A stretch of 64,000 bases of DNA. It comes from Dryococelus australis (taxonomy: Eukaryota; Arthropoda; Insecta; Phasmatodea; Phasmatidae). Made by a program: the position numbers and the translations under genes. Positions 1 to 64,000 of the stretch are shown one piece after another. The stretch's first letter is position 1. Each line of letters opens with the position of its first letter. The stretch lies in contig CM057009.1 of the NCBI GenBank assembly GCA_029891345.1, positions 301,979,466 to 302,043,465 of the forward strand, in the 5' to 3' direction. The notes under the pieces are model-generated. The model saw only the letters and a program-made list of their open reading frames with translations. It was not told the DNA's origin and did no database searches.

Positions 1-740
1 GGACATGAGACCCGGCGAGTGGAGTCTACTGTGTGTGAGGGCGCTCGGAGGACTCTTGGACATTGCGGACTGACGGGAAATGGATTAAACTGAGTGGGCA
101 TGTAATACGGAGTTTATTGTAAATCTTGGAACTGTCAAATATGAACACATAATTTATAAACTATTTGAATATGTTGATATACGATCTATTGGGGCTGATC
201 CTTAATTATTTAGTTTCATTGAGTTATTTGAGGTAATTATAAATTGGATTAATTGAATTCATTGATTATTAACGGTGAGTGACATCAGTTTATTTTGAGA
301 TGTTAAGTCAAGAAAATTTTGTTTATAGTTAATGTAAATCAAATTAGGAGATAATAATTCATTATTTAATTTAATTAAGACCTCCATCCCTTAAAGAGAT
401 ATTTGGAGCAGCCTCACAAACGAGAATTTAGTGTATTTTGTGTAATAGTACAAATGGTGTTAGAAAACACATAAACAGTCTCACAATTTTTGTGGTAAGA
501 AATAAAGGATGGATCCACGTTTCTCATGTTTCAATTTCAATGTCTTGTTTTATAGAAAAAAAATCCAGAATTTGGGGTCTTTTTTAGTGTAATTTTATAT
601 TACTCCTTGATTAAAACTCGGAAACAAAATGTGGTAAACAGAATACTTGATTCTGAACACAATTATATAAATATATTGAATTGTCACCGCTGAAAATCTC
701 TTGTTATTTCCCTATAACAATACACATTTTTGAATATTTT
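1..740. other. AT-rich stretch, no gene seen
   Basis: No coding region or known repeat is recognisable here. The first 110 bases are GC-richer than what follows and lack a long reading frame. A good splice-donor-like GTGAGT lies at 275-280 and a GTAAGA-like site near 495. An untranslated exon cannot be excluded, but nothing else supports one. Confidence 0.3.
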
Positions 741-743
741 CAG

Positions 744-1045
744 GGCTGTCGTGTGCTGTACTCTGGTGACGTCTGTCTCAAATGGACTCTCCAGGAGGGA
801 GAGTGGGGCTAAGTGTTCAGTGAAGCAGCAGAGGGAAAGTTTCCCAGCCAGGCGTGATCGTAGGGCAAGATAGCAGGCTCGAGTGAGTGCTGTGTGATTC
901 ACGTGGCAAACAGCTCGGATTTCTGCTAGGCCATCCTCTGTTTACTGCTGGCATCTCAGTTTTACTCCGTGGATCAAGTTGCATGGAATATACAAGCAGA
1001 ATTAACCTTGTGTAGGCTGTTCGTATCCGCGTTTTAAATTCTTCC
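744..1045. other. GC-richer block, possible non-coding exon or decayed repeat
   Basis: This 300-bp block is clearly richer in G and C than its flanks. It is preceded by a T-rich tract ending in CAG at 741-743, which resembles a splice acceptor, and contains a donor-like GTGAGT at 883-888. Short overlapping reading frames on the minus strand have no recognisable similarity. It could be a non-coding exon or a fragment of an old repeat. Confidence 0.2.
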
Positions 1046-2600
1046 TTAAATAGCATTGCCAAAAAAACCTAAGTATGTGTGCATCACTGTAATACTTTAT
1101 ATAAATATGTGTACATTTACATGCTTATTATAGCATCAACAGTGTTAAATTACTAATAAACGTTCCTAGTAAATGAGTTTGTTTTGACGTCATAATAAAA
1201 CAGCATATAACAGTTATGAAAACCACTGTTTTATTGAATTTGTCTTGTCATGTCTGTAGGCGTAACCGGTGTTATTTATACAAATGGATGGCAAGAAAGA
1301 TTGGAGAAAGGGGTAAAGTTTAATTTTTTTATGCACCACAAAATAAAACAAAAACATTTTTTCCCTGATTATTAATGGGAAAACTTATTTAAGTCTAATT
1401 TGTATAAGAAAAATGACTAAGAAAAATCTTCTGTCTAATATTATTAAACAAATAACATATTTAGGACTATTTCTATGTTTATCCAGAATTTCAATTATTA
1501 TTTGCATAGACCTACCTCCAAACCAATTAAGTTTAGGAAAAACACTTCTCCTGGAAAAGTTATTATTACTGTTCCAGTATTCGAAAATGTGACATATGAT
1601 TATTTCCTCATTTGCAGTATAATTGTAAAGTTTTTAATTTTGATTGAAATTTGAAAGAAATAGTGTTAACATTGGTGTATAAATGTACATAAAGAGATAA
1701 TATCTACATAATATTGACTCAAAAATTATAATCTTCAACTGGTTTGTGTCTATATTTGTGTTGTCACTTTAGTGGAAGAAGTAGTTACGTATTATAGGTC
1801 TTATTAACGCTTCTATTTATATGTCAAAACGCTAACCTGCAACGGCTTTCACGTTAATAAATCAATATCGGGCTCGAATCCAGGACCTCCAAATTTACAT
1901 TTATATGCCCTGAACCGTATTTACATCACAGAGGCCGACAGTAATCTTTTTTGCAGCCCTGCGCATCTATATGAATATTTTTTAATCATTCCTCTGTATT
2001 CAATTATTTTTATTGTTTTTCAAAGCTGTGCCTGCACCTACTGAGGGTAGAACTCTTCATTATTTTGTATTATTTGCAGTATAATATTTTCAGTGATTTT
2101 ACTAGTGCGTATTTAATTTGAATACACACCAGAAATAGGTACCGAAATTGTTACTTTTAGATAAAATATATTATTATTTTCGTGTTTAAGTTTCAAAATT
2201 GTTAATAAAAGAAATGTTAAGAAATAATATATCGATATTATATCGTTATGCAATTTAACAAACTAAATAATAAATACTTTACATGTTAGGAGGGCTAATA
2301 CGGAAGATACATGCACACATTTACCTCAGTTAAAATTATAATTTTTGTATTAAAAATGTGTGAAACTTTTGATAAATGTGTGTTACATGACCTCTGCGAC
2401 ATAGTCGATTGTATAGTGAGTTCGAATCCACCACAAGTAAATTTATAATATCGTTGCCTAAATACGTAAAATATTTTTTTAAATCTAATAATGATTTTCC
2501 AAGTTTTATAAAACGTAATTCTGTAAAAGGGTTCTGCGTTGGCTGCGGATAGACTAATTGTGGTCTAAGTGATCTTACAGAAGTGGTAAACATGATGCAT
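1046..2600. other. AT-rich intergenic DNA with two B-box-like tRNA relics
   Basis: No coding signal is visible. Two sites match the RNA polymerase III B box: GGCTCGAATCC at 1871-1881 and GAGTTCGAATCC at 2418-2429. Both are followed within about 20 bases by an AAATTTA-type tract, so they may be heads of the same worn tRNA-derived SINE. No convincing A box precedes either one. Confidence 0.25.
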
Positions 2601-2939
2601 TATCAGGCGTAGCTGCAATCGTGAGATTCTACACTCGCAAGTTCTATTTTTGGCAGTTCGTAATATGTTTTGTCTTGTTTGCGCACATAGTAAAAACAGC
2701 GTTGATGATACACAGCACACACGCTATACGAACTAGAATGGAAGCTCCAGTAGTATGGAAGCCAGTATCTAATTGCAAGGCATCAGACAAAGTGAAGAAA
2801 TTCACGAATTACGTTGCTGCAAAGTGATAGCCAATGGACACAGTGGCTGCTAAGAAAAGCTTCTGTAAGTTAGGTCGTATAAATATCACGCTATATAGAA
2901 CATAGAGTGCAGGAATCATTTACTAAGGAAACATATGTC

Positions 2940-4385
2940 AAAAATAGAAAATTACACTAAACAATCAAAACTGGATACACCAACTCAGCGCAAACTTATA
3001 GCAACGAACAAGTAAAACTGCGATGTGCTGTAACAGGTCCTCCAGTACAGGGAAAGTTCAGAATTAACAGTACACAAAAAAGTGGATGCACTCAAACAAG
3101 ACATCGAAACTGGGCCTTAACACATATTTGGTGACCATTATTTTGTGCAGCATATTTCTGAACCAGAAATAACGAACTAGAAAAATCTCGTTCCAGAACT
3201 GAACAAGTGTGGTATTTTTCAAGAGTTGCAGACAGCAGTCAGGTATCTTTGCAGACATAGCAGAAGTCTTTTAGTGGATGTTGACAGCAACTCTGTTGAG
3301 TAGTTTAATGCAGTTGTCGCTAAACATGTTGGGGCCAAACAACTTAATTTTTTTCAAGATGTCATACCAAGGTAGATGTGGTGCAGATGTTGTAGCACGT
3401 AAAAGACCTAATAATGTGCTACACATAATCATATTCACTAATAAGAGTCCAAATAAGATAAGGAAAAAAATAGATGCACGTAGGAAATCATTATCAAGTC
3501 AATAAGCATCAAGAATGCATGAGAAAATTAATACTAATTTGAAATAAATGTATCCAAAATGTCTTTTTAAGAAATGTCAAGATAAAGATTATGGACCACA
3601 TTTGCCAACAGCCAGACATGAGTCCTGACCAGTACACGGGAGGAAAAAATTAATTTCTTAATTTTGCTCATAAATGAAAAAAAAAAAGTAATCAAATCGA
3701 AAGAGAGACAGTGCTCCAAGCAGAAAGTCGAAGACGATTGGAAGTAAGGCGGAAAATGCTGACAGCGTCTTGCTTCGGTAAGGTATGTCGAATGCGGCCA
3801 ACAACAAGCTGCAAAAATATTGTGAAGAATTTGCTTTGTTCTCTTCATGTTCTAAATGTCCCATCGCTGGAACAAGGAAAAACTCAAGAGTCAGTTGCTT
3901 TGGCTCAGCTAGAATCCCAAGAAGGAATAACTACAGACAAATGTGGTTTATTAATTGACAAAGAGTATGCATATCTTGGTGCTTCCCCCGATGGCCTCGT
4001 GTGAGATCAACGAGTTGATGGCAATAAAATCTCAATTTTCGTTGCTGGAAAATATTAGATATTGCTATATGTCAAGGAAAAATTAAATATTCAGAGGCAA
4101 ATGAAAACCAGGCAATCACTGTTAAGAAAACTCATCAATACTAATTCCAAATCCAGGGACCCCTACATATAACACAAAGAGATTACTGTATTTTTGCAGT
4201 GAGGACATCAAGAATCAACCTCTAAAGGTAGTTTAAGTTGTAAAAGACGATGCATTCTGGAGAAACAACATGCTTTTGAAGATGGAAAAATTTCATATGC
4301 ACTGCTTACTACCAGAGTTAATTGCCCCAAGGCACATGTACAACATGGAAATACGAGACCCAGAACACATAGTAACAGCTTAAAG
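2940..4385 (+). pseudogene. Decayed YqaJ-type nuclease/recombinase gene
   Basis: Conceptual translation recalls an uncharacterised arthropod family whose C-terminal half is a YqaJ domain (lambda-exonuclease fold, PD-(D/E)XK superfamily). The upstream part reads like the conserved FNAVVAKHVGAK and SYQGRC blocks (about 3300-3390). The YqaJ domain starts near 3720 with RRKMLTASCFGKVCR and continues through LGASPDGLV at about 3978-4004. It ends with MLLKMEKFHMHCLLPEL-like sequence up to about 4385. The metal-binding Asp of SPDGLV is visible. The gene is broken in several places. In insects such genes are often multicopy, which suggests a passenger or remnant of a mobile element. The domain name contains 'viral', but the sequence does not show a viral origin. 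The family assignment is from memory and reasonably firm for the YqaJ part. Confidence 0.65.
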
Positions 4386-6370
4386 AAGAACATTGATGTA
4401 CCAACAACAGTGTGTGATTAGCTACACCACAAAATATAGCAAACATTTTGTAAAAATTTCTTGACTTCAACAACTGTTCAGTATGTATCTAATTTATTTT
4501 TAGCTGTAAGATGTGGACTGCCTTGCATTTTCATAAATGTTGTATTATACAATCTTTCTGAAAGCAGTGTTGTTCATTTGGCTGACGAATATTTTACTTT
4601 AATGATATGGTGTAATTATTACCCTTGTGCTCAGGCAGCTTCTTTACTATAAGCCGTGAGTTGAAATGTGTGTTATGAAAGTAATTCCTACAATGAAGAT
4701 ATGTAAAGAACAACATATTGGAAAGTTTCTGTTTCATTTGTCTAAACTTCATCATACTAGTGTCTTTCATTTGTTAAGATGAATATTTGAGCTACTAATT
4801 GTTCCGTGCCATAATGTGTTGGGTACTAGTTGAAGGAGTAGAGCAAATTTCATTATTTTACTTTATCAAGTCTTCATAATGTCGCTGTGATCACATTTGA
4901 AAATGAAGTTACCATGAACATATACAAATAATTTTATTCCCAGTCTTTTACCATCCTACCTATTTGTTTGGTATGTCTATGGTTCTTGTCAATTAATGTT
5001 CTTTCTCTCACTGAGAGTTATCTACCAATAGCTTTGAAAGTTATATGCTCTGTGTAGATTATACATACCTATGTGAAATCATTCAAATAATGACTACAAA
5101 TATTTTTTAATGCAATAGTAACAAAAGTTATTTAATATTAAACATGTACACCCACCTCACTTTTAAAACCATGTTTCACTAATAAATCAAATTTATTTGT
5201 GTAAAACTCTAGCTAATGGATTTTTGAAAATATATATGTTTGCATTTTATTACATTTTCTAAACCCAGTACAGTGCATCAAATAAAAATGTGTTGTCTGG
5301 TATGAAAACAAGACACGTCACTAATTTCGACATTTTAAGATTACAACAGTTTTTACAAGTCCTGAGTGCCCTCTGCTTAAGGGGAAAACAATAGCATTCA
5401 AAACAGCACAAGTCGATAGATGAGTTTCAAAACAACACATCTTAGCGGGGTCTACTGCGCATCAATCTGCACATCCGCTGACAGCAGCTGTTCTCCCTGT
5501 GCTCACGTGTTCTGTCAGTGCCGGTGTGTTTACGTTTATATTTGAATGCTGTTTAAGGAAGCTTTGGTGTGTTTTAGTTGGTATTCGTGAAGAGTGTTGT
5601 TTTAAACACGGAGTTCCATCCTTCTGTGTTTATTTATATAACACTGGGAAGAAAGTGTGCACAATGATGCGTGCACAGTTAAGTCTGACTGACACGTATG
5701 TCGAGGATTTTTCCTCTAGACCAAAAGCGGGGTGATTTACTTTGGTTTTATGGTACGAGGCGAGGCATGTTGTCTATCGCTTACTTATACTGTCGTCTTT
5801 GGTGTTGTGGTTGACGTGGGTTTCACCAAATAGTGGCGAGCTCAGTCTACTCTGAAGCGGTGATTACAGTCATTTGCTTCACGGCTCCAGAGATTTGGTT
5901 TGCTCAACCGTATCTTGTCTCCGTACGGTTTAGCAACCCTCTCACCACCGGATGGCACGATGGGTGAATGTGGAAGCAAGGCGACAAGAAGATTACTGTT
6001 ACCGGAGCAGACCCTACAGCTTGGTGTCTGAGTTGGGCGGCACTGTCCCATTCCGCCTGCCTGTCCTGCGAGGAGGTGATAATACTACCCTATAGCTGCG
6101 TGAGCTAGGTATTGTTCTCTACGTCTTTTGCCACTCCTCATCTTGTAAGGCATAGAGAACAATGGTCTTACAGCCTACGCAATGTACTTATACAGGAACG
6201 GTAATTACAGAGTAACCCAATAGTGACTTGCCAGCACCAGCTCGAAAGGAGTCCCCACTGATCCCCGACGCATGTGGGCTGATCAGGGACATGGAACCGT
6301 GTGGGCAACTAAGTCTCTACTGGTTGTGCGTTTGCACCCGGGTTGAGCGGAAAACCCCACGCTAATTCAC
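4386..6370. other. Intergenic DNA, nothing assigned
   Basis: 4386-5440 is AT-rich with no recognisable element. 5440-6370 is GC-richer and contains short reading frames without recognisable motifs. TTGTTCTCTACG near 6112 and TAGAGAACAATGG near 6150 form a weak inverted pair. No gene call is justified. Confidence 0.3.
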
Positions 6371-6373
6371 TCC

Positions 6374-6941
6374 AGCACTAAATTAGTTCTCCAAGTGCGA
6401 GATAACCTGAGCTTGTAGCCCCTCCCTGTGCGAAGGTGTTAATAGTGGTTGGGGTGTTGCTATTTCTCCCCACCAGCACTAACTTAGTGCTTGGGCTGGG
6501 AAGAAACAGGTAGCCATCTAATGGGGATGTCAATAATCTCTGGGATCCTGTTGGCAGTGCCCGTCATACTCTGTCCCTGACCATTAATACAGACAAGTAC
6601 CCTGTAAATGAAAAGCATAAGGGTAGTGAACAATGGGTGTTTATTGGAGACTCAATAAACATGTGACCCGTGCTACCACCTATCAGACCATGGAGAGCTG
6701 AAGGTAACTGCGGATCCAGGTTTGGACGACCTGGTTTTATGTAGAAAGGGGAGTAGCTGGTTCTAGACAAATACAAAATTATTTTAAGTTAAACTGAGCT
6801 AAGAAAAAGGTGCCTGGAAGATGTACAGTGACGTTAAATATGCATGTGCGTGTTCAATGGATATAGATGTGTGATAAGTAGCCGCCAGGGACGTACTTGA
6901 AGCTTACGAGGCTCTGGAGGTCCCAGCACTGAATTAGTGCT
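6374..6941. repeat. Three copies of a 17-bp palindrome
   Basis: AGCACTAACTTAGTGCT at 6475-6491 is a perfect palindrome with a one-base centre. Near-identical copies lie at 6374-6390 and 6925-6941 (AGCACTGAATTAGTGCT). Flanks are also alike: a C-rich run before and a GT-containing run after each copy. The function is unknown. They could be binding sites or hairpins inside an old element. Confidence 0.6.
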
Positions 6942-6987
6942 CTGGGTGTCACGAGAGAGTTTGCGAAAGAATGACTGCCCGAGACCG

Positions 6988-7360
6988 GCAGTGTCCGGAC
7001 TTATATAGGTGAAGCTTGCTGGCTGCCGGCGCAGGCTGCCCTGGTTGCCCTGGTTGGTGTGGGAATTGAAAAACTCGTGTCAGTGTTTGTGCTTCGTGCC
7101 TCTTCGACAGTGTTATGCCTTGAACGGGGGAGGCTTGTTGAAAACGGTTGGGGGGGGGGGGGGGGGGGGGGAGGGTGCCTGCCGGGTTGCGCAACCTTCA
7201 GGAGAAGAGAATTCGCCCATAAGTTTCTGTTGCCTGGTAGAGTAGGCGGCGGAGAATGCATGTAAAAAATTCTCTGCCTCCGTCTGTACCAGTTGAAGTA
7301 GGAACATTCAGCGATGAGTCGTAACCCTGGCTAATTAATTCGTTGAGCGGCACACATCAA
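6988..7360 (+). repeat. LTR-like interspersed repeat, copy 1
   Basis: This segment is clearly related to 11647-12027 in the same orientation. Shared landmarks are GTGTCCGGACTTATATAGG near the start, GAAGCTTGCTGGCTGCCGG, GTAGAGTAGGCGG and CGATGAGTCGTAA towards the end. The size, the TATATA box near one end and the TGT-like and ACA-like termini suggest a solo LTR, but no internal retroelement sequence lies beside it. It contains a 22-base G run absent from the other copy. Confidence 0.5.
7150..7171 (+). repeat. Poly-G run of 22 bases
   Basis: An uninterrupted G run lies inside LTR-like copy 1 and could form G-quadruplex structures. Reading frames that cross it on either strand are artefacts (glycine or proline runs). 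Its exact length is prone to sequencing error. Confidence 0.9.
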
Positions 7361-7595
7361 TTCGCCCCCTCTCCATTGTGATGAAGACTTATCGTGGAAC
7401 AGGTGGTGTAGAAAGGCGTAGGCCCCCTCTCTGGAAGGTCTGGATAGATGTCGGTAGACATGGCGAGGCAGAAAAAACAAAAAAAAAATTAAGTTAGGTA
7501 GATGGGACTATTAACAGCGCGTGTTCTGTGCGCTCAGGTCGCTCGGCCGGCAAAGCGAAACATGTGAGGCATGAAGTGGTGGCAGCCGGTGGTTT

Positions 7596-7623
7596 TCTCT
7601 CTCTCTCTCTCTCTCTCTCTCTT
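7596..7623. repeat. (CT)n microsatellite
   Basis: A CT dinucleotide run of about 28 bases is embedded in moderately GC-rich DNA with no recognisable gene. Confidence 0.9.
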
Positions 7624-7629
7624 TCGGGC

Positions 7630-9460
7630 GGGCGTCCTTCTCTGCCCCTCGTCGTGTGTAGCAAAGATTACTCGGTTAGGAGCCATGTGGTTCGGGTGTC
7701 CCATCTGCCTACATTTTTACGCGTGCCATTGACAAAATCCAGCAAATCGCTGGTGGATATTACAAGGGAATCATGCATAGAAACTTGAAAGAAAAGTTAT
7801 TTAAAACATTGGCATGACAAAACGAGAGGAATAAAAATAATAATTATTAAATATGTACAAGCCTTACTCGCGGAAGGCGGGGAAATGTCACTACTATCCT
7901 GGAACTTGCTGCAGTGATTTAAGAAAGAAAAGGAAAATCTTCCCAGGGAACCTTTGTGTCTATCAGCAAGATAAATAGTTATGTGTGACAGGGTGCTAGG
8001 TGGACAACCACAGGCCCTTCAACCCCTGGGTTAACCCGCTAAACGAATACAAAGCGAGTACACTACATGTATTAATATCACGGCAAATTGTCCGCATATT
8101 GGTCACTTAATACAACATACATAAACACTGAATAAAATTGAAGTTAAAAAATATCTTGCACTTGGTTTTGGAAGTTCTAATGCTCAGAGTCTTTGGTTTG
8201 GTACTGAATTGGTTCACAAGATATTGCATACATATACACTGTAAAAACATATAAGTAATTTAAGTTTTGAATATATGAATACATTAAAAATAATTCTTGA
8301 TAAATTCTCTTCACATAGGACCCTCTCACAACGTATAGTGATATATAGTTGTGTACACGCACATCAAGTCAGATTTAAATGATGAGAAAAAAACTAACCT
8401 AGCAATCCCTTGCGGGAGTCCATCTTATCATGTAGGTCTAACAGCTAATGTCACAATGTGTATCTTCGTTGAAAGTGTTCAGGTAAGTTCTCAAGGAATG
8501 TAAACATCAACAGGTGCGGAAAATACACTCCTACACGACAGGATTCTTCATGTAGGTGATCTTCACAAGTACAATGTAAAATCGTATAGTAACATTTAGA
8601 GGTTTGCCTACACATCAAGTCAGATTTAAGTGATGAATATAAAAATAGAAAAAGCTAAAAGTGTCACTGTTACGTCAAAGTCTCTGTCGTCAACTTATCA
8701 CTGGCACTGTGGGGAGTGTCTTTACGTGATGTATATATGGTAGCCATTTCTGTCACTGTGGTGAGCGTCTATTTGCAATGCTACCTACTTAACTGGGATG
8801 TTGGCCACTGACAATTACGGAACCTTGAGGTGTAAAATGTCTATATTGCACTGTGGTGAAAAATTACTGTTTGATGTACAGCTGTTAAGGGGCCCGCCTC
8901 GCTGATGCACGAAGTGTGGTGTAGATGTTCAACAATATTGATTTTTTTTTTTTACAGAAACATCTCGACAGAAGACAATGCAGTTGGTATATAAAAGAGA
9001 TTAAGGTACAGTGCACAAATGCCAGTTACTTTCATCTCTCTCTGCTTTGTAGGTAATTAGAAAGTACTTGCTCAATATAGCAAAATAGCAACTTTTTTGG
9101 GGCTTACTGCAATTGTAGTTTTCATTTTTGTTACGTAAAACTACTTCCGGCTAGTGTTTCAATCCCTCATCTTTCATCGCGTATACAATTTGCTCTAGGT
9201 CACAACTGAAAATGTTGAGGAAAAGCGTATTCTTCTATGGGGTGTATTGCAGGAATAGGCTGGCCAGCTAGTGGCGCTGCCACGACTGCGCAACCCCGGC
9301 GGACAGAGCACAACCTCCCTCGCGCCTAGCGGGACTTCACCCCTTCCGCCCCTTCATCGTGTCCTCTTTAGTTGCTTCTTCTGCCTGCTCGAACGGGCTG
9401 TGTGCGCTCCAGTTTTGTCGTTTCGCAGCAGTCCATCATGGAAATTCAACACGATCTCAG
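7630..9460. other. Intergenic DNA with a short 251-bp-spaced direct repeat
   Basis: No coding region is seen. CACATCAAGTCAGATTTAA occurs at 8360 and again at 8611, each followed by a TGATGA-containing tract. CACTGTGG-GAG-type strings recur near 8703, 8755 and 8850. This suggests an old tandem duplication of about 250 bp. The rest is unassigned. Confidence 0.4.
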
Positions 9461-9469
9461 AGTGGGAAG

Positions 9470-9715
9470 AGAGTGAAGAGATTTGGGCGGCACTTAAAAG
9501 CGAGGTCTTCAGAGCCGATGAGAATGATTAAAGTGAATATGGAGCAGCTCCGGAATGAAGGGGCAGGGGAAACGGGAGATCGCAGAGAAGACCCGCAGAA
9601 CAACGGCATCGCCCGGCATGATTCCCACTTGCGAAAATCTGGTGACCCGGCCAGGAATTGAACCCGGGTTCGCCTTGGTGGGAGGCGAGCGTGCTAATCG
9701 CTCATCCACTGTGCC
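9470..9715 (-). mobile_element. tRNA-derived SINE, copy 1
   Basis: Read on the minus strand, the element starts at 9715 with a tRNA-like head. The A-box region is AGTGGATGAGCGATTAGC and the B box is GGGTTCAATTCC (about 9653-9665). The body contains CTCCCGTTTCCCCTGCC, matching the other two SINEs here. Reading frames across it on the plus strand (for example the stretch with RNEGAGETGDRRED) are the familiar spurious translation of this SINE found in many arthropod gene sets. This is the best preserved of the three copies. The tail is not sharply defined. Confidence 0.75.
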
Positions 9716-10491
9716 TCTCCCCCCCCCCTTCCCAAATACATGGGAAGAAAACTACGTTACGACCTAACGCACGTCGCAAAACGAATAAAACTACCAAGGG
9801 AAGGAAACGCAAGTTTAAATGTTTGTTTTCTTTTTACTAAAACTATATTATTCTGGTGATTTTTTAAATATATTTTATTAGCGAACAATTTCAAATGTGC
9901 AGAACAAGTTAAAAAATAGTGGCCACATAATGATTTCGGTAACAATTAATTGAATTTAATGTCAACAAAATGCCATGAAGTCGCACAGGCACTTTTGATA
10001 TCTGTGCCAAAGTATCGTTCTGTAGAAATTTTTTTGCGAACCAGTACAAATCATGCAAACTAAGAGCATCAATATAGTATTTTGTGGGAATTAGCTGCTC
10101 TTAAACAGATAAGACAGCATGACAAGACAGTGCTGTGCATGTGACATAGTAAGGACTATAGAACATTTTTTAATCGCTGCTTTTTCAGCATGTTAAACGA
10201 CTGTAGTCACTTTTTTATGCAAATTTTAATATATATTTTAATGACTTCTGTTGCACAAAAATATCGTTTTTCGTTATTACTTTTTGAAAATGCTTTCTTA
10301 ATAATTGTTTTGTCTCGACTGGTTCTATGTAATACTATCAATGAAAACTTCGCCATAAAAGGGGTTTTGAGAAATATGCATAAATAACAGTAGACGCCCG
10401 TATGTGAAGGAAAGGTACTGTTGCAAGATTTGGAGATTGTTACAAATACATAGGCAAAACCTTCCCCACTGTGATGAATAGGTGTGAGGTG
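9716..10491. other. AT-rich intergenic DNA
   Basis: A C run near 9719-9729 abuts the SINE head. The remainder is AT-rich with short random reading frames and no recognisable element. Confidence 0.3.
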
Positions 10492-10495
10492 TATA

Positions 10496-10577
<82 letters not shown>
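10492..10577. repeat. (TA)n microsatellite
   Basis: About 86 bases of nearly pure TA dinucleotide with one G near the left end. Minus-strand reading frames of alternating Tyr and Ile through it are artefacts. Confidence 0.95.
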
Positions 10578-10581
<4 letters not shown>

Positions 10582-10872
10582 ATTTCTTGTTCTGTTGTGT
10601 ATAATTTGTTGTGCAACCTGCAGAGAAATAAAAACACACAGTGAAAAAAACAAGCCACTCTCAACATATTTTGAATACGTAGAGGTAAATCTGTGGTAAG
10701 CTTTACGTTTCTAAAATATATAATGCAGCACACGTCAAAAACTTTGACACTTGAGAGCGCGTGACTAGTTATCGCCGGTGTCAGCGATCCATCTTCCACG
10801 GCGAGGCGATGGATCGTTGAGTGGGTTCGGCACTTCAAGATGCGTGCCGACGGGTGCCAGTCGCTCTCCGAG

Positions 10873-11188
10873 ATGGATGTAAACACGTTGAAAGTTTTGC
10901 TGTTACTGGAAGAAGAGGAAGCGTGTTAGGAGGAAATTAATTTAAATCTATCAAATGAAGATGAATTTGCAATGTTCCAGGAAAGGGAAGTGCATGGGGC
11001 ATTCAGGGTCCTAAATTTAAAATACTTGTTTGGCAGCGATACAAAATTTCACAAATATTTTAGGGTACCGCCGGCTCTGTTTGAGAGGATACTGAGTTTT
11101 GTGAATGATGATTTGACTGGAAAATTGAATAACAAGCACCAGCGTCAGATATCCCCACGAGAAATAGTGTACGTGGCGCTACGGTAGG
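10873..11188 (+). pseudogene. PIF/Harbinger transposase N-terminal fragment
   Basis: From an ATG at 10873 the frame encodes an acidic leader, is interrupted by a TAG at 10927-10929, and then runs in the same frame through EREVHGAFRVL, FHKYFRVPPALFERILSFV and ISPREIVYVALR. This matches the N-terminal part of HARBI1-like transposases: an acidic region, then a conserved YFR-P--F--LL block and an ISP/ER--ALR block just before the DDE catalytic domain. The frame stops at the sequence CGGTAGGA, which looks like a splice donor (family genes often have an intron near here) or a simple loss of frame. No DDE domain is found downstream. It is probably a stranded exon of a dead Harbinger element. Confidence 0.7.
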
Positions 11189-11646
11189 AACCATATTATG
11201 TAGTATTTAGTAGTAATTAATAAAAATATAGCTAAAATTATTCATAACTGGTTTGTTGGTCTATGCAGCAGATAACTGTTTGTAATGCAATACGTGTATT
11301 ATAAAACTGAAGATGAGTGCAAAAGTTATGTTGGTAATGTAATATGAAGTAAGAAGTTCCAGATTCAAGTAAGTTACATACAAACGTATTTCTTAACTAC
11401 TTTGAACAGGTTATAATGAAAAAGGTAACTGCATGAATACTCAATTATTTTAGATCAAAGTGTTTGTAAATATGTCAATTCACTAGAACAATTAGGAGAC
11501 AGTATTGAAGAAGACCACATACTGTACGGTGAGCAAACAGAAACGTCAGAGTTGAAAGGTGAATAACTTGGATGGGGATAAACGTTGCTGCATCCCCTAA
11601 GGGCAGCTTCTCGTTCTGCCCCAAACATTACACTCACTACTCGAGT
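11189..11646. other. AT-rich DNA after the Harbinger fragment
   Basis: No continuation of the transposase is recognisable. An acceptor-like T-rich tract ending in TTAG lies near 11452, but the following sequence does not read as Harbinger. Confidence 0.3.
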
Positions 11647-12027
11647 CCAGCAGTGTCTGGACTTACATAGGTGAAGCTTGTTGGCTGCCGGCACGGGCTG
11701 CAGGGAGGGCGAGCATCTTGCCCTGGTTGGCGAGGGAGTTGAAAACTCGTGTCAGGGTCTCTGTTCGTGCCTCTTCAGCGGCTCTCTGCCTTGTCCGGTG
11801 GTGGGCGGCTTGTTGGCTCTCAGCGCGTGGTAGCGGGGCGACGAACCAGCCGGGTTGCGTAACCTTCAGGTGAAGAGAATGCGCTCATAAGTTTCCGTTA
11901 CCCGGTAGAGTAGGCGGCCGAGAATCCATGTATAATTTCCTTTCTCCTTTTGTAGCAGGTAAAGTAGGAACATTTAGCGATGAGTCGTAATCGTGGTTAA
12001 TTAGTAGGTTGAGCTGCACATGTCAAC
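11647..12027 (+). repeat. LTR-like interspersed repeat, copy 2
   Basis: Same orientation and landmarks as the copy at 6988-7360, including CAGTGTCTGGACTTACATAGG at the start and GATGAGTCGTAATCG near the end. The two copies differ at many positions and by several insertions, so neither is recent. The 4.7 kb between them holds unrelated repeats and a Harbinger fragment. They are therefore more likely two independent solo copies than the two ends of one element. Confidence 0.5.
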
Positions 12028-13750
12028 AAATAAAAAACCAATGAAATTGCTAAGTGGTTTATGATTACCTTTCCAACCATGACATAACAAAAATTAATGA
12101 AATATCTTCCAAGGGCGTATCTGTTTTGCCGTTTTCTCTACTGTAGTGTCAAGTTAACCTATTTCTTACCCAGTGTTTTACATATGTGTAGAGTTTTCAA
12201 TTGTCTGCCTTATTTTGTCGTACATACTTTAATGTTAGTTTCTAGAGGATGATAATGGTAATAAATTTGTTCACCTACCGGCCAAGGACTGCCCCAGGCA
12301 ATTATACAGAGGCAGCCTAGGTAATATCACATCCTTCCCCACTGATTTATTGTAAGTCAGCTGTTCATCCTAGTCACTCAAGTGCTGTATGCATTGTCCC
12401 ATTGTTGCGTATGTAAATTCTTCACCATACACAGCACATATCTACTTGAAAATAATATGACAATATTTCAAGATGTCTGGGCATGGATGCTATTTTAAGT
12501 GAATATAGCACATAATATTACGAACTCAGAGGCTTTTATATCATTGTATAGGAAACAGAGCTTATAAATTAAATTTTAATTTAGTAAAGAAACGAAAATA
12601 AATTACAATATTACTTACATTTCTTCCTGAAATGAACGACATGGAAAAACAAAATCAATATCTCACTATGAAAGTAATTTTTCAATCATATTTCAAATTT
12701 GATTATTCCAGTAAAAAATGTTGACAGTGTGTCACATTTTCAAACACATTCAAGATTATTCGATAAAATTGGTTGGAAGGAAAAATTTGATGGTCGTGTT
12801 TTGTCCTCAAATTTTATTGTCAAACATGGTTGAAAGCAAAAAATAGATAGTGTGACAGGGGCTTAAATATGTTCCTACCTTAGGATCATACCATATAAAA
12901 AAAAAATATGTAGCACAATCGTATTTTCTCTACTCATAAGAGAATAAATTTTATTAGTCATTCAATAGAATGCTTAGAATTTCTCTCTCGCAAAGGCATT
13001 AATTATAATCTTGCCTTTAAGTCCCCGTGCATGTCCATGATCGTGGACATATTGCATATAAAGTATATGTATGACCGGTACTGTACACAGAAAATATTTT
13101 GTTCACGGTGTTTTGGGCGTTGTCTCTGAGAGTAATCTGATTTGCAGAAGTTTCTGTTGCTCTCGTCTGTGGTCTGACATCAGTAAACACGCAGGCAGCA
13201 TGTTGTTCACTGGGTCTGAGAAGCACGCTCCACACAAGTACAGTACATGCCAAAATATTTCACGAATGCAACACTTGAGCTCATCAATTAATCCGGGACC
13301 GAATGGGTTAAAGTGTTTTTATACTCTACTGTGATCTTATTTACTCAATGAGCAGCTTCGGTTTCGCGAATCACTCATATCTGTATTTCATATAATCTCA
13401 AGAGATCACATAATTGAGATTTTAAAATAATCTTTGTGAAAATAAAATATTAAGGACAGATTACAAAATGTATGTTTAACGTATTAGTTATCGGAACACA
13501 TGATACTTTCAAACATAAATTTTAATCACTGATTAATCTCCTAATGTTTTTCAATATACATTCCCCAGTATATTAAGTGCTGGTTTTGTAAGTACTGGTA
13601 AGCTTTATTCTACTCAGGTTAGAAAGCTCAATGATATTATTTTGACAACTAACATTGTTCTCCTCTAGGTAAGCGCTAGTGTCGCAGCATACCAATTATT
13701 TTCTTTTATATATATTACAAACCAATTTATTGCAATAATCATAAAGCAAT
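12028..13750. other. AT-rich intergenic DNA
   Basis: No gene is seen. 12650-12860 has a weak inverted similarity between its two ends (TTTCAATCATATTTC versus TTTCAACCATGTTTG on the opposite strand) that might be an eroded MITE. CATGTCCATGATCGTGGACAT near 13030 is an imperfect hairpin with no further support. Confidence 0.3.
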
Positions 13751-13755
13751 ACATA

Positions 13756-14000
13756 GTATAAAAGCAAGAAGTCCTTGGTGAGTGTGTCTGTGTGTCTGTC
13801 TGTATGACTGCACTAATCTCGAAAACCACTGCACGGATTTGGATACGGTTTTTACTGTTATAATCTGCATCTATCGAAGAAGGTTTATGCGTATGAAAAA
13901 TTGCCCTAGCACTTATAGGAGCTGAGCATTAACGGTATTAGTGAATCAAGTCGGGGGAAAAGTTTGCCGCCAGTGCATTCTCATGGAATACGCTGTCTAA
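13756..14000 (+). repeat. Insect-type non-coding repeat (TGTCTGTCTGT / AACCACTG module)
   Basis: The sequence has a TGTGTCTGTGTGTCTGTCTG run, followed by CTCGAAAACCACTGCACGG and GGATACGGTTTTTA. This phrase is widespread in insect genomes as part of non-coding dispersed repeats, and a related module recurs near 25450-25590. I recognise the type but not its element class. Confidence 0.45.
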
Positions 14001-14399
14001 TCCTTTTGAGGTATAACAAAATAATTTACGAAAGACTGGTGTAAAATCAAATTATCTACAAAAAGGCAGTAGTAGCATATAGCTTAATTTAATCTGTATA
14101 ATGTAGATAAGAAATGTCCTTTATATCATACAAATATAGCCATAATTGAAAAGTTATGAAAAGTTTGGTAAAAAAGCAGGAACTGGTAATTTCTAAAATC
14201 GAGATACGAGCGCGTGGACCTATACTTGTGCGGGGGTTGGATAAAATCTGGCAACCATGCAGTGACATATATTTTGCGAATATATGTTGTTATGTCTTCA
14301 TCTGCTTTTATATTGCGCTTGCTAAATATAGTGTTTTGTATAACACGAAAGAAAGCTCCAATAATAAATGATTTGATCAGAAAATCTTCATACTCCAGA

Positions 14400-15345
14400 T
14401 TTATTCATTTCCTTTGTTCAAAGATGAGTGGTTACTAACATCACCAGACATACTAATTAAAATATGAGTGGTATGAGCCGCGTTATTCCAATACATAGCA
14501 GTTTTAAGCCTACTTTCCGTAGGAATGACAGGATAATGTGTGGTAGGAGTGTGTGTCAGCTCATGTGTCCCACTTTTCAATTTTTGAATGTGTGATCCAA
14601 ATTTTACCAAACTCGGTAGACCTACACATATATTACCTTGTAAGTACGCCTGAATCCTATAGATTTTGACTACGTCAAACACTCACTTTTAAAATGTTTG
14701 CAATTTTGGAAGATAGCATCACATGAAAAAACAAAAATTTATGTTATAACGCGAAAACTACTGAAACAACTATCTCCAAATTGAGCACATAAGTAGTAAC
14801 ATACTCGGTCTCAATTTCATGAGGCAATTATTTTCAAAATTATGACAATGTTAAAATTTAATTTTAATTTGTTATAAATACCATACAAATTAAAACATTT
14901 CGACGAAATTTTTTATGCTGGCAGTTTCGATTACAAGCATCATAGATGTAAAAATTTACAACTATTGTCGGCCATTTTGTAATATATCGCCTTATGAATT
15001 AGGTTTTTATGTAATATCTCTCTGGAAACAATTAAGTACCTTAACCTAATAGTTTGTAATTTTGCAAACAAATAGTAATGCAGCAGGTGATGTATAAAAG
15101 TATGTTTATGTAGGTCAGACAATTATTTTCAAAATACTATTTTAGTTTAGTATGCTGTATCGTCAGAACAACGTAATCAATTACAATTAACATTTAATGC
15201 TGAGAGTATATAATACAACCATCAAAATTTTATATAAAAATTCATTTATTCACCATTTTGTAAGATAGCGCAACACGAACCAGTCAAGTTTTTTTATTAT
15301 ACATCGGGAGACAATTTCCAAATAACTACTAAATATGCCAAACAA
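14400..15345 (+). repeat. Repeat family U, block 1 (about 280-bp degenerate units)
   Basis: Two landmarks alternate along this block. A CCATTTTGTAAGATAG-like string occurs near 14704, 14971 and 15251. An AATTATTTTCAAAAT-like string occurs near 14824 and 15118. Both sets are spaced about 270-295 bp apart, so this is a tandem array of old, strongly diverged units. Similar units occur at 23560-25260. Each unit also carries an AACTACT/ACCGATTT-like phrase. No coding potential is seen. Confidence 0.6.
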
Positions 15346-15349
15346 ATAG

Positions 15350-15560
15350 TACCAGTGGTACGAAAATGATGAGTTGGGCGCAAGGGCATCGAGCATGGGA
15401 GCGCAGAAGCTGGAGAGCTGCCATTTTGTTACCTCACCGACCACCATCTTGGATGTCATTCACCTTTCACCCCTGACTCACGACCTTTGAAATTGACCCC
15501 AGGGACTTTTGACCCCAAACAAAACCAAAAACCCAAAAAAAAAAAAAAATCCCAAAAATC
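15350..15560 (-). repeat. Repeat family R, copy 1 (minus orientation)
   Basis: Read on the minus strand this matches 17400-17640 read on the plus strand: GGTCAAAAGTCCC-type sequence, CAAAGGTCG, an ATGACATCCAAGATGG-like string, then TGAGGTAACAAAATGGC and GCGCTCCCATG. It forms one arm of an inverted pair about 2 kb apart. It is non-coding and rich in GGTCA half-sites. Confidence 0.55.
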
Positions 15561-16080
15561 GCCCATAAATCCAAAAAAAATCCAAACAATTTATTATTAG
15601 GAAGTAATTAAATTTATTAAAAAATATTATAAAAGGATTTACAAAAATGTCCAATTTTTCTTGGAGCAGGCGAGAAGGATCAGCGACCCAGAGTCAGACC
15701 TAGGTTACCTTGGGGTCAGAGCAAGTGGACCGGTCGGGAACTTTAACCTTAACCATTGCCCCAAAAAATCCAAAAAATTATTAAAAAAATAACAACAATT
15801 TCCAAAAAATATTAAAAAAAAGATATCATTAAAAATTATTAATAAATTTATTTAAAATCCATTATTAAGGATTATTCCAAAACTATTTTTAAAAACTAAA
15901 ATTTACCGAAGTTCCTCCCACCTCCCTCACCAAACAAATTAGTTGGCAGGCCTCTAGCCACTCGCCCATTCCCAGTCAGCCATCTTGATAGCGACCGCCA
16001 TCTTGGTAGGCGACTGCTATATTGGTATACATTACTTGTCCGCCATCATGGAAGCCAGTGCCCATTAGCAATCGAATTTT
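15561..16080. repeat. A-rich and CCATCTTG-rich degenerate repeats
   Basis: Runs of CCCAAAAA and CCAAAAAAT alternate with GGTCAGA-containing pieces that resemble further, poorly preserved R copies near 15660-15760. CGCCATCTTGGTAGGCGAC-type strings repeat at 15975-16055. No gene. Confidence 0.4.
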
Positions 16081-16480
16081 GACATGTGACCCATGACCCC
16101 TGAATTTGACATTAACATCTTCACCTTGAATAAGATTGAAAATAAAACTCGAGAATAAATACATACAAGTCAACAAGCATATGACATTACAGACTACTAC
16201 CACCATATTAGATGCTGGCTACCTCGACCTTACACCATGAACTTGAGTGACCTTGGAAACAAAAACTTGAGAAAAATACATAAAAGTCAGAAAGTATAAC
16301 ACATTTCAGACCTCACCGCCATATTAGATGCAGGTAAACTAGACCTTGACCCCATGAATTTGTATGACCTTGAAAACCAAAGCTCGAGAGAGAATACATA
16401 AGTTAGCAAACACATTACATTACAGACCATTACCACCATATTAAATGCAGGTGAACTTCACATTGTATGTTTATGTGACT
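16080..16480 (+). repeat. Tandem repeat of about 120-bp units
   Basis: At least three units share CACCATATTAGATGC followed by ACCTTGACCCCATGAATT-like, TGACCTTG-AAACC and ACTCGAGA-AAATACATA strings. They start near 16190, 16310 and 16435, with a partial unit before. Units differ at perhaps a quarter of positions, so the array is old. The TGACCTTG strings are reverse AGGTCA half-sites, as in family R. Confidence 0.55.
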
Positions 16481-16654
16481 AAACCAGGCCCACCATACTA
16501 ATAGCGACCACAAGCATGACTGTTAGAATCATGGTATGGATTAACATTTTTATAGGCTTAATTGACTTTAATTTAAATTTCAATACTGCCAGGCTCTGGA
16601 GGCTTGGAATGTACGAGGGCAGCTAGGACGATAATCATTCGTACCCTTCTCAGA

Positions 16655-17050
16655 CACCAATCCACACACGAATCCACACCAATCAAACCCAATCGACGGC
16701 AATCAATCCCAATCCATACCAATTAATTCCAATCCACACCATCAATCCCAATCCACACCAATCCTCACTAATTCTCTCCAATCCACACACACCAATCCTC
16801 ACTAATTCTCTCCAATCCACACACAACAATCCTCACAATTCTCACCAATCCTCATCATCCACACCAATCCACACCAATGAACACACCAATTCACACTAAC
16901 TCACACCAATCCACACCAATCAATTCCAATCCAATCCACGACAATCAATTCCATTCCACACCAATCCACACAAACGAATCCCAATCCACACCAATCTTCA
17001 CTAATCCTCACCAATCCATGCACCAATCCTTCTATAAATCCCAATCCTTC
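16655..17050 (+). repeat. Minisatellite of CCAATCCACA-type units
   Basis: About 400 bases consist of short, irregular 10-14-bp units such as ACACCAATCC and TCACTAATCC. Open frames across it on both strands are by-products of the repeat. Confidence 0.85.
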
Positions 17051-17399
17051 GATGAATTCTTCAGTTTGTTGACTGCTTGTATCCATACATACTAGAAAAA
17101 TGGTTTACTTATTGTCTCCCAAATTTGTACACGTCAGCGGAATTAATGTTTGTGTATGCAGTCAGCTGTCTGTGCATTTTTATACTAAAGTCTTTATTAT
17201 CAATCTATTTCCATATATTAATGTTTTTAAGCGAGTGCTCATGGCACCACTGTTAAGTTGTGAGGGATAAAGAATACGACACACAAAAAATAAAGTAAAA
17301 AATAATTTTTTATAATAATATTTTTCTTATTTTGTAATTACATTTTCACAAGAAAGCAGTTTATCACTTCATCTGATATAACCCCTATCCTTAAGTTTT
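17051..17399. other. AT-rich spacer
   Basis: Nothing recognisable between the minisatellite and the next R copy. Confidence 0.3.
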
Positions 17400-17720
17400 T
17401 AATGCTTTTTTTTCGGAATTTATTTGAATTGTTTTTGGGATTTTTTGAGGATATTTTGGGATCTTTAAAAGTTTTTGGGGATTTTGGGGGTCAACGTCAA
17501 AGGTCGTGGGTCAGGAGTAAAAGGTTAATGACATCCAAGATTGCGGTCAGTGAGGTAACAACATGGCGGCTCCCCACCTGCGCTCCCACGTCCATTGCCC
17601 TTGTACCACACTCATAATTTCCCTACTACTAGTACCACGGCAGGAAATGTAAACTAGTATGTTTAATTAGGTCAGGCACTTATTTTTATAATGGAGGCGT
17701 ATAGCTGCCTGTTTTAGTCT
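17400..17720 (+). repeat. Repeat family R, copy 2
   Basis: Plus-strand partner of 15350-15560. It contains a T/G-rich lead (GGGATTTTTTGAGG), GGGGGTCAACGTCAAAGGTC at 17486-17505, GACATCCAAGATTG, GAGGTAACAACATGGCGGCT and GCTCCCACGTCCATTGCCC. It runs into a U-type string (AGGCACTTATTTTTATAATG) near 17678, which suggests that R and U are parts of one larger compound repeat. Confidence 0.55.
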
Positions 17721-17883
17721 GGAGCAAACGAGTACCTATATGGGTTTTCTCAGGGTGCTCTCATGTATTTTACAATCAAAATGTATGAAAGAATGCCTTC
17801 TGTGAACAGAAGTCAGGCTTTTTACTATAAAAAGAATCACTTTTATATACAAAAGTGGTAGTTGTCGTTCTGAAACCATCAAT

Positions 17884-19655
17884 TTGAAAGGGCTCTCTCG
17901 TCGTTCAACTAAGATAAACTGTGAATACGAAGGCCTGTCTGTTACCTCGACGAACATGAAGATGCGACGTACATTAACGTCGCCTGATTGTACAACACAA
18001 CCTACCTCAGTGCTCTCCGAGTCTAAGCCTAATGTTAATAGTATTTTCCTGAAGCGATCTGCATTCAGAGGTCTTTTTAAATATTATGTTTCACCGAATA
18101 TGTATATTGTATCGAAAAATGTTTGTTGGTTCCTGTCAAGTATGAAACCAAATATGATAAACCAACTTATTTATGAGGCGCAAAAATGTGGCGGTGAAAA
18201 ATATAATATGTTGCTGGACTGTAGCTATACGAAACCAGAGCACCATGATTATGAATATTGTATTATAGCATTCAAGATCTCGAACGTAATAGAAAGAATT
18301 GTTGACGATATTATACATAAGTTATGCCAAGAGAAAGAAGAAATGGTTTCCAAGGGTTCGGGCTTGACCGTGGCTTCAGTAAATCATATAGAGCTGAGAA
18401 GAAGTGGGCTCAATCCACTTCACAAATAGGCACTTACTTATTTCCTTATACCTGAAGAGAGTTACAAAATAAAATATCAGCAAACCACAACACAAATGCA
18501 AAGCCCCGGATTATGCGAGGGGTTAGTAGTGGAGCATGAGGTGTCATTTACCGAGTATGAGGGATCAGTTGTGGAGCATGGGGGATCAATTGCGGTACAT
18601 GAGTTGTAATTAGCGGAGCATGAGTTAAAGCTTCAAGATGAACGAAGAAGTTGACTTGAAGAAACTGTTGAAGATGTAACTGCATAGTAATGTGATCAAG
18701 GAACTAGACAAAATGTCTGGTCGAATGGATGCATAATAATGCTTATAACTCGCTGATGATGCAAGCCAATGATTGTAAGAAGTATACTATAGAGTTTCCC
18801 TCTATGGATGTACCTTATCCCACTGCTGAAAATTACATGGAAAACAGTGATACTACTGTGGAAGTATCTTCAGCAAAAGCTGCCATGCTCGGGGACATGA
18901 GAGAACCACCTGTACGAAAGATCTTTTCGCGCGATGAAGCATTACAGCAATGGACAGGTGCGGTTTATGCAAGGCGATACATTGAAGGAACACATCAATA
19001 TTTGCAAGGGTTCGTCTACTGGGAGCCAGCAAGTGCTGTCAACAATACCCTTCGCTACCTCGATGGGTAATGATTCCACAGATGATTATAGCGAGACAGT
19101 TAAGAACAAAATAATAATAATAAAATTGAGAAACCTACGAGGTATGATAGATTCGGATTGGGTGGAACATACACTTGCAAGACGCCAGCATGAAGTCGAT
19201 GAACTTCAAGATAAACGGTCGTCGTCTCTAAATACTATTGATGACCATGCATCTTCTAAAAAGAAAAGTAAACTTCATATTTAGTATGAAACCGGAAGTG
19301 AATACGACCCTAAAACAACATTGATGATTATGGCTATGAATGCAGTGATAGTATTGAAGATGATGATTATCCTCCCGACAATTCCATACATTTCTCCAAG
19401 TTTCCTTTGACAGTCGTTTCGGAGAAGACAGAAGGTGCCAAAACTACTCATTACATATTTCCCGAAGACCCTAAGGAACTTGTCGATAGACTCATACATT
19501 TGATTGACCTGCAAAACCACGGGGACCTCTCACACATTTTAAAATATATCCACTTATCGATGAACTGCTGGTTAGGAGTTGTATTACATGATGAAATGAA
19601 CTGCTTTTTGCTGGACTCATTATTACAAAATAATTATCAATTATTATTATAAGTA
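17884..19655 (+). pseudogene. Coding fossil, probably from a large virus-like DNA element
   Basis: A 181-codon frame (17884-18429) contains SAFRGLFKYYVSP, YNMLLDCSYTKPEHHDYEY and GSGLTVASVNHIELRRSGLN. These resemble a conserved region I recall from arthropod and cnidarian proteins found near B-family polymerase genes of large DNA elements. Further frames follow at 18729-19067 and 18934-19284. A segment at 19440-19560 reads PEDPKELVDRLIHLIDL, similar in style to the end of the gene at 36053-36604 in the Polinton fossil. The region is broken several times and is an old fossil. The family assignment is from memory and tentative. Confidence 0.4.
18510..18630 (+). repeat. Short tandem repeat with GTGGAGCATGAGG-type units, copy A
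   Basis: About five irregular units of about 27 bp each contain GTGGAGCATG or a close variant. One frame encodes a repeated V-V-E-H pattern. A related array with shorter units lies at 20090-20215, so the two flank the fossil's 3' half. Confidence 0.5.
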
Positions 19656-20089
19656 AACTGTTTTTTTCTTTATTTTGGTGTATTTATCCTTTTTTTCCCT
19701 CACAAATTTAGAGTGGTGCTATGAGCATTATTTAATAATGTAAAGAGCTGCATACATAATATTAATGCAGAGTTTAAGTTCAATAATGCATAGATAGTGC
19801 ACTGAATACAAAATATTAAGTCTGTCTTCATGTACAGATTTGGAGACAGTTGTCATATGAATGTAAGTGATATAAATATGGGTAGGAACCAACCGATGGA
19901 TTGATCGCAGGTTCGATCTAGGTGTTGCGATTCATCGAAAGAATTATGAGAATGCTGGAAGACTGAGGGAAATATAATGAGACTGATGTAAAGATTACAA
20001 AAATTGTGAAAAATTGTTGGAAATATTGCTGCGGAAGAGGATTGCGATGGATTGATAAAAATATTGGAAGATTTATGGAAAGATTACTG
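19656..20089. other. AT-rich spacer
   Basis: No recognisable feature apart from purine-rich GGAAGATT/GGAAATATTG strings that grade into the next repeat. Confidence 0.3.
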
Positions 20090-20330
20090 AAGATTGCGGA
20101 GATTGCGGAGTTGATTGTAGAGCATGCAGATCTGATTGCGGAGTGTGCGGAGCTGACTGCGGTTCATGTGGTGCTGAGTGTGGTGCACGTGGTGTTGACT
20201 GGTGAGGATTTTTAATGATTGATGGAATGATTGTGAAAGATATATGGAAAGATTGGAAGATTTATGGAAGTACTGGAAGATTGTTGGAAATATTGCGAAA
20301 AATAGTGGAAAATTAATTGAAAAGTTTTAT
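20090..20330 (+). repeat. Short tandem repeat with GATTGCGGAG-type units, copy B
   Basis: GATTGCGGAG, GAGCATGCAG, GAGTGTGCGG and GTGGTGCACG-type units of roughly 24 bp repeat to about 20215. The same frame encodes alternating hydrophobic and acidic octapeptides (for example AELIVEHADLIAECAEL). GGAAGATT/GGAAATATT units follow to 20330. Confidence 0.5.
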
Positions 20331-20339
20331 TTAAATATA

Positions 20340-21085
20340 TGTTTTTAAAATTTTTATCGATTTTATGGGTTCTGTGTTATCCAAGGGCAAGATACGGGGT
20401 CAGGTCACAGATCTGAAATCAAGGTGAAGGTCACACAGATCCAACATAGTGGTTGGAGTCATCAATGTCACCTAGGTATTGGAAATATGAACAAATGACA
20501 AACAAAAACCCAATATGGCAGGTGGGGTAAATTCGACAGAATGAGTAATGGTGAGAAGGGAAGAGAGGGGAATTTTAATACAATGTGATCTATTAGGGGG
20601 GCGGTGTGTGACATATGGTACTAAGAGGGAATCTCAGTAAATGTAAATTTTGTAAATAGTTTTTTTTTTTATAGATTTTGTAAATATGTTGGAATTTTTT
20701 GGAATTTTTTGGGAGTTTTGGAATTGTTTGCTATAATTTTTTGGATTCAAGGTAATGGGCCAAGGTCACTTGCATCCAATATAGTAGGTGGGTAACATTA
20801 CCATAGCTGTTGGTCGACTCTGGCTCCAATTCCGGATCTTGTTATGTCCGAGCATTCAACATTTTAATTTGAAAAATATCATATTTACACATTTTTTAAT
20901 ATTTATCGAAGTTTCCAGAATTATATCAAAATTATTTCAGAATATCTTGGAATGTTTGTGTTCAAGGTCAAAGGTCACTGGGTCAAGGTAAAAGGATAAT
21001 CCAATGTCACTGATATACAACATGGCAACTAAGATGGCTGACAGAACCGAGATGGTGGACGGTCAACTCTGAATCCAGACCCTGG
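20340..21085 (+). repeat. Repeat family R, three adjacent partial copies
   Basis: GGTCA-rich cores occur near 20400-20480, 20745-20800 and 20960-21060. Each is followed by a CATCCAATATAGTAGG- or AACATGGCAACTAAG-like string, as in the R copies at 17400 and 62800. A perfect direct repeat of AGGTCA with a one-base spacer lies at 20965-20977. Non-coding. Confidence 0.5.
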
Positions 21086-21389
21086 GGCCTGTGTATCGAT
21101 TAGGCATACTCTATGCCTATAAAACCAATGAGGCCGCCACTGCTCTGCTCTCGAAAACGTTCACTCCAAATTCCTTCCAATGGATCGAAAAGTACCTTTC
21201 GGGGGATCGTTTTTTTTTTTTTTGCAAATTGGTGATCAGTGTTTTTTTTAAGTGGAAAACGGTAAATTTTGAAGGGAAAAGAAAAATTTCAAGATGGCGG
21301 TGACGGGTTTAGGCTCCAGTTCCCCGTACCTTCGTGAAATCATTTATTACATTATTAGTATTAATGTACTTCTAAACTAGATAATAAGC

Positions 21390-22870
21390 TTGCAAGTGGC
21401 CAAACTTCAGTTCGCAGACTATCACATCACGGCCTAGTATACATATCATATTCTGTAAGAATAACCAAATTCCTACCAACATTTTTAACATACAGAAATA
21501 TAATATCCTTAATCATAAATGCACTACTGACAGATGCTACCGAGACCAAATGGCATGAAGTTTTCACACTCCAAAATATAGATGATACACTACAATTAAT
21601 TAAATGATAATGTAATCAGCCTGTATGACAAACACATTCCTGTGGCAACGAAAAGCATCAGCCATCTGCCCACACCCTGGTTGTAACTTGATGCCACTTC
21701 GTGAATCATCCTGGACAAGCTTTGCCAAGCAAGGAAACTAAACACTTATGCAGCCAATATTGATGGAAAAACAGTGCAAGCCAATAAGTCATATGTGTGA
21801 TTGATTAAAAGAAAATGTTAAAATGATATATTTATGTATGTCAGAAAACTCTAATAATGCGAATTCAAACATACGGGGAAGATTCTGTGAATAAGGAGCA
21901 ATCGTGGTTAAAATTAAGCAAATGTGTTCAACCCATCCGCCAAACGACTCAAATCGCTATTTTACATAATGTGTATAAATTGTACAAACCAGAGCACACG
22001 GGAAAAATTCTTAAAACGTATTTATTTTTCTAACGCAAACATAAACTATCTTAACCGAAATCACTCCCCGCAAGATATGCACAGCTGTAGATCATATTAA
22101 ATCTAAAGCACAAAGTACAGACAAAATTTCCAAAAAGTGGTCAATTTAACTTTGACTGCTTTGTACACATTTACATATATTTGTAATGTGCCGATGACAG
22201 CCGATTATTTACCACGAAACTATAAGTATGCTTTTGAACGTCCTATACCTAAATTACCTAATTAAAAATTGCAGCAGTTTATCGTCCAAACATTATCCTG
22301 TACATGCGCTGTCGAATGCACTAAAATACCTTGTCAATACTCAAGTACTAAAATATAACACAGAAAATTATTTCCTTGATCGATTTCAGTCTGGCTTCAG
22401 ACCATTGCAAAGCTCCTGATGAACTGCCCTTTCTTAATGTGACAAACAATCAAAGATTGTCAATATACGAAAGAAACCTTCCTTTAGTAAGACTTAAATA
22501 TTTCAGTTAAGTTCTTGATTCAGCCAAACATGACTTATCACTAGTTGTACTGTTATTTTTATAATTTTTCGGAACTAGTAGTGGAAGTATCGTTGCCAAC
22601 ATGGTTATTTGTGAATTAAGAGGTGAACCTCAAGGATCAGTTTTAGGACCTTTACTATTCGCAATGGTCATTAATGACTTCCACAATTGCCTGAAGAACT
22701 GTAAATTCCACATGTATGCCGACGACGTTCAGCTATACACTGCCAATAGAATAAGGATTGTGAGTGAAATCTTTAACAATAGAATTGCAGACTTTAAAGA
22801 GGTTTTAAAATGGGTTTCATAAAATGAACTCTTATTAAATCCATTAAAACCAAAGTGCATAGATGTAGGT
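21390..22870 (+). mobile_element. LINE fragment (endonuclease end plus reverse transcriptase)
   Basis: Conceptual translation gives the end of an endonuclease domain near 21425-21600 (HHGLVYISYSVRITKF), then a linker with PTPWL near 21680. Reverse transcriptase follows: LVNTQVLKYNTENYFLDRFQSGFRPLQSS at 22330-22419 (shown in part by RFQSGFRPL), GEPQGSVLGPLLFAMVINDF at 22622-22681 and the catalytic YADDVQLYT at about 22716. The strict spacing of these blocks is typical of Jockey/I-group non-LTR retrotransposons. Several frameshifts and stops, for example the stop after QSS at 22417-22419, show it is dead. A degraded 3' portion may continue to about 23100. The clade is uncertain. Confidence 0.8.
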
Positions 22871-23560
22871 TTTCGTGTCTAGAATCTTAAGCCTTGCTAT
22901 GGATCGACGTACCCACTGAGTAGAACATGTGACCGATATATCTACAAGAGTTTATTTACTACACGACTCGCGTCATATGGCACCTTGAAATGTTTCTACC
23001 ATAAAAAATTAGACATTGAAAAGGCCTGTCAATGATTATTGCGATACTGTGTATGATTTAACTGTTCAGTTAGCTAGGAGAATACCGCGAATTCTAAATG
23101 CTTGAGTACCATTATTCTTTAGTATAAATTTACGGGACAACGTAAGTTACTTCTATCCCGAAAATTATTCTCCTCACTGGCACACCGGCCTTACCCTGTG
23201 ATCGTTTCATGTGTTTGTTTGCATATCATGCATCAAGAAAGTGAACCTCTATAAATGTATACAAACACGAATATTAATTTATATTTTAAAGATGAAATGA
23301 TGTTAGAATGGTTTACGTTGACTACAAGTCAAGAGTACTGCGTCATTTAAGCCTACTTGCCAGTGTAATAAAAAAGGCTATGAAATCACTTTACTGCCAG
23401 TGTGCCTGTGTGCATGTGTGTGACTGTCTGTTGTGTCTCCTCGCCCCCGCCCCCCTTTCCCTAATTCCAATTTTTGATAGTCTCAGAAGGGTTTCACAAA
23501 ACCCAATACACATACATAACTAAGTAAGGACAAATGACTTTTATAGTTTTCGGCCATGCC
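22871..23560. other. Decayed LINE tail, then unassigned DNA
   Basis: To about 23100 short pieces read like a LINE C-terminus (RIYKSLFTTRLASYG), but weakly. From 23100 to 23560 no feature is recognised. Confidence 0.3.
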
Positions 23561-24128
23561 GGGCACTTACTTTCAAAATGGTGGCCATTTTAAAATTTCG
23601 ATTAATACATATCTCTGAAACCATTAACCCGATTTAAACAATTTTATCCTGTCATCCCAAAATGTAAACTTTCAATTTATATGTGAATATTGCTGTTGGT
23701 CCGCCATTTTGGAAGATAGAAGCACATGAATATATAAAGCTTTTACGTTATATCTAGAAAACTATTCAACCAATTTTCTCCAAATTTAGAAAGTATGTAG
23801 TACTATGATAGGGCAGGAAAATGTAAATGATTGAACTAAATTAGGCACTTATTTTCAAAATGGCGGCTATACAAATATTTTAGATATATTTCCTACAACT
23901 GTTATACAGTTTGACTGATTTCTACCAAAGCATCAAATAAACCTAAAAGAATGCATTTTATCTGTCATTTTGTAAGGGAGCACTAAATGAATTAATAAAA
24001 TGTTTGTGTAATATATCGTAAAACAATCTGCAGATTACTATTATATTTGGCAAACAATTTGTACTGTGGCAGTTGGCATCTACAAATATGTTCAAAGCAT
24101 GTCAAAAACTGATTTTCAAAATTACTTT
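23560..24128 (+). repeat. Repeat family U, block 2 (first part)
   Basis: GCACTTACTTTCAAAATGG at 23563 and GCACTTATTTTCAAAATGG at 23845 are 282 bp apart. GCCATTTTGGAAGATAG near 23703 and GTCATTTTGTAAGGGAG near 23963 are 260 bp apart. Both match the period and landmarks of block 1 at 14400-15345. The array is interrupted at about 24130 by a MITE and resumes near 24540. Confidence 0.6.
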
Positions 24129-24129
24129 T

Positions 24130-24518
24130 GAAATGCCTGGTTAAGATCTACTTGTACGCACATTGTGTATTCTTCCACCTTATGTGAAATTAACATTGCC
24201 ATGGGCATCATAACTTTATCCATATCTCGGCCCAGCGAAATCGCGAAATTATAAGAAATGTAATCATTTTACAAACATGTTCATTTTTACACTTTAATGC
24301 ATAAAAAGATCAGAAAGTGAAACTAATAGAATAATTATCACAAATGGTCATCTAACACTTTTTATTCGACCTTAAAATATGTAACTACTTTCCATCCATC
24401 GTTACCCACTTTACTGTGCGCATGTCTCTCAGATCGCCCGTTACAATATATGCATGCAGGAGCAGTGATTTTTTCTAAGGTTGATTTCAAAAGTGCTCAC
24501 TTTATCGTGCACAGCCTT
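24130..24518 (+). mobile_element. TA-flanked MITE, copy D (left end eroded)
   Basis: The right end AAGTGCTCACTTTATCGTGC followed by ACAGCCTT and TA at 24519-24520 matches the family terminal repeat. The interior (TTATGTGAAATTAACATTGC) is nearly the same as that of copy C at 46596-46956. The left terminal repeat is not clearly preserved. It is inserted within a U repeat array. Confidence 0.6.
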
Positions 24519-24539
24519 TACTCAGAGCCTCTTTTGACC

Positions 24540-25260
24540 TCCAAATTTTTTTAATCCGGGAAACAATTGACCGATTCCTTCCAAATATGGCATACTAGTA
24601 GTTCTATGGTAGGTGATGTTAAATTAAATTTTTTTATGTATTTCAGAAAATTATTTTCAAAAGGGCTTCCATATTGCTGTTTTAGTTTTGTATGTTATAT
24701 CACTCGAAACCAAGTAACTAATTCCAATGAAACTTTGTATGCTGGGTATATATTACATGCCATCAAATGTGTCGAGACTAAATATCTTTGGTCAGTAATT
24801 TTGTAAAATAGTATGACATTGCAAAACAAAATTATGTGATATCTCCGAAAAACTACCGGGTTCTACAAAATTTTCCACATAAGTAGCATTATTGCAGATC
24901 ATGTAAATTGATAAACTTCGAAAATGTCAGACTGATATATTTTCAAATGGCTGACATGTAAAACTTTTAAATCAATTTTTTTTATCTAAGAAACTTAAAA
25001 AAAAAATTTCAACTTAACTTGGTGTGCTGAAAGTATCCATTCATCAAAATTGTCAATGCAAAGCTTCATTTCTTCGCCATTCTGTAAGATAGCCCTACAT
25101 GAAATAATACAATTTTTATGTGGTATATCGAGAAATAATTACCCGATTTCCATAAAATCTGGCGAAGTAATTTAAGGGTAGTACGCCATATTAATTTATG
25201 TCGTTTAAGTTCGTTTTTTATTTTCCGAATAGCACCAAAATTGTACATTTATCTTAGTGT
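24540..25260 (+). repeat. Repeat family U, block 2 (second part)
   Basis: The array resumes with GTAATTTTGTAAAATAG near 24795 and GCCATTCTGTAAGATAG near 25077, about 280 bp apart, and with ATTATTTTCAAAAGGGC near 24650. Phrases of the AACTACCGGG or ACCCGATTTCC type lie in each unit. Non-coding. Confidence 0.55.
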
Positions 25261-25707
25261 GTTATTTCTACAAAACTAAGTAAAATATTTACATTTAACT
25301 TCGTTTATCTATACAATCATGGAATGTTATCTATAAAACTAAATAAAATAGGAGTGTCTGTCTGTGATTTTCGAATTTTCCACTTTTAATTATTTTTTCA
25401 TGTAGTATAATTGATTACTAAACAATATCTAATGTTAATTTTTTTGTATGTCTACGTGTCTGTCTGTCTGACCGGATTTAATTGAAAAACAACTTAACGT
25501 ATTAACATCAAATTTACACACTCTATAGATAATAATCCCAGGACATCTAGATATCTCAAACGGGTCCGAAAATTTGATGATCAGCGATGTACATAGGTAC
25601 TGGATTAAGTTTTTCTTAGAATTACTGCATAAAAAAAGCATTGTTAAAAAAATTCTGTCATTTCTCCTTTCTTTTTTGTCTATGGGCTGTCGTACTTTCT
25701 TTCCCAA
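25261..25707. other. AT-rich DNA with an insect-type repeat module
   Basis: A TGTCTGTCTGTCTGACCGG run near 25458, followed by AAACAACTTAACGTATTAACA, resembles the module at 13756-14000. The remaining bases are unassigned and lead directly into the satellite. Confidence 0.35.
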
Positions 25708-26771
25708 GAGCCGTAGTGGCCCAGTGGCTAGAGCGATTCCAAGTGGAGCAGTAGTGGCTTAGTGGATAGAGCTATTCAAAGTGGAGCCGTAGTGGCCCAG
25801 TGGCTAGAGCTATTCCAAGTGGAGCAGTAGTGGCTCAGTGGATAGAGCTATTCAAACTGGAGCCGTAGTGGCCCAGTGGCTAGAGCTATTCCAAGTGGAG
25901 CAGAAGTGGCTTAGTGGATAGAGCTATTCAAACTGGAGCCGTATTGGCCCAGTGGCTAGAGCTATTCCAAGTGGAGCAGTAGTGGCTTAGTGGATAGAGC
26001 TATTCAAAGTGGAGCCGTAGTGGCCCAGTGGCTAGAGCTATTCCAAGTGGAGCAGTAGTGGCTTAGTGGATAGAGCTATTCAAACTGGAGCCGTAGTGGC
26101 CCAGTGGCTAGAGCTATTCCAAGTGGAGCAGAAGTGGCTTAGTGGATAGAGCTATTCAAACTGGAGCCGTATTGGCCCAGTGGCTAGAGCTATTCCAAGT
26201 GGAGCAGTAGTGGCTTAGTGGATAGAGCTATTCAAAGTGGAGCCGTAGTGGCCCAGTGGCTAGAGCTATTCCAAGTGGAGCAGTAGTGGCTTAGTGGATA
26301 GAGCTATTCAAACTGGAGCCGTAGTGGCCCAGTGGCTAGAGCTATTCCAAGTGGAGCAGAAGTGGCTTAGTGGATAGAGCTATTCAAACTGGAGCCGTAT
26401 TGGCCCAGTGGCTAGAGCTATTCCAAGTGGAGCAGTAGTGGCTTAGTGGATAGAGCTATTCAAAGTGGAGCCGTAGTGGCCCAGTGGCACGAGCTATTCC
26501 AAGTGGAGCAGTAGTGGCTTAGTGGATAGAGCTATTCAAAGTGTAGCCGTAGTGGCCCAGTGGCTAGAGCTATTCCAAGTGGAGCAGTAGTGGCTTAGTG
26601 GATATAGCTATTCAAAGTGGAGACGTATTGGCCCAGTGGCTAGAGCTATTCCAAGTGGAGCAGTAGTGGCTTAGTGGATAGAGCTATTCAAAGTGGGGCC
26701 GCAGTGAACCAGTGGCTAGAGCTATTCTAAGTGGGGCCTTATTAGCTCAGTGGATAGAGCGATTCAAATAC
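25708..26771 (+). repeat. A-box satellite: 28 phased 38-bp monomers, 228-bp higher-order unit
   Basis: Fourteen 76-bp dimers follow one another from 25708 without a single insertion or deletion. Each dimer is an A monomer (GTAGTGGCCCAGTGGCTAGA) plus a B monomer (GTAGTGGCTTAGTGGATAGA). Both contain TGGCnnAGTGGnTAGAGC, a close match to the tRNA A box. Dimers 2-10 (25784-26467) fall into three copies of a three-dimer, 228-bp higher-order unit, marked by the variants CAGAAGTGGC, CGTATTGGCC and CAAACTGG. No B box is present in the array. The last monomer (26734-26771) is the most tRNA-like (TTAGCTCAGTGGATAGAGCG). Probable origin: amplification of a SINE or tRNA 5' half. Confidence 0.95.
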
Positions 26772-26799
26772 CTAAATGTCATGTGAACGAAGTAGCACT

Positions 26800-27000
26800 A
26801 GTCAGCTAGTGATAAATAAAACTTTTTGTTCTCTATTTGCAAAGATCGTCACATGAATAACGGAGGTTTTATGACATATATCGAAAACCAATGAACCGAT
26901 TCATACAAAAATTTCACGAATTTTTGCTACAGTTGAGTATGTAAATTAAGAGTGGTACATAGTCTCGTCGGGAGTGAGAAACACACAGTAGTTTTGTAAT
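26800..27000 (+). repeat. U-type repeat remnant
   Basis: GACATATATCGAAAACCAAT, AACCGATTCATACAAAAATT and similar phrases match the interior of family U units. A single worn unit flanks the satellite on its right. Confidence 0.4.
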
Positions 27001-27337
27001 AATGGTTATTTTGGAACTTTAAAAGGTATTGCAATGAATTTTTTTTTCCACATAAGTAAAATATTTAATTGTTCGAGCTGTGGTTATACTTAGCCATTCT
27101 ATAGATGTTAAATATATATTTTGGTAATTATGAAATTGCGTAACTTTGCTCATGATTTTTAGTCAATTGGAAAATAAATACTTTAAACAAAAATTATAGT
27201 GATATCAGCTATATTTTTCTAAAAAAAAATCATGCGGAAATAAAGGCATTATCATGGCATTTGATTTTAGCACTTTTATTTAAAACTGCAGGTATGTTTG
27301 GGAAATTCTAAGACCCGTGTCGTGCTGCTCTCTGCTA

Positions 27338-27573
27338 TAGGCTGTTCACGGTAAAGTAAGCACTTTTTAAGGCCTTGCAAAAATTTTCCTTTTAGTCAGT
27401 TTCCATCTTTCGGCCACTTTTTAATACAACCACTGTCATGTGATTAATAAACACAACGTATATATTCCACTCCTATCAAAAGTTAACGTCTGAAGATTTA
27501 ATGAAATATATTAATTAAAGTTTGAAGCCTGTTGGAAGTGCCTTAAAAAGTTTTGACTACCGTGAACAGCCTA
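27338..27573 (+). mobile_element. TA-flanked MITE, copy A (236 bp, both ends present)
   Basis: The left end TAGGCTGTTCACGGTAAAGT and right end CTACCGTGAACAGCCTA form a terminal inverted repeat of about 35 bp. TA lies on both sides (27336-27337 and 27574-27575), as for Tc1/mariner-type elements. The interior matches copy B read in reverse complement. No coding capacity. Confidence 0.85.
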
Positions 27574-27985
27574 TAGCTAGGAGATTCCCTCATTTCGTCC
27601 GTAGTGTGAAACGGTAAAGAGGGTGAGTCGAATGGTAGTGATCATGAGGAATTACAGGGGTGGGGGGTAATTGTATGCTCTCAAGGACAGGAGTGTCCCG
27701 TTAGGGGGGAGCCGAGGAACCAGGCTTGGGCTAAAGGGTTATAACGAGAGATCGCTCGCGCAGTTGTTCACCGTACTGGCTGGAGTGTTGCCATGTTTCA
27801 CTCCGCTGCATTCCTTGCCTTCTAAGAACTAATATTTAGGGACACATTTTTGTGCCGCAATTGATTAAACTACTGAACATAGAAATGTTTTCCGCTAGTC
27901 CCGGTGAATTTATTGATGCGTAGTTTGATGTATGAAGGAAGAATATTTTACACACACATATACGAATGTTGTGTTTTCCAAGTCG
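27574..27985. other. Spacer, nothing assigned
   Basis: Moderately GC-rich to about 27830 (GAGAGATCGCTCGCGCAG near 27750) and then AT-rich. No recognisable gene. Confidence 0.3.
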
Positions 27986-27989
27986 AACG

Positions 27990-28240
27990 TGGGTCCGTGG
28001 TTGACACAGTGACTAGGGCTCTCATCTCTGTAAGGCGATATCGGTTCAACTCTCGATATGGTTACTATCAAATTTTGGCATGTAAAAATAGTGTTTGAAT
28101 ATGCTTGTGTTGGATGGATTTACTCGGGAGTGTCTCGTATTCCTTGGCATTGCATCACAGCATTTGTCCACATCCTTCTCAATTTCATCCTCCCTGGCCC
28201 TCACACAAGTTTATTGATGCCACCCAAAAACTCGTATCTC
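27990..28240 (+). mobile_element. tRNA-derived SINE, copy 2
   Basis: The tRNA-like head has an A-box-like GACACAGTGACTAGGGCTC and a B-box-like CGGTTCAACTC near 28043. The body has TTTACTCGGGAGTGTCTCGT and CATTGCATCACAGCATTTGT, followed by a CTGGCCCTCACACAAG-type tail, corresponding to the body of SINE copies 1 and 3. It is more diverged than copy 1. Two short open frames through it are not genes. Confidence 0.65.
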
Positions 28241-28320
28241 TCAAATTAAACACGGAACTGGCTTAGCCGGCTACCTTGTCAAGTACCTATACAAACTTCT
28301 TAGTTGCAATAGAAGAGCTA

Positions 28321-28558
28321 TAGACTGTTCACGATAAAGTGAGCACTTTTTAAAGCCCTTCCAACAGTCATTAACAGCTAGTAAATATATCTTATTGCAG
28401 CCTCAGGCATTAAATTTTGATGGTGGTGAAATATATACACTGTGTTTATTGGTCACATTACAATGTTTATATTAAAAAGCAGCAGTAAGATGGAAATGGG
28501 ATGAAAGGAAAAATTTATAAGGGCCTTAAAAAGTGCTCACTTAACCGTGAACAGCCTA
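28321..28558 (-). mobile_element. TA-flanked MITE, copy B (238 bp, both ends present)
   Basis: Ends TAGACTGTTCACGATAAAGT and TTAACCGTGAACAGCCTA are inverted repeats, with TA at 28319-28320 and 28559-28560. The interior aligns with copy A in the opposite orientation, at roughly three quarters identity by eye. Confidence 0.85.
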
Positions 28559-29930
28559 TAAAACGATATACGTGCTAACAACAATATAATAACTACAAAG
28601 TGTATGCAAGTATACGAAAGTTTATCAAACTCTACTACCAAGTGTGCCTAATTTATATTTATTTTCATTTTTAAATTATTTTTTTAAATAGCTATATGGA
28701 GATACAGCTGCGGAATCTTTGTTCGATTGCCATTCCTAAATATGGAAATACGTAGGAAAGTGAGTGTTACCCTGTGAATCATATGACTACAGTAAAGGAG
28801 GTTTGTCTAGTTAGTTACTTTTCAGTTCCAGGCAGAGTTTACATTTTTTAAAAATATATGATCGTAAGACGTTCCATCTATTTAGCAAATATGTGTCTCG
28901 GCTACTGATTGATCCTAGTATTATTCTTGCTGCTCATGTTGTAAGTACGTCTGAAAATAGCTTGCCTCATTTATATTACTTTTGCACAACAAAATATAAA
29001 TGTTAAAAAGAATCAACATATTCTAGTGCAAGTGCGCTTTGCTAAAAACAAATGATGGATTTGTTGGAATGTTTATTCTCGTGCTATATATATTTTCCGC
29101 CGATGTTGATCAAGACAAGCATGCATTAGAATTGCTGGAATGTCAACAATACAAAATCGTTAGCATATCGTGTAGGCCATATATCATACATGAAATTAAA
29201 GCATGTGTTTTACGTCCTACATAAAATTTATTTTGTCAGTGGTTAGTGCAAGAGAGAATGCAGCAAAAAAATTAATTTTAAATTTATATCTAATGTTATA
29301 ATAAAATATTATGTATGAAAAAATATCAGTCGTAAACCAATAAAACAAGTTTATCGTTATAAAGCATGAAAACATAAATACTATAAAATGAAATTTGTTT
29401 ACGGTTCGTAAAATGTGTCGGTGTAGCCACAACTAATATGAGAGGAATGAAGCATCAATATCTAAAAGACCATGACTTTAATTTTAAAAGGATTTTTATA
29501 ATGTTATTGAAAGTTAATGTATCACATAAAATTTAATCTTCTTTTAATTGCGAAACATTGCTTAAAAAAGCTATATAAGGAGGGTTGTGAAAATTTGTTT
29601 AACTAAATAAGTTAACATTATTATGTAGTTTAAGTGTGGATAAAACTAGGCATAATGAATGTCCACAATTATATTTATATTATGCACAATCTTACAGTAC
29701 CAAACGCAAAAGACTTCGAAATTGTCATATTTTATGCGGAAACTACTCTGAATAAATTTTATTTTCGTAGTAATAACAAACACACCCAATTTTACTACGA
29801 ACGAAATGTTTGACTTCGATGTTTAATCGACAAAAGGTTTCATAACAGAGTCATCATGATAGTATAGCTGGACAACTAGTTTGACCAAGTTAAACGTAAC
29901 TCTCACCTAAACAAATATTTCCATTTAGAC
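28559..29930. other. AT-rich intergenic DNA
   Basis: No coding region, RNA gene or repeat with a recognisable partner in this window. Confidence 0.3.
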
Positions 29931-29934
29931 GTGT

Positions 29935-30290
29935 TAATATACGGTTTAACCGCAAAAAAAATTGATACAAAATGTTTTCTAACGGATTTTGACTGCAAAA
30001 GATGTATTACACGACATACTAAAAGTCTAGTTTACTCGCAGCGTTAGAAAGGGGTAATTGCCAATATGGCACCCAAAGTGACTGACGAAAGGTTGAAAAT
30101 AGATATGTGAAACACAATTTAGTATAGAAAGGTGGTTTTGGTGTCAAAACTTATGTTTTAAGTCCCAAGATGTTCAATGAAATCTAATAAATTACTCTGA
30201 ATTTATTATTAAATAAGAATTAAATTAAATTAGAATTATTCACAGTCTATTATTGACAAGTTATGGACGTTTAAGTTGCCAAAATCTTAA
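29935..30290 (+). repeat. Left terminal inverted repeat of the 3.4-kb element
   Basis: Inverted partner of 32955-33335. The best-matching part is 29945-30195. The outer limit is set where similarity fades and may be off by tens of bases. Confidence 0.6.
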
Positions 30291-30637
30291 GTGCAAAAAA
30301 AGTTAAAACCATTTTCTGTAAATATAAACAGTAAATTATGGTTTTAAAATTATTAAGAAACCATATTACACCCAATAGACTAATCATATCTTTTCACATA
30401 AATTACTTACTACTCAAAATTGCTTAATACATCTGGGTGGTTTTTTGTGAAGTCGAGTCATTTATTGAACATAGAAGTGTGAAGATTTCAAATAATTATA
30501 ATGCCCTGCTGCACCGAATATTGGAAGGCAGTCAGAAACAGCATCAACCAGAACCTGTTCGATTTGCCATTATTAATGACCTGGCAACTGCAACCATCCT
30601 TTGATAATTTAACCATAATTTACTTGTCTTAGACCTA

Positions 30638-32837
30638 CCACACAGTTCCATCTTCCTTTTCCCTAATTTTTTTAATTTTACTGAGTGTTCTTGATTTTAA
30701 TAATGTTTCTAACGTCACCTCGACATTCAGTAGTGCACTATACTCCTCACATGTTCCAACCATTGTTGCACAATCTGGTTCTTCATTCGTCATCTCGGAC
30801 ACCATTGTACGATTTAGACAGTTTTCTACAAGAAGATGGCCACGAAATGTTCTCTGAACCGATTTCCCGGTCATCATACGAGCTACTGCATTCTCGCCAT
30901 AGACTACTCCTGGAATGTCAATAAGTCCTGTGCCTGCCATAAGTGAATCAACTGCTCCCAGCAAATTCATGAACATGTGGAAGCTCCCTAGGAGCAGGGC
31001 AATGGATTTCAGATGGCTGTCTAATGGAAAATCGGTGTATATCTCTACGGCCTTCAAGTCCAGAGGCTGATCGAATTTGACTATATGATCAAGGTGGTGC
31101 TTGGTCGCAAGCCTACAAAGGAACTCCAATGTTGAAAGAATGCAAGTCTTGTCCCCGGAATACATGCCTATCATTGGTAGATACCTGATTGAAGACTGAC
31201 TTGGGTGTTCGTTTCCCTGATGAATAATGTGCATCATCCCGTACCGACCTGGCAGTGCATTTCTGAGACTGAATGATAATTCTCACAATATATCCACTTT
31301 CTTTTCACATTCTGGAAGACTCGGAAGTACTGGGAATTTTACATCTTGATGGAAATTTTTTGTTGAAATATGATCTACTATCGGAACTTTTGAAATCTCC
31401 ACAATGTTAATATCCATAGTTTTGTGCCTAGGGAAACTGTAAACTGTCTTCTGCCCTGGAGTCAATACAGCTATCATACCCATTCAGTGAAAAGTTCCTT
31501 GCCGATTGATTGTAATAATGTTGTGAAAAACATTGTCTGCTGCAAATAGCACTGCTGTGTTCCTTACATTAATATCGCTTCCAAGTATGTTTGAAGTAGC
31601 AAAAATAGAAGCATTTTTTTCAAACCTGTGCATTTCACTAAATGAAGAGCAGAACCCCATCTTACACAAGGTGTCTACAAGAAACCTCGACCTATATAAG
31701 TGACGCATTTGAACTGGAAGATACATTTGCAATAGTGCAATGACAGCTCTTGGACGAACTGCTTGAATTATTGCCTAACCTAAGCTGGCCACTTTCTGCT
31801 GAGTATCTTTCCCCACAAACATTGTGTTTAACAGAATACGAAGGTATTCGGGAATGTAATCAATAGCTGGATAGAGACCGACAGTCTCTGTTGTGGGATA
31901 ATGTTCTTTCACTGATGGCATATTTGTTTCAATGTTACTTTTAATGAGCCTTGCTACTTCCTCAATTATTGTTCTCTTCTGTGACTCATTTTCTCCTTAT
32001 TTTAAAGTGTTGAAATATGTCCTGAGAATGTGTGCAGTTTTCTCTCTCATTGTAACTATATCATGTAAACTATCTCCATCTGCAATGTGTATAGAAGTCC
32101 CATATGGTTCCCTCAGATGTTTTTCTAGGTACTGATTACCATAGAGTAAGGAATTAATATTGTCTAGCAAATACTCCATTTTGCTCTTCAGGTCAAACGC
32201 TGTAAGCTGTTCTTCATCATTTGCTTCTAGGTAAGCACACATTTTTGAAAATGCTTGTTCTTTATCTTCATTCTCAGGCCTTCCCGATTTCCTTCGCTTT
32301 ATCTCAGGGTTACTTCGAAATAGCTGGGGTTTATTACGGCCACAACGAAAATGTCTGCTACAAGTGTGATGGTACACGCAGTTAGCAGCATGAAGATCAC
32401 CATTAAAGTATTCGATTCTACCTTTTACTTTGAATGACCATTCATCACGACGACTATCACAACATTGCAAAATTGTGTTTGTAAATATATCAGTTTTTAC
32501 AGAACTATATCCTGCACTACTCACTTCCAGAACCCTTTTGCCGCAACAAAAGCAGTCAGTTTTGCCATTGAATGTAACTTCAGACACTCTAGTACGCCTT
32601 TGAGTATTACCAGATTCTCCCAGATGTTTCCTCTTCAAATGAAGTTCTATTTCTGTTTTATTGTACACTTTGCGGCAGTTTGTATGCACTTTACTGCCAG
32701 TACTCACAGTAATAGTGTCACCTCTCTGCGAACTTGCTGCATTTATTCCATCTGCATTAAACATGAACTACATCATACCCAACACCCACTTGGATATGAC
32801 AAATTAGACAAGATTCATCAGCACTGAATGCACTCAT
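30638..32837 (-). pseudogene. Decayed gene of a widespread uncharacterised family (CxxC N-terminus, DNxxHN and PxW-type C-terminus)
   Basis: The likely start codon is at 32837-32835 (MSAFSADESCLICHIQVG), placing a CxxC pair at the N-terminus, followed by VHTNCRKVY and a second cluster with CFCCGKRV. The middle part includes RSRFLVDTLCKMGFCSSFSE and ADNVFHNIITINRQGTFHWM (32 kb down to about 31480). The C-terminal part includes GMMHIIHQGNEHPSQSSIR, VKFDQPLDLKAVEIYTDF, LLGSFHMFMNLLGAVDSLM and MTGKSVQRTFRGHLLVENC. I recognise these blocks as a family scattered through fish, cnidarians, spiders and insects, with no function known to me. About four breaks interrupt it. The zinc-binding N-terminus plus TIRs suggest a transposase, but no DDE triad could be assigned by eye. 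Confidence 0.65.
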
Positions 32838-32954
32838 TTTTAACCTGGTACAGACAATATAAATAACGTAAATAGAAACCCTATTGACTACATTATTATC
32901 ATATGTATTATTAGCAACTTTACAAAATAATCAAACATGCAAATAGCCAGCAAA

Positions 32955-33335
32955 CAGGTACATGCCCGATTAATAATAGCCCATTCCAAATGATTAAAAT
33001 TTCATCTAGAACCCAATATTGAAATGGTGGCTGTGAATTCTAAACTGAGGGTATTTAACTTGATTTCATTGAATTTATTGGGTCCATAAACTTGGGGTTA
33101 GACACCAAAATTACCTTCCAAGGTTGAATAGCTTTGAGATACAACACTTTTCATCTCATGATAGGCTCCTTGGATGCCATCTTAAAAAAAAAAAAATCTC
33201 AAGGTCACAGAAAATTAGACTTTTACTTCATCTTTGAACTTAGCCCTAGGAGCCAAAATCAGTTTAGAAATTTTTGTATAAATTTTTTTGGGGGTTCGGC
33301 TATTATTTGTCGTATATTGACCCGTCTAATTATGA
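32955..33335 (+). repeat. Right terminal inverted repeat of the 3.4-kb element
   Basis: Inverted partner of 29935-30290. Its inner end lies only about 120 bp upstream of the likely start codon of the gene, so the promoter would sit within or beside this arm. It has an A run at 33184-33197 missing from the left arm. Confidence 0.6.
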
Positions 33336-33340
33336 TTTTG

Positions 33341-33899
33341 AAAGTACTGATGCATATTAGTGTCGAAGAATCATGAGAAGATAACTGCCGTGTTTGTCTT
33401 AGGTTTACTTATAAATTATGGCAATTTCCTTTCACAACGCAAACAACCAATAAATATACCAGAAATTATCTTATCTGGAAAATCTTCTAACATTGCATTA
33501 ATTTCGCTAAGAACTTAAAAGTCTTGAATATACTAAGAATCTTTTAATTATTTGCTTTATGTGCGCTCATCATTACACTAGTCACTATGCAAAAAAAATC
33601 TCAGTGAAATTAAATCGTTGATTTATGTGAGTCATGATAATACAAAAGGATATTTTTCAAAGTGCTAAATAATGAGGTAAAGAAATAACAAATTAATTTT
33701 CATGCAGTTACTTGACCTCTCCTTGTCGTTTAACCTTTCTTCATTTATGTGTGCTATTTACCATTTCATTGACTAATACGGCATAGGTTTGAACACAACC
33801 TCTATGCAGGTGCTGCCATTAGCAGTAGTCAGAAAAAGGTCATTCTGACTCAACAGGCGCCAGGCTGTAAACTGGCGGACTGGCTCCAGCGAATTAAGG
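33341..33899. other. AT-rich spacer
   Basis: No recognisable feature between the TIR element and the Polinton-type fossil. Confidence 0.3.
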
Positions 33900-33959
33900 T
33901 CCTTTAACAAAAATATTCCGGGGTGTTTCTCTTGTCACATGGAAAAATCTAGAATGTTT

Positions 33960-34500
33960 CGTATAATTCCAGTGGCCATTTTGGTAGCCAGTAACACAAG
34001 TTCTGCATTTGCGATTAGCTGACGGCGGCCATTTTGACAGCCAGTAACATTTTATCGGTTCTAGACTAAATTGATTATCACAATTAGTACATACAACCAC
34101 AGCGGCCATCTGGAGCCAGAAATATTTTCGATTAGCCCCACGACGACCATTGTGGCATCCAGTAGAGCTGGTGGCCATTTTGACGACCAGAAACATCTGG
34201 AACGATTGCGTGCATTTACATACACTGCCACATCCAGTGATCTGTCAGTGCCAAATAAATTCGACACACTATGTCGTTTGTGGCCATGTTGGTAGTCAGC
34301 AGTGACTGTTACTACTACTATTAGCACATAAGACCATGATGGCCATTTTGGCTGCCAGTAGTGCCTAAAGTGGCCAGAAACATATCTCTCGAACGTTCGA
34401 GTACAATGTATCATCCAGCAGTCTATTAGACATTATAAATTCTACACACTATGCCACTGGTAGCCATGTCGGTAGCCAGCAGTGATGGAACTTCACAATT
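33960..34500 (+). repeat. Left-end sub-repeats of the Polinton-type fossil
   Basis: GTGGCCATTTTGGTAGCCAG-type strings recur near 33972, 34026, 34102, 34168, 34280, 34338 and 34460, with intervening ACACACTATG-type phrases in the later units. Spacing is irregular, about 55-115 bp. The repeats could be subterminal repeats of the fossil or an unrelated array that it abuts. Confidence 0.5.
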
Positions 34501-34659
34501 TAGAATACTGCTACTACTAATACAATTACAACATGCCAAAACAAATGCCACCAGCAACTGACCAACAAAATTGCACCCAGAATTACCGATGCTCTCTCGA
34601 CCACCACCAGAGGGTTCCCATTACAAAGCCTCGCCACCAGCATGGTAACAGCGGTCGTT

Positions 34660-35000
34660 TTGCCCACACACAATGCAACCGGACCAGAATAATGACCCAC
34701 CCAGCCTAGGTGGGTGGTTGAGAACATGATATGTAGCACCGCCCGATAGGAATACTAATAAGAAGAGGCAAATTCCAGTGCCATCATGGCCACATGCGAT
34801 AAAACCTGAACAGAATAATAATGACCCACCCAGCCAGCCCTTAGGCAGGATGTCGAGATCATGGTATGTAGCCCTGCTGGAACGGAATACTAATAAGGAG
34901 AAAAAGGAAAGATTCCATCTTGGGCCAACACACGTTGCAGTCCCAAGCCGACTGGCAGGAAGACACAAGATGTATAGCCCTGCCTGATCAGAATAACAAT
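34660..35000 (+). repeat. Tandem repeat of roughly 130-150-bp units
   Basis: AGAATAATGACCCACCCAGC and CATGATATGTAGCACCGCCC recur as AATAATGACCCACCCAGCC and CATGGTATGTAGCCCTGC, then once more in weaker form near 34970. GGAATACTAATAAG occurs after each. Long minus-strand frames across it are repeat artefacts. Confidence 0.6.
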
Positions 35001-35194
35001 AAGGGGAGGAAGGAAGGTGGTCACAAAATAACCTTGGTTCCCACATCCAAACCACCTGCCTCTCTCTCTATACATAGCAGAATAGACAGGAGTACACTCA
35101 GAGGTAACAAATGATTGACACACACAGTTAAGAGCAAAGGTATTTATTCAAAACAATACTTCAGCAAGAAGCAGTACAGACATTACAAAATTGT

Positions 35195-36015
35195 AAGCAA
35201 CAATTTGGTCACCCATTGTTTGAAGTGGGATTGGAAGGGAAACCACTTCACGAGGACCTGGTCGCCACGTCTACAGACCATATGCTACACGAAATAGTCA
35301 TTGGGATATTTCGTGATGTAAATTTCGTAGTTGTAGAAAGAACCACTGATCCTTTGGCCAGCCATATCGACGAGCGTATAGGTGTGTGGGGACACTCCAT
35401 GTTCGGATAGTAAGACTAATCAAAGACACCTTTGCTCCTGGAGGTAGATGAAATCGCCAACCTTTGACCTTGGCCAGTGTGGGTTCAACTACTTGGAGTG
35501 TCTGTACACAGTGTGCAGTAGAGAAGTGGTGTTGGGAGCAGTAACTTCAGATGGACGAAGACCAGTCGTCCTATGCTTGTGTGTATTGTACTGAGTAAGG
35601 AGTCGAGGAAACAGATACAACCACCGGTAGCTACCCTGTGCCAAGAACGCCTTCCATATCAGACCCCTAAACTCCTGTTGAATCGTTCGACGACAAAATC
35701 CTTGTAGTCGCTGAATGTAGAATAGTGATGAATATTCTTCGCCTCCATAAGCACATGGAACACAGGGTTATAGAATTCCTTCCTACTGTACATCTGGACA
35801 CTCTTCGGTACGATCACCTTGTCCAAAACCAATTTCATTGTAACTGCAATATCAGCACCATACTTCCGGCGCACAGGGACGGCCCAACCATACTTGGAGA
35901 AACAGTTGATAATCATCAGGATGTAGTGGAAGCCTTTAGTTATGCTGGAATAAGGAATCATTTCCACCAAGTTGGCCTGGAACAAGTCATGATATTCGAA
36001 GAGAAGCACCTTACA
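35195..36015 (-). pseudogene. Integrase of the Polinton-type fossil
   Basis: The rve core reads DLFQANLVEMIPYSS, then GFHYILMIINCFSKYGWAVP and later VVERFNRSL, as in Polinton integrases (35659-36009). Downstream on the same strand short pieces match the integrase C-terminus: THKHRTTGLRPSEV near 35590, GSFYNYEI near 35325, and a chromo-like GDQVLVKWFPFQ near 35250. This enzyme family joins the element to the host chromosome. It is broken and fossil. Confidence 0.75.
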
Positions 36016-36052
36016 TCTGGGGAAGGTCTCTACATAGTCGTGTGTCAGGCAC

Positions 36053-36604
36053 TCACTGGATATGGACGGATTCGCTGAGCTCTTCCAAGATATTCACTAT
36101 TTCATTCATGTGATATATATTGCCAGCTTGCCGGAATCTAATGAAGAGACAGAAACCACCCACAAGCTCAGTCACGTCATCCCAATAGACGCATTCCACC
36201 CGGTTGTCACCATCAAGCTTCAGACCCGAGCCACTCACACCGATGCCTGGAAACAGTTCTTCGATAATAGCGAATTTAGGGTGTATCTCGTCCTGATATG
36301 CATGGCGGCTAGCAGTATTGTATTCCAAATAGGCATGTGTCGTCTGCAACAACTGCTGGTACTGGTGAAGAGCTGCAGGGGAATAATCCCCAATCACATG
36401 TTTAAACAGCAGCTCGTAGAGGCTGGGCGAGGCTTGCACGACGACATCCCCTACCTGGATAATGTCGTTGGGCAAAAATAAAACTTGTTTGTCGCCCAGG
36501 AACCACATCTTCCGTGCTTGTACATACTGTAAGTAGAATAATTTAAGTGAGGCGATTAAGAAGTGAGATGATAGTGAAGAGCCATAGAGTGTGCATTGGA
36601 TCAC
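36053..36604 (-). pseudogene. Polinton-associated conserved gene, function unknown
   Basis: The 183-codon minus-strand frame contains FLGDKQVLFLPNDIIQVGD, SPSLYELLFKHVIGDYSP and ends with AGNIYHMNEIVNILEELSE. I recognise this layout (a W/F-x-GDK block, then a P-L-ELL block, and an A-N-HNEI-I-EEL ending) from a gene that regularly accompanies Polinton-like integrases in arthropods and cnidarians. The function is unknown. The gene lies directly upstream of the integrase on the same strand. It is the longest uninterrupted frame of the fossil's minus-strand block after the coiled-coil gene. Confidence 0.6.
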
Positions 36605-36922
36605 ACTCTTTTGTGTTTAAAATATGCCAAGGGCAAATCATCATCATCAGCGGTCACCTCCTCCGCTACAGTCTTGCATTTTAATTAGAAGTGCGGTTCA
36701 TCTTTCAGAGCAGAGGGAACAGGCGGCCATAACATGTCAAGACATTATTGGCTGAAAGACCTCTGACAATACCACATCATGTTCCATTCATACCCTCTTG
36801 GCGAGCAGATACTTTTTGCGAACGCTCGCAACGATACAACTCAGATGTTCGGCGGGGCCAGCCATAGCATTGATGTATAATGCCAAATGCACATAGTATA
36901 TATAACTAGTGCCGTCACTCTA
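36605..36922. other. Gap within the fossil, nothing assigned
   Basis: Short pieces of possible coding sequence on the minus strand, with no recognisable motif. Confidence 0.3.
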
Positions 36923-38200
36923 TCAACCTCTTAAGGGAGTCTTCCGCTTTGCCAATGTTTTGTATACCACAGCCTGTACTGGTTTAAAATGAGCCCACTC
37001 GTCCTCTCTGACACATATGTTAGACAGTTGGTGCGAGATCGTTCGACGGACAACATCTTTTAAAAAAACAAGTTGTGCCCCCAAAGGGTTTATGCGGGAT
37101 GCGAACATGTCAGCAATGACGCTTATGAATTTTTTAATCATCCCTGACAAGACAGTGCCGATTCTCGTATCCAGGTTTGCGCCAGATGTCAGCTGTTTGG
37201 ACAGTGTGCTCCCAGCAGTAAGGTGGCTATCTAGCTTCGTGATGATAGTGCCAAGTTTTGCTTCCACAGCAGAGAGTTTAGCCATGAGGTTGGGGCCGGC
37301 ACGACGAGGGTTCGTGACCATGTCGGAGACATGCTATACCTGAGTATTCAGAGCAGCCAGTTTACTAGTATTGTCATTGGCCACAAGCAATTGAACCTTC
37401 AGATTGGCACAGTGGACTGTTAGCACTCTGGTGTCAACACGAGTGCCCAGGTCATCTACTGTCCTCACGACAGTAGCAAGTGTACTGCCTAAACCACTGA
37501 GGTTCTGCAAATTGGAAGTAATGGTTGAAATCTGACTAGTCAGTTGACCGGACGACATACCGACAGCATCGATGTTCGATTCCAGGTCAACCAACTTCTT
37601 ATTGAAAGTGGCAAGCACAGATTCAGTCAGTGTCTTGGAGGGCAGGCCACTGACCTGTATGCCAACCTCATCCAGTTTCTTCTTCATGTTTGCAAAGTTT
37701 GATTCCAGATCGGTCAGCTGCATCATCAAAGCAGTCAGCATGCCTGCACCTGCAGTACCGACAGTGAGGGTCCTGTCTTGTTTCGTAGTCAGGTTGGTAA
37801 GGCTGCTTCTGGTGGTAACTTGAGCACCCAAAATATCAAGTTTCTTCTCTAAATCTTCAAGCTGACCTCCGAGAGTGGTAAGCGTATCTGTATTAGTAGA
37901 TATCAATGAGCAAATTTTAGCCTCCATCTTGGCAAATAGTGCATTAGTGTTGGTCAATATATGCCCTGCCATGACTCTTAAGTGCATCACAGGATGGGAA
38001 TTTGGTGAGACTGGACACAGTCTCGACCAGCTTGACAAGTCTCATATCCATTTCAGTGACCGTTAAATTGGTATTGTAAATGAGGCTCTCCACAGTGGTC
38101 AGCTTCTTACCCAAGCTAGTCAGTTTGTGCATATCATGAGTCAATGCGTTTAAGTCAGGAGTTACCTTGTTGACTAGTTTCTCGCCCACACCGCTAAGCT
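36923..38200 (-). pseudogene. Long coiled-coil protein of the fossil, fibre-like
   Basis: Three minus-strand frames (36923-37321, 37334-38038, 37944-38189) encode a Leu/Thr/Ser/Lys-rich, Cys-poor sequence. It has repeated turns such as LTTLGGQLEDLEKKLDILG, LMMQLTDLESNFANMKKKLD and FNKKLVDLESNIDAVG. Hydrophobic residues recur at heptad-like spacing and the unit TDLES/VDLES is repeated. Polintons and related viruses often carry a trimeric fibre or coiled-coil protein, so a fibre or scaffold role is plausible. No family match is recalled. Confidence 0.5.
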
Positions 38201-38219
38201 TCTGCTCCTATTCTACATG

Positions 38220-38591
38220 TCAAGGCATATCGGACTTAAACAAGTGAAAATGAGACTTGGTGGTGGTACATGTGTTGCTAAATGGAAAATACTCAAATCC
38301 ATCCATGGCCTGTAGAACCTGTGCTAAGGGAAGGTGTTTCAGCTGTTGGAAAGACTTCGAGTAGTGATACACATTATCGAAGCAGAGTCTATTGGGATGC
38401 TCCAGAAGGCAGAGCAGCACACACGTCTTCCCACAGTTGCTTGAACTGCCGATAATAGCGTGAACTGTGTTTGGCAGAAATTTCCCATGATGTGAATCCT
38501 GGGCCAATTCGTCTTCAGTGGTGATGCTAACAGGAATCATGTTGGTCTGAAGCACGATCTCCATTGTACTGAGATGGGAATGATAAACCAC
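38220..38591 (-). pseudogene. Packaging ATPase of the Polinton-type fossil
   Basis: The frame contains a P-loop, IGSSSNCGKT, followed by LLCLLEHPNRLCFDNVYHYS. This matches the FtsK/HerA-type genome-packaging ATPases of Polintons and adintoviruses, which drive DNA into capsids. Only the N-terminal part is present in this frame. The gene is a fossil. Confidence 0.75.
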
Positions 38592-38666
38592 ATGTACTTA
38601 AGGTCAGTTCACGGGCAAAACATATCAATTATGTGCATACTGACTGCATAGCATTAGTAAGCAGTA
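38592..38666. promoter_or_regulatory. Short divergent intergenic gap
   Basis: Only about 75 bp separate the start of the ATPase frame (minus) from that of the PLA2-like frame (plus). If the fossil once had a shared divergent promoter, it lay here. No TATA box is obvious. Confidence 0.3.
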
Positions 38667-38945
38667 ATGTGTTGTGGGAGCAAAGTCAAGAGAGGATGTG
38701 GACTGGTGAATACGCTGATCAACAACTTTCTGTTTGACGCATATATCCCTGGCTACAAATTCTGTGGACCCGGTACTCGGTTAGAGATGAGATTGAGGCA
38801 AGGGGATGTCACTATCAATCCCCTCGATGAGGCGTGTGAGAGCACGACATTGCATATGCGACAAGTAGCAGGTTGAAGGATAGACACACAGTGGATAGGA
38901 TCCTCATAGAAAAAGCCTGTATGGTAGGCATTTCGCCAGCATCTA
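38667..38945 (+). pseudogene. PLA2-like protein of the Polinton-type fossil
   Basis: The frame reads IPGYKFCGPGTRLEMRL and then GDVTINPLDEACE, matching the phospholipase A2-like domain (Y-F-CGPGT-L and G-NPLD-AC-HD-AY) found in parvovirus capsids and in Polinton-type elements. There it is thought to help membrane passage. DRILIEKA-type sequence continues the domain near 38890. Broken fossil. Confidence 0.7.
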
Positions 38946-39252
38946 AACTCAGCTAATGACTGGCAGCCTGGGGAGTGGCCAAGATCATGCGATCGAAAGT
39001 GAAGCATAGAATAAGCCTGGTGTTTGTGAGGAAGATGAAAACAACAACTTTGCATAGAATACCTCGCCAGCGAGTTAAGCACGGTGGGATCTCACTGTTT
39101 CTCCTACCTGACATCTGACTACTCTGTAGTCTAATCGGAGGGGCCAGTGGGATAGCAAGAGCAGTGATCAGTGCTAAAGGAGAACACCAACGACTCGTGG
39201 AAGCGATCAGACATAATAGGAAAATGGAAGCTTTCGCCTGAGGAATAAAAAC

Positions 39253-39725
39253 TTGACAAGGGTTGTACCTCCGCCCATACAAGCAGGGGAGAGGAAGAAG
39301 AAAGCAAAGGGTGGTGGGAAGACGATGAAGGAATCAATCATAAGAGCCCTGCCTGATGCCTCACTCACGAACATTGCTATACTCAAGTGTGCTCAGAAAC
39401 TACAAATACCCAACTTCAGAGCCATCTTCATGTTTGACCGCCTCCCACACTGCCCATGGTGAGCAGAGAGAGTATTAATAAACCTAGATACCAGTCATGG
39501 GCCCTGAACACACTGGACAACATATGCGAAGCAGGGAAATAGGGTCAATTACTACGACCGCTTCAGCAACCTAAGGGCTCCAACCGAACTGAAAATGTAC
39601 TTGAGAGGTGTTAGGATATATTACAGCTACGGGGCCAAGCAGGGGCCATGTGAATGGAACTGCGGACACCTATGCCTGAGATTCCTATTTAACACAAGGC
39701 ACACTGTACGTACCTATCTGTCATG
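39253..39725 (+). pseudogene. Adenovirus-type cysteine protease of the Polinton-type fossil
   Basis: A basic leader (39253-39340) precedes LTNIAILKCAQKLQIPNFRA. A short segment with GP-THWTTY holds the catalytic His context, and the NCGHLCLRFL segment near 39660-39690 holds the catalytic Cys context. This is the maturation protease typical of Polintons and adenoviruses. It sits between the PLA2-like and capsid-like genes on the same strand. Broken fossil. Confidence 0.7.
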
Positions 39726-39868
39726 TCCGCGATGCTGATCTTGTCTGGCAACAGCTTGGAACTGCAGGCTACAAATTTCCCACCTCTAAAACTAAAGGGG
39801 CATGGAAAATTGTGTTTATAGTCTTTGAAACGTAGTTCACTTTATCGAACATCGACTAATGCAATTGT

Positions 39869-40345
39869 GTGTTTCGGTATATAAAGGAGAATGGAAAGAG
39901 AGGCGATGTGCGCATTTCCACTGGATCGTACAAGGTACTGGGACCGGATGTGGCGGTGAAGCTGCGCCGAAATGCCAACACACTATACAATGAAATTTCC
40001 AGTATTGCTCACATTGACTTCACACAAAACGACATGCTTGCAGCTATGTTGGAGTTCCTGAACACAGCGTACAAAGCCAATAAACTGCACAAATCGACCC
40101 TACCTGTAAACATATTCCCCGTGAACATAATATGAATAAATTGCAATTTAGTGACCGGCTTGTACCTTGATGGCAAGTTCAGCAAAACACTCCACGAGTT
40201 TGCAGCGATAATGCCACCGAGGTTTAAACCTATGGACATGCTGAAGACTCCTATTAACATCCCGGTCGTCACTGAGAGTGTACAAGAAGTGCTTGTGCCT
40301 ATTATCGACCAGGACAATCATCTGATCAACTTCCGAGGCAAATAA
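39869..40345 (+). pseudogene. Unassigned structural-region gene of the fossil
   Basis: Two plus-strand frames lie between the protease and the capsid-like gene, a position where Polintons often keep a minor capsid or penton gene. They read VRISTGSYKVLGPDVAVKLR and KPMDMLKTPINIPVVTESVQ. I recognise no motif. The assignment rests on position alone. Confidence 0.35.
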
Positions 40346-40429
40346 ATCGTCTCCCTACATCTGCTCAAATATGGGAATGAACTTAAAGCAAGCGAAAGTA
40401 ATACAAGCAGCTTACTGCACGAAACCATA

Positions 40430-41605
40430 AATCAGTGCTGGGCAAGCATCAGCAAATGTGAGATTTCTGCATGGATTTGGAGTATTGGTTAAACAGTATG
40501 GACAGGGAAATTCTAAATGTGAAAATGCTGGCTGGTTTCAAAGACTCGATCACCAAGGCGGAACTCCGTGTGTACACACCATATCTGCCAGGGTGTGGAT
40601 ACTAGTCCAGAACCAAGACATCTACACCGTACCCTGTAATTCCTGTTTGAGGTATCGGGGTACGATACTGTAGGCCGGAAAAGTGGTTCCAGCATTCACA
40701 AGAATCATTAGAAATGGTATTCTACACATGATATGCTGCATCGTGTACGAGATCAATGGGAGCAAAGTAGATGCAATGCGGGATGTAGGAATCACCACAA
40801 CCATCAAGAATTACTTCTCTCTGAAATAAAACCAACTTCCGATGGCGAAAATGGCCGGCTGGGGTATCGAGAAGGACTACAAGGTCCCAGTCTACCCACA
40901 GGGGAAATTCGGAGTTTGCATTCTGCTAGCTATGCTATTGGGCTTTGCCAGAGGACTACAAACACATGATTATTAATGCGAAACAGGAACTAGTTAATAT
41001 CATGGCGAAAATGAAAGCTAATGCCTTGCTGGATACCGCAGCTGGGCCTGAAGTCAAGATACTGGGTATCCTGTCCTTAGAATGACTCCTGAGAAGTGTA
41101 GGAACATCGACACGGCGTTCTGCATGTGGAGTCTAGAACATATCCGAGCATCCCACAGGCCACGAGCATGAACTGGAATGTAAATACCAGCTTCGCAAGT
41201 GAAAAGCCACACTATATAATGATATAGTTTCAGTTAGGAAAACAGAATGTTCTCGGTGCAGACTGCTCGACATTCGACCATGCCAGTGTCAAAAACATGA
41301 AAGTTCTCATCAACTCGGAGTGCTATCCATACTGCGACCTAAATATCAATTTCGATAACAGGATGTACAAGGTGCCATACCAGATATATGCCAACTTTCA
41401 GCAGGCCTACTATGGCCACATCAGTCGCCAACACTAGCGTTTGCCGAGTTCTTGAACACAGCCCCTCTGTTCATGTTCAACATCAGTAAGCAGGATGATA
41501 GAATACAGAGCAGGGTTGTGGACTGTAGAATCGAAATGATCGTCATGGCTAATTTCCCAGCCAATACTCAGGCCTACGCCCTGATACTCCACAACAGGTT
41601 ATAAT
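40430..41605 (+). pseudogene. Major-capsid-like protein of the Polinton-type fossil
   Basis: Pieces on the plus strand match a protein repeatedly seen in arthropod and cnidarian elements of this type and thought to be a double jelly-roll capsid protein. They include YELNGIEID-like sequence near 40750, a GKFGVCI-like segment near 40900, EDYKHMIINAKQELV near 40950, NINFDNRMYKVPYQIYANFQ near 41350 and a final stretch near 41460-41600 (FLNTAPLFMFNISKQDDRIQ, MANFPANTQAYALILHNRL). The final stretch is the best-preserved signature. Broken fossil. Confidence 0.65.
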
Positions 41606-42400
41606 GTACAAAATACAAGACCATATTTTTCAGTTATTGACATATAAAATATATTTATAGGCTACTCACCCCCTCCACTCAATCACAATGTTCGCGAACA
41701 TCCAGGGCTGCATCTTACAGAGTGGCTTCATAGTTAAGTGTATCTGCATAGTGTACAAGTATATTGTTATTGCATCATGGGTTTTTCTGCTGCCCTTCCC
41801 ATAGTACACACTCGACGAGAAAAGTAAGGTGACAAATACATGGCAGGAGAAATATTAACACGGCATTCATTAGGATGATGGCAATATAGCATACGATAAA
41901 ATATGAGAAGTACTCACCTCCATGTTGGCCAAGGGCACATTTGCATTGCTGGACCAGAACGAAGCAATGGCTAAGTATTCATTTTAGCGGCAGCATGAAG
42001 GTGTGTGATGTGCCTACAGAGTTCGACTGCCACTCATTTCTTGTACTAAGGTCGCAGTACATGCCGAACCATGCATGCATCAAGTGTGTGTGGGGCAGGC
42101 CATGACCATACATATCCATGCTACTACTGTGCTCATGGTCCCTGGGTACTGGATGGGGGCAAAGCAATGTCTCTTAGACAGAGTATGTCTACCTATAAGT
42201 ACAAAGGCTTGGTAAACCATGGGTGACCTCTTCGTGGGTCATGCAGGCTCGATCGGTCATGACAACCTCTATGTACGATGGCATGGTACATGTAGGACAT
42301 GCTGGGTCATGAAAACAGTGTATGACCTCTGCTTGGTGCTGTGCAAAAACATATAAAACACTAGCCCGGGTAATAGGACAGACCACTGTACCACACGCAC
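41606..42400. other. Gap within the fossil, nothing assigned
   Basis: Short overlapping frames on both strands. A GGGTCATG / GTGACCTCT-type phrase recurs near 42215, 42240 and 42305. No gene recognised. Confidence 0.3.
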
Positions 42401-42409
42401 TTGTGCAAA

Positions 42410-44900
42410 GATGGAGGCTCTGTTCACTAAACTTAATGACAGCATCCAGTACTAGGCATTGTCAGACCTCACATTATGCAAGAAGTACGTGGCAGATGAC
42501 TTCCGGCAGGCCAAAACCACATATGGCAAGTGCATTACATGCCTGCTGCAAGGCATAGTCTGGGTACTCTTACCATCGTGGTATGTGTAACTCCTCAGTG
42601 GCAGCAATTTGGGAGTCTTGGATGAAGAAATGTGTTTATAACATATGGCAGAATTAAGAATGGGAAGATGATGTATATAATTGAATTTTCATAAGCATGG
42701 TTTCGCCGGCTCTCTCTCGCTCTCTCTTTCACAGAAAAATGTATACTACTCTTAGCCCACTGGATGTGGACAAGTTAGAAGGCATCACAATTGGTTACCA
42801 TTGTGTGCACGTCAAACCGCCTGGACAACCAGAGCACATTGAATGTTGCACCGGGCTCGAATATTGGGTCAGTCACAGTGGCAGTGACTGTCTTGTCCTC
42901 TATCCAAAACCCTGCAGTATTTTACCTGCCCATTATACTTCTTAATACGGAACTCTTAGCTGCCATGTACCACAGCAGCCCTGATGGAATGTTGAAACTG
43001 AGGTGATATAAAACAGTTATATTTACAGCAGACAATTGCATATGAGATGTACCATCCTGCTGGACTTACATGCTGGACCAAGTCTTGTACTGCTGAAAAC
43101 CATACTATGGTCATGAAGCAGGGCACAGTGAAATGGAAGATGCTGTGTACTCTGCTCACTTGTGAGGTGTTTCTAGCTGCAGAGTACGTGTAAAAAGCAA
43201 CGAGGAGTACAGCATATTGCTGTCAGTGCCAGTGCAGCAACCATGAGCCATGAGTTTCGACCTGTATTCATTAGCAGTGTAGTTTGGTTTAAGGAATCAA
43301 CCGCCACCACCATGGACTTCAACAAATACGACTGTGTCCAGTTCCAGCCAGAAGATGTAAACCTCTACGAACACTATTGTGTGGACTAACAATGAGTAGT
43401 TTTCAAAGCAGAACTCGTGTATGAGCAGGTACAAGTGTGCGATGGTACCAATCACATGTGGCACTATCAGGATGCCTGGGATGAACTTCATAGCAAAATA
43501 CAGCCATGCTACAAGTACAATGGATATGCAGTCATCCATTTGCGACCCAATAGTCGCCTCCTTGCCAATGGGTACACCCTCAAAGCTCATGCAGACTTTG
43601 AAGACATTATGGAACACCAGCATGTGGGCAGACAATTCGACTTTGCTCTGCGCAAGGAGAATGGCAAGACATGTCACTGGAGCAAGGAATGTACAGGACA
43701 TATAAATATGACTTTGATGGAGGACAGTAAATTGTACCTTTCCTGCAGTGCATGAGTGTATTGTGTATAAAAGTAAGAACAAGTATATAAATTGCACAGA
43801 ATAGATGGCTATGATGCATCGACCAAGGGCGAGTTGGTATGCAAGTGTAGGTGCAGGGAAGTTATTTGTGCCCTTGTCACATACCTCCTGCTGTGCAGGG
43901 CTGGAATTAGTAGTACTGGCATGGGCTGTGAGGGGGACAGAGCCCTATAAGATTGGTATGTCTGGCCCAGCTGCATTCAGTCCAGCACAATAAGCCTGCC
44001 ATTCGCTCCAGAGGGCCACTGCGTGGAGCAGAAGAGGGGCTGTGTGACTTACGTCGTCATCCCGGGCAACATGGGCGAAGACCTTACATACATGGAGGAG
44101 TGCGATGGCAGCGAACATTTGCTATATGCACTGACCCTGGCTCAGTATGAGAGGGGCCAGCAACAGCTAGAGTTCATACCACCATGGCACTGCACTATCT
44201 ATCACATGTCCCTGGACACACCACTCCTGTGCACCAGGGACAATTTGGTGGCATATGCACTTCTCCATGATGCCTCCATGTAGCCGCCCCACAGTCCAAT
44301 GCCGCAGATGTCGCCAAGGTGGTGCTGCTACTCATCGATGCTGTGGAGGGCGACCTACCAGCGGTCACAACACCATAGCATCCGCAGGCGATCATGCTGG
44401 AGGGGGACCACGACGACGGGACCACCACCAGGTAATCATTGGCCCCTTCCTGGGAGGAAGACGAGGTGGCCGCCCAGGTGCTGCTGGACATCGTCCGCCG
44501 GCCAAGGCAGAAGCATCCGAGCACCGCATGGCAGATGATGGTGCAGCTCAACGAGCTGATTGATGCCTTCGTCAGCAAGTAGCCACCACCACCAACACCA
44601 TCACCGAAGCAGCGACATCCAGAAGCGCTCGAGCCCCTGTTCAGAAGCATCAGGGGGATGCCTCCACCACCTTGGTCGATGCGAGCTCATCCACCGGGTG
44701 GCCGGCCTTGGTGGACACTACTATCTCCACCCCCAGCCCTGCCACATCAGATATGGCAACACAGACACCTGCCCAACACGTGCAACCACGATAGCAGCAC
44801 CAGAGGCCAGCACTCCCGGACATCCGCATACTCTTGCTGGACGAGAGGAAGCTGGTACTTAGGCAGCTGTTCGAGAGTATGCTGGCCTCTATGTAAGCAG
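42410..44900 (+). pseudogene. Unrecognised plus-strand coding fossils downstream of the capsid-like gene
   Basis: Plus-strand frames with plausible protein composition occur at 42697-43006, 43417-43755 (CDGTNHMWHYQDAWDEL, NGYAVIHLRPNSRLL) and 44023-44283 (CVTYVVIPGNMGEDLTYMEE, EFIPPWHCTIYHMS). A GC-rich, proline-rich part follows at 44290-44890, with QVLLDIVRRPRQKHPSTAW-type sequence. They continue the strand of the capsid block, so they are probably late genes of the same fossil. I recognise no family. All appear interrupted. Confidence 0.35.
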
Positions 44901-45049
44901 CAGCAGTAGTGTGTTTGTGTCGATGGTTGGAACTGTACATGCTTTTTTGTTTATGTCTGTATCTGTGTTGATGCAAGAGAGAGGGAGAGAGCGGAAGAGA
45001 GACAGGTGTACAGCATATGAGGGATAATAAAATGAATGTGTATATATGA

Positions 45050-46060
45050 TGCTGTTGTGTTATTATTCAGAGAGAATATTAATGTGTGTCCCCTTTCACC
45101 CATACTACTATAATTAGTCACTATCTGTGAGGAGTAATGTTTGATGATATGTATTTGACTAAGGAAACATATGAGTATACTATCAGTATATACATATGTA
45201 TCTAGTGCATATGGAAAAACAAAACAGATCATCTGCTATAACAAAGTGAATATGTCCCCTCCTGATCATACCACTAGGTATGGAGTGACACAGGTAAGGT
45301 GTGAGTAGAATGTGTATGTCTCAGTCTAAGTACACACACACATCATAGGTGTGCAAAAAACAAGTGTATTAATGGTATGTTACATATATCAGACATACTG
45401 AAACAAGTGTAGTGAATGTCTCACTCTCTGTACCCAAGTCAAGGGCGTGTGTCAGAAAACACAAGTGTAATACAAGGCATACAAAGAAACACCCAAGTGT
45501 TTATATGTCCCCTTCCGATCACACTACATAATATCGGTATGGTATATAAAAGGCATATGCTAAACACAAATAACATTAGTAACAAATTTAAAAGAAAAAA
45601 ATCTCAGAATAATTCAGCAGCGTGACCTACATGCGCATACTACTCGCAAACCACCTAAGAAAAATATAAATAGGTATATGACTGTATTCTACTGTGTTAC
45701 TTATTCACAAACCAAATGCAGTAATTTCTGTGGTGTGTTCCACATGCTCCTACTACTGCTATGAGTACCTATTATTACCTGTCTGTTACATGAGATGACT
45801 TCAATTCGCTTTATTTCGAATGCTGAGTATGTATGATGCAAGTGAAATAAACTCGCAGTATGACTTGTACCAAGAGTAGTTAGCACTCGATGTCTAGGGT
45901 GTGAAACACGTGTATTCATAGCCAATGACACGAAAACTTCATAAGCGTAACATATTTGTGTATGAATTTATTCAATTGCATTCCTAAGCACAAAATAACA
46001 ATGTCGCACAAATTGCTGTCACATGCCTTCCACGCTCCTACTACTCACCAAATATGCGAT
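45050..46060 (+). repeat. Right-end sub-repeats of the Polinton-type fossil
   Basis: ATATGTCCCCTCCTGATCAT at 45248 and ATATGTCCCCTTCCGATCAC at 45504, with a weaker copy near 45085, share spacing and flanks. AAACAAGTGTA/AACACAAGTGTAAT strings recur between them. GCTCCTACTACT-type strings lie near 45643, 45746 and 46030. Similar CTACTACTA strings occur at the left end (34305, 34508). This hints at, but does not prove, paired termini. Confidence 0.4.
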
Positions 46061-46100
46061 GTCCCCAAAATACTTCCTTATTATTTGTAATGCCTTGTAT

Positions 46101-46590
46101 GGCCGGGGTGACACATAACACAAGTGAAGCCCTCTATTTCCTGTATGCGTGCCAAGAGACATAGTGTTTGAATCCTCTGCGAGCAGACAGCCAGGGAGGT
46201 CTGCCCCGAGAGGCTGCCTGCCTTTAATATATGCAGTATCCCGCCGCCCAGTGTAACTGGAGTCTGTCTGGACCAGTGTGTGGAGAAGGTGGAGACTGAG
46301 GAGGGGTTAGTTGCTTTGTGGCACAGCAGCATCGGAGGATGTTGTCAGAAAGGGGGAGGGGGTAGACCACACATGCAGCAGACCTTATATGGAACACTAT
46401 CCAGCATGTGCTCCCATTGTTGTATTTGTGCTTGCTGTGTGTGAACCGTACCTTACTGCCTCTCTCCAGCTTCGTCGTCAACACAGCCCCACCTGCTTCT
46501 AATCGACTTGGTAAGTGTACTGATCACCATTCATTTTTGCCTTAGTGAGAATGTTACTTCCTAAACAAAAAAAAATTGCTGGTACTCTAC
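46101..46590. other. GC-richer spacer
   Basis: A block of moderate GC content with overlapping frames on both strands and no recognisable gene. It might hold the true right end of the Polinton-type fossil. Confidence 0.3.
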
Positions 46591-46595
46591 TACTA

Positions 46596-46956
46596 TAGGA
46601 TGTTCGCGGTAAACTTAGCACTTATTAACGCCCCGCGAGGTGCGTATTATTCTGCCTTATGTAAAATTAACATTGCCATGGGCTTCATTATGCGTCCGAC
46701 AAGTTAAACTATTACATTATTAGAGAGTAAATATTTTACACATTGATGCTTTACAATAAATAATTAAAATTATTACAAATGGTTACCTAATACGTCTTAT
46801 TCTACATTAAACAATATGGAACTTCATTCCATCTATTAATACCAACTTTACCGGACACATGGCACTCCGTGCATCCGTTGACGTATATGCAGACATGAGA
46901 AGTGGCTTGTTTCTAAGTTGGATTTCACAAGTGCTCACTTTACCTAAAACTGCCTT
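46596..46956 (+). mobile_element. TA-flanked MITE, copy C (361 bp)
   Basis: The left end TAGGATGTTCGCGGTAAACT and the right end AAGTGCTCACTTTACCTAAA, then ACTGCCTT, are diverged versions of the family terminal repeats. TA lies at 46594-46595 and 46957-46958. The interior (ATGTAAAATTAACATTGCCA) matches copy D, not copies A and B, so two internal types share one set of ends. Confidence 0.75.
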
Positions 46957-46958
46957 TA

Positions 46959-48254
46959 ACAAAGAATGCACGTGCTTTTCGTACACTGATGCAGCCTATT
47001 TAACACATTGTTAGCGATACAGTATGACAAAACAACAATTGCAGAACTGATTTTTTATGTCATTTGAACAACCTTAAACACATGAGCTTGTGCTATCAGG
47101 CCTACATGCACAATGTCGCGTGTAGTATGTATCTAGTGTCCATTAGACATAGTATAAGAAACAGTACATTGGTGTTGCTCATTACTCTGCTCGTGGACCA
47201 GCACTGTCTACCCCAAGTTTCGTCCCGCGTGGTCAGTCCCTAGTATACTCAATTATTATTATTGTTTCTACCACTATGTGTTTGGTTAGGCTAGATAGGA
47301 TGTAGTTTGGTATTTATGCACTTAATGTTGCTTCATGTGCTATCAGTTCTAGAGCTTAGGCTTGTTTCCACATGTCGTGGAATTGCTGTTGTTTGTGCCA
47401 TTGTCATCAATGATTAATTAGTTACCAAAGAAACAAATGTAAACCCATAATTAATTTGTGTCAACTTAGTAGTACATATAACTTTCATAACTTGCTGTAG
47501 TATTAATTACACTTCGAATACAAACAAGTCATTAGTTTGACACCTGAACTCGCTTGAAGCCATGGGTTTTGCGCTTCGTTCTCGTACAAGAGCTGTCTTC
47601 ATGCATCTGACTTTTTGAAAGAACAGCTCATCATCTACTGCCGTGCTCTAAGCTCTTACACGGCCCCGGTGTGTGGCCTGCGTGCATATCAGAGTAACCA
47701 GACAGGGCTGTGCCCTTCCTGTTTCCCCACTCAAGGCCTACCAAATGGGCGGCGGTGGCCAGCAGCAACATTCATTATCACTCCCTGCATGCTTGTGTAT
47801 CTCCCAACCCCATCTGTCTTGTGGCCCCCGGCACGGAGATAATTGTCATCTATGTCACACCTGTTCTTCACATGTTTCTTTTGTGGTCCTCTTTTGTGAT
47901 GTTCGTCCACGTGCACGGGCCAGAAGCAGCCCTCGGACACACAACTCATCCCCAGCTGCACAAACTATTGTTAGTATTTTTAGATTGTGTTAGTACTTGT
48001 TTATATATATATAAATTTGTTCACATCGAACGAATTATACTTATTTTATGTCAATGTTTATAATAATGCTATTCACGGTGGTGGTGGATTGGCCTGCACG
48101 GGCCTCCCGAAACATTTTTCTAACATTTATTTTCACCTCGTGCATTCATTCCCGCAAGAGCCTCACGAAACAAACCCGCCTGGTGTTATGTCACACAATG
48201 TTAGTAAATGTTAGTATTATGAAAATTGTGTGGTGTTTGCCTGAACAAATGACT
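46959..48254. other. Intergenic DNA, nothing assigned
   Basis: AT-rich to 47570, then a GC-richer block (47600-47960) with overlapping short frames on both strands that match nothing I know. A TATATATATA stretch lies near 48003. An old LTR or UTR-like sequence is possible. Confidence 0.3.
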
Positions 48255-50000
48255 ACATATCGCCAGGCCCTAAATTAGTCGCAGATACATTTAATTCATA
48301 CTACTTAAATGCCGTAGAAAACATGATTATAAAACCACTAAACAAGATATAAACCCTATTTCTATACTACAGGGTACAGAATGCCCTGCTATATCTTTTA
48401 CATGCACAACTCCAAAAGAAGCGGAGAAAAATAATTAATTCTTTGCAGCCAAAATTACCTAGCGGCTATGATGGCATTAGCTGTACGGTATAAAAGCAAT
48501 GCGCTTTTGAATTCAGTGTTTCATTAAGCCATATTTGTAATGATATCTTCAATACAGGATTGTTTCCAGGCAGACTCAAATTGACTATGGTAACACCATT
48601 GTTCAAGAAAGGAGACAAGGCCGAAGTAAACAATTATAGACCCATCTCACTTCTTACCTCCTTTTCAAAAGTAATTGGAAAACTAACTTACAGGAGGTTG
48701 CTGCAACATTTTGAGAATCACAAATTCTTATCAAATTTCCAGTTCGGCTTTAGGAAAAACACGCTAACAATAAAGCAATTTTCAAACTAACAAAAAGCAT
48801 TCTTAATACACTTGATAAAAAGATGCCATCTAATGGAATATTTTGCGACCTCACTAGAGTATTTGACAGTGTAAATCACAACATGCTTATAGAAAAATTA
48901 AAGTTTTATGTAGTCTCAGGTACACCAAATAAACTAATAAGCCTATATCTTTCAAACAGACAACAAGAAGTACTTATCAAAGGAAAAACTATTTCATTCT
49001 ACTCTGAACTAGGAAAAATCAAGCATGGGGTCCCACAAGGATCAATATTAGGCCCCCTACTCTTCCTAGTTTGTATAAATGACCTTCCATGTCCCTTAAC
49101 CCCAGAAACTATTCCAATTTTATTTGCAGATGATACTAGCATCTTAGTCTCTGGAGACTCAGTAAATGATGTTACACAAAAAACGGACACAACATTTACA
49201 CAGCTAAATGCATGGTTTACTGCAAACAAATTAAATCTCAACTTATATAAAATATGTCTTATGAATTTCCTCACAAAGAACAGAAAAAAAACATTAATTC
49301 ATATGTTAGCAGTAACAGAGACAAAATTAATGAAACTGCAATGATTAAGTTTCTTGGTTTAAAAGTAGACAATTTGACTGGAAATCTCACATTGCGTATA
49401 CTTTACCTAAACTAAGTTCAGCATGTTTCGCCTTGCGGAATGTTGCAAAGTTCTTGAACAAAAATACAGCAAAAATTGTACATTTTGCATATTTTCATTC
49501 CATCATGTGTTACGGTATAACTTTTTGGGGTAATTACACTGACAGCAAAAAAGTGTTTCACATGCAACAGAGAGCTGTAATAATAATCAATGGCATAATG
49601 AAGTCAGACTCATGTGGACCTCTTTTCAAGAGTTCAGAGATTTTAACATTTGCATGCGAGTACATGTTTTCAGTACTTATATTCATGTTCAAAAACAGTC
49701 ATTTATTTCAGAAAAATTAGTCCTTTTATAAGCATGACAGAAGAATAAATAACATACGTGGCTTCAGTTAACTTCAAAATTGTCCAGAGAGGGCCATCTT
49801 ACCTTGGTAGCCAACTTTTCAATAAGTTACACCACCTTCAAGAAATTTACTTCGCTAACCAAACACTCTTTAAAAACAGCTGAAAGAATTTTTTTTCTCA
49901 ACTAACATTTTATAGTGTAGATGAATATCTAAACTACAAAAATTAAGAAATAATAGCATAACATGTCTTTGTACACATTTCATGTTCCGGTTTTTCTCGT
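48255..50000 (+). mobile_element. 5'-truncated LINE, Jockey/CR1-like reverse transcriptase
   Basis: Translation gives ADTFNSYYLNAVENM near 48280, QPKLPSGYDGISC near 48450 and VTPLFKKGDKAEVNNYRPIS near 48590-48650. RT blocks follow: CDLTRVFDSVNHNML, then GVPQGSILGPLLFLVCINDL (49027-49086) and catalytic FADDTSILVSGD (about 49123). The thumb and C-terminal region includes HSIMCYGITFWGN near 49498-49540. Coding sequence ends near 49945 at VDEYLNYKN. The large frames 48560-48790 and 48823-49344 are separated by frameshifts, so the element is dead but much better preserved than the LINE at 21.4 kb. The missing endonuclease indicates ordinary 5' truncation. Clade assignment within the Jockey/CR1 group is uncertain. 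Confidence 0.85.
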
Positions 50001-50192
50001 TCCCTTTTTCTTCTGTTTCAGCAAAACGACGACGCCCCACAGCATGTTGGAGGAGGATTGGTCAAATTATGAGAAAAAGATGTTATGCCTTTACGTATAG
50101 TCTGACACACACACACACACATATATATAACTGACTTCGTTAGAAATTGTGTTCTATGATCTCTCTATTAAGTGATTCGCTGCTGTACTATG
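50001..50192. other. Spacer with a short CA/TA run
   Basis: ACACACACACACACATATAT near 50108-50127 is a small microsatellite. The rest is unassigned and may include the LINE 3' tail. Confidence 0.35.
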
Positions 50193-50196
50193 TTAA

Positions 50197-50775
50197 GGCC
50201 CTTACACAATTGAAAACTTTAACATTTGTCTTTACGTTCGCTTTCCGACATGTTGTTTCTTATGGAGCTTGACACAATTGGGCTGTCAAAGGTAAAGTCA
50301 AGCACTCTTGACTTTACGATTTCGAAAAGATTAAATTTAAAGTCAAAGTCAAGCAGCCATTTGCCGAGAATCTAACAGAGGGTATGTGGAAAGTGCCTTA
50401 TTTTACTATAGGGCGATTTTAATCTCAGTATATTAAACAAAGCTCATCTTAAATTAAATAAATCGCAAACAAATATAATGCGAAGAAAAAATATATGAAT
50501 TGTCATATTTTAATAAAGTAAACAAATGAGTTTTTAGTTTTGAAATAAACTTTTAATATAAATTTTAAGCCTATTTATAAAAAAAAGGTAGTTAAAATGC
50601 ATTCCTCGATAATGTCATAATTATTTACATAACAAAATACACATTTTTCGAAGCTCGCAGAACCGATGTTCAATTGTCGAACCTCTGACATTACAATTGT
50701 ATTGTGTATTGGTTATTTCGTCAGAGGAAAGGAAACATAAAGTCAAATGTTATAGTTTTCTATTGTGTAAGAAGC
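50197..50775. mobile_element. 579-bp non-autonomous TIR element, TTAA at left edge
   Basis: The left end GGCCCTTACACAATTGAAAA and the right end read in reverse complement, GCTTCTTACACAATAGAAAA, match over about 50 bp, continuing with CTTTAACATTTGTCTTTACG versus CTATAACATTTGACTTTATG. TTAA precedes the left end (50193-50196). The right flank is TTTG, one or two changes from TTAA. This points to a piggyBac- or Kolobok-type MITE. No coding capacity. Confidence 0.75.
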
Positions 50776-50779
50776 TTTG

Positions 50780-52940
50780 GACATGACAAAATTGACTGTT
50801 GTTTAACATTTATGTTATGTGTGTCCAACGATGATTGAAATAAGTGATCTGCCAGAGAAAATGCTGAAACTCTCCCGGACAAGAAAGTGGCAGTGCTCGT
50901 GATCAACCAGATCATTGTAACAAAGCATCGAGAGGTAACTACTGTTACTGTGAAGACGAATATTGTGAGTTTTCTTTTTCTTCAAAAACTTTGAAATTCA
51001 AAAATAACTTAAAAAGAACATGTTATGTAAAATGCTGATATTGTCACAAACTTTTGTCACTTAAGAATTTTGATGCATCATGCAAATAGAGACTGCATCG
51101 ATCTGAGTGTGACTATGATGATTTTTTAAAACTAATATTTGTTTTTGTATAAAACATTTAACAATGGTAATGTTAATGTAAATATGTTTATATTTAAATA
51201 ATTTGCATTTTGTTGTAAGGTTTTACTAATCATGTTAACTGTTTGTTGTTTTAATGAACTCATGTGTGTTAGTGTATCTGTTAGACTGCATAATTCATTT
51301 CAGTATCTCTCAATCCATTTTCATATATGATTTTCGTTAACTTTCCACTTAACTCCAAACGTAAGTGGGGCTTTCTGTAAGGAGTTCCCTTAGAGTTGTT
51401 TCTCATTTATCAATTCGCTCAGTATTTATTTTATCGGAAAATTATTCATGTATTCATTATATTTTGATCCCCTGCTTAAATATCTAAGTTTAATGTCTTT
51501 AAAAGTATTTCCTTATAACAGTGTTCGTAAGTTTTACTGTTAATTTGTGCAATTTATATTACACGGAGAACAATATTTATTTTGAAGAAGTGCAGATATT
51601 GTGAAGGTATCCAGCTGAGGTTTTTTTTTTTTGCTTGCAATGTTTTGGGAACAATTTTGTAAAGCCACGAAATGGAGACTATTCTTCTGTAATAAGGCTT
51701 GATGAAAAAGTTGTGCAGTTTCTATTAATGCCATGCCAAGCCAAATGATTTGAGGACGAAGAGGATGTCCTGCAGTCCTGGAGGATACTGTACATTCATT
51801 ATGATGGCTACATCTACGATGGCGATTAGTTGGACCGATGTTGCTGTCCAATTTGCATCAATTATGGTTTGGCGAGACTTGGGCTTCGAACCAGATATTC
51901 ATGACTATGTCTACATTACATCAAGCAAGGTCGACTTTGACATGTACCACGCATGCCTATATTAAGGTCGTTGCTCACATTACTTCACGTCAGCATCCAC
52001 GACCCTAAACAGCGGCGAGAGTGATGTCAGCGCAGCAGCCAGCATTCCTGTGTATGCGTAGTGCGCTCGTGCGGAGTATTACTGCATGTAAATATTGTGT
52101 AGGTTGATTTGTTTCTTCCTCAGGGTTATGTAGTGTTTATTTTTAAGGCCGAGTACGGCAGGAAGAGTAAGAAATGTGCTTGTTTGAATCCCGAGTGTAA
52201 AGTGTCTTTTGTTGATGTTTTGCAAGAAGTGTCACCGTGTGTTGGTCTCACGTGACCGATGTTACGAGTCACGTGACATACAGGTTGGTGATGTATTTAT
52301 TGTTTTTATTTTTCTCAAGAGTGTGTGTGTGTGGCATAGTAATTTCTGTAGGTGGATAATCGTATTCACGGTTAGATAACCCGCATAGTGCTTGTTTATC
52401 TTTTTGCAATGTTTACTTAGTGCAATGTTTTGATCCTCCATGTGTAATAAAATTCATATCACAATTAAGGTAAGTAGTGTCCACAGTCGTGTACACCAAT
52501 AATAATTATGAGGGTAATTTTCTACAGTGTTATGTCCATTAGTTATAAGAGAGTTATTGATTTGTGAATTTACCATGTTTAAGTAGTAGGGAGTGCATAA
52601 CCTAAAAGACTGGCCCATTGGGCCAAGCGGCAGAGGCAACGTGTGAACTGCACAGCTAGGGACCATGTCCGCAGACAATAACAAAGCATATGCAAACAAT
52701 CTTTATTTATTATACTGGTTTCTCAGACATTATTACATAGTACATTACAGAGACTAGGGATGTGTGATGTAACACAAATGAATGTGGCAAAAGGCATCGC
52801 CTAAGAAAGACATACCACATACATGAAAATCACGTGTTGCAAGGTAGGACACGGACAACAGAAATGTGGACATAAACAAACCATGTCCGTTCTAAATGAG
52901 GTTTTATTTTTCATTTTAGAAATGTTATGTTATGTTTAAA
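50780..52940. other. Intergenic DNA, nothing assigned
   Basis: AT-rich to 51600, then mixed. The stretch 51640-51965 has open frames on both strands with no known motif. Near 52020-52280 the GC content rises and GTCACGTGACCGATGTTACG-type sequence gives two close CACGTGAC sites (52249 and 52269). No gene or repeat recognised. Confidence 0.3.
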
Positions 52941-54689
52941 ATTATTTACAGTTTTTTTTTTTCATTTGTACTCATTGCTATCACCATCCACACTTCACAT
53001 AAGATGATATATTTGAATAACGGCACTTTGGCGTGTCGGGCAGGTAGCTTGTGTTTAGGTGCCAAGCTCATGCGGCCATGATAGTCAGTTAGGATCTCGG
53101 CACTCAGTGAGGCGGACGCCGTGTCAGGCCTCTCCGGGCCTACAACTGTTTTCACCGGACATGTAGTGTACAGTAACTTTCAATTTAGATTACTGGAACA
53201 TTTTGCATATTCTTTTAGTTTAGAGATAGCACCGCCTTTCACCCCGCTGTTTTGTATACGCCGGGGACTTAAAGTACCGTAATTTCATTTGTATGGCCGC
53301 ATGCTATTTTACTGCATCGGAGCTCGCCGAGCCTAGTGGCGACATAACCATGTAAATGCCCTGTTCGGGAGTTATATATATATATAAAGCATGACGTGAG
53401 TTAATTAACTGCATATGTATTTGTGTATTGGTCTGTCGTACCACGTAACCGAAAGTAAGACTTTCACGAGAGAATGTGTTTATGATGTAGGGTGGCCAGA
53501 ACAAACCCTGTGGTATTACTGGCGTATACGGGTGGCCGACAACCCATAATAGACCAGGCACAAAATGATTTTAGAAAATATCATCATCATCAACACCAGC
53601 AGACGGCTGGTACAGGGGGTGCAGTCACTTTGGGTGATCGGCTCTACGCCCCCGAGACAAAGAGTAATCATGTTTGTGCTGAGCGGACAGGCACCCTGGG
53701 TGATAGTTTCATCAAGAAATATAACCTTTTTCACATAACCTCAACATCCCTCCTGGACCAGATAACCTATACCCGTCGACTTACATTTTCAAACTTCTCG
53801 GGGCAGTGTTTTATCTAAAAAGCTAAATCTCAGAGGTCCTGATCATCATTTTGATGTTAATCACATAATTTTTTTTTGTGCTTTACAAGACTGTTACTAG
53901 CCGAAAGCATTTCAGAAATATTTAACTTCATTAAACCTTTAATTGAGCTACATATTCATCTACATATTTCGTTGTTATGATATCATATGCTATTTAGGGA
54001 ACATCGTCAATTCGTTTTCCAGACAGTCATCATATTCATATTATCATCTTTTCATATGTTGACAGCAGACAGTAATTCGTTATTCCTTTGGATTTTAATT
54101 GTAAGATTGAAGGGTAGTTGTAACATTGCCATGTGTGTAGTGTTATAATTGCCTATTTATTAAAGATATAAACTTAATTTTGTATGTGCTTTCTGTAGAT
54201 AGAGCCCATCTTAAAGTTGCACTTTAAAATAATTATTAGTACAAGTTACTGCTGTTATGATCTTAGAAATTATGACGATTTAAGGTGATAATTCTGAAGA
54301 TAAATCTGTTTTCCATACTTTTTCTTGAATAAAACTACCAAGTATATGTTCTCAGATATACATGTGAAAAGGCGCCCATATCAATACATGCATAAATTAT
54401 ATTCTTATAAACTATTCTGTGCGAAACACTGCAGTGGAATGGTGGCTAATAAAATAGGAATATAGCGGTAACACTGTATTCCTGGGTATTATGAAAGAAG
54501 ACAAAACAGTCGCTCGTATAATAATCAAGGAGGAATCGATTTTCACCACCGCAGACGAGACGAGAAAAGGAACGTAGGAACGGAGGAGGGACACAGAGCA
54601 TCTACACCTACAGAGGAACAACAGGCCACTATATGCGAGACAAAAGTTCATGCCATTTGGACCATAGAGCCCCAACAAATCAGTCAGTC
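52941..54689. other. Intergenic DNA, nothing assigned
   Basis: 53020-53160 and 53480-53790 are GC-richer, with short frames (one containing a His/Gln run, from an ATCATCATCATCAACA tract near 53580). 53800-54680 is AT-rich. No recognisable element. Parts may belong to the decayed LTR element that follows. Confidence 0.3.
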
Positions 54690-55450
54690 TCTTCTATAGG
54701 TTCAGTGGGTCCCTTACATACAGACAGAACCAGCTAGGTTAATACAGAATCAGGGCGATTCCTCAACTGTACAAGGTAATAATGCAGCGAGTGTATACAG
54801 TCACAACACTGAGAATTTTCCCTCAGGAATATTTTTTACAGAAGATGAACAGTCTGAACACTAGTGCTAATGCTTTTCAGCCTAATTGTAATTGGTAACA
54901 TTGGTGATCTGGAAATGGGCAGGCGGTAGCAAACCAGAACCAACAGTCTAGTATTAAGTTAAACTAGAAAGGACTGGTGAGCACAGTCTCTGGCCACTGG
55001 TCACAGTCATAGAGGATGGTGTTGGGGGGGGGGGGGGGGGACAGTTAACATCTTAGACAAGGAAGGTAAGGAAGTAAAACTAGTATCGTGTAATAACGAG
55101 TTGCAGCATGTGACTATTAATACAGCAAAGGTACATGATTCCGACCAAGAATATTTATTGTGCGAGGAAGATGAGAATGTGGGAGGTCTTATTTCAGCCC
55201 TATGCCTGAAGTAATAGTATTAGTCTGCGGTGTTGAGACACCTGTACTTTTAGACAGCGGAGCAGATATAAGATGTGTAAGTGAAGAGTTAGTTACGGAA
55301 TTAGAACGTAAAGGAATTCAGCTAGTGTATTTGCATGTAACTAGGATAAATATCGTGGGAGTAACATGTAGAAAAGGGCCTATGGTTAATCTTCAGACAG
55401 TTTTAGCAATTGAAGGTTAATGGGGTCAAAATGTGGCAAAGTAGGAAATT
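54690..55450 (+). mobile_element. Fragment of an LTR retroelement with aspartic protease
   Basis: The frame 55202-55420 contains VETPVLLDSGADIRCVSEEL and GVTCRKGPMVNLQ, the active-site region of a retropepsin (LLDSGADI) and its flap-like part. Upstream short pieces look like a gag C-terminus. A TTTGGCGCCGTCC string just downstream (about 55488) resembles sequence often found near LTR boundaries or primer-binding sites. LTRs were not found. Old, broken fossil. Confidence 0.6.
55024..55040 (+). repeat. Poly-G run of 17 bases
   Basis: Uninterrupted G run within the LTR fossil region. Possible G-quadruplex or assembly-sensitive homopolymer. Confidence 0.85.
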
Positions 55451-56849
55451 ACTGTGATGAGATAATAGCCCCACTTGGGCGAGCCATTTGGCGCCGTCCA
55501 AGTGCTGTGAGGTGTGGTTCATGGATAGTAGCCCAGCAGTCAGAATAAAAATTTGGAAAATTAAAGTTTGAGGAGTGGATCTATTTGGAATTAGGTGAAT
55601 TGAGTGAGGTAATTTACCTGGGCAGCTATCCTTCCATGCTGCTACACTCCTCTGATGATTGATGAACAGTACGCGTGTTATACAGTGGATTATTAAGGGC
55701 ATCCACACCCCTATCATTGTGAACTCAATGAAATACTTGCAAAGAAAAGAACTTCCACAAATATGCAGTTTGGTGGGAAACTGTACCCTGAAATGCCTTG
55801 CGACTTACGTCGATAAAATCACTCGGTTTCCGACATGATATTTATTAGGTAATACCGAAACATGCCCGAAGGCAACACTTTACAAATAACTGGCCGAACA
55901 ACTACTGGTCGGCAGCAGTAACACTGTGCAAAAATGGCATGAAACCCCTAAGTTACATTTGGTGCGTAATTATGCTTCCCCAAGCGATGCAAGCACTGGG
56001 GAAGTGAGAGGCGGTGTCCCGGGCAGTTAACGAAAAAAAATTACCGAGTAAATTAAGCTAGTGCAGTGAAAAATAATTGGTACTAACAATGAATGCTGCC
56101 TGGGCGTGGAACCGAACGGTATGCGACTGACCTCTCTGAGATTACTAACTTTCCAAAATGGCGTGCTCGCCGGGGTTGCCACCAGAGCGCACCACGTGGG
56201 AATACTTCCTTGCACCTAAACGATAAAAACTAATCTAACATACACATACCCTTGCAATAACTTGCATAAAACATATAACAAATCAACAAATATAATAACC
56301 CTTTGCAAAATACGTGCGGTGATGTGAAGGTGAAGACATGTGAATGTAAACAAATGAGATCACTTGAAAAACACTTGAAAAAAATTCTAGGGCTTTTGAG
56401 AGTTCGTTACTGGTGTCCTACCTTGCATTCGTAAGAGTTCTTTACTGCTCCAGCCCTTTGAAAATATTATGTGAAAATAGTAATAATTCGGGGTACTATT
56501 TCCTGTATCAATGCATCAAGCGTGTATGATCGCATGGCCACTGTCGACCCCATACATTGCTTAGTAAGCTGAAACACACTTGTACTGCACTACACTGCAC
56601 TGTCTTGCTCACATGTTGTATTGTGCACCAACGAGTTACTGTGTGTGGTAGAGTGTGCCTCCTAATTGCAGTTGTTATTGATGGCGGGCAAATGGTCTAG
56701 GGGCCAGGAGGTCGGCTTATGTCAAACCCCCCTATTTTTGAGACAACTTGCAGCTCTGATGCTCCTACCGGCAGCAGGCACACTGCCTACTGGTGTGTCA
56801 TCATGGATGTAGGTGATAGTCACACCTGGGTTTCTCTCTGTCACGTAAT
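55451..56849. other. Spacer between the two LTR-type fossils
   Basis: Mixed composition and no gene. It might contain worn LTR sequence of either neighbour, but I found no matching pair. Confidence 0.3.
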
Positions 56850-57759
56850 GTTTTCGGCTGCTATAGCCGCTCTCCGTCTGCTATTTTCCCCCCTTTGCCG
56901 GCCGGCCAGGTGCCGGAACACCCCTGTAGGTCGTGCATGTTGCCGGCAGACGTCTCCGCCTCTGCGACCGACATAGGTCGCACAAGCTGGCTGACTCATC
57001 CCCGCTGTCATCGCTACTCTCTTGCACTTGCTTTCTGTTCCCTTGCATCTTCTCCTGCCCCTTGCTCTCTTGCTGTCACCCTTCTTCCATGCTCTCGCGG
57101 GCGCCTCCCACTTCTGTGCTCTTGTGCTCTCTTTTTGTGCCTGCCTCCTCTTGTTGTGCTTCACCCTCTTCCGGGTGCATCCCAACGTCCAGTGTCGGAC
57201 TCCCTCCCTGTTCACGTGTTTGCTGAACAGAATACACAGGTTGCGTTGTCGTGGTCCAAGCAGAGCCACTTGTAGGTGGTGCACCATTTAACATGTCGGG
57301 GCTGTCCATTTGACGAGCCCCCTCGGACCCCAATTGGCCAGGCATCGTCGGGTTTCCAGCACCCTCTCCTGCTGTTCCTGCTGAAGGAGCTGCCCCACAT
57401 CTTCCTGCATTGCCACTTGCTTGGCATCGGCGATGCCGTCGAGCGTCGTCGAGATCGAACTCTCCCTCTCCTGCCCTTCACCACTCTCCTGCACTGCAGT
57501 TTCTTTTATGCTGTTCTCAATTGCTCTCAATGCTTCGCTTTTACCTACTGCTGTTCCTGCGCTATTATTCGTGCTGTGTGGTGTCGAGTTCGTGGGCCTG
57601 GTGGACCGTGTGATGTCCGGTGTCGATGATCCTCTTGCCACCGGTGACCGACCACCTGTTGGAGGTGCTGGACCACCTCTTCCTCGCTAGCCCTCCTCTC
57701 GAGCTTGTCGTGCTGCACACCATCATGGGGCTGTGCAGGACCTGGTGTGTTTTCTCTGT

Positions 57760-58830
57760 CGCCATCTCCTGGGATGAGGCGGAGGTCGTCCATATGTGTT
57801 CTTGTCAACTTTCTGCCCATCCGGACCATGTAGGTAGTCGGTCCTATACTGTGCACAATTACGTGTGGCCCGCTCCATTTGGTGGCTAGACCAGCACATA
57901 AATTCTGTCAGGGGATCGACTGTGGGTGAGCTCCTACATAAAGATATTGTCCTGCTTGTAGGACGGGGTGGTCTCGTTGTGCGCAGGAACCACCACGCCG
58001 CATACTTCCTCTGCTGTTCCCGTTGTTCGTACCTTCTCTGTCTACCGTTTTCCCATTGCTGGCTGCTACTCAAATTGCTACTAGTTGCTGTATTTTTTGG
58101 AAAGTATCACTCACCTGGCAATGCCAGATTTTTTCCAATAACACGTCCGTGGGTGTTTTTCCCGTGGCCGCGTTCACTCTTCTGTGGAGGGTGAACAGGG
58201 CAGCGGGCAGGTGTTCAGTCCAGCTGTTGTGCCTATCACCCACACAGAATCGTAGCTGTGTCTTTAGGTCCTGATTACGATGCTGTGTGGGGTTGGTCCG
58301 TGCATGGTAAACCACTGTTATGAGGTCTTGTACCCCCCACCGATTGCATAGCTCTTGCCATTGATGTCCTGCAAAATGCGTGCCATTGTATGTTAAAATC
58401 TGACATGGGTACCACCACCTTGCAAAGAATTCATTCTGCAGTGGCTTGGTTATGTTCGGTACTTGTGCGCTGCTAATCCCATATGCTTCAGTCCACCTTG
58501 AAAAGTTGTTGGTAACTACAAGAATGAATATTTTTCCCCTGCTGATCTGGGCTAAGGACCCATTAGGTCTAAACTGATAGTTTCAAATGGCCACTTTGAA
58601 ACCTTGTTTGCTGTTGTTGCACGTCATCTGTGTACTGCGATTTAAATTGCTGGTATTTCGTGCATTCTCTTACGTTTTCCCATGCGTCACATGACAGGCT
58701 GGGCCAGAATAACATCTCTTGTACATTCTGCGTTGTTTGGTCCATGCCTAGGTGACGTGCTGTACTACATGTGTGTGCATGAATAAGAATCTTCCCACTC
58801 ATTTTCAGTGATGCAAACAATCGCCATTTG
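57760..58830 (-). pseudogene. Integrase of the Gypsy fossil
   Basis: The frame 58569-58820 covers the N-terminal zinc-binding region (ARHLGMDQTTQNV to ECTKYQQFKSQY). The frame 58070-58315 covers the end of the catalytic core (DRHNSWTEHLPAALFTLHRR, NAATGKTPTDVLLEK). The stretch near 57760-57856 (GPTTYMVRMGRKLTRTHMDD) is the GPY/F-like module. A C-rich tail follows to about 56850. Fossil. Confidence 0.8.
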
Positions 58831-58949
58831 CTCTCATCTTTTGGCGCACACGTTTCCAGCCTGTTGTTGATAACCCGCCACTGTTCTACATTCTTGTTTG
58901 CACATCTTTCAATTGGTGCTCACATGAGCAGGCAGTTCCCCTGTGCTGT

Positions 58950-60200
58950 TTCTACTCCCTTGTACTGTTCAATCACATTTATTTCTGCCCATACTGCATC
59001 CAATTTGTTATGTTTCGCCTCATGTATTTGTTCCTGCGAATCTGGCAGAAGAATATCTTCCCACTATGCCTCGTCATACATGGCAACATCTGTGTTTGGT
59101 GCTCAGGACATTGGATCTGCCAACTCATTTTCTGCCCAGGGGCGTGTTCTACAGCAAAGTCATATGCCTATAGAAACAGCACCCACCGGGTGAGTTTACT
59201 ACATGCCTCCTGCATACTATTGAGCCATGCTAAATATCATTTATCTGTGGGTAATGTGAATCTTTGGTACTCGACATAAGCACTGTAATTTTTGATAGCC
59301 CACACTACTGTCAAATATTCCCTTTCGTTTGCATCATATCTACATTTCGTTGGCCCTAGTTTTGCACCTCGCATACTCAATAACATGCTTTCTCCCACCT
59401 TCTCGACACTGGTATAAGACAGCACCCAGCCCCTCCTGACTGGTGTCGATCTGCAAAAATAATTGTTGTGTACGATCGTATCGAGCTAGTGCTGTACATG
59501 ATTTAAACTGTTCTTTAATGCCTACAAATGCTGGCTCTGTTTCATTGGTCCAAACAAATTGCTTCTGTGGTGACATTAATGCTGTTAAATGTGCTGTGAT
59601 GATTGCAAATTTTTTTTTGTATTCTCTTATCCAGTTAACAAGGCCAGAAAATTTGTGTAATTGTTTACGTGTATGTGGCAGATGTTGCTGGTCAATAAAA
59701 TTTATCTGCTCCGGATTCGGTTTGTTTCCTTCTTCAAGTACCACATGTCCCAGGAAATCTGACTCTGTCTTGCCGAGGTCACATTTCTGGATAGTGCATG
59801 TTAACCTGTTCATTGCCAACCTCTCCAAAACCAGCGACGGGTGTTTTATGTGCTCTTCAGATGTCTCCGACCTAACTATTACGTCGTCCAAATATGCTAG
59901 GGTGCATTCGCCTATCAGACCATCCGAAAGTCGCACCATCATATCTTGGAAGCTGGCAGGTGCACATTTCAAGCGAAACGGCATGGCGCAAATCTGATGC
60001 TCGGTTCTGTCTGGTGCCGTGAAAACTGTCTTTTTCCTGTCTTACAATTTTACCGGTATTTGCCAGTGATTGAAGGGCGTCTTTAACGCTTATATAAGGT
60101 GGTGATGCACTGCTTGTAATGTCATTGATGGGCAGGAAATCGACACAAAAGCGCCATCCTCCATCCTTTTTTGGGGCAAGAGTAATTGCAGAATTGAATT
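58950..60200 (-). pseudogene. Reverse transcriptase and RNase H of the Gypsy fossil
   Basis: The frame 59340-59984 reads MPFRLKCAPASFQDMM, then LAYLDDVIV (the catalytic YLDD of Ty3/Gypsy RT), FLGHVV, LHKFSGLVNW and FVWTNE. RNase H onset is at LFLQIDTSQEGLGAVLYQ. This is the most easily recognised part of the element. Fossil. Confidence 0.85.
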
Positions 60201-60638
60201 TACTATGGGTTGGTTTCTATTACACCGTCTGCGAACATTCAGCTTATATGTTCTTTAGTAATTTTTGGTTGGTGCGGCATGTAGCTGCGTGGCGCGGTGT
60301 AAATCGGGCCTTCTCATATCAGTGGTATTGCATGTTCTGCTACAGTGGTACGCCTGAGTGCATCATGCTGTGCAAATACTTCCCTACGATCTTTAACACC
60401 CTTTGAAATGTGGTCTAATGTTTTGCCGGTATTTGATGTTCAAATTCGATCATAGGTACTGCTGGTGTGTTATCGGTGTTATGCCGGTCAATATTATAAA
60501 CAATGCGATGTTCAGTGGAACGGAAATGAATACGCCTGGCAGTATGCTCTACTATGGCATTCTGCTTGCTAAGCCATGGTACACCTAATATCGCCTCTTC
60601 AGTTATTTCTGCCCTTACAATTACAGTGTTGATAGTCT

Positions 60639-60887
60639 CTAAATCATGTACCTGATGGCGACAGCTGCTTGACCTTGCACACTATTGCTTTCCTGTCTGG
60701 TTGCCAACTTAATAACATGCTTAGTAGGGGTGATATCTGCTTTGTTTACAAACTGAGGCTGCAAAAAATTATGTGGGGCAGCAGTATCTATGAGTGTGTG
60801 ACATAGTTTGTTTTTGACATGTACCAGAATGTGGATGAATTTTGCCATTGTACCACTCACCTGATTAATCAGTGCTTGAGGTGACAT
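60639..60887 (-). pseudogene. Aspartic protease of the Gypsy fossil
   Basis: The frame contains HTLIDTAAPHNFLQPQFV, corresponding to the retropepsin active-site region, and a following IKLATRQESNSVQGQA stretch. Located between the gag-like and RT regions, as expected. Fossil. Confidence 0.6.
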
Positions 60888-60914
60888 CCGGCTGTTGTTG
60901 CGGAACTGGGGCGT

Positions 60915-62460
60915 CAGAGTCGTCCGGCCTCCTTAACCCCGCTTGCCATTTCCCTGCTGTGTCTTGATGGGTCCTTGATAGCCATCAAGGTACAGGTTGT
61001 TAGGGCAATGACAATGCCGGTGGTATTCCTCTGCTGGTCAGCAGTAGCAGCAGGAATTCTGTGGCCTCCCGGTCGGTTCCTGTCGGACATCTCGATATGC
61101 GAGCACACGCCCAGCACTGTTTTGCTTGTTGAATCCGTTATTCATTGCACTATTCACACTGTTGCTAACATTCGCGAATTTTGCAGGTTGCTGTCCAAAT
61201 TGTGTCGTGTGGAAAGTTTTTGGTTGTACAATATCACGTGCAGTGCTGTCCTCTCATGGCGCGGTTGACACGAGTTGCATTCGAGTATGATTGCGGCTCT
61301 CATTAGTTCCTCGATGGTGCCATTTAGCAGCGGTACTACTGTTGCTCTATATTCTAGCAGGACTGTCTCCACTACTATCTCCATAACTTCTCTTTCCGAT
61401 AGCTACAGGGTGAAGTGCCTGCCTAAGTGAAACTTGTCAGTGATGAATTTAGTGAGAGGCTCACTAGGTTTTTGTGCTTGTAACGTCAATGTGCTCTGGG
61501 CTTGCAGAGACGAAAATGCGCCTCCAATTCTGCACTGAAATTCGTGGACAAATTCTTGCCAGGACAAGCCATAGTGGTTCAGTGAATTCCAACAAATCTT
61601 CTCCTCGTTCTGCAGTTGTGCCCTCAAGCATCCTGCTATTCATCCTCCCATACTCCGTATCTCTGTAGTCGTGTGGTTCAATCCCAGAGGAATGCCCGCG
61701 GGTCTTCTGTGGGTGCTCCTGCGAAAGTGGGTAGCATTTTAAAGCGATTCGGCATTTTCTTCTGCACTGTTTCGTGCAGTGGTTGACTTCAGTTGCTTTG
61801 CATCACTGTTTGTGGTGTGCTGTATGATCTCCATTGGTGTTCGTTAGTTGCTTCTGTCCGGTTCGTTGGGATGGGTGTCACAGGGATGTTGGTCATATAT
61901 GAAGTGAACATAGGTTGGTAGTGCTGTAGGATTACTGAGTTATGGCAAAATTATGGTACCATTTGTTGATAAGGAGTTACAGGAATGAGTGGTTGAGGGG
62001 CTGCGGTCAGGTTGGGTTGCTGTGGGATCGACTGTACCTCTCCATTCCTTTTGCTGTTAGTTGCCACATGAACTTTGCGTACATGTGCTATTTGCTCCAT
62101 GCATTCTGTGCTGCGCAGGCACACAGTAATCCTGTGTCCTGTACCGTTGTTTTCTCTTTCTCTGTCTGGCACTTTTCATGTACCTGTGTTTTGCAGCTGT
62201 AGCATTTGAAATTTTCTCCCCTGTCTTCTCCCGTGCATGTTGTCTGTGAGCATGCTGTGACATGTCGGCGGAAATTGATGAAAAATTCCTCCCAGTTGAA
62301 TGGTGCTGAGGGTTTATGTTGCGAGTTTTCATTACACTGTTTACATATGTACTTCTCGACAGTTGCACTCTCAGTTTCCCTCTTGTTGATGCACTCTCGG
62401 TGTCACAGAATTTCGTATTGCATGCAGGTAAGAGCCCGCATGCTATGTCCTGTACACAAC
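60915..62460 (-). pseudogene. gag-like region of the Gypsy fossil
   Basis: The frame near 61403-61627 contains LSWQEFVHEFQCRIGG and LTLQAQKPSEPLTKFITDKF, similar in style to the capsid part of Gypsy gag proteins (a W--F---F block, then L----Q---E-L--F). Surrounding frames at 62057-62368 and 61951-62172 are low in recognisable motifs. Fossil. Confidence 0.5.
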
Positions 62461-62470
62461 TGACAGCTAC

Positions 62471-62799
62471 AACAATTTTCTATGAGTAGTGAGGTTGAAG
62501 TCTTCAGGGGAATGGTGTGTCGGGGACCTTTGGAAATATAAGTTTTTTAAATACATTTTTATGCTCGATTTTTGAAAAAAAATTTAAGGAGAATTTTAAA
62601 GGAAAAAGGGGAGGACGGGAAATTGCTAAGGAAAATAGCTGCTGGGGAAAAACTTTTTAAAAGTAAATTTTTTAACTATTTTCTAAATTAAATTTCGTAA
62701 AAATAAATTTTCATCGATTATTAATTAACATTTTTAATTATGTATCTTTTATACTTTTTAAACCGATTTTTATTAACAAATTTTGTAAGAACTTTTTAA
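62471..62799. other. AT-rich low-complexity spacer
   Basis: A-, T- and G-rich sequence with AAAGGGG and TTTTTAA strings. Nothing coding. Similar T/A-rich leads precede other R copies. Confidence 0.35.
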
Positions 62800-63010
62800 A
62801 TAATTTTTTCTCTCATTTTTTTTTGGGATTGCCAGGGTCAAAGGTCACCGAGATCAATGTCAAGGTCATGGGTCAAAGACCATGGTCGAGCTCAATTACA
62901 TCCAAAATGGTGGATGGTGATGTAACAATATGACGGTGGCCGGCTCCTGCACTCCTATACCAGATACCATTGTGCCTGACTTGCCTAAATCCTACTACTG
63001 TCAATAATGG
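62800..63010 (+). repeat. Repeat family R, distant copy
   Basis: TTTTTGGGATTGCCAGGGTC, then GGTCAAAGGTCACCGAGATC, a TACATCCAAAATGGTGG string, GTGATGTAACAATATGACGG and CCTGCACTCCTATACCAGAT line up in order with the copy at 17440-17640. Contains a GGGTCA-A-AGGTCA direct repeat at 62835-62847. Confidence 0.55.
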
Positions 63011-63559
63011 CTATGTTTTTGTAAATATATTCTAACGTCTTCAATCGTTGGGCATACCAGGGCCACATGCTGGACAGTGTCTTTAACTCTATGGTTCGGG
63101 TAAAGTTCCACTAAATTAAACCCATGTAACTTGGCTTTGAAGTTTCCTTGTCCTGTTATTAACTAAATAAGATAACATAATCAGTTGTATTCTAATGGTA
63201 GTGATATAATTGATTAACACTAAGAAATGTTCTTTAAATGAACCTACCCTTCTCCGACCTGTTCCAGCTCTGCTGTCAGATTTATATGGCTACTTTTCTC
63301 TTCTCATTTCTAGTCAAAAATGTTGACATGCCAGTCATTTTTTCCAGCAGAGGCAAAAGCTGTCACATTTGTGATATTAATGTTACTGTTGAGGAACTTC
63401 TTACGATGTCTCCTACAATAACCCTCTTTAATTTAGGAATATTGAGATTCGTTGATCTGTGACATTTTGGTGATGTCAAGAATTTTTCACTCTGTTTTGT
63501 AACAGTGGGATTAGAACCACGTCCGGTTTTGTGTTTGTCAGTAGGCGATGTAACAACCA
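63011..63559. other. Intergenic DNA, nothing assigned
   Basis: AT-rich with one 74-codon plus-strand frame (63238-63462) lacking recognisable motifs. Confidence 0.3.
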
Positions 63560-63862
63560 ATGATATGATGTAGCCTTCCGGAGGCTGGGTCGTGGACAAC
63601 ACGTGAGAGAAGCCTGACAGGTGAGCGAGCTGTCTGCGCGACCCGCGCCACACACGACTCTCCAGCCAGTCGGGAGAATGGACGTGATGGTATGAGGTAG
63701 AGAGAGAAGTGGCCAAATGCAAGAACGGGAAATATGGGAGTACTTCGAGAAAACTCTCCTCCCGTCGCCAACGTCCGCCACATTTCCCACTTACGAACAC
63801 GTAAGAGAGACCCCGGATTGCAGTGGTAGGAGGCCAGCGAGGTAGCTGCTCGACCACCCAGG
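63560..63862 (-). mobile_element. tRNA-derived SINE, copy 3
   Basis: Minus-strand reading from about 63862 gives a worn tRNA-like head (GGTGGTCGAGCAGCTACCTC, then CTGCAATCCGGGG). TTCGTAAGTGGGAAATGTGG follows, matching TTCGCAAGTGGGAATCATGC of copy 1. A GAGTTTTCTCGAAGTACTCC block and a CATATTTCCCGTTCTTGCAT block complete the same body. Long minus-strand frames over it are spurious. Confidence 0.6.
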
Positions 63863-64000
63863 ATATAATGCCACGTGTTCAATTAAAATTCTTCCTGAAA
63901 TATATATTTACCATAAAACATTATAACTTTATTATTAAAATTGTTAGTTTACACAACCCAAAATGTATAATATATAAAACTTCAGTACACATTCCTCTCC

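Follow-up and report, generated by a model that had tools for sequence, protein, structure and literature searches.

A probable remnant of a DNA transposon with terminal inverted repeats and a single broken gene

Inverted repeats that enclose a single gene raise the question of whether that gene is the transposase of a mobile element and, if so, to which kind of element it belongs. Such a locus lies between positions 29925 and 33329 of the 64-kb stretch of DNA analyzed here (the window), and an original prediction proposed that its gene is the core gene of a DNA transposon. The simplest account is that the locus is the decayed remnant of a terminal inverted repeat (TIR) DNA transposon with its own single transposase gene, and we regard this account as probable. 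The features fit an ordinary kind of DNA transposon, and its superfamily is left unassigned. The content of the window is that of a repeat-rich eukaryote, possibly an arthropod judging by its gene families. It includes reverse transcriptase fragments at 48823–49344 and 59340–59984, tandem arrays, a short element in two inverted copies (27336–27578 and 28316–28560) that form the strongest inverted pair in the window, and a dispersed repeat with three copies at 15349, 17487, and 62835. RNA families and tRNAs were not found in the window.

To compare the two arms of the repeat, the left region was locally aligned with the right region in reverse complement. The left arm (29925–30210, plus strand, 286 bp) pairs with the right arm (33036–33329, minus strand, 294 bp) at a score of 74, while 200 dinucleotide shuffles gave a mean of 24.7, a standard deviation of 3.5, and a maximum of 36. 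The arms are 68% identical (190 of 281 ungapped columns in an alignment of 299 columns). The alignment of the two flanks is thus significant and the predicted inverted pair is real, but its arms are shorter than the roughly 350 bp that the original prediction gave them. The similarity starts at a matching point on each side, and the outer limits are symmetric and sharp. The stretches just inside the arms score 15 (mean of 300 plain shuffles, 14.9) and those just outside score 16 (mean of 300 plain shuffles, 17.8); because neither neighbor scores better than shuffled sequence, the repeat is sharply bounded on both sides. An alignment with cheap gaps that extended the arms into the gene was dropped, the inner stretches being no better than shuffles. 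Comparison of the whole window with itself at E ≤ 1e-4 returned eight inverted pairs, all of which score above the arm pair, which is itself absent from the result. Two dispersed repeats, the short element at 27.3/28.3 kb and the repeat at 15.3/17.5/62.8 kb, account for six of the eight. Since inverted pairs are not rare in the window, the weight of the argument is placed on the gene between the arms and on ends that are sharp and symmetric, and not on the score alone. A third copy of the arms was not found within the 64-kb window, and a search of the whole window found no second copy of the element (best other match E 0.052 for DNA and 0.024 for protein). The presence of a single copy in the window and the fact that the arms are just 68% alike count against the transposon reading.

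The outermost part of each arm carries an end motif, TTAGACGTGTTAATATACG at 29925–29943 on the plus strand and TTAGACGGGTCAATATACG at 33311–33329 on the minus strand, and 17 of 19 positions are common to the two. With up to three mismatches allowed, the two-end pattern matches solely at these two ends in 64 kb (0.08 matches expected), and neither inner boundary of the arms carries the motif. When the ends are drawn as TAGACG...CGTCTA, they are flanked on either side by ATT (29923–29925 and 33329–33331), a weak candidate for a 3-bp target duplication that comes from comparison of the flanks. When they are drawn as GACG...CGTC, the flank on either side is TA. Among random flank pairs, 5.6% (a probability of 0.056) would show a 3-bp match in at least one of four offsets, so that neither drawing amounts to proof.

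The arms enclose the remains of one gene on the minus strand. Over 30608–32839, 10 of the 744 codons in the main minus-strand frame are stops, and the remaining five frames have 29–60 stops each; 52.6 are expected (standard deviation 6.8, minimum 34, 300 shuffles). Four of the stops in the main frame fall within 30638–32764, three lie 5′ of 32764, and three lie at or after 30635. The region 30608–32839 is thus the former coding region of a single gene that is now broken. The N-terminal open reading frame (ORF) of the putative transposase (31997–32764, minus strand) holds the HxxC of a first Cys/His cluster and then a second cluster. The frame changes near 32765, where coding seems to shift to the frame that holds MSAFSADESCLIC. 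The piece that begins with MSAFSADESCLIC and includes the first CxxC (32771–32837, minus strand) is the likely N-terminus of the gene, with a presumed start codon and a presumed link to the ORF that follows in the other frame. The C-terminal long ORF (30635–31237, minus strand) holds the motif VKFDQPL and then LLGSFHMFMNLLG. Further frame changes occur after 30640. Between 30413 and 30640, TSKLWLNYQRMVAVARSLIMANRTGS and SDCLPIFGAAGHYNYLKSSHFYVQ lie in two frames other than the main one, which then reads NHPDVLSNFE. A frameshifted continuation of the gene in the two frames besides the main one (30417–30630, minus strand) also matches a piece of the family sequence described below. Judged by these remnants, the end of the gene moves from 30635 to about 30417. 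Between the gene end and the left arm (30210–30440), every frame has 7–9 stops.

The gene had been predicted to lie equidistant from the two arms. Measured from the limits of its ORFs, the inner ends of the arms are 424 and 271 bp away; when the frameshifted tail and the presumed start are included, these distances become about 206 and 198 bp. It had also been predicted that the arms contain no other gene, and none was seen. Apart from the gene itself, two ORFs of at least 80 aa lie between the arms or overlap them: one of 120 aa is antisense to the gene (32465–32827), and one of 80 aa crosses the outer boundary of the right arm (33134–33376).

The predicted protein carries two N-terminal clusters of the form CxxC...HxxC. 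The first reads CLIC...HTNC, and the second consists of CFCC (32543–32554) and HAANCVYHHTC (32360–32392). Both are likely to be zinc-folded and to bind DNA. Two aspartates are candidates for the two D residues of a DDE catalytic site. The candidate first Asp (D435 of P0001, codon 31535–31537, minus strand) lies in LFAADNVFHN...GTFH at 31487–31558, and the candidate second Asp (D590 of P0001, codon 31070–31072, minus strand) lies in VKFDQPL. The spacing between them is 154 residues, and each closes a hydrophobic stretch (VLFAADN and HIVKFDQ). The C/DxxH motif was not seen by eye after the candidate second Asp, where GSFH is found instead, a reading that holds only if the second Asp is correctly placed and that concerns a residue which may have mutated in this copy. 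A structure model made from the single sequence reached a pLDDT of 33.7 and was too poor for fold searching. The proposal that the gene is the core gene of a DNA transposon is well supported by the sharp inverted ends, the single enclosed gene, and the N-terminal clusters, and its predicted product may be a transposase.

Searches of family collections did not give this product a name. The pieces of the gene in the window had no match above cut-off in Pfam, where no transposase model was found, and none in NCBIfam, and no family in Pfam, NCBIfam, or PHROG names the gene a transposase. Matches to the OTU protease (Pfam E 0.016 and 0.065), to DUF7296 and UPF0449 (Pfam E about 0.1), and to Mustang (Pfam E 0.26) were rejected as below cut-off or due to chance. 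An unnamed PHROG of unknown function matched residues 166–205 of the N-terminal ORF at E 0.00099, together with two weaker PHROG matches. A sequence search of the PDB returned one unrelated match only, at E 1.2. The collections searched for relatives cover viral, prokaryotic, phage, and plasmid DNA and include few animal sequences, so that a null result there is uninformative on the frequency of the family among animals. IMG/VR, where six stretches and one stretch were matched by pattern in two scans and none was confirmed, yielded no relative, and neither did GTDB contigs, where 13 stretches matched and none was confirmed. Phage records (searched with the read-through protein and a piece of the family sequence described below) and plasmid records (searched with a 200-aa ORF and another such piece) likewise contained no relative. 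A 131-aa ORF on a viral contig (IMG/VR locus L001) has GGLHIEM in common with the gene, which was taken as chance.

We take the family of this gene to be widespread in animals, with full-length members that presumably end in a C-terminal nuclease-like part marked by D-A-D and GEDTDLL motifs. Five pieces of presumed family sequence, composed after the window had been read, were searched against the window. Because of that order of events, the matches are a check of consistency and not an independent test, and the E-values are flattering: one piece matches 32572–32327 at E 2e-18, one matches the region of the first Asp (31487–31558) at E 9e-5, one matches 31084–30815 with 50% identity at E 6e-25, and the C-terminal piece matches 30417–30630 in two segments, in frames outside the long ORF, at a combined E of 7e-11. 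The four matching pieces lie in the correct order and all on one strand. As controls, the best stray match of the matching pieces had an E of 0.072, reversed pieces gave nothing below 0.13, and shuffling the C-terminal piece 200 times gave two matches below E 0.01, the best at 0.002. A remnant of the nuclease was not found in the window, since the nuclease piece matched best at E 0.11 at 842–895, far away from the gene, and the nuclease motif patterns had zero matches across the window. The nuclease piece was not recognized by Pfam and had no match in a sequence search of the PDB. Against Pfam, the C-terminal piece of the presumed family sequence drew DUF6589 (PF20231) as its sole family (E 0.042, 13 bits), and the C-terminal piece joined to that of the second Asp drew it over the same 55 residues (E 0.0032, 16.7 bits); both scores are below the cut-off of 27 bits for this family, and the pieces of the gene present in the window have no match to it. 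Literature searches found no paper on DUF6589, the sole match being a physics paper.

On this evidence the locus would be an old 3.4-kb copy of a cut-and-paste DNA transposon that has been inactivated. Its inverted ends would be the sites that the transposase binds and cuts, and its sole gene would encode that transposase. In intact copies, both ends would be cut and the element inserted elsewhere, which would create a short duplication that may be 3 bp long. As the C-terminal nuclease-like part presumed for the family seems to be missing, an internal deletion is probable in this copy, which would then have depended on a helper.

A narrower form of the same reading places the locus in the AcademX lineage of the known Academ superfamily, as a decayed member with an internal deletion, an assignment that we take seriously and stop just short of favoring. 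The nuclease of AcademX is Xpg-like, and the AcademH lineage encodes a helicase and makes target duplications of 9 or 10 bp. One report states that the two lineages differ by encoding a helicase or a nuclease and that AcademX has target duplications of 3 or 4 bp (PMC10045372). The candidate ATT/ATT duplication at this locus fits the latter, but is near chance at 0.056. The locus is further like AcademX in being a TIR DNA transposon whose full-length animal relatives presumably carry a C-terminal nuclease-like part. It differs in that this part was found in the window neither with the nuclease piece nor with the motif patterns, although the copy may be deleted there, and Pfam does not recognize the nuclease piece. 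The likeness to AcademX was judged by these features. Neither feature of AcademH was found at the locus, whose flanks agree at most in 6 of 9 and 6 of 10 positions over eight offsets, where the duplication of an old copy may have decayed, and no helicase family is among the Pfam matches of its pieces, where the copy may again be deleted. The suggestion of a possibly undescribed type of transposon finds no support here. The features of the family point to AcademX, and an undescribed type is unlikely.

A transposon superfamily that is in no catalog yet would share the cut-and-paste mechanism and have a transposase unrelated to those of the named superfamilies. It would be marked by two tandem CxxC/HxxC clusters, by candidate catalytic aspartates in DNxxHN and FDQPL, by (G/S)FH in place of C/DxxH, by TIRs of about 290 bp, and by a short target duplication, and the many 'uncharacterized' animal proteins that presumably carry the same motifs would be its unrecognized copies. 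Kolobok, hAT, P, MuDR, and Dada transposases have C/DxxH between the second D and the last E, and the GSFH after the candidate second Asp here would set the gene apart from all five. The locus is like Kolobok in being an animal TIR transposon, with ends that can be drawn as 5′-GA...TC-3′ (RR/YY). One source gives TTAA as the Kolobok target duplication (PMC9587614), and Kolobok was rejected here, the flanks at the matching offset being TTTA and TAAT. A DDE cut-and-paste mechanism is assumed to be common to the locus and to Dada, hAT, P, and MuDR, none of which has a Pfam model that matches it. Zinc-finger motifs are also described for Dada transposases (PMC3706591). A superfamily of its own would also agree with the lack of any Pfam match at cut-off and with literature searches of titles and abstract openings, which found no paper that describes it. 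A missing Pfam model says little about Repbase, however, and the features of the family point to Academ, so that we consider such a superfamily unlikely.

More doubtful still is a host gene or stray fragment around which an unrelated dispersed repeat was inverted by chance: other inverted pairs do occur in the window, such as 27336–27578/28316–28560 and those of the repeat at 15349, 17487, and 62835, but the arms have no third copy in 64 kb, their similarity breaks off sharply and symmetrically at the outer ends, their inner limits lack the end motif, and the whole remnant lies between them with similar spacing on both sides.

The transposon reading matters beyond this locus. Many invertebrate genomes presumably hold large numbers of such proteins labeled as 'uncharacterized'. 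The ends and motifs given here suffice for testing on the full genome. If the family is a transposase, whether of Academ or of a separate superfamily, these counts of 'uncharacterized' genes would be counts of transposon copies, and a curated model for a family whose pieces in this window match no Pfam model above cut-off would clean up their annotation.

Besides the arms of the main element, a probable decayed TIR DNA transposon, the window contains a further pair of inverted arms (17113-17390 and 19570-19848) that are 71% alike. An ORF of 181 amino acids (17884-18429) lies between them and had no Pfam match at E <= 0.1. Two ORFs are found on the minus strand at 35659-36604. We take them to resemble proteins known from Polinton/Maverick-type elements, namely the integrase-like protein and its companions, and neither matched Pfam. 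Reverse transcriptase fragments of two retroelements are located at 48823-49344 and 59340-59984; both match RVT_1, and the latter additionally contains RT_RNaseH_2.

In a tandem array spanning 25708-26768, a 76-bp unit occurs 14 times, with 95% matches. One dispersed repeat occurs in three places within the window (15349-15500, 17487-17635, and 62835-62976). Another is a short element, roughly 245 bp in length, present as two mutually inverted copies (27336-27578 and 28316-28560) that are 78% alike; 36 bp of its sequence are also found at 24485-24520. The termini of this short element are themselves inverted repeats (GCTATAGGCTGTTCACGGT...), and the element is MITE-like.
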